DNA of 41,927 nucleotides from Phycisphaerales bacterium (GCA_016742075.1 JACVCL010000011.1:1-41927); one strand, 5' to 3'. Positions 1-41,927 are shown, numbered from the stretch's first letter. The notes: generated from the letters alone by a model not told the origin. Made by a program: numbers and translations.

Positions 1-68
1 GCGTTGGCGGGCTGGGCAACAATGTGGTCGCTTCACGCCGCGCGGCCGGGCCGCGCAGGGAGGTTGCG

Positions 69-1013
69 ATGCCGCTGCACTGCACACTCGCCGCGCTCGC
101 GATGGTCGCCGCGGCGGCCCCGCCGGGCGCGAGCCCTCAGCCCCGCGCGGCCGCGCCGGCCCCGGCGCCAGCCGGCGCCCTGGCCGGACCGTCGGTGGAG
201 GTCGACCGCGCCACCCGGGGGATCGTCGCCCGGGATTTCGAGGGTCGGGTGGTTCGCCCCGAGACCACGCCCGAGCAGGCGTCGCTCGCGCTGCTCGATC
301 TCGACGCGGCCTCCCGTGCCGGTGTCGATGCCGTGCTCGCCGAGCGGGCCCGCCTTCTCGAAGCGTTCGTCGCCGAGAACGCCGAACTGCTGCAGAAACT
401 GGCCACGGCCGATGCCGCGGGCGAGCGCGTGAAGCAGATCGCCCTGGCGCTCGAGGCCTACCAGAAGCTCGAGGGCGTCCGCGCCAAGGGGCCGCTGCGC
501 GAGCAGATCCGCAAGGCGCTCGCGCCCGACGCGGCGGAGCGGTTCGAGGCGATCCTCGCGGCGTACGACGACGCGCTGGTCGACGATGCGCGGCGATCCG
601 GCGAGACCAAGCCGCGATGGGCCATCCTCGCCGAGGAACGCCTCAAGGCCTTCGGCAAGGAGGGCGAGCGGGCGTTTGAACGGTCGGTCGAGTCGGGCGG
701 CCTGGCGCTCGGCCTGCTCACCGTTGATCTGAACCTTCGCCCCGAGCAGCGCGGCCCCCTGCGGGAGATCCTCCGCCGCTTCGCGGAACTCGACCGTCAG
801 GGCGGCCAAGACGTGCAGAAGCTCAGCGCCTTCATCGAGGCGATGAGCATCCTTGACGCCGAGCAACGGCCGAAGTTCATCGCCCGGATCCGCGGCGTGC
901 TGCCGCCAAAGCCCAAAGCGACGGCCCCGACGCCACCCCCATCTGTACCCCCACCTGTACCCCCACCTGCGCCACCTGCGCCGGCGGCCGCGGAGGAACC
1001 CGTTGACCGCTGA
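69..1013 (+). CDS. Secreted helical protein of unknown function
   Basis: A 314-residue protein I cannot assign to a named family. It opens with a signal-like hydrophobic stretch (MPLHCTLAALAMVAAAA) and an Ala/Pro-rich linker. A long charged helical body follows, with two segments of the form 'LxPEQRxxLREIL' and 'LDAEQRPKFIARI' that loosely recall periplasmic LTxxQ/Spy-type helical proteins; that likeness is weak. The C terminus is a proline-rich tail with PPPSVPPPVPPP-like units. The ATG at 69 was chosen over the upstream one at 24 because GGGAGG lies at 58-63 and the signal peptide then starts the protein. It converges on the ribosome-associated gene with a 51-nt gap. Export to the periplasm is inferred; a function is not. 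Confidence 0.7.
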   Translation: MPLHCTLAALAMVAAAAPPGASPQPRAAAPAPAPAGALAGPSVEVDRATRGIVARDFEGRVVRPETTPEQASLALLDLDAASRAGVDAVLAERARLLEAFVAENAELLQKLATADAAGERVKQIALALEAYQKLEGVRAKGPLREQIRKALAPDAAERFEAILAAYDDALVDDARRSGETKPRWAILAEERLKAFGKEGERAFERSVESGGLALGLLTVDLNLRPEQRGPLREILRRFAELDRQGGQDVQKLSAFIEAMSILDAEQRPKFIARIRGVLPPKPKATAPTPPPSVPPPVPPPAPPAPAAAEEPVDR

Positions 1014-1064
1014 TCGCCGGGGCGGGGTCGCGCACTCCCGGTGAACGGGCCGGTGCCGAAGGGC

Positions 1065-1367
1065 TCAGCGGTGCCGCGCGATGGAGTGGGTCACCGCGCG
1101 CTTGAGCTTGTCGGCGGCGCCGTCGATGGCCGCGTAGTAGTCGTGGTGGTGGGCCTCGACGGCCACGGGCGCAAGCCCGGCCACGTGCGCCAGCATGCGG
1201 ACGCGCTTGTCGTCGCCGCCCTTGCCGCCGTTGACGTCGGCCAAACGAACCTCGACCTCGCGGATGCGGCTGCCGAACCGCTGGAGGGCGTGGGTGAGAC
1301 GGCTGGTGATGCGATCGAGCACGGCGGAACTGGTGGCCATCGGACCGTCGAACAGGCGGATCTGCAT
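1065..1367 (-). CDS. hpf: HPF/RaiA-type ribosome hibernation factor (short form)
   Basis: A 100-residue protein of the ribosomal S30AE/HPF/RaiA family, which binds the small ribosomal subunit and stabilises inactive ribosomes in starvation or stress. Visible family signs are the opening strand-helix, a central 'VEVRLADVNG' followed by 'GGDDKRVRM', then 'PVAVEAHHHDYYAAIDGAADKLKRAV' split over residues 67-92, where the D-x-Y-x-AID-x-A pattern is typical. Length fits the short form without the dimerising tail of long HPF. The ATG at 1367 was chosen because AGGAGG lies 5 nt upstream; the reading frame extends further upstream but without family similarity. A possible -10 (TAGAAC, complement of 1444-1449) lies 77 nt upstream. 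Confidence 0.85.
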   Translation of the reverse strand: MQIRLFDGPMATSSAVLDRITSRLTHALQRFGSRIREVEVRLADVNGGKGGDDKRVRMLAHVAGLAPVAVEAHHHDYYAAIDGAADKLKRAVTHSIARHR

Positions 1368-1565
1368 GGATGCCTCCTGCAAGCACCGGGATGTCACCCG
1401 CCGGATCCGCGGCAACCGATCGCCGCGCCCCGGCCGGCCGCAGGTTCTATCGCCGACGAGGCGGCGGGGGTTCGCCCGATGGCGCCCGAGCACCGCCGAT
1501 TTCGGTTTCGGGACTCGGCCCATCCCCCATGCGGGTCACCGACCGGTCCGCGAACGCGCGGCGGG

Positions 1566-1600
1566 AAAAGAAAAACGGCGGGGCCCGAGGGCCCCGCCGT
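1566..1600 (-). terminator. Intrinsic terminator of the 1230-aa secreted protein gene
   Basis: A perfect 12-bp GC-rich inverted repeat (1575-1586 against 1589-1600, ACGGCGGGGCCC and its complement) is followed on the minus strand by TTTTTCTTTT. It lies about 40 nt past the stop codon at 1639. The T-rich tail exists only in the minus direction, so it serves the minus-strand gene and not the hpf gene further on. Confidence 0.85.
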
Positions 1601-1638
1601 GTTCGAGCGGGAGGACCGGAAGCCTTGGAGGCCGCCGG

Positions 1639-4600
1639 TTACGGCAGGGTGATCGAGCAGGAGCCGAAGCTGCCGAGCAGGATCGACAGGTCGTTGCCGG
1701 CGACGCCGCCGACGCCGTCGACGTCGGCCGGGCCGCCCGCGCCGCCGCCGAAGGCGCCGAGCAGGAGCGAGAGGTCGTTGGCGGCGACCGAGCCGTTGTT
1801 GTCAACGTCGGCCTGGCACTTGATGCCGAAGAGCACATTGGCCGGGGTCGAGACCGTCGAGCCGTTGGCGTTCACGGCCAGCACGCGCCCGCGGTACTTG
1901 GTGGCGTAGGCGAGGTTGGTGCTGACGACCCAGCTCGTGCCGGTGAGGCCGGTCTGGTTGATCAGCGGGGTGGTGAAGCCGGTGTCGGCTGGCGTGGTGA
2001 TCTGCACCGTGTAGCTGGTGGCGTCGGCCGCGGCCGTCCAGGTGAAGGTGGGGTTGCGGCTGGTGGGCACCGGCAGCTTGGCGATCAGCTGGTTGTTGGT
2101 CGGGCCGGTGAGGTTGAAGCTGCCGGGCGGGGTAGCGCCGGGCACGGTGGTGAAGGTGAAGAAGCTCGGGGTGCTGTTCGTGGTGCCCGCGCCGTTCACC
2201 GCGCGGACGCGCCAGATGTAGCTGGTGTTGTTGGCCAGCGGCGTCGGCAGCGTGTACGACGTGCCGGCGATGCCGGTCTGGTTCACCACCGGGCTGGCGA
2301 ACGCGAGGTCCAGCGGGTTGGTGACCTGCAGGGTGTAGCTGGCCGCGTCGGACGACGCGGTCCACTGGAAGCTGGCCAGAACGGGCACGTTCGTGGAGCT
2401 ATCGGCCGGGGAGCTGAGGCTGAAGGCGCCGGGCAGCGGCGCGGTGCACGGGGCCGCGGAGACCGGCGTGCTGTTGGAGTAGTTGGTGGAGCCGCCGTTG
2501 TAGGCCAGCGTGATGTTGCCGCTGCCGGAGAAGCTCACGAGCCGGGGCTCGCCGAGGTCCAGACCGCACACGGCGGGCAGGGCCTGGTTGCTCACGAAGT
2601 TGTGGCCCGAGCGGTTGAGGAACATCGCCAGGCGGATCGGCGTGGCGCCGGTCCAGCCCAGGTCGGCCACGGGGATGCCGAGCTCGATGCCGTTGGTGAC
2701 GCCGGCCGGGCTGGTCGAGATCGAGCCGGGGTTGGCGGTGTAGGCGTTCGGGCCGCCGGGCACGCCGCCGGTGTTGCTGGTGTTGATGTCGCAGAGCGTG
2801 AGCTCGTTCACCGAGTCGCCGCCGGCGAAGGGCACGCCGGCGCCGGTGCCGATGGGCTTGGAGCCCCAGTAGCGCGCGGCCCCGGCGTCGGAGGGGCTGT
2901 TCACGCCCTTCAGACGGGCGACGCCGCCGAAGATCGAGGTGAGGTTGCAGCCCACGGCGTTCAGGTTGCCGTGCGTGACGTAGACGTAGTGCGTGGCGTT
3001 GAAGCCGGCGTTGAAGGTGAGGCCGGGCTGCGTCACGGTGGGGTTGTTCACCGGGTCGGGCACGAAGGGGCCACCCATGCGGTTGAGCGCGAAGAAGTCG
3101 AGGTTGGGGTTGCCGGCGTAGGGCGGGCTGGCGCGGTTCTCATCGTCCCAGATCAGCGTGTTCTGGCCGGTGATGCCGCCGCCGATCGGGGTGGTGTCGA
3201 AGAAGATCTCGAGCTTGTCGAAGTTCGGGGCGATGTTGCCGCCGATGTGCAGGAACAGGTAGTCGGTGCCGCCGAAGTTGCCGAACTGGGCGGTGACGTT
3301 GTCGAGCTCGGAGCCGGGGGCGAAGCCGCCGAGGCTGTTGACGAAGCCCGCGCGGTTCTGGATCGAGCCCGAGACGGCCGTGGTGCCGCTCTTGCAGGCG
3401 TTGATGATCCGGCCGCCGTAGCCGCCGCCGCCGGGCAGCAGCTCGCACCCGTCGACGAAGATGGTGGGCACCACCGAGAGGGGGTCGTTGGGCACGGTCT
3501 GCACCGGGCCGTGCTGGACGGTGATGAGGTAGCCGGGGTTGAAGCCGGTGTCGAAGGTCATGCCGCCGGGGCCGCCCATGCCGCTGTTGACGTTGCCGCC
3601 GTCGATGGGGGAGTTGTCGCCGCGCAGGCTGTTCTGGCCCACGCCGGTGGTGTCGAGGAAGAAGTTGAGCTTGTTGAAGTTGTTCTCGAGGTTGCCAGCG
3701 GCCATCAGCCACAGCGTCGGGGCGTTGCCGTTGGCCGGGTCGAGGCCGACCTTGTAGTACAGGCCGTCGATCTCCGAGCCCGTCGCGGCGTCCACCGTGC
3801 TGGTGGTGCTGTCGCCGAACTCGGTGCCCTGACCGGTGCCGGTGGGGTTGTTGTTCACCCACAGGGCGTTGTAGCCCGCGCCGCGGGTGCCGTCGATCGG
3901 CTCGTTGACCGAGCCGAGCGAGGCGAAAGCCGAGCCGGGGATGGTGACGTACTGCTGGCCGGTGATGGTCGTCCAGTCGATCTTCGGGTTGCCGATGTTG
4001 CCGCGGGTGCCGTCGAGGGCGCCGAAGCCGCCGACGACCTGATTGGACACGAAGTCCTGGCGGATGCCGTTGACGAACGCGGCGACGTTGACCGGGAGGC
4101 CCGAGCCCACGACGTAGCCGATGCCCGCGAGATTGACCTTGAACTCCACGCCGGTCGCGACCGTGGCCGGGTCGCTGACCCAGGCCGGGCTGGTGCCGGT
4201 GCCGCTGCTGGTCGGCGAGACGCCGCCGGTGTTGCTGTTGTTGCTGTCGGCCTTGATCGTGCCGCCGTTGGGGCCGGCGCCGCTGATGATCACGGGGGTG
4301 GTGGGGTTAGCGATGCCGCCCATCTTGTCACCGCCGCCGACGAACACGCCGGTGCCGATCGCGGCCGGCAGGATCAGCGAGGCGTCGAGATAGTGCTCAG
4401 CGCTCGGCGCGGTGGGCGAATACGGCGCCGCCGTCTTGACGTTGCCGATGGTGTACGAGAGGAAGTAGCCGGCGTTGAAGCCGGCGTCGAACTTCAGGCC
4501 GGGCTGGGTGCCGCTGGGGCCGCCCATGCGGCTGAGGCTGCCCTGGCCCGAGAGGATCGCGGAGGTGAGCTGGTTCTGGCCGCCCGCGCCCGTGTCGAAG

Positions 4601-5331
4601 AACATGGCCAGCTTGTTGAAGTTGGTCTCGAGGTTGCCGGCGATGAAGAGGTTGAGCGTGTTGGTGTTGTCGACGTAGGCCCAGATCGCGTCGAGCTCCG
4701 AGCCGTTGGCCTGGTTGCGGCGGCCCAGCGTCGAGTTCCCGAAGCCGGTGCAGTTGCCCGAGCCGGCAGGGGTGCTGTTCGCCCAGAGCAGCGTGTAGGC
4801 CGGGTCGCGCACACCGTCGACCGTGGGGGCCCCGCTCGCCGTCGCGGTGCGGCTGATGGTCACGAACTGGTTGCCGGCGATGGTGCTGAAGTCGACGTTC
4901 CGGGGCTCGCCGAGGTTCCCCGCCACCGGCGGGGCGGGCAGCCCGCCCGAGACCTGGTTCGACAGGAAGTCCTGGCCCTGGCCGTTGACGAACGCGCACA
5001 GCTTGATGGCGCCGGAGCCGCCGAGCTCCGAAAGCGGGATCGCGATCTCAACGCCAGTCGTCAGGGCCGCCGGATCGCTGTCGAACGGGCCGCACTGCGG
5101 CCCGGCCGAGGTGAAGCCGCCGACGCCGCCGACGTTCGAGTTGTTGATCGCCAGCGACATCTGCACGGCCGGAGACAGCGCGATGTCGATGACGTTGGCC
5201 CGCTGGGACGCCAGCACGGGGCCGTACGACCCGTCGCGGACGCCGTCGATGGTCGGGACCGCCGCCGACAGCGTGCCGCCGATGGCCAGCAGCAACGCGG
5301 GGACGACCCATTTCCGAGATTGCTTGATCAT
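1639..5331 (-). CDS. Large secreted mosaic protein with Fn3 and dockerin-like domains
   Basis: A 1230-residue secreted protein. Residues 1-24 form a signal peptide. Two module types then alternate. Module A (about 229-300, 546-610 and 698-790) contains 'NFNKLxxFFDT', a GQN step, 'MGGP' and an 'FDxGFNxGY'-like end. Module C (about 62-160, 362-465 and 849-945) contains 'NNSNxGGV', 'AFVNG' and 'DFxSNQ'. The order is C, A-C, A, A-C. Two fibronectin type III-like domains (about 968-1063 and 1070-1168) precede a double Ca-binding-type repeat at 1172-1225 (DVDNNG and DVDGVGG, each with NDLSxLL), resembling dockerin type I. It ends FG-S-C-SITLP. The start has AAGGAAAG upstream. A surface or extracellular role is inferred from architecture; the binding partner is unknown. 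Confidence 0.8.
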   Translation of the reverse strand: MIKQSRKWVVPALLLAIGGTLSAAVPTIDGVRDGSYGPVLASQRANVIDIALSPAVQMSLAINNSNVGGVGGFTSAGPQCGPFDSDPAALTTGVEIAIPLSELGGSGAIKLCAFVNGQGQDFLSNQVSGGLPAPPVAGNLGEPRNVDFSTIAGNQFVTISRTATASGAPTVDGVRDPAYTLLWANSTPAGSGNCTGFGNSTLGRRNQANGSELDAIWAYVDNTNTLNLFIAGNLETNFNKLAMFFDTGAGGQNQLTSAILSGQGSLSRMGGPSGTQPGLKFDAGFNAGYFLSYTIGNVKTAAPYSPTAPSAEHYLDASLILPAAIGTGVFVGGGDKMGGIANPTTPVIISGAGPNGGTIKADSNNSNTGGVSPTSSGTGTSPAWVSDPATVATGVEFKVNLAGIGYVVGSGLPVNVAAFVNGIRQDFVSNQVVGGFGALDGTRGNIGNPKIDWTTITGQQYVTIPGSAFASLGSVNEPIDGTRGAGYNALWVNNNPTGTGQGTEFGDSTTSTVDAATGSEIDGLYYKVGLDPANGNAPTLWLMAAGNLENNFNKLNFFLDTTGVGQNSLRGDNSPIDGGNVNSGMGGPGGMTFDTGFNPGYLITVQHGPVQTVPNDPLSVVPTIFVDGCELLPGGGGYGGRIINACKSGTTAVSGSIQNRAGFVNSLGGFAPGSELDNVTAQFGNFGGTDYLFLHIGGNIAPNFDKLEIFFDTTPIGGGITGQNTLIWDDENRASPPYAGNPNLDFFALNRMGGPFVPDPVNNPTVTQPGLTFNAGFNATHYVYVTHGNLNAVGCNLTSIFGGVARLKGVNSPSDAGAARYWGSKPIGTGAGVPFAGGDSVNELTLCDINTSNTGGVPGGPNAYTANPGSISTSPAGVTNGIELGIPVADLGWTGATPIRLAMFLNRSGHNFVSNQALPAVCGLDLGEPRLVSFSGSGNITLAYNGGSTNYSNSTPVSAAPCTAPLPGAFSLSSPADSSTNVPVLASFQWTASSDAASYTLQVTNPLDLAFASPVVNQTGIAGTSYTLPTPLANNTSYIWRVRAVNGAGTTNSTPSFFTFTTVPGATPPGSFNLTGPTNNQLIAKLPVPTSRNPTFTWTAAADATSYTVQITTPADTGFTTPLINQTGLTGTSWVVSTNLAYATKYRGRVLAVNANGSTVSTPANVLFGIKCQADVDNNGSVAANDLSLLLGAFGGGAGGPADVDGVGGVAGNDLSILLGSFGSCSITLP

Positions 5332-5767
5332 CTCCGTCTCTTTCCTTGCTAGGGCCGCGCCGGGGCGGCCGAACCGTCGGACCCCGCGGTCCGCTCTTTC
5401 TCAAGAAGCCCTGCCGAGACGACGGTTCCGTGCACTCGAACCGGCCTCGGTGAAACGATTTACCAGCCCGCCACCCCTCGAACCTGTTTCCATCGGCCGG
5501 TTCAACGCCCGGCCTGATCTCCACTCTTCGTCCGGCGATCCGCCGAAGATCGCCCAAATTCGCGACTGTCGAAGCCCGGGAACCACACAGGTAAACAGTG
5601 TTCAGTAAAATGCTTTACTAAACGACTGGAAAGCCTCAGCCCAAGCATGACTCGGAGAAGCCCCCGGGGCAAGCCCCGACCGCGCAAAACCGCTTCACCG
5701 GCGCACTTCTCTGCCCCGATTCGGACCCGTTCTTCCTGAATTTGGGTGGATGCCTACTTTCCCCGGT
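5332..5767. other. Intergenic region upstream of the mosaic protein gene
   Basis: A 436-bp gap between two minus-strand genes. It holds a less GC-rich core near 5585-5630 with an inverted repeat, and a weak 5-bp hairpin at 5665-5678 without a T tail. I see no credible small gene or RNA. The promoter of the downstream secreted protein is probably here, but no convincing -35/-10 pair could be fixed. Confidence 0.5.
5604..5619. promoter_or_regulatory. Inverted repeat, candidate operator
   Basis: AGTAAA and TTTACT arms separated by 4 nt form a 16-bp palindromic element in an AT-richer patch of very GC-rich DNA. It lies about 270 bp upstream of the mosaic secreted protein gene. A regulator site is inferred from symmetry and composition only. 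Confidence 0.3.
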
Positions 5768-6256
5768 TTACTCCGCCCATCCCTCCGCACTCGAGCCCCG
5801 GCCCCGCTTGGTGTCGCCGCGGCGGCGCTTGGCGTCGAGGCGACGGCGTCGGCTGCCCTTGGTGGGCTTGGTCTTGATCCTCGGTTTCGGCGGTTTCAGG
5901 CTGGCCGCGACCAGCCGGCGCAGGCGGTCGAGGCACTCGGCCCGGTTCTGACCCTGCGTCCGATGCTCGTCGCTGGCGATGACCAGTTCGCCGTCGTCGG
6001 TGAGCCGCTTTCCGGCTCTGGCCCGGAGCCTCTCGCGGGCCGGCTCGTCGACGGGCAGGGTCCACAGCCACACGCGGAGCTCGACCTTGGTGCTCCGCTT
6101 GTTGACGTTCTGCCCGCCCGGCCCGGAGCTGCGCACAAAGCGGAAGGTCAGGCGATCCCACGGCAGGACGACGCCGGGCGCGAGTTCGAACCCCGATGGA
6201 ACTTCTGGGAGATCACGCTCCCCGCCGCGGTCGGGTTCGTCCGGTCGCTGGGCCAT
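5768..6256 (-). CDS. arfB: ArfB-type peptidyl-tRNA hydrolase (ribosome rescue)
   Basis: A 162-residue class I release-factor-like protein that hydrolyses peptidyl-tRNA on stalled ribosomes. The catalytic GGQ loop is intact: SGPGGQNVNK at residues 44-53, with GGQ at 47-49, followed by the family's 'STKVELR' strand. The protein ends in the expected basic, lysine/arginine-rich tail ('KPRIKTKPTKGSRRRR' and onward), which in ArfB lies in the mRNA channel and senses an empty A site. It lacks the stop-codon recognition domains of RF1/RF2. The ATG at 6256 lies 7 nt downstream of a minus-strand TACTGT box and has no Shine-Dalgarno sequence, so the transcript may be leaderless. It is divergent from the outer-membrane gene at 6281. 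Confidence 0.9.
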   Translation of the reverse strand: MAQRPDEPDRGGERDLPEVPSGFELAPGVVLPWDRLTFRFVRSSGPGGQNVNKRSTKVELRVWLWTLPVDEPARERLRARAGKRLTDDGELVIASDEHRTQGQNRAECLDRLRRLVAASLKPPKPRIKTKPTKGSRRRRLDAKRRRGDTKRGRGSSAEGWAE

Positions 6257-6263
6257 CCGACAG

Positions 6264-6269
6264 ACAGTA
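6264..6269 (-). promoter_or_regulatory. -10-like box for arfB, probably leaderless
   Basis: TACTGT on the minus strand ends 7 nt before the arfB ATG. It shares its central bases with the box serving the divergent gene, so two opposing -10 elements overlap in a 24-bp spacer (6257-6280). No ribosome binding site is present. Confidence 0.55.
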
Positions 6270-6273
6270 CTCT
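6268..6273 (+). promoter_or_regulatory. -10-like box for the outer-membrane barrel gene
   Basis: TACTCT ends 7 nt before the ATG at 6281. The spacing matches the other leaderless-looking genes in the window. Any -35 contact would have to lie inside arfB. Confidence 0.55.
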
Positions 6274-6280
6274 CCCGCCC

Positions 6281-7132
6281 ATGCTTAAGTGTGCCCTTGC
6301 CGCCGTGCTCACCCTTTCCGCGCTCCCGACCGCCGGCGCGGCCCAGCAGCCCGCCGCCGACGCCCCGGCGCCGGAGCGTCCGGGGATCGACACCGTCCGC
6401 GGTTGGCTGGTGCAGATCGAGCCGCAGTTGTGGGTGCCGTCGCTCACGCAGGGGCACTTCACGCTGCCCAACGCGGCGGGCGCCGCGGCGCGGGCCGAGA
6501 CGGCCGACCTGGGCCTCGACAAGCTGCGCGCCGCCCCGGCGGGCGAGGCGATGATCCGGGCCGGACGCTTCTCGGCGTTCTTCTCGGGCTTCGGCTTCGG
6601 GATCGACACCTCGGCCCGGATCCCATCGGGTTTTTCCGCTGGCGGCCTGGCCTTCGGGGCGGGCGAGACGGTGGAGTCGCGTCTGCGCTACTCATCGTTC
6701 AAACTCAACGCCGGCTGCCGGTTCGACCTGCTCGACGACCCGCAGAGCGCCCGCGACTTTCTGCTCTCGGCCGACGTGTACGGCGGCGCGCAGGTCTTCG
6801 ATCTGGACCTGCGGCTCACCGGCGCCGCGGGCACCACGCGCGAGTCGGGCGCGTGGGTGCACCCGATCGTTGGGGGGCGGGTGAACCTGGACCTGCCCCA
6901 CCGCTTCGGGCTCGAGCTGGCGATCGACGGCGGCGGACTGCCGCTGGGCGACCGGCGGTCGTACTCGTTCGACATCGTCCCCGCCTTCAACTGGCGGCCG
7001 GTGGAGAACGTCGGCCTGCAGGTTGGCTATCGCTACCTGTTCGCGAACCTGCGGAAGGGCGACGCCTCGGACCGCTTCGAGTTCAACAACGGCCTGGCGG
7101 GGCTCTTCGCGTCGGTGATCATCCGCTTCTAA
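6281..7132 (+). CDS. Outer-membrane beta-barrel protein
   Basis: A 283-residue protein with an N-terminal signal peptide (MLKCALAAVLTLSALPTAGA) followed by alternating hydrophobic/polar strands typical of an 8-stranded or similar outer-membrane barrel. Examples are 'SAFFSGFGFGIDTSA', 'SRLRYSSFKLNAGCRFDL', 'FGLELAIDGGG' and 'NVGLQVGYRYLFANL'. It ends in 'FASVIIRF', with the terminal phenylalanine that the BAM insertion machinery commonly recognises. No enzyme motif or porin signature is visible, so substrate and role are unknown. The start at 6281 was chosen over in-frame upstream starts because the signal peptide begins there and a -10-like box lies 7 nt upstream. Upstream codons in this frame overlap arfB and look like a shadow. 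Confidence 0.8.
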   Translation: MLKCALAAVLTLSALPTAGAAQQPAADAPAPERPGIDTVRGWLVQIEPQLWVPSLTQGHFTLPNAAGAAARAETADLGLDKLRAAPAGEAMIRAGRFSAFFSGFGFGIDTSARIPSGFSAGGLAFGAGETVESRLRYSSFKLNAGCRFDLLDDPQSARDFLLSADVYGGAQVFDLDLRLTGAAGTTRESGAWVHPIVGGRVNLDLPHRFGLELAIDGGGLPLGDRRSYSFDIVPAFNWRPVENVGLQVGYRYLFANLRKGDASDRFEFNNGLAGLFASVIIRF

Positions 7133-7141
7133 CGCCCCAGA

Positions 7142-7194
7142 CCCCCCGCAAACCCCCGCAAACCCCCGCCAACTCCCCGCAAACCCCCCGCAAA
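7142..7194. repeat. Short C-rich tandem array (10-11 bp units)
   Basis: About five head-to-tail copies of CCCCCGCAAA-like units of 10 or 11 bp lie between two convergent genes. One unit differs (GCCAACTCCCC). A shorter relative lies at 12731-12760, so the motif flanks both ends of the maf-neuA-neuB operon. It is too short and irregular for CRISPR. Confidence 0.7.
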
Positions 7195-7238
7195 CCCTTC
7201 GGGCCCGCCCCGGCCCGCTCCGACCGGGGGCGCCGCGG

Positions 7239-8318
7239 CTACGCGAGGTCGGCCTCGGTCAGCGGGGTGTCGGCCTCGACGGTGCGGGCGATGCGCCGGC
7301 CGATGGTCTCTTCGAGGCGGAAGGGTTCCAGGCCGGTCCCGGGTCGCTTGATGGTGAGATCCTCGCGCCTCAGCACGCGGCCGGGGTCGAGGCGGAGGGC
7401 CGCGACCAGCGACTGGCGCGAGACGGCGCGGACGTCGCGCTCCACGTCGAGCACCGATTTGTGCTCGGGCCCCCAGGTGGGGTCGCCCGGGCCCGGCAGA
7501 GGGGTGCGGTGCTCGCCCCGCTCGGCGGCGCGGACGTGGGCCACGTAGCGGGCCAGCCCGTCGGGGTCGAGGCTCGCCGCGTGATCGGGTCCCTGGGCGG
7601 AGCGGTCGTAAGTGAGGTGCTTCTCGAGGACGCGGGCGCCCAGCCGCACGGCGATGGCGCCGGTCTGCTCCGAAGCCGTGTGGTCGCTGTATCCCACGGG
7701 CACGTCGGGGAACGCGGCGGCGAGCGACGCGATGCCGCCGAGCGCCGCCCGCTCGGGGGGTGTGGGGTAGCTGCTGACGCACTGGAGGATCGACAGCCGG
7801 CTTTCCCGCCGCGGAGTGCTCAGCCACTCGACGGCGCGGGTCACCTCGTCGAGCGTGGCCGCGCCGGTGCTGACCACCAGCGGGCGGCCCGTGGCGGCCA
7901 GGGCGCTGAGCATCGGCCGGTGGATGACGTCGGGTGAGGCGGTCTTGTAGGCGTCCCACGGCAGCCGCTCGGCGGCCGCGATCAGCTCGAGGCTGAAAAC
8001 CGTGACGATCGCGGCGACGCCCAGCCGGTGGGCCATGGCGACGACGGGGGCCATCGCCTCGGCCGGTAGTTCCAGGCGCCGGAGCATCTCGAGCGGGTCG
8101 CGCTCGCCCGCCTCCGCTTGGTAGGCGGCCAGGCGCGACGCGCGGCTCATGAGCAGGTCGGCGCGGAACAGCTGCAGCTTGATGGCGTCGGCCCCGGCCC
8201 GGGCCGCCGCGGCCGCCAGGGCCAGGGCGCGTTCGGGCGAGCCGTCGTGGTTCACGCCCAGCTCGGCGATGATGAACGCCGGCGCCGCCGGGCCGATCTG
8301 GCGGCCGGCGATGTTCAC
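7239..8318 (-). CDS. neuB: N-acetylneuraminate synthase family enzyme (NeuB-like)
   Basis: A 359-residue enzyme that condenses phosphoenolpyruvate with an N-acetyl-hexosamine to make a nonulosonic acid (sialic, legionaminic or pseudaminic acid). The barrel domain shows 'AELGVNHDG' (18-26), 'AGADAIKLQLF' (41-51), 'KTASPD' (125-130) and 'HLTYDRSAQGPDHAASL' (234-250). A C-terminal SAF/antifreeze-like domain (about 295-359) has 'LTIKRPGTGL'. Both domains and the full family length are present. The exact sugar cannot be told from sequence. The start is GTG at 8318, overlapping the neuA stop as GTGA, which implies translational coupling. It is the last gene of the operon. Confidence 0.9.
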   Translation of the reverse strand: MNIAGRQIGPAAPAFIIAELGVNHDGSPERALALAAAAARAGADAIKLQLFRADLLMSRASRLAAYQAEAGERDPLEMLRRLELPAEAMAPVVAMAHRLGVAAIVTVFSLELIAAAERLPWDAYKTASPDVIHRPMLSALAATGRPLVVSTGAATLDEVTRAVEWLSTPRRESRLSILQCVSSYPTPPERAALGGIASLAAAFPDVPVGYSDHTASEQTGAIAVRLGARVLEKHLTYDRSAQGPDHAASLDPDGLARYVAHVRAAERGEHRTPLPGPGDPTWGPEHKSVLDVERDVRAVSRQSLVAALRLDPGRVLRREDLTIKRPGTGLEPFRLEETIGRRIARTVEADTPLTEADLA

Positions 8319-9067
8319 CGCGGCACCCCGCCCACCGCGCGGCCGGGCGGGGCCGCCCGCGTGCGCAGCACCGCGTCGGCCACCAGCAGGTCGATCTCCG
8401 AGTCGATGTCGATGACTTGTCCCTCGCCGGTCAACACGCCGCGGCGGTCGACGCCGAGGAACCTGTGCGGGCCCTCGGGAGCACCGGGGATCCGCAGTTC
8501 GAGCGCCGGGCGCGAGACGGCGATCACTCCTCCATCGGGCACGTGGGCCGCGGGCAGGGCCTGCCGGCGGTAGACGCCGTGGAAGAGCGCTCCGCCGTCG
8601 AAGGCGCGCACACGCCCGTCGCTCTCGCCGACCACGCACGTCCACCACGGGTGGTGCTTGCCCACCGGGGCGAAGCTCTGCACCGAATCGCAGCCCGCCG
8701 CGGCGAGCGTCGCGAGGGCCCGCCCGGCGAGGCCGGCGGGCCGCACCGGCACGTTGGCGTAGAGGATGACCACGGGGCTGTGCCCGCGCCCATCGGCGCT
8801 GCGCACCGCGTGCCGGACCGCGTCGTCGACACTGGCCGCGTCGCCGGCCAGGGCGGCCGGTCGCTCGACGGGCTCGGCGCCCAACGACGCGGCGAGGGCC
8901 AGCAGCGTCGGATCGTCGCTCGACACGAGCACGCGTGAGATGCCCGGCTCGGCGAGGGCGGCTTCGATCGTCCACGCCGCGCAGGGCCGGCCCGCCACCG
9001 GGCGCATGTTCTTGCCGGGCACGCCCTTGCTGCCCGCCCGGCCGATGATCACCGCCAGCGCACCCAT
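8315..9067 (-). CDS. neuA: CMP-nonulosonic acid cytidylyltransferase (NeuA-like)
   Basis: A 250-residue enzyme that activates a nonulosonic acid with CTP to give the CMP-sugar donor. The nucleotide-binding start is clear: VIIGRAGSKGVPGKNM at residues 6-21 (family pattern A/G-R-x-GSKG-x-PGKN), then 'VLVSSDDPTLLALAASLGAE' and 'ERPAALAGD'. The ending 'QVIDIDSEIDLLVADAVL' matches the family's C-terminal Asp-rich segment. The ATG at 9067 is 2 nt past the Maf stop codon and its own stop overlaps neuB, so all three are co-translated. Whether the substrate is Neu5Ac, legionaminate or pseudaminate is not resolved. Confidence 0.88.
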   Translation of the reverse strand: MGALAVIIGRAGSKGVPGKNMRPVAGRPCAAWTIEAALAEPGISRVLVSSDDPTLLALAASLGAEPVERPAALAGDAASVDDAVRHAVRSADGRGHSPVVILYANVPVRPAGLAGRALATLAAAGCDSVQSFAPVGKHHPWWTCVVGESDGRVRAFDGGALFHGVYRRQALPAAHVPDGGVIAVSRPALELRIPGAPEGPHRFLGVDRRGVLTGEGQVIDIDSEIDLLVADAVLRTRAAPPGRAVGGVPR

Positions 9068-9069
9068 GC

Positions 9070-12000
9070 TCAGCAGACCCCCCGGCGGGCGAGAAGATCG
9101 GCCCACGCGGCGGTTGCGCTGCGGGCCGAGAGGTCCGCCGCGAACGGACCTTCCGACGGGTTGTGCTCGCACACGGGCACCCGGCCGTCGGCAAGCACGA
9201 GCATTCGGTGGAAGCGCCGCCGCGCGGCCGCGAGGGGCGGGAGTTCCAGCGGCTCGATCCGCTCGCCCGGCTGCGCCCGCGGCAGCGGGTCGAGCACGGC
9301 GTGGCCCGCGAGCATGGTCCACCGCTGGTAGAACGGTTCGATCTCGGCGTATACGGCGTCGCAGCGCGTCATCCGCGGTGCCACCCACAGGCCCGGGAGG
9401 CCGTCGGCCGCCGTGCGGCGGGCCAGCAGACGCTCGGTGAAGTGCAGCGCCTCGCCGTAACGGTCGACGCCGGTGATGCCCCGGTAGGTCGGGGCGCAGT
9501 CGGCCAGCAGGTCGACCGACACCACGTCGACGCCGGCATCGGGCAGGCGATCGGCGAGGTCGGCGCCGCACAGGCCGTCGGTGCGTACGTGGATGCCCGC
9601 CGCCCCCGAGGCCCGGAACACGCCGACAACCTCGAAGAACCGCGGGTGCAGCAGGGGGTCACCCCGGCCGCCGAAGGTGACGAGCGCGCCCGGGGCAAGC
9701 TCGCCGGCGAGCCGGGCCGCCAGGTCGGGGCTCATGTCGCGACGGGCCTCGGGTCCCAGCCAGCGGCGGCGCGGGCTTCCCTCGCCCGCGGCCGGCCGAT
9801 GGGCGCTGAGCTCGATGATCAGTTCGCGTGGCGCTGCGGGCACGGCCGCCGCGGCCCACGCGGCGACCGTCGCGGCGGGGGCGTCGTCGAGAGCGCCGGC
9901 ATAGGGACGCAGCGCGCGCTCGAGTTCGGGTCCGGGCACGAGCCGCACGGCCGCGTCGCGCAGTTCGGTGGGAATCTGCACGCAGCAAGGCTTAGCGATC
10001 GGGTCCGAGCGCGTGGTGCCGGGGATGTAGCCCAGCAGACCGCCCATCGTGGCCAGCGGGGCCGACTGCCGGACGCCGTGGGCCAGTTCGCCCAGCAGCT
10101 CGCGGCCGGCGACGCAGCCGGCCAACCCCGGCGCCGCCTGCGAGAACACCAGCGGCTGGCTCTCGGGGGCCTCGGCGTGACGGGCGATGAGCTCGTCGCA
10201 CAGGCGGGGGTCGAGGAGGCACCAGTCGGCGCCGATCACCAGCGCCGCGTCGAGGCCCTCGCGCTCGCAGGCGGCATGGGCCACGCGGGGGTCGAGCGCC
10301 TCGTCGAACACCGTGAGCCGGCCCAGCCCGCCGCGCCAGCACGCCTCCGACCACATCCGGGCCCGGCGGATGCTCTGGCGACGCGCGAGGAGGCTGTCGG
10401 CCGAGAGGCCCAGTTCCTCGAAGGTTCGGACGGCCACGGCCACGCCCGATCCCTCGGCGGCGCGGCGGACGGCGTCGGGCGCGTCGGTCGCGACGATCAC
10501 CGAGGACAGCCGCCGGCAGCGAGCCAGCCGGCGCAGCGTGCGCCGCAGCGCTGGTTCGCCCAGGAACTCCGCGGCCGTGTCGGCGCCGGTGGCGGTGATC
10601 ACCGCGCCGCAGCGCACGCCCGCGGCCTTCTCGCCCGCGTCGGCCCGCCTGGCTTCCCAGCCCTCGGCCGGCGCATCCTCGAGCTGATCGCGTGTGCGCT
10701 TGGGCCCGCCGGCCAGCGCCGTCTCCGCCGCCGCCAGCAGGTCGGCCAGGACCTCGGCGCACTGCTCGAACCAGCGGACGTTCTCGGCGTCGCGCTCGAT
10801 CTGGCGCGACTGCTTCTCGACCGGGTCGATCCCCGGGTCGAGCCGCAGCAGGCGATCGGCCTTGAAGCGACGCAGCGCGCCGAGCTGGTTCAGCCTCTGC
10901 ACCATCGGGTAGGCCGGGTCGAGCGACTCGACCTCGGCCCGGATCCCCTGGATCTGGTCGATCAGGCGGTTGGCCCGGTCGCGGTCGCTCTGGAACCTCC
11001 GCACCTTGCCCAGCAGGTCGAGCGTTTCACGGCTGAGCCGGGCGATGCGGCGGACGTCGGCCCGCAGCGCCCCGATGCGCTGCCCGGCCGCGGCGATGCG
11101 AGGCCCGTCGCGCCGCTGGGCCCGCGCCGCGCCCGGCGGGCTTTGGGCTGGGACCGGCCGCCCCTGTGCGTGAAGCGACAGCGCGTCGGCGAGCGTCATC
11201 GGCGTGGTGTGCCGCTTGCGGACGCCGCCTTCGGTGGCGTCGATGATCCGCAGGCCCAGGTCGCGATCGGTCTTGAAGTCGCGCTCGAACTGCGCGAGGT
11301 ACGCGGCCATCTGGTCGTCGGTGTACACCGGGCGGCCCAGGTGGTCTTCGGAGCGGTGCAGGTTCGCCCCGCCGCGGGCGATGCGCTCCCACTCGAACAT
11401 CTCGAGGGTGTGGAACTCGTTGAGCTCGGCCGACCACACGCGGTGGATGGCCGCGCCCGAGGCGTAGTACTGCCCGTCGGTGAAGGCCAGGTCCTGCCCG
11501 ACCAGGATCACCGGGTCGGCCGCCATGTGCCGGGCGAGGTAGTACGCCAGGTGGGCCACCGTGGCCCCCGCGGGCAGCTCGGCCTTCTTGCCGGGCGCCG
11601 CCGGGCCCAGGGCCCGCTCGAGCTCCGGGCACGCCGGCACGCGGATGACGCCGGGGAACGCGTCGAGGATCGCCGGGTTGGCCTTGGCCTCGGCCACCAG
11701 CGTCACGCCCTCGACGTCGGCCGGTGTCAGCCCCTCGTAGAAGCGCCTGGAGATTTCGTGGTAGTCCAGGGCCGTCACGTAGTGCGGGCGGATGCCCTCG
11801 GCCAGAAGCGTCTTGAGCACTGTCTGCACGGCGATGATGACGCACCGCTGCCGCACCGACGGATCCTTGAGCAGCGCGATGTTGCGCCGCAGGCTGGGCC
11901 CGGCCGAGACGACGATCGCCGGACGGCCCGCCGCGGCGCCCTCCAGGTCGTCGACACCCGCCGAGCTCACGTAGTGGTCGGCGTTCATCAGCTCGTTGCG

Positions 12001-12660
12001 CACGGTGACGTCGGTCTGCACCATCGTGGTGATGACGTGCATCCGCGTGTGCCCGACCGCCCGGGTGAAGGTTTCCGCGAAGCGGGCCGAGAGCCCGCCC
12101 AGCCGCGGCCGGCTCGCCGCGTGCTCGACCACCGCGATGCCCACGCTCAGAGGGGCCTCGAGCCCCCGGAGCGCCTCGGCCATCTCGGCGCCGTCCTCGG
12201 CTTCGGTGAGCAGAACGAATCCGCTCTGCAGAATCCAGCGGCTGTGGTCGACGCGCTCGAGCACCGCCCGCAGCAGCGGCACGTCGGGCTCGAACGCCAC
12301 CACCGCCCCGGCGTCTTTCATCCGCTCGGCCACCGCCGCGGCGTGATGACCGAGGCCGAAGCCCAGCAGCACCACCGTCGCGGCCTTGGTCAGGTCGATC
12401 GAACCGGCCAGCGTCTGCGCCTCGGCCAGGGGGCGGCGCTTGCTCGCCAGGGCGCGGCCGTCGGCCTCGCCGGTCACCGCCCCGTCCTCGCCCGTCGAGA
12501 AGGCCACATCGGCCCGCGCCGGGGCACGCCGGATCGCCTCCGCGGCCCTCGGCGAGCGGTGAGACAGTGCCGCGAGGTTCCGCTCCAGCGTGGCCAGGCG
12601 CTGCGGGTCGATGCCGAACCCGGCGAACGAGGGCGCAGCGAGATCGATCGTGGACGGCAT
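9070..12660 (-). CDS. Maf-type glycosyltransferase fused to degenerate SpsF-like and radical-SAM-like domains
   Basis: A 1196-residue, three-part protein. Residues about 80-500 match the Maf/MptE-like (DUF115) family, whose bacterial members transfer nonulosonic acids to flagellin serine/threonine. Visible parts are 'VLLGFGLGHH' (97-106), 'AIVVSAGPSLRRN' (248-260), 'HYVTALDYHEISRRFYEG' (293-310) and 'VILVGQDLAFTDGQYYA' (384-400). Residues about 540-650 look coiled-coil. Residues 684-910 resemble SpsF cytidylyltransferases ('VIVATDAPD', 'ALVIGADWCLLDP') but lack the RLPGK loop. Residues 945-1150 resemble a radical-SAM barrel ('TFGGRGDPLLHPRFF', 'GITGVDRY') without the CxxxCxxC cluster, followed by a SPASM-like tail with one cysteine pair left. 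The start ATG has CGGAG upstream. It heads the operon with neuA and neuB. Acceptor unknown; no flagellin gene is in the window. Confidence 0.8.
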   Translation of the reverse strand: MPSTIDLAAPSFAGFGIDPQRLATLERNLAALSHRSPRAAEAIRRAPARADVAFSTGEDGAVTGEADGRALASKRRPLAEAQTLAGSIDLTKAATVVLLGFGLGHHAAAVAERMKDAGAVVAFEPDVPLLRAVLERVDHSRWILQSGFVLLTEAEDGAEMAEALRGLEAPLSVGIAVVEHAASRPRLGGLSARFAETFTRAVGHTRMHVITTMVQTDVTVRNELMNADHYVSSAGVDDLEGAAAGRPAIVVSAGPSLRRNIALLKDPSVRQRCVIIAVQTVLKTLLAEGIRPHYVTALDYHEISRRFYEGLTPADVEGVTLVAEAKANPAILDAFPGVIRVPACPELERALGPAAPGKKAELPAGATVAHLAYYLARHMAADPVILVGQDLAFTDGQYYASGAAIHRVWSAELNEFHTLEMFEWERIARGGANLHRSEDHLGRPVYTDDQMAAYLAQFERDFKTDRDLGLRIIDATEGGVRKRHTTPMTLADALSLHAQGRPVPAQSPPGAARAQRRDGPRIAAAGQRIGALRADVRRIARLSRETLDLLGKVRRFQSDRDRANRLIDQIQGIRAEVESLDPAYPMVQRLNQLGALRRFKADRLLRLDPGIDPVEKQSRQIERDAENVRWFEQCAEVLADLLAAAETALAGGPKRTRDQLEDAPAEGWEARRADAGEKAAGVRCGAVITATGADTAAEFLGEPALRRTLRRLARCRRLSSVIVATDAPDAVRRAAEGSGVAVAVRTFEELGLSADSLLARRQSIRRARMWSEACWRGGLGRLTVFDEALDPRVAHAACEREGLDAALVIGADWCLLDPRLCDELIARHAEAPESQPLVFSQAAPGLAGCVAGRELLGELAHGVRQSAPLATMGGLLGYIPGTTRSDPIAKPCCVQIPTELRDAAVRLVPGPELERALRPYAGALDDAPAATVAAWAAAAVPAAPRELIIELSAHRPAAGEGSPRRRWLGPEARRDMSPDLAARLAGELAPGALVTFGGRGDPLLHPRFFEVVGVFRASGAAGIHVRTDGLCGADLADRLPDAGVDVVSVDLLADCAPTYRGITGVDRYGEALHFTERLLARRTAADGLPGLWVAPRMTRCDAVYAEIEPFYQRWTMLAGHAVLDPLPRAQPGERIEPLELPPLAAARRRFHRMLVLADGRVPVCEHNPSEGPFAADLSARSATAAWADLLARRGVC

Positions 12661-12835
12661 GGGCGACTCCGGGCGGCGGGGGGCGGCGCAGCGGGGCGAC
12701 CGCCGCCGGTCGAACTCGGCCGGAGCGGGCGCAACCCCCGCGCAACCCCGCCAACTCCCGAACTATCGGACCTTTTCCGGCCCGGCTTCAGACAATCCGG
12801 CCCCGGCGCGCCGGTGTGCCGCGGCGCGAACGCGG

Positions 12836-12841
12836 TAGCAT
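12836..12841 (+). promoter_or_regulatory. -10-like box of the membrane/NTF2-like gene
   Basis: TAGCAT lies 28 nt before the ATG at 12870 and the transcript would carry GGAGGA at 12855-12860. This is a leadered counterpart of the close boxes seen elsewhere. No good -35 was found. Confidence 0.4.
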
Positions 12842-12869
12842 CGGCCGTTTTCCCGGAGGACGACCGACC

Positions 12870-13493
12870 ATGCTCCTCGCCACGCTGCCCGACCCGCCGG
12901 TGTTCGAGAGATGGCTCTTCGAGCAGCCGATTCCCACGGCGATCGTGCTCGGGGCCGTCGGGCTGTTCGTCTACATGGCGCTCAACCGCCAGGGACGGGG
13001 CCGCGAGGCGGTCATCGCCGGCGGCCTATGCCTTGTTCTGGGCATCGCCGCGCTGGTGACCGGGCGGCTCGTCGAGACCACCCGCGAGCGGCTGACGGCG
13101 CTGAGCTTCCAGCTGGTGAGCGCGGTGGGCGCGGGCGACTCGGCGGCGGTGGCCCAGCTGCTCGACGAGGGGCTCACGGTGGGCTCGGGCGGCAAGGCGC
13201 TGCCGCTGCTCGACCGGGCGTGGCTCATCCGGGCGGCGGAGGCGGCGCCCTCCCTGCTCGATGATGTGGTTCCGTACTCCGACGGCGCGGCGGCCGAGGA
13301 CGGCGCCGGCCGGACGCACATGATCGTGCGGGCGCGGCTCCGCCAGCTTGGCACGCCCACCAGCAGCCTGTGGGAGTTCCGCTGGAGGCGGACCGGCGAC
13401 CGCTGGCGCGTGGTGGCCATCGAGTGCCTGAACATCAACGGGCGCGAGCCGGGGACGCTTTGGGCCGAGGCGGCGTCGCGGATGGCGCGGTAG
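12870..13493 (+). CDS. Membrane protein with NTF2/SnoaL-like domain
   Basis: A 207-residue protein. Two hydrophobic helices (about 22-38 and 47-64, separated by a positively charged 'NRQGRGRE' loop) are followed by a soluble domain from residue 68 onward. Its pattern is 'FQLVSAVGAGDSAAVAQLLDEG' in two parts, then 'RTHMIVRARLRQ' and 'LWEFRWRRTGDRWRVVAIE', which resembles the cone-shaped NTF2/SnoaL fold. That fold assignment is by pattern only, and no catalytic residue is recognised. GGAGGA 9 nt upstream supports the ATG. It is divergent from the Maf fusion gene with a 209-bp spacer and is transcribed alone. Confidence 0.7.
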   Translation: MLLATLPDPPVFERWLFEQPIPTAIVLGAVGLFVYMALNRQGRGREAVIAGGLCLVLGIAALVTGRLVETTRERLTALSFQLVSAVGAGDSAAVAQLLDEGLTVGSGGKALPLLDRAWLIRAAEAAPSLLDDVVPYSDGAAAEDGAGRTHMIVRARLRQLGTPTSSLWEFRWRRTGDRWRVVAIECLNINGREPGTLWAEAASRMAR

Positions 13494-13806
13494 AGCGGGA
13501 CGCCGCGGGCAACGGGCAACACGCCGGGACGCCCGGAGAAGACGTCCCGGCTGCGGCCGACGGTGGGCGAAGCGCACACATGTCCGCCGGCGGTCCGAGG
13601 AGGAGAGAGACTTCGGCGGCCCGTCGCACACACACGGGCGGCCGACGTGTGTACCGTCCGATACAAACGCCGGGCGGGCAAGCGAATTCTGAGATGCCCT
13701 TGCGATCGGCGTGAACACGCCGAACCGGGGCGATCGAGGCCCCGTGGCCCGTGGGACGGGCGGCAGGTGCGGGGACGGGGTTCGGGCGGGTGGGTGCGCT
13801 GGGGGC
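13494..13806. other. Intergenic region between convergent genes
   Basis: A 313-bp gap. A 9-bp perfect hairpin (13523-13531 with 13543-13551, loop 11 nt) sits shortly after the upstream stop but has no T tract, so it is at best a weak terminator. Short reading frames here overlap neighbouring shadow frames and show no ribosome binding site or recognisable product. Confidence 0.5.
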
Positions 13807-15012
13807 CTACGCGGCCAGTTTGCGGATGGCGTCCATCACCTCGGCCATCTCCTTGGGCGTGGCGCTGTCGAGCAGCAGCAGCTGCCGGACTTCGGCCTCG
13901 GAGTGGGACCTGGGGCTCAGGTCCTCCGACAGCAGGCGGTTGCCCTTGGCGTCGGCGATGTACGCCGTCACGCCGCGGCCGGGCGCCGGCTCGATCTCGA
14001 TGGAGAATCCGGCGATGGTCAGCCGGCGGGTCCGGGACTGCGCGTCTTTCTTCGCCGCGTCGTCCTCGCGGACGCCCAGGTGAAGCGTGGCCCGGTCGAG
14101 GATGGCGTCGACGCTGAGGGACTTGTCGAGGATGTGCGAGAACATGTCCTTGCAGGCGACGAAGTCCTTGGCGGCGGAGTCGAGAACGCCGGCGAGCGCG
14201 GCGGAGTCCATGTTGAAGAGCTTCTGAGCCACCGACGCCAGCGGGGCCTTCTCGACGTACGTCCCCTGATCGTCGAGGGGCACGGCGCAGGCGTAGTACG
14301 CCGCGGCGGTGATGATCGACTGCGGGTCGCGCTCATTGACGGGCGGCGGGGCCGAGTGGTGGGCGCACATGGGCTTGGCCAGCACCGGCGGCAGTTTCCA
14401 CATCAGGCACAGCGCCGCCGCCACGTCGACGTGCGTGAAGGGCAGCGTGGCGAACTCGGTCAGGAAGTGCTTGGCCGGCGGGTCCGACGGGTTGACCGTC
14501 TTGAGGTAGCCCGACCCGATCAGGCCCGGCATCATCGGCAGACCGGCGTCGGCCATGAACGCCACCACGAAGGCCTCGCCGCTCACGCGCTTGTCGAACC
14601 GGGCCGCGATGTGCGACGCCAGCCACCCGCGGAACAGCGACTGCGTCCACATCCGCCTCGTCGAGACCGGCCCGTCCTCGACGCCCGCGGCCTTGGAGAG
14701 GTGGAACCCCAGCGCGAACGCCTTGAGCTTGTCCATCCCCAGCAGCACCATCGCGCGCTCGACCTTCGTCACGGCCTCGCGCTGCGCGTACGCCGACGAG
14801 TTGGCCACCCGCAGCAGCCGGCCGGTGAGCGCCTGGTCGGTCTTGATCACCTCGGTGAAGTCGTTGATCGTCGCGTTCGGATTGGAGACCAGATCGAGCA
14901 CACGCACCGCCACCTGCGGCAGCGTCGGCACCGAGGTGTCGCCCAGGCGCCGCGCCAGCGTCTTGTGCAGCTCCTCGATCTCGCGGGCGGCCAGTTCCTG
15001 GCGGGTTTTCAC
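13807..15012 (-). CDS. HDOD-domain signalling protein
   Basis: A 401-residue protein with an HDOD domain at about residues 25-225, a catalytically dead relative of HD hydrolases found in bacterial signalling. Visible pattern: 'VPTLPQVAVRVLDLVSNP' followed by 'DFTEVIKTDQALTGRLLRVANSSAY', 'VERAMVLLGMDKLKAFALG' and a helical bundle. The metal-binding HD pairs of true phosphohydrolases are not obvious. The C-terminal 150 residues are unassigned. The GTG start at 15012 was preferred because GAGGAGG (15021-15027) lies 8 nt upstream; longer readings would overlap the divergent parA gene. A role as a scaffold in cell-cycle or motility signalling would be inference from family members. Confidence 0.82.
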   Translation of the reverse strand: MKTRQELAAREIEELHKTLARRLGDTSVPTLPQVAVRVLDLVSNPNATINDFTEVIKTDQALTGRLLRVANSSAYAQREAVTKVERAMVLLGMDKLKAFALGFHLSKAAGVEDGPVSTRRMWTQSLFRGWLASHIAARFDKRVSGEAFVVAFMADAGLPMMPGLIGSGYLKTVNPSDPPAKHFLTEFATLPFTHVDVAAALCLMWKLPPVLAKPMCAHHSAPPPVNERDPQSIITAAAYYACAVPLDDQGTYVEKAPLASVAQKLFNMDSAALAGVLDSAAKDFVACKDMFSHILDKSLSVDAILDRATLHLGVREDDAAKKDAQSRTRRLTIAGFSIEIEPAPGRGVTAYIADAKGNRLLSEDLSPRSHSEAEVRQLLLLDSATPKEMAEVMDAIRKLAA

Positions 15013-15020
15013 GCGCGGCT

Positions 15021-15027
15021 CCTCCTC
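15021..15027 (-). promoter_or_regulatory. Strong Shine-Dalgarno fixing the HDOD GTG start
   Basis: GAGGAGG on the minus strand, 8 nt before GTG at 15012. This decides the start against upstream ATG readings that would run into the divergent parA gene. Confidence 0.8.
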
Positions 15028-15202
15028 GACGACGGTGTATCGGTCCACCCCGGCGCCGACTTGCGGCCGCCCGCCACAGACCGGTGGCATCGGGGCCGCC
15101 CGATCGCACGGATCGGTGCGTCCGGCCGCCGCCGCCGCCGCTCGACGGCGCAGATCCGTGGCGGGCCCCGGTTCCCGGACCTTCCCCGCCCGCCCGCCCC
15201 GA

Positions 15203-15208
15203 TACACT
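15203..15208 (+). promoter_or_regulatory. -10-like box of parA, probably leaderless
   Basis: TACACT ends 7 nt before the ATG at 15216, with no Shine-Dalgarno between. A start site the usual distance downstream would fall at or next to the ATG. Confidence 0.55.
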
Positions 15209-15215
15209 CTGGCCC

Positions 15216-16271
15216 ATGCCGGACGCACGGAGGCCATCCCGCGGCACCACCGAGCCGTCGCACGCGCTCACCCGCGTCGTCGCCTTCATGAACCAGAAGG
15301 GCGGGGTCGGCAAGACCACCACGGTCGTCAATCTCGCCGCCGCGCTCGCCGAGCTCGGCCGCAAGGTTCTGGTCGTCGACCTCGACCCTCAGGCCCACGC
15401 CTCCCTGCATCTGGGCGTCGATGCCGAGAGCGTCGGCGTGTCGGTCTACGACCTGCTGCTGGACCCCCCGGGCCCCGACGGCCGCGGCGGCACCGACCCG
15501 CTCGACGCGCTGCGGTGCGTCCGCCCCAACCTCGCGGTGCTGCCGGCGGTCACCGACCTGGCCGCCGCCGAGAGCGAGCTGGCCTCGGCGCCCGACCGCC
15601 AGCAGCGCCTGGCCCGCGTGCTCGAGCCCCTCAAGAAGGTCTACGAGTTCATCTTCATGGACTGCCCGCCCTCGCTCGGGCTGCTCACGCTCAACGGCCT
15701 GGCGGCCGCGCGCGAGGTCATCGTGCCCATGAAGGCCGAGTTCCTGGCGCTCCAGGGCGTCGGCAAGCTGTTCCAGACCGTGCACCTCATGGGCCAGGGG
15801 GTCAACCCGCATCTCCGCGTGACGGGCGTGGTGATGTGCATGCACGACGAGAGCACCCGTCACGCCAAGGAGGTGGTCGCGGACCTCGAGCGCTACTTCG
15901 CCGAGGCGCGCGACCAGAAGCTCCCCTGGAGTTCGGCCCGCATCTACCGGCCGGCCATCCGCCGCAACGTGAAGCTCGCCGAGTCGCCCAGCTTCGGGCA
16001 GACCGTCTTCGAGTACGCAGCCGACTGCCCCGGCGCCGAGGACTACCGCGCCCTCGCGCTCGCGATGGCCAAAGAGTGGGACGAACTGCTGGCGCGCCTG
16101 AGCCGGCCGCCCGCGGCCGAGAAGCCCGGCCCCGAGGTGGTGGTCAAGACCGGCGCCAGGAAGCCCTCCCCCCGCAGGCCCGCCGCGCCTCCGGCTGCTC
16201 CTGGGCCCGCGCCGGCCGCGCCGCAGGTGGTGGTGCGCGATGACGCCCCGCCCACCCGGGCCGCGCCGTGA
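15216..16271 (+). CDS. parA: ParA/Soj-family ATPase
   Basis: A 351-residue ParA-type ATPase that partitions chromosomes or positions cargo by nucleoid-dependent ATP cycling. It carries the deviant Walker A motif 'NQKGGVGKTTT' (26-36), the switch 'VVDLDPQAHASLHLG' and the Walker B-like 'FIFMDCPPSLGLLTLN'. Residues 1-20 form a short polar leader. From about 300 the protein turns into a Pro/Ala-rich disordered tail, unusual for Soj. No parB or parS is visible nearby, so it is an orphan here and cargo is unknown. The ATG at 15216 sits 7 nt after TACACT. The stop overlaps the next gene as GTGA. It is divergent from the HDOD gene. Confidence 0.88.
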   Translation: MPDARRPSRGTTEPSHALTRVVAFMNQKGGVGKTTTVVNLAAALAELGRKVLVVDLDPQAHASLHLGVDAESVGVSVYDLLLDPPGPDGRGGTDPLDALRCVRPNLAVLPAVTDLAAAESELASAPDRQQRLARVLEPLKKVYEFIFMDCPPSLGLLTLNGLAAAREVIVPMKAEFLALQGVGKLFQTVHLMGQGVNPHLRVTGVVMCMHDESTRHAKEVVADLERYFAEARDQKLPWSSARIYRPAIRRNVKLAESPSFGQTVFEYAADCPGAEDYRALALAMAKEWDELLARLSRPPAAEKPGPEVVVKTGARKPSPRRPAAPPAAPGPAPAAPQVVVRDDAPPTRAAP

Positions 16272-16672
16272 ACCCGCCGACCGCGTGGTGGCGGCGGGTG
16301 TTCTGGCTCTACGCCGCGGCCCTCTTCACCGTCACGCACTGGCCCGCCCTCCGCGTGCCCATCGGCGATCTGCCCCGCCCCGACCTGCTCCAGCACCTGC
16401 TCGCCTTCGGGCTCTGGACGTTCCTGCTGTTGAGGTGCGGGTTCTTCGGGCCCCGCGACGCCGACCGCGCCCTGGCGATCGGCACCGCCGTCGCCGCGGC
16501 GTACGCGGCCCTCGACGAGTGCTCGCAGGGCATCCCCGCCCTGCAGCGGCTGGTGGCGTGGGACGACCTGGCGGCCAACCTGCTCGGGGTGGCCCTGGGC
16601 TCCTCGGCCGCGGCCGCCCTCTCCCGCCGGCGGAAGCCCGACCGAACCGGCGTGGCGGCGGCGCTCGTATAA
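16268..16672 (+). CDS. VanZ-like membrane protein
   Basis: A 134-residue membrane protein of the VanZ-like family. It shows the family signature 'DLLQHLLAFGLWTFLLL' (about 38-54), followed by an acidic 'ALDECSQGI' and 'LVAWDDLAANLLGVALG', matching the dE-x-x-Q and D-x-x-aN-x-x-G pattern. Three to four transmembrane helices are predicted by eye. The biochemical role of the family is unclear; the original VanZ affects teicoplanin resistance. The start is GTG, overlapping the parA stop by 4 nt, so translation is coupled. A TATAAT box overlaps its stop codon and probably serves ilvE. Confidence 0.8.
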   Translation: MNPPTAWWRRVFWLYAAALFTVTHWPALRVPIGDLPRPDLLQHLLAFGLWTFLLLRCGFFGPRDADRALAIGTAVAAAYAALDECSQGIPALQRLVAWDDLAANLLGVALGSSAAAALSRRRKPDRTGVAAALV

Positions 16673-16673
16673 T
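16668..16673 (+). promoter_or_regulatory. Consensus TATAAT box upstream of ilvE
   Basis: A perfect TATAAT overlaps the stop codon of the VanZ-like gene and lies 164 nt before the ilvE ATG. No clear -35 is visible 16-18 nt upstream. The resulting leader would be about 155 nt and G-rich; I see no attenuator or riboswitch in it. Confidence 0.5.
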
Positions 16674-16837
16674 GCACATTCCGGCCTGTTTCCCGAAGCA
16701 GAACAGTCCGATTCGGTTGGTGGCTCACGGGCGGCGTGCGGTTCGGCATCTCCGGGTGGGGTCCGGTTCCGCGGAGGAGTCGGTCGCGGGGGTGGTGGGG
16801 GGGCGCGCACGCCCACGAGTCTGAGGAAGGAGCCTTG

Positions 16838-17788
16838 ATGTCCACGCTCAAGAGCGCACCGTCAGGAAAGCCCGCCGCGGGCGGCAAGAACGCCAAGCCC
16901 TTCACGCTCGGCGACCGCCCGCTCATCTGGATCGACGGCCAGCTGTACCCCGCGCGCGACGCCAAGGTGAGCGTGTACGACCACGGCCTGCTCTACGGCG
17001 ACGGCTGCTTCGAGGGCATCCGCGTCTACCAGGGCAGGATCTTCAAGGCCCAGGCGCACATGCGGCGGATCTTCCGCAACGCCGAGCGCCTCCGCCTCGA
17101 CATGCCCTGGACGGGCGACGAGGTCATCGCCGTCATGCGGCAGTGCATCGAGGCCAACGGCCTCACCGACGGCTACATCCGCCTGCTGTTCACCCGCGGC
17201 GCCGGCACCCTCGGGCTCGACCCGCGCAAGTGCCCGCGCCCGTCCATGATCGTCATCGCCGACCAGATCGCGCTCTACCCGCCCGAGCTGTACCGCGACG
17301 GCATGCGCGTCGTCATCGCCCGCCGCCCGCGCACCCCCACCGCCTGCCTCGACCCCTCGCTCAAGAGCCTCAACTACCTCAACAACATCATGGCCAAGAT
17401 GGAGGCCATCGACGCCGGCTGCCTCGAGGCCATCATGCTCTCGGTCGACGGCTACGTCGGCGAGTGCACCGGCGACAACCTCTTCATCGTCAAGGGCGGC
17501 GAGGTCTTCACCAGCCCGCTCGAGGTCGGCATGCTCGACGGCATCACCCGCGCCTTCGTCATGCAGACGCTCGCCCCGGCCTGCGGCGTCAAGCTCTCCG
17601 AGAAGCGCCTCAAGCCCGACGACGTCCTCAAGGCCGACGAGATCTTCCTCACCGGCTCGGCCGCGGAGATCATCGCCGTCACCCAGGTCAACGACACCGT
17701 GATCTCCAAGGGCGAGGGCCCCGTTACCCGCAGGCTCCGCGAGAAGTTCCGCGCGGTGGTCACCGGCCCCCACGTGCCCGAGGATTGA
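16838..17788 (+). CDS. ilvE: Branched-chain amino acid aminotransferase
   Basis: A 316-residue PLP enzyme of aminotransferase class IV, which interconverts valine, leucine and isoleucine with their 2-oxo acids using glutamate/2-oxoglutarate. Fold signs are 'VYDHGLLYGDGCFEGIRVY' (46-64, split here), 'GYIRLLFTRG' (112-121), 'SLKSLNYLNNI' (174-184) with K176 as the expected PLP lysine, and 'GYVGECTGDNLFIVK' (205-219) with a conserved Glu. The length is normal apart from a 20-residue Lys/Ala/Gly-rich N-terminal extension. The ATG at 16838 was chosen for the strong GAGGAAGGAG 5 nt upstream. D-amino-acid aminotransferase or aminodeoxychorismate lyase are related alternatives, but the EGIR motif and length favour IlvE. 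Confidence 0.9.
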   Translation: MSTLKSAPSGKPAAGGKNAKPFTLGDRPLIWIDGQLYPARDAKVSVYDHGLLYGDGCFEGIRVYQGRIFKAQAHMRRIFRNAERLRLDMPWTGDEVIAVMRQCIEANGLTDGYIRLLFTRGAGTLGLDPRKCPRPSMIVIADQIALYPPELYRDGMRVVIARRPRTPTACLDPSLKSLNYLNNIMAKMEAIDAGCLEAIMLSVDGYVGECTGDNLFIVKGGEVFTSPLEVGMLDGITRAFVMQTLAPACGVKLSEKRLKPDDVLKADEIFLTGSAAEIIAVTQVNDTVISKGEGPVTRRLREKFRAVVTGPHVPED

Positions 17789-17811
17789 CCGGGCGCCTCC
17801 GCCGCCTCCGA

Positions 17812-17817
17812 TAGACT
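17812..17817 (+). promoter_or_regulatory. -10-like box of murJ, probably leaderless
   Basis: TAGACT ends 6 nt before the ATG at 17824. TTGACC at 17785-17790 is 21 nt upstream of it, longer than the usual -35 spacing. No ribosome binding site lies between box and start. Confidence 0.5.
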
Positions 17818-17823
17818 CCCGCC

Positions 17824-19464
17824 ATGCCCTCGCCCGGCACGGACGCCCGCAGCGACCCCTCGCACCGCTTCCTCAGCCACGCCCGCACCTTCGCCGGGCT
17901 CACGCTGGTCTCGCGCGTGCTCGGCCTGGTCCGCGACGCCCTCATCGTCCGCCTGCTGGGCCTCACCCCCGTCGGCTCGGCCTTCGCCATCGCCTTCCGC
18001 GTGCCCAACACCTTCCGCCGCCTGTTCGGCGAAGGGGCGCTGTCCTCCGCCTTCATCCCCGAGTACGCCGCCCTACTGAAGAAGGACGCGGCCCTGGCCG
18101 CCCGCTACGCCTCGCTGATCGTCGCGGCCCTCTCGGCCCTGCTCGGCGGGGTCACGCTGGTGGTCGAACTGGGGCTGACCGGGCTCCTCGTGGCGCTCGA
18201 CATGGGCGACGCCGCCCGCACGCTCGTCGTGCTGCTCATGCTCATGCTGCCCTTCATGCCCCTGGTGTGCGTGACGGCCATCCTCGGCGGCATGCTCCAG
18301 ACGCACGGCCGCTTCGCCGCCCAGGCCGGGGCCCCGATCGTGCTCAACCTCTGCATGATCGTCGCCGGCGGCGTTTGGGGCTATCTCGCCAAGGCCGGCC
18401 CGGTGGCCACCGCCTGCGCCGTGGCCGCGTCGGTCACGCTCGCCGGGATCCTCCAGACCCTCTGGTGCCTGCGCGATCTCCGGGGCCTCACCGACTGGAC
18501 CCGGGCCTTCGGCCACGCCGCGCACCACCTCCGGACCACCCTCCGCCGCATGGGTCCTGTGGCCCTGGGCCTGGCCGCGCTGCAGGCCGCGACGCTCGTC
18601 GAGAGCTTCGTCATCATCGGCTGGCCGCTGTACATCAGCCCCACCATCGCCGGCGTGGCCTACCCGCTCGACACCGCCGCCGCCGCCGCGCTCAACTCGG
18701 CCGAGCGGCTCTACCAGTTCCCGCTGGGGGTCTTCGGCATCGCCCTGGCCACCGCCGCGTTCCCCCTGCTGGCCAAGCAGGCCGATCAGGCCGACCGCTT
18801 CCTCCAGACGCTCCGCCGCTCCGTCCGGCTGGCGCTCTTCATCGGGCTGCCCGCCACCGCCGGCATGGTGTTCGTCTCGCGCGACCTCGTGACGGTGATC
18901 TTCCTCGGCGGCAAGGTTTCGCACGACGACGCCGCCCGCATCGCCCGCTGCCTCATGTTCTACGGCCTGGTCATCGGCTCGTTCTCGCTCACCCACGTGC
19001 TGACCCGGGCCTTCTACGCCCGGAGCGACACCTGGCTGCCCACGCGCATCACGCTCGCCTCGATCGCCGTCACGTTCGCGCTCAGCATCACGCTGATGTG
19101 GCCGCTGAAGGAGGCCGGCATCGCCGCCGCGGCGTCGGCCGCCGCGATGATGCAGGTGCTGGCCCTGGCATGGTTCGCGCACCGCCGCATCCGCTCGGCC
19201 GACGGCGCCTCGGGGGCCTTCGACCGCGACACGCTCCGTGCCGTCGGCGCCACGCTGGCCGGAACGGCGCTCATGCTCGCCGCGCTGGCCTCCCTGGCAT
19301 GGATCTGGCCCCACCCCGAACGCGGGCGGTGGGTCACCCACCTCATCCGCCTCTCGGCCGACTGCGGCCTGGGCGCCGCCGCCTACGGCGCCTTCGCGGC
19401 GGCCACCCGCAGGCCCGAGCTGCGCTGGCTGCTCGACCGCCGCGGCGCCGCCGGGTTGTCGTGA
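17824..19464 (+). CDS. murJ: Lipid II flippase MurJ
   Basis: A 546-residue polytopic membrane protein of the MviN/MurJ family, which moves lipid II across the inner membrane for peptidoglycan synthesis. The family motif 'FRRLFGEGALSSAFIPEY' occupies residues 64-81, after an N-terminal 'SRVLGLVRDAL'. The body is made of about 14 hydrophobic segments, with the cytoplasmic loops rich in Arg. Length is in the family range. Peptidoglycan synthesis in the organism is implied. It starts 35 nt after ilvE with its own TAGACT box 6 nt upstream, so it is probably transcribed independently. Next comes surE after 79 nt. Confidence 0.92.
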   Translation: MPSPGTDARSDPSHRFLSHARTFAGLTLVSRVLGLVRDALIVRLLGLTPVGSAFAIAFRVPNTFRRLFGEGALSSAFIPEYAALLKKDAALAARYASLIVAALSALLGGVTLVVELGLTGLLVALDMGDAARTLVVLLMLMLPFMPLVCVTAILGGMLQTHGRFAAQAGAPIVLNLCMIVAGGVWGYLAKAGPVATACAVAASVTLAGILQTLWCLRDLRGLTDWTRAFGHAAHHLRTTLRRMGPVALGLAALQAATLVESFVIIGWPLYISPTIAGVAYPLDTAAAAALNSAERLYQFPLGVFGIALATAAFPLLAKQADQADRFLQTLRRSVRLALFIGLPATAGMVFVSRDLVTVIFLGGKVSHDDAARIARCLMFYGLVIGSFSLTHVLTRAFYARSDTWLPTRITLASIAVTFALSITLMWPLKEAGIAAAASAAAMMQVLALAWFAHRRIRSADGASGAFDRDTLRAVGATLAGTALMLAALASLAWIWPHPERGRWVTHLIRLSADCGLGAAAYGAFAAATRRPELRWLLDRRGAAGLS

Positions 19465-19531
19465 GCAGTGCACTTCGCCGAGGAGTCGACGGCGAGCTCC
19501 GCGGACTGGGGCGCGGGGGGTAGGGGGGTGG

Positions 19532-19537
19532 TAGGCT
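19532..19537 (+). promoter_or_regulatory. -10-like box of surE in a G-rich leader
   Basis: TAGGCT ends 6 nt before the ATG at 19544. It is preceded by G-runs (six Gs, TA, six Gs) at about 19515-19528, a possible G-quadruplex on the coding strand. Confidence 0.45.
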
Positions 19538-19543
19538 TCGGGC

Positions 19544-20380
19544 ATGCGCATCCTGCTCACGAACGACGACGGCATCCACGCCCCCGGCCTGGAGGCCCTC
19601 TACAAGGCTCTGGCCGCGCCCGAGCGCCCGCTCGGCGAGGTGGTCTGGCCGGTGGCGCCGCTGACGGTGCAGTCGGCCACCAGCCACGGCGTCACGTTCC
19701 ACACGCCGCTCATGGTCAGCGAGGAGCGGATCAACCCCTCCCTCACCGGCCTGGCCGTCGACGGCCGTCCGGCCGACTGCGTGAAACTGGCGATCTGCTC
19801 GCTGTGGCCCGAGCGCTTCGGCCGCGGCTCCCGCCCCGACCTGGTCATCAGCGGCATGAACGCCGGCGCCAACGTGGGCATCAACACGATCTACTCGGGC
19901 ACGGTCGCCGCCGCGCTCGAGGCGGCCTTTCTGGGCGTGCCGTCGATCGCCGTAAGCCTGCACCTGGGCAAGGGCCCGCCCGACTTCGCCCGCGCCGCGG
20001 CGTGGGCCCGGCGCGTCATCGACCGCATCCTCGACGGCGGCCTGGGCAAGGGCTCGCCGCTCTCGCCGCACCAGTGCCTCTCGATCAACCTGCCGGTCTG
20101 CGACTCGGTCACCGAGCCGCGCTCGGCGGCCGAGCCCGAGGTCCGGGTCTGCCCGATGAACACCCACGGGCTGGTCGACGCCTACGAGCGGCGTGTCTCG
20201 CCGGGCGGCGACGTCTATTACTGGGCCGCCGGCTCGGGCCTCGACTTCCGCGGCGCCGACCCCGGCACCGACGTCGCCGAGATCCTCCGCCGCCACATCA
20301 CCGTCACCCCCTTGGTCTACGACCTCACCGACCGCGCGGGCATGGAACGCTGGAGCCGGCGCTTCCCCGCGGGGGGCTGA
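19544..20380 (+). CDS. surE: 5'/3'-nucleotidase SurE
   Basis: A 278-residue SurE-family metal-dependent nucleotidase/phosphatase, which dephosphorylates nucleoside monophosphates and is linked to stationary-phase survival. The N-terminal 'MRILLTNDDGIHAPG' carries the metal-binding aspartates D8 and D9. S44 in 'TVQSATSHGVTF' and N106 in 'SGMNAGANVG' complete the usual metal-binding set, and 'YSGTVAAALEA' follows. All catalytic positions are present and length is normal. The gene converges on the UbiA-like gene: the two stop codons are 16 nt apart, and a 7-bp inverted repeat (20376-20382 with 20395-20401) spans them without a T tract. Confidence 0.93.
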   Translation: MRILLTNDDGIHAPGLEALYKALAAPERPLGEVVWPVAPLTVQSATSHGVTFHTPLMVSEERINPSLTGLAVDGRPADCVKLAICSLWPERFGRGSRPDLVISGMNAGANVGINTIYSGTVAAALEAAFLGVPSIAVSLHLGKGPPDFARAAAWARRVIDRILDGGLGKGSPLSPHQCLSINLPVCDSVTEPRSAAEPEVRVCPMNTHGLVDAYERRVSPGGDVYYWAAGSGLDFRGADPGTDVAEILRRHITVTPLVYDLTDRAGMERWSRRFPAGG

Positions 20381-20396
20381 AGCGCCCGGCCCGTCT

Positions 20397-21374
20397 TCAG
20401 CGCGTTGTCGCCAGCAGCATGAGCGCCACCGCCGCGCCACCGGCCAGCCACGCGCCGACGGCGTAGCCGTCCATACGCGCCGCCAGCAGGTACACCACGG
20501 CCGAACTCGCGGCCGCCACCGTCGCCGCGACGGCCCAGTGCCAGTGCGTCACCCCCACGCCCCACGCCGACAGCAGCACCGCGCCCAGCAGGAACACGAA
20601 CACGTACGCCGTCGCCGCCGCTCGCCCGAGCGCCACCGCCACGGTCTTCAGCCCCGCCGCCCGGTCGGCCGTTTCGTCGCGCACCAGGCACAGCAGCACG
20701 AACACCCCCAGCACGATCGACCCCAGCAGCGTCGCCGGCAGCACCCCCGCCGCCTGCGCCAGCGACGTGGCCTGCTCCATCTCGCTCACCACCTTGCCGA
20801 CGGCCTCCGCCACGCCCGCCGGCCTCCCGGCCGACCACAGCCGGATGACGACCGCGGGCACGAGCAGCAGGGCCATCGGCAGGAGCAACTCGGCGCCGGC
20901 GAACCGCACCCGCCTCAGCCACGCGCCGGCCCGCGACACCGCCAGCCGCAGCCCGCCGAGTTCCTCGTCGGGCCGGGGCTGACGTGACCCGGCCAGCGCC
21001 GACGCCCCGAGCAACACCCCCGCCGCCACCACCGCGACCAGCCCGTGGGTGGGGTGGAAGATCGAAAGCGCCGCCAGGCACAGCATCAGCGGCAGGGCCA
21101 GCACCGTCCGCGTGGCCACCAGCCCCTCGCGCCGCCACAGCCGCCGGTCGCGGCGGAGCGCCAGCCGCGGGTCCTCCCCGCGGGAGATCGTCGAGAGGTC
21201 GAACGCCGCCGCCGCCAGCACGATCAGAAGCGCGTGCGCCGCCGCCATCAGCCACGAGCCCGAGGCCGCCTCGCCCCAGCGCACCCACAGCGCGGTGTAG
21301 GGCGCCGTCAGCAGCAGCAGCCACAGGCGCGAGGTCTCGATCAGTCGGGGCACACCGAACATGGCCCGCAGCAT
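20397..21374 (-). CDS. UbiA-like polytopic membrane protein
   Basis: A 325-residue protein with about eight to nine hydrophobic helices. One loop, 'VRDETADRAAGLKTVAVALG', closely matches the second Asp-rich region of UbiA prenyltransferases (D-x-x-x-D-x-x-x-G-x-K-T-x-x-x-x-LG). The first Asp-rich motif (N-D-x-x-D-x-x-x-D) expected after helix 2 is not evident; only 'DLSTISRGED' stands in the right area. It could be a diverged or inactive prenyltransferase, or an unrelated membrane protein. The start is uncertain: ATG at 21374 was chosen, with ATG at 21362 and TTG at 21398 as alternatives, and none has a clear ribosome binding site. It follows the epimerase on the same strand with a 37-nt gap and is probably co-transcribed. 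Confidence 0.6.
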   Translation of the reverse strand: MLRAMFGVPRLIETSRLWLLLLTAPYTALWVRWGEAASGSWLMAAAHALLIVLAAAAFDLSTISRGEDPRLALRRDRRLWRREGLVATRTVLALPLMLCLAALSIFHPTHGLVAVVAAGVLLGASALAGSRQPRPDEELGGLRLAVSRAGAWLRRVRFAGAELLLPMALLLVPAVVIRLWSAGRPAGVAEAVGKVVSEMEQATSLAQAAGVLPATLLGSIVLGVFVLLCLVRDETADRAAGLKTVAVALGRAAATAYVFVFLLGAVLLSAWGVGVTHWHWAVAATVAAASSAVVYLLAARMDGYAVGAWLAGGAAVALMLLATTR

Positions 21375-21411
21375 CGCAGGCCCCGCCGTCCGTCGCAAGG
21401 TGCGCCGGCCC

Positions 21412-22437
21412 TCAGGCCGGGCGGGCGCTCGCCGAAAGCTCGCGGGCGAACCACTCCACCGTCTCCCGCAGCCCGTCCTCCAGCCCGCGGATCGGCCGGT
21501 ACCCCAGAAGCTGCTGCGCCCGCGTCAGATCGGCCTGGCTGTGCGGCACGTCGCCCGACCGGACCGGCCGGAAGTCGGGCTGCCGGCCCTCCTGCCCCGC
21601 CAGGCGCGCCACCATCGCGTGCAGCTCGAGGATCGTGGTCCGCACACCGCACCCGATGTTCACCGCCAGCCCCAGCGGGTCACGGTCCACCGACCCGGCC
21701 AGCAGGTTGGCGTACACCGCGTTGTCGACGTGCGTGAAGTCGCGCGAGAACGACCCGTCTCCGAAGATCGTCGTCCGCTGGCCCCGCAGCAGCCGCCCCG
21801 CGAACGCCGCGATCACCGCCGCGTACGCCGAGTCGGGGCTCTGCCGGGGCCCGAAGATGTTGAAGTACCGCAGGCTCACCCCCTGCAGCCCGTAGCTGGC
21901 CTGCCACGCCCGCACCACGTGCTCGCCGGCCAGCTTGCTCGCGGCGTACGGGCTCAGCGGGTTCGGCGGCGAAGACTCCGTCTTCGGCAGCCCGGGGTCG
22001 TCGCCGTAGCAGCTGCTGCTGGCCGAGTACACCCACCGCCGCACCCCCGCCCGCCGGCACGCCTCGGCCACGCGCACCGTTCCGGTCGCGTTCACCGCCA
22101 TCGCCCGCTCGGGGTCCTCGATGCTCAGCGGCACGCTCCCCACCGCCGCCAGATGGAACACCACCCCGGCACCCTCGATCGCGTGCGCCAGCGCGCCGGG
22201 GTCCAGCACCGAGCCGATCACCAGCCGGCACTTCTGCGGATCGCGCTGCACCAGTTCCGCGGCGTGCGCCGCCGTGCTGTTCGAGAGGTCGTCGAGGATC
22301 GTCACCCCCGCGCCCAGACCCATCAGCGCCTCGGCCAGATGACCGCCGATGAACCCCGCACCGCCCGTCACCAGCGCCCGCACGCCCGCGTAGCGGCGGC
22401 GGAACAGTTCGTCATGCTCGGCGGGAAACCTCGGCAC
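21412..22437 (-). CDS. NAD-dependent nucleotide-sugar epimerase (extended SDR)
   Basis: A 341-residue extended short-chain dehydrogenase of the UDP-glucose/UDP-GlcNAc 4-epimerase type. It has the NAD-binding TGGAGFIG (24-31), 'ILDDLSNS' (48-54), 'FHLAAVGSVPLS' (94-105), a serine cluster at 138-142 ('SASSS'), catalytic Y164-x-x-x-K168 in 'SPYAASKLAGEH', and 'RYFNIFGPRQ'. Both sugar 4-epimerase and related activities (dehydratase, decarboxylase) share these; 4-epimerase is the best guess. GTG at 22437 was chosen because a TATCAT box lies 7 nt upstream, the same spacing as other genes here; a longer GTG start at 22488 is possible. It supplies activated sugars, perhaps for surface glycans. Confidence 0.82.
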   Translation of the reverse strand: MPRFPAEHDELFRRRYAGVRALVTGGAGFIGGHLAEALMGLGAGVTILDDLSNSTAAHAAELVQRDPQKCRLVIGSVLDPGALAHAIEGAGVVFHLAAVGSVPLSIEDPERAMAVNATGTVRVAEACRRAGVRRWVYSASSSCYGDDPGLPKTESSPPNPLSPYAASKLAGEHVVRAWQASYGLQGVSLRYFNIFGPRQSPDSAYAAVIAAFAGRLLRGQRTTIFGDGSFSRDFTHVDNAVYANLLAGSVDRDPLGLAVNIGCGVRTTILELHAMVARLAGQEGRQPDFRPVRSGDVPHSQADLTRAQQLLGYRPIRGLEDGLRETVEWFARELSASARPA

Positions 22438-22444
22438 AGCGACG

Positions 22445-22450
22445 ATGATA
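22445..22450 (-). promoter_or_regulatory. -10-like box of the epimerase gene
   Basis: TATCAT on the minus strand ends 7 nt before GTG at 22437. There is no Shine-Dalgarno. This placement is the main reason for choosing that GTG as the start. Confidence 0.5.
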
Positions 22451-22491
22451 CCCGCGCCTTCCGCCGCCCCGGAGCCCGAGCGGCGCACGCC

Positions 22492-25400
22492 TCACGGCCG
22501 CGCCGCGGGCTCCGCCGGCGCCGGCTGCGCAGGCTCGGTCGGCCGGCCCATGCGGCGCGAGCCGTCGCCGCCGTACCCCTCGGGGAACAGGTACCGCCCG
22601 CGCTCCTCCGGCGCCTTGGGCAGCTCGGGCACCAGGCGGTGCTGCTGCGCGTACGGGTCGTTCCGCACGCCGCTCACCGTCCACGACACCCGCTGGCCGG
22701 GGCGGCCGCCGGCGATCACGAAGCGGTTGTTCCGCACTTCCTCCTCCACGTACACCGGGCTGAAGCCGCCGATGCACGTGAGGTTGTAGGTGATGTCGGT
22801 GTTGAGCGCCCCGAAGTAGCCCGGCAGTTCGACCACCGCGCGGCCGGCCGAGTCGAGCGTCGCGTTGCCGGTGTACAGCGTCCGCATCTCGGGGCTCTCC
22901 ACCGCCGAGTGCTGCAGCAGCTTGTTGGCCGGGTCCAGCGGGTGGTCGATCGCAAAGGCCTTGGCGCCCGACACGCTGAAGTCGCCCTGCACCCGCACCC
23001 GCCCGGCGAACCAGCCGGCCCACGCCGTCGACGAGCCGCTGTTGTTCTGGGCGTACAGCGCGTAGCTCGCCCCGGTGTTGGTGCCGGTCGACACCAGCGC
23101 CAGCACCCCCGTGCCGTTCCGGCTGCCGGTCTCGCCGCGCACGCCCACGATCGTCCCGTCGGCGTTGTCCGCCAGGCCCCACACTCCCGTCGAGTCCGGG
23201 AAGCCCGAGGCCACGCGCCCTCGCACGCCGTAGTTGTACCCCGACAGCTGCCCGTTCTCGGCCAGCAGCGCCGTCCCCTGGCCGCTCCCCTGCGTCGAGC
23301 CCTGCCCCGTGCTCACCGCGTACACGCCGAAGCCCGTCCCGCTGTCGGTGCGCGCAAACAGACCGTACGTCACCCCCGCCGTGCTGCTGGCGTAGCCCAC
23401 CAGCCCGCGACCGCCGAAGCCCGACGCCTCGCCCCGCACCCCCACGCTCGTCGGCTGCGTGCTCGTGTTCAGACCGTACACCGAGATGAACCCCGACGCC
23501 GTCGGCGCGTACACCGAGTAGGCCGACACGCTGCCGCTCCGCGTCTCCGCGTACAGCCCCACCGCCTGGCCGCTCGCCCCCGTGTTCGTGTTCAGCGCGT
23601 ACACGCCCGCGGCGTCAGACCCCGACACCGTCGCGAACAGCCCCCGCCCGGTCGGGCTCGCCGACGCCGCGTACACGCCCACCGAGTCGCCGCTCGTCCC
23701 CGTGTTCTCGCCGTACACGCCGAAGCCCAGCGGGCTGTTCGTGTTCCCGCGCACGCCGAAGCTCGCCACCCCGAACGCCGCCGGCAGCGACTCGCCCCGC
23801 ACCGCGATCCCGCCCGGCTGGTTGTTCAGCCCGTACACCCCCACCCCCGCGCCCGAGAGGCTCTCCCCGTACACGCCGAAACTCGCCCCGGTGTTGTTCG
23901 TCGCCCGCCCCCACACGCCGCGGCCCGAGCCCGCCGCCGTCTCACCCCGCACACCCACCGCCGTCGAGCCCACCTGGTTCCCCGAGGCCAGGCCGAACAC
24001 GCCGACGGCGCCCTGCGCCACGGCCTCGCCCCGCACGCCCACCGAGTTGCCCAGGGCGTTGAGCGCCAACCCCGACACGCCGATGCCGCTCGTCGAGTTG
24101 CTCGTGCCCGTCACGCCCGCGCCCAGCGACGAAGTCGTCGACGCGTCGTTCTGGCCCAGCACGCCCGACCCCGCCGAACTCGACGACACGCCGACCACGC
24201 CCGCGCTCGCCCCGGTCGCCGCCGAGTTCGTCCCGCGCACCGCCGCGCCGCCCGCCACCGACGTCGTGCCCGCCACCGCGTTGTTCTGGCCCGTCGAGGC
24301 CACGCTCAGCGCATCGCCCGGCGAACCCGTGCCGATCCCGACATTCCCCGCTGTGTACACGGCGTTGTTGCCCGACAGCACCCAGGGCGACGCCCCGGTC
24401 GCCCCCGTCGCCCCCACCGGCCCCGTCGGACCCGTGACCCCCTGCACACCCTGAACCCCCTGAGCCCCCGTAGGACCGGTGACGCCCTGAATGCCCTGCG
24501 CACCCGTCGGGCCGGTGACACCCTGATTACCCTGAACGCCCTGGATGCCTTGGACGCCCTGCGCGCCGGTGGGGCCCGTCACACCCTGAATGCCCTGCGA
24601 TCCCGTGGGACCCGTCGCGCCGGTGATGCCCTGAATGCCCTGAGCGCCCGTCGGCCCCGTGACACCCTGAACACCTTGGATGCCCTGGATGCCTTGCACG
24701 CCAGTGGGGCCGGTCACACCCTGGATGCCCGGGATGCCCTGCGCGCCGGTCGGGCCGGTCACTCCCTGAACGCCCTGAATGCCTTGTGCGCCCGTCGGCC
24801 CGGTGGAGCCCGTCACGCCTTGGATGCCCTGGGCGCCAGTGGGCCCGGTTGCGCCGGTGATGCCCTGAATGCCCTGCGCACCGGTGGCACCGGTCACGCC
24901 TTGGATGCCTTGGATACCTTGCGCTCCGGTCGGTCCGGTGGTGCCGGTGACACCTTGGATGCCCTGCGATCCTGTCGGCCCGGTTGGACCGGTGATGCCC
25001 TGGATGCCTTGCACGCCCTGCGCGCCGGTCGGGCCGATCAAACCCTGAATGCCCTGCGATCCTGTCGGCCCGGTTGGGCCCGTGATGCCTTGGATGCCTT
25101 GAGCGCCCGTCGGTCCGGTGGGACCGGTGATGCCTTGGATGCCCTGGATGCCTTGGGCGCCAGTGGAACCGGTGACACCCTGGATCCCTTGGATGCCCTG
25201 CGCACCCGTCGGCCCGGTTGGGCCCGTGATGCCTTGGATGCCTTGAGCACCGCTGGCACCGGTGACACCCTGTACGCCCTGGATGCCTTGTGCCCCCGTC
25301 GGCCCGGTGGCGCCCGTGACACCCTGGATGCCTTGGATGCCCTGCGCGCCAGTCGGCCCGGTTGCGCCCGTGACGCCCTGAACGCCCTGCGCGCCCGTGG

Positions 25401-27648
25401 CACCGGTCACACCCTGAACGCCTTGGGCTCCCGTCGGCCCGGTCGGCCCGGCGAGGCCCTGGATGCCCTGCGCGCCCGTGGGCCCGGTGGCGCCGGTGAT
25501 GCCCTGAACACCCTGCGCGCCGGTCGGCCCGGTGACACCCGCAATCCCCTGTGCTCCCGTTGGTCCGGTGACGCCCTGAATGCCCTGAGCGCCCGTCGGT
25601 CCGGTCACCCCGGCGACACCCTGAGGCCCGGTCGGGCCGATGAGCCCCTGAGCTCCCGTGGGTCCCGCGGCCCCGGTCGGCCCGGAAGCACCCGCCGGAC
25701 CGGTCGGTCCCGTCGGACCGGTGTTGCCCGGTGTCCCTTGTGGTCCGGGCTGGCCCTCGGCCCCGGTCGGCCCCGAAGGACCTGTCGGGCCGGTGAGCCC
25801 CTGGCTACCCGTCGGCCCCGTGGGGCCCGGCGCGCCGGCAGCACCGGTCGGCCCGGCGAGCCCGGTCGGACCGGTGAGGCCCGAAACACCGCTCGGACCC
25901 GTGGGTCCGGGCACGCCCGCGGCGCCGGTAGGCCCGGCAGGCCCGGTCGGACCCGTCAGTCCCTGAGTTCCCGTCGGCCCGATGGGGCCGGGTGCGCCCT
26001 CGGCCCCGGTGGGCCCAGCGGGCCCGGTCGGCCCGGTCAGCCCCTGAATACCCGTCGGTCCCGTCGGTCCCGCGCTACCCGCAGCGCCAGTGGGCCCAGA
26101 AGGCCCCGTCGGACCGGTGAGCCCCTGAATTCCCGTCGGCCCTGTCGGGCCAGGTGCGCCGGCAGTGCCGGTGGGGCCGGCGGGGCCGGTCGGACCCGTC
26201 AATCCCGGAATTCCCGTCGGGCCGATGGGTCCGGGGGCGCCCTCCGCCCCGGTGGGCCCAGCGGGCCCGGTCGGACCCGTCAGCCCCTGAATGCCCGTCG
26301 GCCCCGTCGGTCCCGCGCTACCCGCAGCGCCAGTGGGGCCGGCGGGCCCGGTCGGACCCGTCAATCCCGGAATTCCCGTCGGGCCGATGGGTCCGGGGGC
26401 GCCCTCGGCCCCGGTGGGCCCAGCGGGCCCGGTCGGACCGGTCAGCCCCTGAATGCCCGTCGGCCCTGTCGGGCCAGGTGCGCCGGCAGCGCCGGTGGGC
26501 CCGGCGGGCCCGGTCGGACCGGTGAGGCCCGGAACACCGCTCGGACCCGTGGGTCCGGGCACGCCTGCAGCACCGGTGGGCCCGGCGGGCCCGGTCGGAC
26601 CCGTCAGTCCCGGAGTTCCCGTCGGCCCGCTGGGGCCGGGGGCGCCCTCGGCACCGGTGGGCCCGGCAGGCCCGGTCGGACCCGTCAGTCCCTGAATGCC
26701 CGTCGGCCCCGTCGGTCCCGCGCTACCCGCCGCGCCAGTGGGCCCAGAAGGCCCGGTCGGCCCGGTCAGCCCCTGAATGCCCGTCGGCCCCGTCGGGCCG
26801 GGCGCGCCGGCAGCACCGGTGGGCCCCGTCGGACCGCTCGGCCCGGTCAGTCCCTGAGAACCCGTCGACCCGATTGGCCCAGTCGGGCCGGGCAGGCCCT
26901 CGGCACCCGTGGGTCCCACCGCCCCCGTCGGGCCCGTGAGGCCTTGCGCTCCCGTCGGCCCGGTGGGGCCCGGGGCACCCGCGGTGCCAGTGGGCCCAGC
27001 AGGCCCCGTCGGGCCGGTCAGCCCCTGAGTACCCGTCGGCCCCGTCGCGCCGCCCGCGCCGGTGGCGCCCGTGGCGCCGGTGAGGCCGGCCGGCCCGGTC
27101 GGACCGGTCAGCCCCTGAATTCCCGCTGGCCCGGTCGGCCCCGTGGCGCCGCCTGCGCCGGCGGCACCGGTGGGCCCCGTGGCGCCGACGGGTCCGGTCG
27201 GCCCTGTTGCCCCGGGGCCGCCGCCGCCCGGCCCGGCCAGGGCGTAGAGCGCGTAAGGAGCCGGCGCGATCCTTTGCCTCGGCGAGAGGGCCACAAACGG
27301 GCCGCTTTCCGCGGCCGGGTAACGCACCAGAATCTGCAGCCAACGCCCATCGCCCTGGAACGTGCCCGGGCCGAAGTCCAGGTCTACCGTCAGCAGGCCG
27401 CGGGTCAGCGAAGCCGAGAGCAGCGATAGCGTCGGCCCGATCTGGTTCCCGCCACTGGGCGCATCCCAGAGCTGGAACTGGAAGTCCGTCGGAACGTTGA
27501 CCGACACGTTCCCGAACCGCACCTGACCCTGGTACGTGAACGCCCGGCCGATCGGCTGCTGGGCAGAAGCGCCGCCCGCGCAGAACGCGGCCACCGCCGC
27601 GCTCGCGGCGAGGGCGATCCACAGGCGTGCCGAGGGCCGAAGCGACAT
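22492..27648 (-). CDS. Giant collagen-like secreted fibre protein
   Basis: A 1718-residue secreted protein. Residues 1-31 are a signal peptide ('[11 protein letters not shown]'). Residues about 35-135 form the '[10 protein letters not shown] ... [14 protein letters not shown]' domain seen in other planctomycete surface proteins. Residues about 136-1080 are an almost unbroken Gly-X-Y collagen-like run (about 315 triplets) rich in GPT, GPA and GIQ. A '[19 protein letters not shown]' step, typical of trimeric fibre stalks, follows. Residues about 1100-1560 repeat 'GVxGE/GVYG'-type beta motifs. The end domain begins '[13 protein letters not shown]' (about 1564) and continues with '[15 protein letters not shown]'. 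ATG at 27648 is preceded by GGGAGGGGAG. A homotrimeric extracellular fibre is inferred. Confidence 0.85.
24412..27236. repeat. Collagen-like coding repeats, two regimes
   Basis: About 2.8 kb of Gly-X-Y codons. From 27236 to about 25620 the repeat unit is 81 bp (27 residues), with near-identical blocks such as those starting at 26195 and 26357, exactly 162 bp apart. From about 25620 to 24412 the unit is shorter and variable, built from TGAQGIQGV-type steps. The first regime suggests recent unequal duplication. Confidence 0.85.
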
Positions 27649-27876
27649 CCGTGATCTCCCCTCCCGCGCCGGGCTCCGCCGGCGGGAAGGCGTTTGGATC
27701 CAAGTGAGCCCGGGGGCCGGCGGGTCTGTGCCTCCGCCGCCGATCGCATCCGGACCCCCCAATAGTGCCTCAAAAACCCCCCTCCGCCTAATCGATGATG
27801 CCGGAAAACCATCGGGAAACCGACCATCTCCGGGCGAACAGATGACAAACTCCGCCCCCGCGAGGCCGGAGACGCC

Positions 27877-27897
27877 CGAAAACCCCGGCAGCGCCGG
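27877..27897 (-). terminator. Weak hairpin directly after the dockerin-type gene
   Basis: CCGGC and GCCGG arms (27885-27889, 27893-27897) with a 3-nt loop abut the stop codon. On the minus strand they are followed by GGTTTTC. The stem is short; partial termination before the collagen-like gene is possible. Confidence 0.35.
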
Positions 27898-28374
27898 TCA
27901 CAGCGGGTTGCAGCTGGTGCCGAAACTCGTGAGCAGCAGGGTCAGGTCGTTGGCCCCGATCGCCCCGTTGTCATCGACGTCGGCCTCCATCAGGAAGCCC
28001 GCCCCCCCGGCCACGGTGCCGAAACTCGTGAGCAGCAGCGTGAGGTCGTTGGCCCCCACCGCCCCGTTCCCATCGATGTCGGAAGGGCACCCCGGCGTCA
28101 CCGTGCGGATCCACGCCCAGTAGCCGCCGGTCGCGACGATCGGGCCGTTGCGCAAGAGCCCCGCGTCCCACTGCCCCGCCGTGCCGGTGACCGTGATGCC
28201 CCCGCCGCTCATCACGTCGATCCCGCCGCCGTCGACCGTGCTCCACTCCACACCCACCTGCCCCGCGGCCCAGTCGATGGGGACCGGAACAACCGTCTGC
28301 GCCGACACGACACCGGCCACCGCCATCAGCGCCGCGGCAACGAGCAGAACCCGCAGGCTTCCGGCAGCATCCAT
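27898..28374 (-). CDS. Small secreted dockerin-type protein (paralogue 1)
   Basis: A 158-residue secreted protein. A signal peptide (residues 1-25, 'AVAGVVSAQ') leads to a short domain with 'EWSTVDGGG', 'TVTGTAGQWDAG' and 'GGYWAWIR'. A double calcium-binding-type repeat follows: 'SDIDGNGAVGANDLTLLL' and 'ADVDDNGAIGANDLTLLL', each ending in TSFGT. The last residues are FG-TS-C-NPL, and another cysteine sits just before the first repeat (PGCPSD), so a disulfide closing the module is plausible. It is paralogous to the next gene upstream (28422-28994), from which it is separated by 47 nt; the two are probably co-transcribed. Function unknown; the module resembles dockerin type I, but no cohesin partner is seen. 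Confidence 0.78.
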   Translation of the reverse strand: MDAAGSLRVLLVAAALMAVAGVVSAQTVVPVPIDWAAGQVGVEWSTVDGGGIDVMSGGGITVTGTAGQWDAGLLRNGPIVATGGYWAWIRTVTPGCPSDIDGNGAVGANDLTLLLTSFGTVAGGAGFLMEADVDDNGAIGANDLTLLLTSFGTSCNPL

Positions 28375-28421
28375 CGGTGAACCCTTCGAACGTCGATCCC
28401 CCGCCGCGGCGGCCCCGGCGG

Positions 28422-28994
28422 TTACGGCTGCGGCACGCACGGTCCGCCGAAGTTGGCCAAGATGATGCTCAGGTCGTTGGAGCCGATGCCCGAGTTGTCG
28501 TCGAGGTCGGCGTCCTCGTTGAAGCCGGCCTGGCCGGCCTTGAGCCCCCACAGCGACAGCACCAGCGAGAGGTCCGCAGCGCCCACGGCGCCGTCGCCGT
28601 TGGCATCGCCCAGGCACGCCCAGCGCGAGCGGATCACGCTCCACATGCCGTGCGTCAGCACGTTGCCGCCGCCCGACGAAGCGCCGGCGTCCCACTGCCC
28701 CGCCGTGCCGATCAGGAAGTAGCCCGAAGGCCCGTCGGTCATGCTCGACGTGCCGCCGCTGTCGATCGTCGACCACTGCATGTCGAAGCCCGGGCCGAAC
28801 ACGAGGTTCGACGGGGCCGTCGTCTCCCCGGGCGACCGCCCGGCGCCGTCCTGCCCGGGGGCCGACTCCGCCGACGTCGGATTCACCAGCCCGCTTGTCA
28901 CCCCGACCGACTCGGGCCGCGCCGCGGCGACCGCGCCGACCAGAAGAACCGCGGGGAACAGCTTGGCGATGACGGAACTCGTGTGTGCGCGCAT
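28422..28994 (-). CDS. Small secreted dockerin-type protein (paralogue 2)
   Basis: A 190-residue secreted protein with a signal peptide ('LFPAVLLVGAVAAA'), then a polar linker. Its core domain shares 'QWSTIDSGG', 'LIGTAGQWDAG' and 'GMWSVIR' with its neighbour. The double repeat is 'GDANGDGAVGAADLSLVL' and 'ADLDDNSGIGSNDLSIIL', ending FG-GP-C-VPQP, with a cysteine just before it (WACLGD). The second repeat has an extra residue in its loop (DDNSG), which may alter metal binding. The start ATG at 28994 has CGGAG upstream. Tandem duplication with divergence is the simplest origin for the pair. Function unknown. Confidence 0.78.
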   Translation of the reverse strand: MRAHTSSVIAKLFPAVLLVGAVAAARPESVGVTSGLVNPTSAESAPGQDGAGRSPGETTAPSNLVFGPGFDMQWSTIDSGGTSSMTDGPSGYFLIGTAGQWDAGASSGGGNVLTHGMWSVIRSRWACLGDANGDGAVGAADLSLVLSLWGLKAGQAGFNEDADLDDNSGIGSNDLSIILANFGGPCVPQP

Positions 28995-29083
28995 GACCAC
29001 TCCGCAGGAAAGAACTCCCCTAGTGTGGCACGGAAATGGCCTCACGCCAGCCCCGACGGCCCACGACCCCGGGAAAATGACCC

Positions 29084-29099
29084 GAACAGAATCCTGTTC
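29084..29099. promoter_or_regulatory. Inverted repeat upstream of the dockerin-type pair
   Basis: GAACAG and CTGTTC arms with a 4-nt spacer, about 90 bp upstream of the start at 28994. It has no T tail, so an operator is more likely than a terminator. No matching regulator is known here. Confidence 0.25.
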
Positions 29100-29130
29100 C
29101 GGCAGATCCCGGGCCGTCCGGGAGCGGCCC

Positions 29131-29166
29131 AAAACGAAACGGGGCCCGCGGCATGCCGCGGGCCCC
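29131..29166 (-). terminator. Intrinsic terminator of the Ig-repeat protein gene
   Basis: A perfect 26-bp palindrome (29141-29166, GGGGCCCGCGGCA and its complement) is followed on the minus strand by GTTTCGTTTT. It lies about 30 nt past the stop at 29194, separating this gene from the downstream dockerin-type pair. Confidence 0.85.
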
Positions 29167-29193
29167 GCGAAGGGGTGGTGATGGAGGATGGCC

Positions 29194-32100
29194 TTACGGG
29201 CAGCTCTGGCCGAAGTTGGCCAGGATGATCGAGAGGTCGTTGGACCCGATGCACGGATTGCTGTCGAGGTTGGCCCGCGCGTCGTAGCCCGGATCGCCCG
29301 GGCACTTGCCGAACGACGCGAGCAGGATCGACAGGTCGTTGGACCCGACGCTGCCGTTGCCGTCGACATCGCCGGGGATGCGGAAGACCGAGAGCGTCGC
29401 CGCCGAAGAAGAGGCCGAGCCGCAGAGGTTGGTCACCACGCAGTCATAGCTGCCGCTGTCGGCGGTGGTGACCGCCGTCCACGACAGGGTCGGCGAGGTG
29501 GCGCCCGAGATCGTGCCGCCGTTGGTCACGTTCACGCCGTTCTTCCGCCACTGGAAGGTCAGCGTGCCCGAGCCGCTGGCCGCGACGGTCATCGAGAAGG
29601 GCTTGCTCGAGCACACCGTGCCGCCGTTCGGCTGGGTGGTCACCGAGGGCCCGAGGTTGACCGTTAGCGTGGCGGCCGTGCTCGTCACACTGCCGCACGC
29701 GTTGCTGACGACGCAGTCGTAGCTGCCCGCGTCGCCGCCCGTGGCCGACGCGATGCTGTAGGTGGCCGACGTCGCGCCGGGGATGTTGACGCTGTTGAGC
29801 CTCCACTGGTAGCCCGTGGCGCCCGAGGCCGCCACCGAGAACGAGGCCGGCTGACCCTCGCACACCGTCGAGCCGCCCGGCTGCGTGCCGATCGACGGCA
29901 CCGAACCGATCGCCAGCGTGGCGACCGAGCTGAACACCGAGCCGCAGGCGTTGCTGACGACACAGTCGTAGGTGCCCGCGTCGCCGCCGGCGGCCGTCGC
30001 GATCGTGAACGTCGCGGCGGTGGCGCCGGGGATGTTCACGCCGCCCTTGCGCCACTGGTAGCCCGTGGCGTTGCTCGCCGCCACCGTGAACGACGCCGGC
30101 TGGCCCGGGCACACCGTGGTGTCCGACGGCTGGCCGGTGATCGACGGCACCGGGTTGATGGTGAGCTGCGCCGACTGCGAGGTCACCGTCCCGCAGGAGC
30201 TGCTGATCACGCAGTCGTAGGTGCCCGCGTCGCCGGGGGCGACGGCCGGGATGTTGTACGTCGCCGCGGTGGCGCCGGGGATGTTCGAGCCGTTGAGCTG
30301 CCACTGGAACCCGGTGGCGCCCGAGGCCGCCACCGTGAACGACGCCGGCTGGCCCAGGCACGCCGAGGTGTTCTGCGGCTGCTGGCTGATGCTCGGCCCG
30401 CTGCCGACGGTGAGCGTGGCGGCGGTGCTCGTCACGCTGCCGCACGAACTGCTGACGACGCAGTCGTAGCTGCCCGCGTCGCCCGGGACGACCGACGCGA
30501 TGGTGTACGTCGCGCTGGTGGCGCCGGGGATGTTGGTGGTGTTCTTCCGCCACTGGAAGCCGGTGGCGTTGGTCGCGGCCACGGTGAAGGACGCCGGCCC
30601 GCCCACGCAGGCCGAGGTGTTGCCCGGCTGCGTGCCGATCGACGGCGCGGCGTTGACGGTGAGCGTCGCGGCGCTGCTCGTGACGCTGCCGCACGAGTTG
30701 CTGACCACGCAGTCGTAGCTGCCCGCGTCGCCGCCGACCACCGACGCGATGGTGTACGTCGCGCTGGTGGCGCCGGGGATGTTGGAGCTGTTCTTGCGCC
30801 ACTGGAACCCGGTGGCCGCCGCGGCCGAAACCGTGAACGACGCCGGCTGGCCCACGCAGGCCGAGGTGTTGCCCGGCTGCGTGCCGATCGACGGCGCGGT
30901 GTTGACGGTGAGCGTCGCGGCGTTGCTCGTGACGCTGCCGCACGAGTTGCTGACCAGGCAGTCATAGCTGCCGGCGTCGCCCGAGACCACCGACGCGATG
31001 TTGTACGTGGCGCTGGTGGCGCCGGGGATGTTGGTGGTGTTCTTCCGCCACTGGAACCCGGTGGCACCCGTGGCCGTCACCGTGAACGAAGCCGGCTGGC
31101 TGGTGCAGACGGTCTGCCCGCCCGGCTGGCCGGTGATGCCCGGCGTGGTCGTCACCGTGAGCGTGGCCGCCGACGAAGTGGTCGACCCGCACGAGTTGCT
31201 GACGACGCAGTCGTAGCCGCCCGCGTCGCCGCCGACCACCGACGCGATGGTGTACGTCGCGCTGGTGGCGCCGGGGATGTTGGTGGTGTTCTTCCGCCAC
31301 TGGAAGCCCGTGGCCCCCGTGGCCGTCACGGTGAACGATGCCGGCGTGCCGACGCACCGGCTGATCGAGCCCGGGTTGCCGGTGATACCGGGCGCCGTGT
31401 TGACGGTCAGCGCCACGCCGGAGCTGGTCGTTGTGCCGCAGGTGTTGGTCAGCACGCAGTCGTACGTGCCGGCGTTGCCCGACACCACCGAGCCGATCGA
31501 ATAGGTCGCGCTGGTAGCGCCCGAAATATTGGTGCCGTTACGCCGCCACTGGTAGCCCGTGGCGTCGGCGGAGACCACGGTGAACGACGCCGACCCGCCC
31601 ACGCACGCCGAGGCGGGCGAGGGCTGGTTGGAGATCGTCGGGCCCGTCGTCACGTTCACCACCGCGCCGGAGCTGGTCACGCTGCCGCAGGTGTTGGTGA
31701 TCACGCAGTCGTACGTGCCCGAGTCGAACGCCGCCGCGCCGCCCACGCTGTAGCTCGGGCCGATGGCGCCGGGGATGTTCGAGCCGTTCTGCCGCCACTG
31801 GTACGTCGGCAGCGGCGTCGCGTTCGCGACCACCGACACCGTGAACGTCCCGCCCTCGCACAGCGTGGCCCCGGAGGGCTGCGTCGAGATCGACGGCGCG
31901 GTGTTCACCGTGAGGGTCGCGACGCTGGTGTTCAGCGAGGCGCAACCGTTGCTGACCACGCAGTCGTAGTTGCCCGAATCGCCCGACACCGGCGAGGCGA
32001 TGGTGTACGAGGCCGACGTGGCGCCGGGGATGTTCGTGCTGTTCTTCCGCCACTGGAAGTTCGGGCTGTTGGTCGCGGCGGTGCTGAACGTCACCGCCGT

Positions 32101-34863
32101 GCCCGCGCACACCGTCTGCGAGTTCGGCTGCAGGGTGATGCTGGGGGCACCGCCCGAGACCGACAGCGTCGCCGCGTTCGAGGTCACGCTCGTGCAGCTG
32201 TTGGTCACCACGCAGTCGTAGCTGCCGGCGTCGGCCAGCTGCACGCTGGCGTCGGTGTAGCTGGTGCTGGTGGCGCCGGGGATGTTCGTCCCGTTCAGCC
32301 GCCACTGGAACGTCGGGGCCGGGCTGCCGGACGCGGCGACGGTGAAGGTCACCGTCCCGTTCACGCACACCGAGGCGCCCGCCGGCTGCGTCGTGATGCT
32401 CGGCGGCGTGTTCACCGTCAGCGTCACGGCGTTGGAGGTGTTCGTGCCGCAGCTGTTGGTCGCCACGCACGTGTACGTGCCGGCGTCGCCGGGCTGCACG
32501 TTGGCGTCGGTGTAGGTGGCGCCGGTGGCGCCGGGGATGTTCGTCCCGTTGAGCTGCCACTGCAGCGTCGGCGTCGGGCTGCCGGTGACGGCCACCGTGA
32601 AGCTCGCCGAGCCGCCCACGCACGCCGTGGCGCTGCTGGGCTGCGTCGTGAACTGCGGGCAGCCCGGGCCCGCCGGGTTGATCGTGAAGATGCTGTTCCC
32701 GGTGATCGCCTGCCCGTCGGGGTTGGTCACCGTGATGTTCCGCGCGCCCGTCGTCGCCGAGCCGCTCACCGTGACGTTCGCCGTGATCTGCGTCGGCGAG
32801 TTCCAGGTGACGGTGTTCACGGTGACGCCCGTGCCGCTGAACGCCACCGCCATCCGGCTGGCGTTGGGGAAGTTCGAGTCGTTGTCGTAGAACTCACTGC
32901 CGCCGCTGCTCGTGCCGTTGATCACCACGTTCAGCGTCTGGCCCTGCAGGGTTGAGCTGGGCGAAGTTGAGCTGGGCGTCGCCGGCGGCGGCGCGATCAG
33001 CCGTGTCACGCGGATGGCCCAGCTGTTGGTGCTGTTGGCCCACTCCTGGAACGTCCACATCGTCTGGCCGTCCGACGAGTCGAGCACCGTCGCGGTGTAG
33101 TCGCCCCAGCGGTTGGTCGTCGCGCCCTGCGGGGCGTAGGTCGCCGTGCCGCTCACGATCGTCGCCGGCGCCTGCAGCGTGCCCAGCGCGTCGGTCCGCA
33201 GACGGCCGGCCGTCGCGATCGACGTGAAGAAGCCCGAACCCGCGAAGCTCGCCCCCACCGCCGCGTGACCCTGGCCCGACATCGCCACCGACGGGAACCA
33301 GTACTGCCGGAACCCCGACGCCGCCGAGTCGAACAGCGTGCCCGACTGCGTCACCGTCGGGTTCGTGCTCGCGTAGGCCCCGGGGAAGCCGATCTGGTAC
33401 CAGCGCCCCGCGTTGCGGTCGCCGCCGCTGGTGCCCACGCCCGACGAGTTCGCGCGGGTCGTGTGCGCCGTCCAGATCGTCCACGTCCCGTTCACACGGT
33501 CGCGGAACATGCGGGCGTTGAACAGGCGGGTGTCGATCGCGTCCATCGTCGCCGTCGAGCCGTTCTGCGGCACGGCCGCCGGGCTCGCGTACGCGATGGT
33601 GCTGATCCGCGGCAGCGTCGTGATCGTCGGCGTTCCGCCGGGGTTGTTGATCCGCCGGATCTCAAGCCCCGAGCCCGGGGCCGAGGCCGAGTCGGCGATC
33701 ACGAAGCCCACCGTCGCCGACGGGTCGGTGTTGCTCACCCCCATCGGCGTGCCCATCGCGTTGCCGCCGCTCCGCAGGCCGCGGAACGCCGTCGCCGTCA
33801 CCGTGCCCGTCAGCAGCGCCGCCTTGTTCACCACGATCAGCGACGCGTTCTGCGACGAACCGAAGATGTTCCCGCCGATGTACAGCGCGTTGGCGTCCAC
33901 GCCCAGCGACGGGTAATCCCAGAACCCGCCCGCGTCCGGCGCCGGCGCCGGCGTGCTGATGCTGTCGTGCGCGAACCCGAAGAACGTGAACGACGCCGTG
34001 CCCGTGATCGACGGCCCGCTCGACACCGCGATGCAGATGCGGTTGCTGTTGTTGACGGTGTTGATCATGATCAGGAACCAGCGCTGCGTGATCGGGTCGT
34101 AGACCACGCGCGGGTCCGACATGCTCGACCCGTTCCGCACGCTCGTCCAGAAGTTGTCCGTCGTCGTGTTCAGCCCCGAGATCGCCCCCGTGCTCTTGTT
34201 GTACGTGCGGATGCCGCCGTTGATGAACACCATGATCTGCGTCGGGCCCACCTCGCCCATCGTGTCCGGCGGCACGAAGCCCGGGGTCTCGCTGATCTGG
34301 TAGCCCTGGAAGTTCAGGCCCAGCGTCTGCGGCGCCCGCTCGGCGTCGCCGCGCCCGGCCGGCGGCGCCGCGTTGGCGTCCAGCGGCGGCCACTGGCTCA
34401 GTCTGGGTGTACCCGGCAGCATCCGGGCGCCCGGAAGCGGCTCCAGCTCGCGCTCCACGAACATCTTGAGCGAGCCATCGCCGAACTTCTCCTCCCTGCT
34501 CATCAGCGCATCCCGCGCCATGATCTGGTCCACCGTCTCGGTGATCCCGATGTTCGGCAGCGTCGTCGTCACCCCCACGGTCGTCTCCGGCTGCGCAGCC
34601 TCGCCCAGACCCACCGCCGCCATCGCCTGCTTGAGCAGATCGGCCGGACCCGCCTTCGCCGCGGGCGCCGCCGCCTGAGCCGGCGCCGCCGCCGCGTTCT
34701 CGGCCGGCGCCCCGGCCGCCCCGCCCGCCGGCGCCGCGGCCCGGGCCTGCGCCATCGGCAGGCCCGCCACCAGCGCCGCACCCGCGCACGTCAGCACAGC
34801 CAGCAGCGACGTCAGCGCCATCCGCGTTCCGCCCAGCCGTCCAGCGTTCAGTCGACTCTTCAT
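29194..34863 (-). CDS. Giant secreted protein with 13 Ig-like repeats and dockerin-like end
   Basis: A 1889-residue secreted protein. A signal peptide (about 1-42) and Ala/Pro/Gly-rich linker lead to a region (about 180-640) opening with 'GFVPPDTMGEVGP' and 'FINGGIRTYNKSTG', a propeller-like pattern found in bacterial secreted proteins. An IPT/TIG-like segment precedes thirteen Ig-like repeats of about 83 residues (about 734-1824). Each has 'ITxQP', an early Cys, 'FQWRKNxTNIPGAT' and 'GSYDCVVSNSCGSVTS', so intradomain disulfides are likely. The end (about 1825-1889) is a double Ca-binding-type repeat finishing FG-QS-C-P; here extra cysteines lie inside the module rather than before it. ATG at 34863 has AAGGAAGG upstream. 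A cell-surface adhesin or matrix role is inferred. Confidence 0.83.
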   Translation of the reverse strand: MKSRLNAGRLGGTRMALTSLLAVLTCAGAALVAGLPMAQARAAAPAGGAAGAPAENAAAAPAQAAAPAAKAGPADLLKQAMAAVGLGEAAQPETTVGVTTTLPNIGITETVDQIMARDALMSREEKFGDGSLKMFVERELEPLPGARMLPGTPRLSQWPPLDANAAPPAGRGDAERAPQTLGLNFQGYQISETPGFVPPDTMGEVGPTQIMVFINGGIRTYNKSTGAISGLNTTTDNFWTSVRNGSSMSDPRVVYDPITQRWFLIMINTVNNSNRICIAVSSGPSITGTASFTFFGFAHDSISTPAPAPDAGGFWDYPSLGVDANALYIGGNIFGSSQNASLIVVNKAALLTGTVTATAFRGLRSGGNAMGTPMGVSNTDPSATVGFVIADSASAPGSGLEIRRINNPGGTPTITTLPRISTIAYASPAAVPQNGSTATMDAIDTRLFNARMFRDRVNGTWTIWTAHTTRANSSGVGTSGGDRNAGRWYQIGFPGAYASTNPTVTQSGTLFDSAASGFRQYWFPSVAMSGQGHAAVGASFAGSGFFTSIATAGRLRTDALGTLQAPATIVSGTATYAPQGATTNRWGDYTATVLDSSDGQTMWTFQEWANSTNSWAIRVTRLIAPPPATPSSTSPSSTLQGQTLNVVINGTSSGGSEFYDNDSNFPNASRMAVAFSGTGVTVNTVTWNSPTQITANVTVSGSATTGARNITVTNPDGQAITGNSIFTINPAGPGCPQFTTQPSSATACVGGSASFTVAVTGSPTPTLQWQLNGTNIPGATGATYTDANVQPGDAGTYTCVATNSCGTNTSNAVTLTVNTPPSITTQPAGASVCVNGTVTFTVAASGSPAPTFQWRLNGTNIPGATSTSYTDASVQLADAGSYDCVVTNSCTSVTSNAATLSVSGGAPSITLQPNSQTVCAGTAVTFSTAATNSPNFQWRKNSTNIPGATSASYTIASPVSGDSGNYDCVVSNGCASLNTSVATLTVNTAPSISTQPSGATLCEGGTFTVSVVANATPLPTYQWRQNGSNIPGAIGPSYSVGGAAAFDSGTYDCVITNTCGSVTSSGAVVNVTTGPTISNQPSPASACVGGSASFTVVSADATGYQWRRNGTNISGATSATYSIGSVVSGNAGTYDCVLTNTCGTTTSSGVALTVNTAPGITGNPGSISRCVGTPASFTVTATGATGFQWRKNTTNIPGATSATYTIASVVGGDAGGYDCVVSNSCGSTTSSAATLTVTTTPGITGQPGGQTVCTSQPASFTVTATGATGFQWRKNTTNIPGATSATYNIASVVSGDAGSYDCLVSNSCGSVTSNAATLTVNTAPSIGTQPGNTSACVGQPASFTVSAAAATGFQWRKNSSNIPGATSATYTIASVVGGDAGSYDCVVSNSCGSVTSSAATLTVNAAPSIGTQPGNTSACVGGPASFTVAATNATGFQWRKNTTNIPGATSATYTIASVVPGDAGSYDCVVSSSCGSVTSTAATLTVGSGPSISQQPQNTSACLGQPASFTVAASGATGFQWQLNGSNIPGATAATYNIPAVAPGDAGTYDCVISSSCGTVTSQSAQLTINPVPSITGQPSDTTVCPGQPASFTVAASNATGYQWRKGGVNIPGATAATFTIATAAGGDAGTYDCVVSNACGSVFSSVATLAIGSVPSIGTQPGGSTVCEGQPASFSVAASGATGYQWRLNSVNIPGATSATYSIASATGGDAGSYDCVVSNACGSVTSTAATLTVNLGPSVTTQPNGGTVCSSKPFSMTVAASGSGTLTFQWRKNGVNVTNGGTISGATSPTLSWTAVTTADSGSYDCVVTNLCGSASSSAATLSVFRIPGDVDGNGSVGSNDLSILLASFGKCPGDPGYDARANLDSNPCIGSNDLSIILANFGQSCP
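30430..31450. repeat. 249-bp near-identical Ig-domain DNA repeats
   Basis: Four or more successive Ig-like domains repeat at exactly 249 bp, for example equivalent positions 30500, 30749, 30998 and 31247. Nucleotide identity is high, including silent positions, while the outer Ig repeats have diverged. Recent unequal crossing-over or gene conversion in the middle of the array is inferred. Confidence 0.85.
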
Positions 34864-35428
34864 GGTCCGAACCGTCCTTCCTTTTGGCCCGACGCATCGC
34901 ACGCGCGGAACCACGCCGCCTCCGCCGCCTTGGCGGGGCCTGCTACACGAGTTGCTCGGCGGAACACACCAGGGGGATGACCACCAGCCGAATCGCGACC
35001 ACGCCCCGACAGGATCCCTCCGCCCCGGCTTCGGATCCCGTCGGAACTCCTAGAAATCTAACCTGCAAAACCCCTTCTGACATCGTCTCCCCGGGAAAGT
35101 CCCCGGACATGTGGATGCCAAAATCTGGCAGGTTCTCGGCCGCTCCTCCCGCACACACCATGCCCTCATCTGGTGATCGAACCCGGCAGTTCGGCCGTAA
35201 TACCGCCGTTCCCGGCCGCCACACTCCCCACTGAGCGGGAACAGCCGGGTGATTTCGCGACGCGAATTCCGGAGTGCCGCCGGCGGGCTGTTATTCCGGA
35301 CCAAATGCTCCGGGTTTGCCGGGCCTCCCCATGCCCGCCGATAACGAAAACCCCCGCGGGGGCAGCGCCCTCGCGGGGGTGGGTGATCGTTCGTCGTCGG
35401 CCGGCCGGGCGCCGCCCGGCCGATCGGC
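34864..35428. other. Intergenic region between two large secreted-protein genes
   Basis: A 565-bp gap. Its upper end holds the terminator of the cytochrome-type gene (35343-35380). Around 35051-35085 the minus strand has an AT-richer stretch with TAGATT (35055-35060), a possible -10 for the Ig-repeat gene, which would give a leader near 185 nt. No small gene with a ribosome binding site and coding character was found; the 93-residue frame at 34943-35224 has neither. Confidence 0.45.
35343..35380 (-). terminator. Intrinsic terminator of the cytochrome/dockerin protein gene
   Basis: A long stem (ACCCCCGCG at 35350-35358 with CGCGGGGGT at 35372-35380, continuing inward through GGGC/GCCC around an AGC loop) is followed on the minus strand by TTTTCGTT. 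It lies about 50 nt past the stop at 35429. Confidence 0.88.
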
Positions 35429-38173
35429 TCACAGGCACGTGCGCCCGAAGTTCGTCAGCAGGATCGACAGGTCGTTCGCCCCGACACTGCCGTTGCCGTC
35501 GATGTCCGCCGCCTGCACGAAGCCCGGCTGGCCCTGAGACGCGCCGTACGCCGCCAGCAGCGCCGACAGGTCGTTGGCCCCGACGCTCCGGTTGCCGTCG
35601 ACGTCGCCCGGGCACGGCGGACGCGAGGCCGGATCGTTCGGATCGCTCCCCAGATCCAGCTCATCGCGGTCCAGCGAGCCATCGGCGTCGCGGTCGATGC
35701 CCGCGCGCCGCTGCGTGCCGATGGGCACCACGGTCCAGGTCAGTTCCGCCCCGGCGCCCGCCGCCAGCGTCAGGGTTGCGTGCGAAACCACTTCGCCGAC
35801 GCGGTCCGACTGGTAGTTGTTCCCGCCGATGTACACGAAGCCGCGGTCCAGGCCGTTGTACCGGCCCTTGACGACCAGCCCCACGGGGGCCGGCGTGGCG
35901 CTCGCCAGCGACACGAACGTATTGAGCCGGGCCGTGGTGGTCGGGTCGCTGTTGTTGGTGCCGTCGAGAGTCACCTGCTGGCCGACCGCCGCGTGCGTGC
36001 CGGTGTCCAGCGACATCATGAAGGCCTCCAGGTCACGCCGCTGCTGGTCGCCCGCCGCCCCGGCCGGGAAGGCGAACACCGGCCGCCGCAGGAAGGTGAT
36101 CAGCGTGTCGTCCGAGCCGTCCTTCGAGAAGCCGAAGCCGCGGAGGTTCGAGAGGCTGCCCGCCGAGAAGCCCGTCTTGCGGTACATGTTCCGCAGCTGC
36201 GGCGTCTTGAGGCTCTGCGACTCCTGGATCGCCCCGCGCGGGATGATCAGCCGGTTCGTGCCGCCGTTCGGCAGCGCGTGGCAGGCGTTGCACGTGCCCG
36301 CGCCCGCGTCGAGCGGCGCGTTCAGGTACAGGTTCTGGCCGTTCACCGGGTTGCCCGTCCGGCCCTCGGTGGTCAGCGTGTTCCGCAGCGTGTTGTCGAG
36401 GTTGCGGTTGGGGTTCGGCGGGGCCGAGATCGAGCCGACAAACTGCTCGAACGACTGCATGTCCGCCGCCGTCAGCTGGGCCGAGCCCATCAGGCTCGCG
36501 AAGGCCGGGTTGAACGCCGCCAGGTTCTCGCGGTCGCCGCGCCAGTGCATCGGGCCGTTGCCGACGATCCCCACCAGCGTCTGCGTCGCCATCGGGCCCT
36601 TCATCGGGTGCCAGTTCTCGCACGCGCCGGGGGGCGGGGGCGGCCCGCCGCCGGGGGGCGCCGCGCAGATCTGGTTGAACACCTTCACCGTCCCCGACGG
36701 GTCGCCCAGGTCCCACGTCAGCCCGTCGTTCTTCCCGTCCACGTGGCACGACCCGCACGAGGCCTGCCCCAGCCCCGACGTCAGCCGCGTGTCGTACAGG
36801 AACTTCCGCCCGTTCTTCACGAACTGCGGCGTCGCGTCGAACAGCGCACGCGAGCCCACGACCGTCGCCGACGCCGCGTCGATCAGCGTGATCTGCCCCG
36901 CGAACTTGCTCAGCACGTACAGCCGCCCCGCCGCGTCGTTCAGCGCCAGCCCCGTCGGCCCCGCCGGCACGTCCACCCGCGCCAGCGATCCCCCGGGGTT
37001 CAGCACCAGGATGTTGTTCGAGCCCATCCCCGCCACGAACCCGCGACCCAGCGACGTGCTCCACACCACCCCGCGCGGGTCGCCCACCGACAGGTTCCGC
37101 GTCGCCGGCGGCACGCTCGGCGAGGTGTACGTCAGGTGCGGGTTCAGGTCCGTCACCGTCACCACCCCCGGCGCCGCCGGGTCGAACGAGCCCATCACCA
37201 CCTTCACGAACGTCCCGTTCACGTTCGGCTCAAACCGCTTCTCGTTCGTGCCGTCGGTGCCCACCACCGTCACCCGCCCGTTCGGGTTCACCGCCAGCGC
37301 CATGTTCAGGTTCATCAGCCCGCGCGCATACGTCACCGTCGGCGCACCCCCGTTCAGCCCGCTCAGGATCGCCACGTCGTTGTCCAGCACGTCCCACGTC
37401 ACCGCCGCCGACCAGTTGCCGTTGTTGTCGTCGCGCCAGTTGCCGGTGCCCGCCTTCTTCACGATCAGCCCCACCGGCGGCGGCGGCGGAAGCCCCGGCG
37501 CGATCGCCGGGCTGAAGCCACCGGGCGTGTTCGGCGGAGGGTTCGGCCGGCCCGGGTAAGGGTTCAGCAGCCCCGACACCGTCGGCGCCGACAGGATCGT
37601 CGTCTGGTTCCCCGACTCGAAGATCGCCGCGTACACCCGCGTGCCGTCCGTCGCCAGCGCCCGCGGCTGCTTGCCCGCCACCGGCACCACCACCGGCGCC
37701 GCCCCGGGGTTCGCCGGGTCCAGCACCAGGATCTGGTTCAGCGCCGACACCGACACGAACGCCCGCTGCGGCGACCCCGCGAACACCACGTCCGACGGCT
37801 CATCACCCGTCTGGATCGTCCGCACCACCCGGCCGCTCGCCAGGTCCACCACGCTGATCGAATCCGAGATCTGGTTCACCACCCACGCCTCGGTCTCCGA
37901 ACGCACCCGCACGCTCACCGGGTCGAACCCCACGGGGATCGACCGCACGTACACCGGCAGCCCCGCCGGGCCCGAGACGTCGAACACCTCCAGCCGCCCG
38001 TCCGGCGTGTTGCACGCCAGCAGCGTCGCCCCCGAGGGCGTCAGCGCCAGCGGGCTCACGTGGGGCGTCTCGAAGTGCACGAACCCCAGCCCGTTCTGCG
38101 CCGACGCCGAGCCGCTCAGGCCGGCCAGCAACGCCGCGGGGACCACGACCGAGCAACGAAGGGCGTTCCGCAT
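35429..38173 (-). CDS. Secreted propeller-like di-haem c protein with dockerin-like end
   Basis: A 914-residue secreted protein. Signal peptide 1-26 ('GLSGSASAQ'). Residues about 40-450 show YVTN/NHL-like propeller phrases ('DGRLEVFDVSG', 'DSISVVDLASGRVVRTIQTG', 'LYVLSKFAGQITLIDAASATVVG'). Two c-type haem sites follow: CGSCH at 473-477 and CNACH at 628-632, in a region like di-haem cytochrome c peroxidase/MauG relatives ('HWRGDRENLAAFNPAF', 'KTPQLRNMYRKTGF'). Residues 826-850 resemble a thrombospondin type 3 Ca-binding repeat ('DRDADGSLDRDELDLGSDP'). The end (854-914) is a double dockerin-like repeat, CPGDVDGN onward, finishing FG-RT-C-L. ATG at 38173 is preceded by TAGGAG. Extracellular redox chemistry is inferred; substrate unknown. 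Confidence 0.85.
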   Translation of the reverse strand: MRNALRCSVVVPAALLAGLSGSASAQNGLGFVHFETPHVSPLALTPSGATLLACNTPDGRLEVFDVSGPAGLPVYVRSIPVGFDPVSVRVRSETEAWVVNQISDSISVVDLASGRVVRTIQTGDEPSDVVFAGSPQRAFVSVSALNQILVLDPANPGAAPVVVPVAGKQPRALATDGTRVYAAIFESGNQTTILSAPTVSGLLNPYPGRPNPPPNTPGGFSPAIAPGLPPPPPVGLIVKKAGTGNWRDDNNGNWSAAVTWDVLDNDVAILSGLNGGAPTVTYARGLMNLNMALAVNPNGRVTVVGTDGTNEKRFEPNVNGTFVKVVMGSFDPAAPGVVTVTDLNPHLTYTSPSVPPATRNLSVGDPRGVVWSTSLGRGFVAGMGSNNILVLNPGGSLARVDVPAGPTGLALNDAAGRLYVLSKFAGQITLIDAASATVVGSRALFDATPQFVKNGRKFLYDTRLTSGLGQASCGSCHVDGKNDGLTWDLGDPSGTVKVFNQICAAPPGGGPPPPPGACENWHPMKGPMATQTLVGIVGNGPMHWRGDRENLAAFNPAFASLMGSAQLTAADMQSFEQFVGSISAPPNPNRNLDNTLRNTLTTEGRTGNPVNGQNLYLNAPLDAGAGTCNACHALPNGGTNRLIIPRGAIQESQSLKTPQLRNMYRKTGFSAGSLSNLRGFGFSKDGSDDTLITFLRRPVFAFPAGAAGDQQRRDLEAFMMSLDTGTHAAVGQQVTLDGTNNSDPTTTARLNTFVSLASATPAPVGLVVKGRYNGLDRGFVYIGGNNYQSDRVGEVVSHATLTLAAGAGAELTWTVVPIGTQRRAGIDRDADGSLDRDELDLGSDPNDPASRPPCPGDVDGNRSVGANDLSALLAAYGASQGQPGFVQAADIDGNGSVGANDLSILLTNFGRTCL

Positions 38174-38408
38174 GGGCGAACTCCTAGAAGGAACGGATGT
38201 CACGCCCCGGAAGCGCGGCAACCCGAAATCTGGCCGAAACCACTCGGCTTGCAAGGGAATACGGCGCCAATTCCCAGATATTGCGGGGGCTTTGAGCATT
38301 CCCGGTGCCGATTTTGGGACCGCTCACCGGCTCACCAAACAGACACCGTTCATCACGCCCTCCGCCGCCGCCTATCCGTCCCGCGGCAGTGTCCCGCGCG
38401 CCCGGCCC

Positions 38409-38414
38409 TATCGT
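38409..38414 (+). promoter_or_regulatory. -10-like box of the M3 peptidase gene
   Basis: TATCGT lies 28 nt before the ATG at 38443, and TAGGAG (38433-38438) would be inside the leader. No clear -35. Confidence 0.35.
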
Positions 38415-38442
38415 TGCCACCATTCCCCGAACTAGGAGCCCC

Positions 38443-40710
38443 ATGGCCACCACCGCCGACTTCGTTCCCCGGCAGCTCAACGCCGCCGACTGGTCCACCC
38501 TCGAGCCCCTCCACAAGACCCTCCTCGACCGCCCCGTCCGCTCGACCGCCGAGTTCGAATCCTGGCTCATCGACCGCAGCGAGCTCGACGCCGCCTGCTC
38601 GCAGGCCAAGGCCAACCTCTATATCGCGATGACCTGCCACACCGACGACGAGCGGGCCAACGCCGCCTACACCGCCTTCGTCGAGAACGTCGACCCCAAG
38701 CGCAAGCAGTGGTCCTTCGACCTCGACCGCCGCCAGGTCGAGCTCGCCGGCCGCTTCCCCCTCGACCGCCGCCGCTACGAGGTCCTCGACCGGGCCGTCC
38801 GCGTCGAAGTCGAGCTCTTCCGCGCCGAGAACGTCCCCCTCGAAACCGAGCTCGCCAAGCTCGACCAGCAGTACGACCAGCTCTCCGGCGCCATGACCGT
38901 CCACTTCCAGGGCGCCGAGCGCACCCTGCCCCAGATGGGCCGCTTCCTGCAGGAAACCGACCGCTCCGTCCGCGAAGCCGCCTGGCGCGGCGTCGCCGGC
39001 CGACGCCTGGCCGACAAGGACGCCATCGACACCATCTACGACCGCATGATCGCCCTCCGCGACCAGCTCGCCCGCAACGCCGGGTTCCCCAACTACCGCG
39101 ACTACGCCTTCCGCCGCATGCACCGCTTCGACTACGGCCCCCGCGAGTGCGAGGCCTTCCACGCCGCCATCGAGAAGCGCTGCGTCCCCCTGATGAGGGC
39201 CTTCCAGGAACGCCGCCGCGCCAGCCTCAAAATCGCCCCCCTCCGCCCGTGGGACCTCGCCGTCGACGAGCACGGCCGCCGGCCCCTGCGTCCCTTCACC
39301 GACGGCGACGACCTCCTCGCCAAGACCCGCCTGGTCTATCAGGACATGGACCCCCAGCTCGCCATCATGCTCCGCGAACTCGGCGACAACGCCCGCCCGG
39401 CCGGCGCAAAGGGCGGCAGTGGGGGGGGTGGGGGATGTCTGGATCTGGACTCCCGCAAGGGCAAGGCCCCCGGCGGCTACCAGTACATGCGCGACCGCGA
39501 CCGCGTCCCCTTTATCTTCATGAACGCCGCCGGCCTCCACCGCGACCTCGAGACCATGGTCCACGAGGCCGGCCACGCCTTCCACTCCATGCTCTGCCGC
39601 GCCGAGCCTCTGCTGCCCTACCGCCACTCGCCCATCGAGTTCGCCGAGGTCGCCAGCATGTCGCAGGAGCTCCTCACCATGCCCTTCTGGGGACGCTTCT
39701 ACCCCGCCGAGGCCGACCGCTGCCGCGCCGTCCGCGAGCACCTCGAGGGGGCCATCTCCATCCTCCCCTGGATCGCCACCATCGACGCCTTCCAGCACTG
39801 GATCTATCTCAACCCCACCCACACCCGCGCCCAGCGCAACCAGCACTGGCTCGCCCTCGACGCCCGCTTCGGCGCCGCCGTCTCCTGGGACGGCCTGGCC
39901 GATGAACGCGCCTGGCAGTGGCAGCGCCAGGGCCACCTCTTCGGCAACCCCTTCTACTACGTCGAGTACGGCATCGCCCTCCTCGGCGCCCTGGGCCTCT
40001 GGCTCCACTCGCTCGAAATGGGCCTCCCCAGCGCCCTCGACCGCTACAAGAAGGCCCTCTCGCTCGGCGGCAGCCGGCCCCTCCCCGAGCTCTTCGCCGC
40101 CGCGGGCCTGCCCTTCGACTTCTCCGACTCCACCGTCGCCCGCCTCATGGACGCCGTCGAGCGCGAATGGGGAGACGTTCAGATCCTTATCAACAACGTT
40201 GGCGGGGGTGGACGGTGGGGCAAGGCGATCATCGAGGAGACGGAACTCCGCGTATGGTCGGAGGTCTATGAAAAGAACGCCATGGCGGCGATCCGGTTCA
40301 CACATCGGGTGCTTCCGATGATGCGCCGGGCGAAGTGGGGTCGCGTGGTGACAATCACCTCGATCTTCGGTGGCAACGAAGGTGGCGGCCGGCCGTGGTT
40401 CACGATGGCGAAGGCCGCTGAAACCGCCCTCATGAAGTCGTTGTCTCGGACCGAGTATCTGGTTCGCGACGGAATCACCTTCAATTGCGTAGCGCCCGGA
40501 GGCATCGAGATTCAAGGCACCGGCTTCGACGACGAGCGTGCCCGCGATCCCGAGGGATTCGGCCGGATGATAGACCGGGATTATCCGCTGGGCCGCCTCG
40601 GAACGCCCGATGAGGTTGCGGCGGTCGTCGCCTTTCTCTGCTCGCGGCAGGCCAGTCTGGTCAACGGCGCGAACATCACGGTTGATGGTGGGCAGAGCAG
40701 GGGACTATGA
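38443..40710 (+). CDS. M3-family oligopeptidase running in frame into an SDR fragment
   Basis: A 755-codon open frame made of two unrelated parts. Residues 1 to about 573 are an almost complete M3 zinc oligopeptidase (oligoendopeptidase F-like), which cuts short peptides in the cytoplasm. The zinc site HEAGH is at 374-378, with glutamates at 399 and 402 as candidate third ligand, and the family endings 'NPFYYVEYGIALLGALGLW' and 'FAAAGLPFDFSDSTV' are present. Residues 314-331 carry an unusual Gly-rich insertion coded by G8-T-G5. From about residue 574 the sequence is a short-chain dehydrogenase without its NAD-binding start. The peptidase lost at most some C-terminal residues. TAGGAG supports the ATG at 38443. 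A true fusion protein is unlikely. Confidence 0.8.
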   Translation: MATTADFVPRQLNAADWSTLEPLHKTLLDRPVRSTAEFESWLIDRSELDAACSQAKANLYIAMTCHTDDERANAAYTAFVENVDPKRKQWSFDLDRRQVELAGRFPLDRRRYEVLDRAVRVEVELFRAENVPLETELAKLDQQYDQLSGAMTVHFQGAERTLPQMGRFLQETDRSVREAAWRGVAGRRLADKDAIDTIYDRMIALRDQLARNAGFPNYRDYAFRRMHRFDYGPRECEAFHAAIEKRCVPLMRAFQERRRASLKIAPLRPWDLAVDEHGRRPLRPFTDGDDLLAKTRLVYQDMDPQLAIMLRELGDNARPAGAKGGSGGGGGCLDLDSRKGKAPGGYQYMRDRDRVPFIFMNAAGLHRDLETMVHEAGHAFHSMLCRAEPLLPYRHSPIEFAEVASMSQELLTMPFWGRFYPAEADRCRAVREHLEGAISILPWIATIDAFQHWIYLNPTHTRAQRNQHWLALDARFGAAVSWDGLADERAWQWQRQGHLFGNPFYYVEYGIALLGALGLWLHSLEMGLPSALDRYKKALSLGGSRPLPELFAAAGLPFDFSDSTVARLMDAVEREWGDVQILINNVGGGGRWGKAIIEETELRVWSEVYEKNAMAAIRFTHRVLPMMRRAKWGRVVTITSIFGGNEGGGRPWFTMAKAAETALMKSLSRTEYLVRDGITFNCVAPGGIEIQGTGFDDERARDPEGFGRMIDRDYPLGRLGTPDEVAAVVAFLCSRQASLVNGANITVDGGQSRGL
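40158..40178. other. Breakpoint between host-type and foreign-type DNA
   Basis: Within about 20 bp the codon pattern changes from nearly all G/C-ending to mixed (GTT, CTT, GGA, TCG, AGG). At the same place the protein similarity changes from M3 peptidase to mid-SDR. In hand counts, a peptidase stretch (38761-38820) has 43 G/C of 60, and a downstream stretch (41101-41160) has 31 of 60. Confidence 0.75.
40168..40710 (+). pseudogene. Short-chain dehydrogenase/reductase, 5'-truncated
   Basis: About 180 codons of an SDR-family oxidoreductase, fused in frame to the peptidase. It begins at 'WGDVQILINNVGG', the strand-4 NNxG region, so the TGxxxGIG cofactor loop and first 80-90 residues are missing. 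The catalytic serine is present in 'VVTITSIFGG' (S640 of the joined frame). The usual YxxxK reads FTMAK in 'GGRPWFTMAKAAETAL', so the tyrosine is a phenylalanine. The normal ending 'GRLGTPDEVAAVVAFLCS' and 'NGANITVDGG' is intact. Its neighbours (methyltransferase, glycosyltransferase-like) suggest a polysaccharide or lipopolysaccharide cluster. Inactive as it stands here; the complete gene may exist elsewhere if this is an assembly error. Confidence 0.75.
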
Positions 40711-40747
40711 GTGCGGCGTTTGTGCGACGGGCGTCTGGGGAGCTTTC

Positions 40748-41677
40748 ATGCCTTCGTTGAAACCAATCGATTTCGCCGACATCTTCGGCACCACTCTTGA
40801 TCATCTGTCCGAAGCAACGCTCAAGGCGATTGCGGCCGAGAACTGGAACTATCGCGTTCTCGAAGGGGCCGAGCGGGATGCGATCGTGCTCGATCTTCTC
40901 AAGAGGATCGAGAGCCGTCGGCTGACGCTGGTCCAGAACGAGGACAAGTCGCGCTGGGAACGCGGTTGGGGAGAAAACCTCGACGATTTCGAGAAGAGCG
41001 GCGGCAAGCTTGAGGCTCTTCAGCCCAAGTACATCCGGCCTGGCATGCCCGTCCGCCTCTTCCGCCAGTTCGTGCAGCCGGAAGACCCGAATTTCGAGAG
41101 CAACTGGTATTCGATCTACCGTGCCTGGTTCGTGAACAAGCATCTCGCTGCCTACGACAACATCTTCGAGTTCGGCTGCGGATCTGGCTTCAACGTCGCC
41201 TATGTCGCCCAACAGTTCCCCAAGGCGCATGTGGTTGGCCTGGACTGGGCGACCCCGTCGGTGGACATCGTCGAAGGGCTGCGAGCCAAGCACGGCTTCA
41301 ACGTCGCAGGACGGCGGTTCGACTTCTTCCATCCCGACGAGAGTCTCGACATGCCGATGGGGAGCGCGATCTTTACCGTCGGTGCGCTCGAGCAGACCGG
41401 GACCCAATGGGAGAAGTTCCTGGATTTCATCATGAGGAAGAAGCCGGCTTGCTGCTTCCACATCGAGCCTATCTACGAGTGGTACGATCACGAGCACAGT
41501 CTCGTCGACTACACGGCGTGGAAGGCCCACGAGGTCAGGAATTTCTGGCGCGGCTTTCCGGGGAAGATCCTCGAGCTGGAGAAGCATGGCCGCGCGCGGA
41601 TCCTAAAGACCAAGCGCATCAACTTCGGCAGCCTGGTGGTCGAAGGCTATTCGCAGCTTTTCTGGCAGCCTCTCTAA
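40748..41677 (+). CDS. SAM-dependent methyltransferase
   Basis: A 309-residue class I SAM-dependent methyltransferase. Motif I is 'IFEFGCGSGFNVAYVA' (139-154), with GCGSG as the SAM loop, followed by 'VVGLDWATPSVDIV', where the aspartate is placed to bind the SAM ribose. The later 'SAIFTVGALEQTG' matches the usual post-II region. The N-terminal 130 residues are unassigned. GGGGAG (40737-40742) supports the ATG. Codon use and GC differ sharply from genes before 40165. It follows the SDR remnant by 37 nt and its TAA is directly adjacent to the next gene's possible GTG, so the three form one operon. The substrate may be a sugar or peptide of a surface polysaccharide, by context only. Confidence 0.82.
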   Translation: MPSLKPIDFADIFGTTLDHLSEATLKAIAAENWNYRVLEGAERDAIVLDLLKRIESRRLTLVQNEDKSRWERGWGENLDDFEKSGGKLEALQPKYIRPGMPVRLFRQFVQPEDPNFESNWYSIYRAWFVNKHLAAYDNIFEFGCGSGFNVAYVAQQFPKAHVVGLDWATPSVDIVEGLRAKHGFNVAGRRFDFFHPDESLDMPMGSAIFTVGALEQTGTQWEKFLDFIMRKKPACCFHIEPIYEWYDHEHSLVDYTAWKAHEVRNFWRGFPGKILELEKHGRARILKTKRINFGSLVVEGYSQLFWQPL

Positions 41678-41686
41678 GTGTCTGAG

Positions 41687-41927
41687 ATGTCGGCCGCAAA
41701 TAAGGGTGGTGAGGTAACGCCTTACCTGACGATCGTTGGCTGGACGCGCAATGACGGCTATACCGCGAGCTACGCGGAACGGACGACGCACGCCATCGGT
41801 ATCCTTCTGCGCCAGCTCGAAAGGCATGGGATTCCATCCGAACTGATCGTCGTGGAATGGAATCCGCCTTCGGATAGGCCCCGCATGTCCGATCTTCTCG
41901 GACGACCCGAGGTCCGTCACACGACCG
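41687..41927 (+). CDS. Glycosyltransferase-like protein, 3'-truncated by window end
   Basis: The first 80 codons of a gene that continues beyond the window. After a short polar start the protein reads 'YLTIVGWTRNDGY', then 'RTTHAIGILLRQLERHGIP' and 'SELIVVEWNPPSDRPRM'. The strand-helix-strand order and the 'VVEWNPP-x-DRPR' phrase resemble GT-A-type proteins in polysaccharide clusters; this is pattern recognition, not proof. ATG at 41687 is in frame with a GTG at 41678 directly after the methyltransferase stop, and either may be the start. It shares the lower-GC codon style of the preceding two genes. Confidence 0.65.
   Translation, partial: MSAANKGGEVTPYLTIVGWTRNDGYTASYAERTTHAIGILLRQLERHGIPSELIVVEWNPPSDRPRMSDLLGRPEVRHTT

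Follow-up and report, generated by a model that had tools for sequence, protein, structure and literature searches.

An open reading frame on the minus strand of a Phycisphaerales contig (positions 9070-12660 of the window, the whole stretch of 41,927 nucleotides that was analysed) encodes a protein of 1196 amino acids in which a Maf/MptE-like transferase is followed by an SpsF-like nucleotidyltransferase (NT) fold and a radical-SAM/SPASM fold. The evidence suggests that two former enzymes now bind or organise instead of catalysing. The reading that is preferred here, to which a probability of roughly 0.5 is given and which rests partly on analogy with known flagellin transferases, is that the protein would transfer nonulosonic acid to flagellin and use its C-terminal half for docking, not for catalysis.

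The frame is coding over its full length, with GC3 values of 0.85-1.00 in each 60-codon block to its end, like those of the neighbouring neuA and neuB genes. This constancy indicates that the C-terminal half was not made by a frameshift or by read-through; a frameshift or sequencing artefact was ruled out on the same grounds and by conservation in dozens of independent assemblies. The Maf or motility-accessory-factor type transferase occupies residues 1-640 (10741-12660; all features of this protein lie on the minus strand) and contains the MptE-like core (residues 222-395, 11476-11997), which was recognised by PF01973 with 111.9 bits against a gathering score of 34.6 (E 3.8e-32). The best PDB match of the full-length AlphaFold2 model was the Magnetospirillum Maf 5mu5 (E 6.2e-17), and the protein falls outside the PseD family NF050051 of NCBIfam (51.3 bits, curated cut-off 670). 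A variable linker (residues 650-683, 10612-10713), with pLDDT below 50 at residues 660-679, 26-30% identity and no invariant columns, leads to the pseudo-SpsF NT domain (residues 684-930, 9871-10611), which is followed by the pseudo-radical-SAM/SPASM domain (residues 942-1196, 9073-9837).

Both C-terminal domains are invisible to Pfam alone, since Radical_SAM (PF04055) gave only a weak match under its gathering score (E 8e-4) and the cytidylyltransferase and NTP-transferase matches were also sub-threshold (CTP_transf_3, E 0.23; PF02348, 11.7 bits against a gathering score of 22.6). Their fold was settled by AlphaFold2 and fold comparison. Confidence in the full-length model (pLDDT 88.4, pTM 0.83) drops only in two linkers and at the N-terminus, and the model of the C-terminal 530 amino acids reached a mean pLDDT of 93.1. 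When this second model was compared with known structures by VIA-align, its residues 15-282 matched the Leptospira cytidylyltransferase 6oew (Z 18.7, rmsd 3.2, 216 residues), which places a nucleotidyltransferase fold at residues 684-930 of the protein, and its residues 244-530 matched the radical-SAM barrels of SuiB (Z 20.2-20.9) and MoaA (Z about 20), with SkfB, PqqE and BtrN as further matches (Z 19-21 for SuiB, MoaA, SkfB and PqqE; Z 18-21 for SuiB, MoaA, PqqE and BtrN). In a profile-profile comparison the NT family was also aligned with true SpsF over the whole domain (98.4% probability, E 8.9e-15). The three domains called in an earlier sequence-only reading of this DNA were therefore borne out by PF01973, the models and the fold comparison. 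The structure prediction and superposition that it had proposed recovered the SpsF-like and radical-SAM folds in the C-terminal half, and its claim that these folds were kept despite motif loss stands.

The two motifs that the same reading had reported as lost, RLPGK and CX3CX2C, are both absent from the window protein. The RxGSxRLPGK nucleotide loop of SpsF (PF02348) is missing, and TATGADTAAEFLGE is found at its site (residues 689-702, 10555-10596), where true SpsF has ARxGSTRLPGK. Motif alignment places SAHRPAAGEG at the site of the CX3CX2C ligands of PF04055 (residues 952-961, 9778-9807). The SPASM/twitch cysteines (PF13186, CX9-15GX4C...CX2C) are incomplete, the SPASM remnant (residues 1150-1196, 9073-9213) having neither the CX12GX4C...CX2C set nor the EWHRP tail seen in relatives. 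Other landmarks were kept, among them WRGG (residues 775-778, 10327-10338), near-invariant in planctomycetes, GADW (residues 810-813, 10222-10233), whose Asp812 corresponds in the alignment to the Asp of the GDxPxxD motif of true SpsF, and GGRGDPLLHP (residues 997-1006, 9643-9672), the kept counterpart of the GGGEP SAM-binding motif. The absence of the RLPGK loop needs one correction, because in most planctomycete relatives another conserved loop, LG[LT]PSR or GGLGTPRDL, stands in its place; the window copy lacks this replacement as well.

In a combined alignment of 125 sequences (45 from spirochaetes, 13 from other classes, 19 from other orders of the class and 48 from the window's own order), CX3CX2C was present in 18 of the 45 spirochaete copies and in no planctomycete copy (0/13, 0/19 and 0/48, that is 0/80), and the four SPASM/twitch cysteines were complete in 44/45, 13/13, 19/19 and 6/48 copies, respectively. 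The six complete copies from the window's order are all separate genes, and none of the 37 fused rows has the full set. Copies from both planctomycetes and spirochaetes lack the RLPGK-type loop. The tree (FastTree, with some long branches) requires CX3CX2C to have changed state 10 times and the SPASM set 6 times. On this tree, loss of the radical-SAM cysteines happened repeatedly, and the absence of both motifs in the window protein is best described as the end of a series and not as a single event. The double loss claimed earlier thus holds for this protein and fails as a joint event, the losses of the NT loop, the radical-SAM ligands and the SPASM ligands being staggered. Simultaneous loss of both motifs was ruled out by the spirochaete relatives and the tree. 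A single decayed copy, against which the sequence-only reading had argued, was also ruled out, both motifs being missing in all 48 aligned copies of the order. Two spirochaete loci, L144 (3783-5438, plus strand) and L145 (3789-5426, plus strand), carry an insertion within the cysteine motif (CPGRALAEKAGACPLC), which is possibly an intermediate in the loss of the SAM cluster. A 565-amino acid frame of another planctomycete (L127, 706-2400, plus strand) ends in a radical-SAM domain in which both CX3CX2C and the SPASM cysteines are intact; it is a different protein, and its N-terminal part looks unrelated to this family.

The search for the same three-domain order in related genomes found the protein aligned without a break over its whole length, in open frame, in 36 of 61 genomes, its own included, and some match to it in 57. 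Throughout the window's order this domain arrangement is conserved, within a Maf/NeuA/NeuB (nonulosonic acid) operon. In two other families of the order maf and the NT/radical-SAM half are two adjacent genes, and in other orders and classes maf is immediately followed by a gene that encodes the C-terminal half alone (20/20 loci in other orders of the class), the loci examined being top hits and not a random sample. Full-length relatives also occur in other classes of the phylum, and a profile search of genome contigs with alignment A4 yielded 14 loci, spirochaetes among them. On the tree the fused copies group together in one region, and fusion state changes twice in total. Within the fused clade, L050 (428-4176, plus strand) has Maf and the C-terminal half in overlapping, different frames, owing either to a recent splitting of the gene or to a frameshift in the sequencing. 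The fused relatives L013, L026 and L046 keep the NT domain but have a shortened or eroded radical-SAM-like domain, so that the role of the barrel may be dispensable there.

A neuA-like gene for a CMP-nonulosonate synthetase with an intact loop (GRAGSKGVPGKN, GSKGVPGKN) lies at 8315-9067 on the minus strand (PF02348, E 1.3e-10; PseF TIGR03584, E 3.4e-19, under its cut-off), its ATG two bases beyond the stop codon of the Maf-fusion gene. The GTG start of neuB, the nonulosonic acid synthase gene (7239-8318, minus strand; PF03102, E 1.9e-65; TIGR03569, E 1.4e-82), overlaps the neuA stop (GTGA, read from the sequence). A neuA homologue is directly downstream in 30/30 of the loci L001-L030, and neuB follows in 29/30. 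In the window genome, which is 88% complete, a single PF01973 gene and five flagellin-type matches were found. Among the 61 relatives examined, the protein is present in 55 of the 56 that bear flagellin; of the five without flagellin, it is missing from three and divergent in two (Fisher p 0.001, not corrected for relatedness). From the neuA/neuB operon and this co-occurrence we infer that the Maf half transfers nonulosonic acid to flagellin. The two divergent forms (L039 in genome G042 and L040 in G054), in genomes with no flagellin match, consist of a shortened Maf to which this C-terminal half is fused, and the acceptor there may be another protein.

Under the docking explanation, the gene product would be a Maf-type cytoplasmic flagellin O-glycosyltransferase, its donor a CMP-nonulosonic acid made by the neuA and neuB products encoded behind the gene, and sugar transfer would be performed by the N-terminal half. 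The C-terminal half would derive from a spiro-SPASM-type protein and form a pseudoenzyme module, in which the SpsF fold could no longer bind a triphosphate normally and the barrel would hold neither the SAM nor the SPASM cluster; the absence of all three cofactor or triphosphate motifs argues against the ancestral chemistries. Most likely such a module would serve as a rigid platform on which the flagellin chain, and possibly the CMP-sugar too, is docked beside the Maf active site. The sequence-only reading had likewise inferred binding of a CMP-sugar or a peptide. A grip of the barrel on flagellin is suggested by its resemblance to RiPP-type SPASM enzymes that grip a peptide, and docking by the analogy with FlmG, whose separate flagellin-binding domain is required. 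The operon, the co-occurrence with flagellin, the separate-gene form beside maf, the conserved sites, the confident folds and low omega values are all consistent with docking; the solved Maf 5mu5, which has no such module, counts against it.

The spirochaete relatives also count against it. As a correction to the sequence-only reading, the C-terminal half is distantly but recognisably related to a catalogued NCBIfam family, TIGR04321 ('spiro-SPASM protein'), which matches residues 943-1175 (E 4.6e-9, 35.5 bits, curated cut-off 250). The separate-gene planctomycete relatives score better (E 1e-37 to 1e-43), L087 with 149 bits (E 1.7e-43) still being below the cut-off. By these profile scores the window protein is homologous to TIGR04321 yet outside the subfamily as defined. 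Members above the cut-off are near-universal in Spirochaetota (102/120 genomes) and consist of a loop-less NT domain followed by a radical-SAM/SPASM domain. With the planctomycete Maf profile no maf was detected within about 3.5 kb of the spirochaete genes (0/46 loci), Maf-type genes being located elsewhere in 117/120 genomes, so the module cannot be a Maf appendage only. A protein of roughly 330-430 amino acids follows the spiro-SPASM gene in 14 loci (L208, 2568-3551, minus strand, and treponeme-type relatives), usually ahead of an SpsF-methyltransferase gene; it looks glycosyltransferase-like by eye, and no Pfam match was obtained in the two members scanned. In the literature search 'spiro-SPASM' and 'TP0562' were not mentioned, and a search on pseudo-SAM with SPASM returned an unrelated paper only.

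The neighbourhood of the module brings in the main rival, in which the pseudo-SpsF domain is the partner of an adjacent active cytidylyltransferase (NeuA here, true SpsF in spirochaetes) that it pairs with, tunes or relieves of CMP-nonulosonate for delivery to Maf, the fusion tying synthetase to transferase. CMP-sugar synthetases of the NeuA/SpsF superfamily are commonly dimers. A loop-less NT domain adjoins an active-motif enzyme of its own superfamily in both phyla, NeuA in L001-L030 and, in 30 of the 46 spirochaete loci, a true SpsF on the same strand with an intact or near-intact ARxxSTRLPGK-type loop, many of these genes overlapping by a few bases. However, NeuA and SpsF belong to different subfamilies, which makes a conserved interface less than obvious, and in other Phycisphaerae orders no neuA was seen near about half of the loci. 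This partnership is judged doubtful, at about half the weight given to docking.

Conservation within the C-terminal half bears on whether it could still be an enzyme. Eighteen residues in the NT domain and 15 in the barrel are near-invariant, including R768, WRG775-777, D786, E787, D812, W813, R901, R906, D1001 and H1005. The charged residues of the NT pocket (R768, R776, D786, E787, D812, R901 and R906) could form a real active site, which counts against docking, and an unusual chemistry might be built from the replacement loop with WRGG, DE and GADW. That the loop was replaced and not simply lost in most planctomycete relatives, and that relatives in other orders retain all four SPASM cysteines, would agree with this. 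It is nevertheless unlikely, since the replacement loop itself is gone from the window copy, the fused copies have no full set of SAM- or cluster-binding ligands, and near-invariance in the order does not always hold beyond it, the Asp at the D812 position being replaced in other Phycisphaerae and other classes, so that this residue need not be catalytic.

Both motif-less domains are under purifying selection, as measured by the Nei-Gojobori method on a few pairs of closely related genomes from another family than the window's own lineage. The closest fused-clade pair (L027/L029, dS about 0.5) gave omega values of 0.07 for Maf, 0.20 for NT and 0.18 for the barrel, and two further pairs gave 0.20-0.24 for NT and barrel (NT 0.20-0.22 over these closest pairs); a fourth, more distant pair was near saturation. 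A decaying relic, retained only through translational fusion, would fit the lower identity among relatives (NT 0.38 and barrel 0.36, Maf 0.49), the eroded barrels and the gone or incomplete cluster ligands of fused copies, but it is very improbable given omega of 0.18-0.24, which largely contradicts it, full length in at least 36 of 61 relatives, the confident fold and a stand-alone gene maintained across the phylum.

A wider scenario is offered tentatively, as possible rather than probable: the cofactors would have been shed in order, the NT loop first, then, many times, the SAM cluster with the auxiliary iron-sulphur (SPASM) cluster still retained, and finally that second cluster after fusion to Maf, and in two phyla the module would have become a scaffold of general use in the glycosylation of flagellin with nonulosonic acid, in which a dead cytidylyltransferase is paired with a live one and channels CMP-sugar to the transferase. 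Radical-SAM folds without a SAM cluster have rarely been followed. The series traced here, from ligands for both clusters to SPASM ligands only and then to neither, fused to the transferase apparently served, makes it testable what a radical-SAM fold does once its chemistry is gone, and by what means Maf transferases recognise flagellin, a step still poorly understood; with a relative near-universal in spirochaetes, the answer would apply to a second phylum as well.

When compared with known systems, the window protein shares its N-terminal fold, MptE-like core and nonulosonic-acid operon context with the Maf flagellin glycosyltransferases of Magnetospirillum (5mu5), Aeromonas (Maf1) and C. 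botulinum, although the 632-amino acid Magnetospirillum enzyme has no C-terminal pseudoenzyme half. Aeromonas Maf1 binds flagellin directly in the cytoplasm (PMC4065374). In Caulobacter FlmG a separate flagellin-binding TPR domain is fused to the transferase domain and both are needed for flagellin glycosylation (PMC7591256); its TPR module and transferase class are unrelated to those of the window protein, and the likeness is an analogy of working only. The fold of residues 684-930, with Asp812 corresponding to GDxPxxD, is common to SpsF and to the CMP-Kdo and CMP-Neu5Ac synthetases (PF02348; 6oew, 1gqc, 6ifd), from which the domain differs by its missing RxGSxRLPGK loop and its score under the Pfam gathering threshold; in B. 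subtilis spsF is part of a CMP-legionaminic acid pathway (PMC7439481). The barrel fold is shared with SuiB, PqqE, MoaA and BtrN, the GGxGDPLLHP of the family corresponding to GGGEP, whereas the fused copies have neither CX3CX2C nor a complete SPASM/twitch set. The closest counterpart in layout is TIGR04321 of spirochaetes, with the same pseudo-NT and radical-SAM/SPASM arrangement as the C-terminal half; the spirochaete copies keep CX3CX2C in 18 of 45 cases and all four SPASM cysteines in 44 of 45, whereas the window protein has ligands for neither cluster and is fused to Maf.
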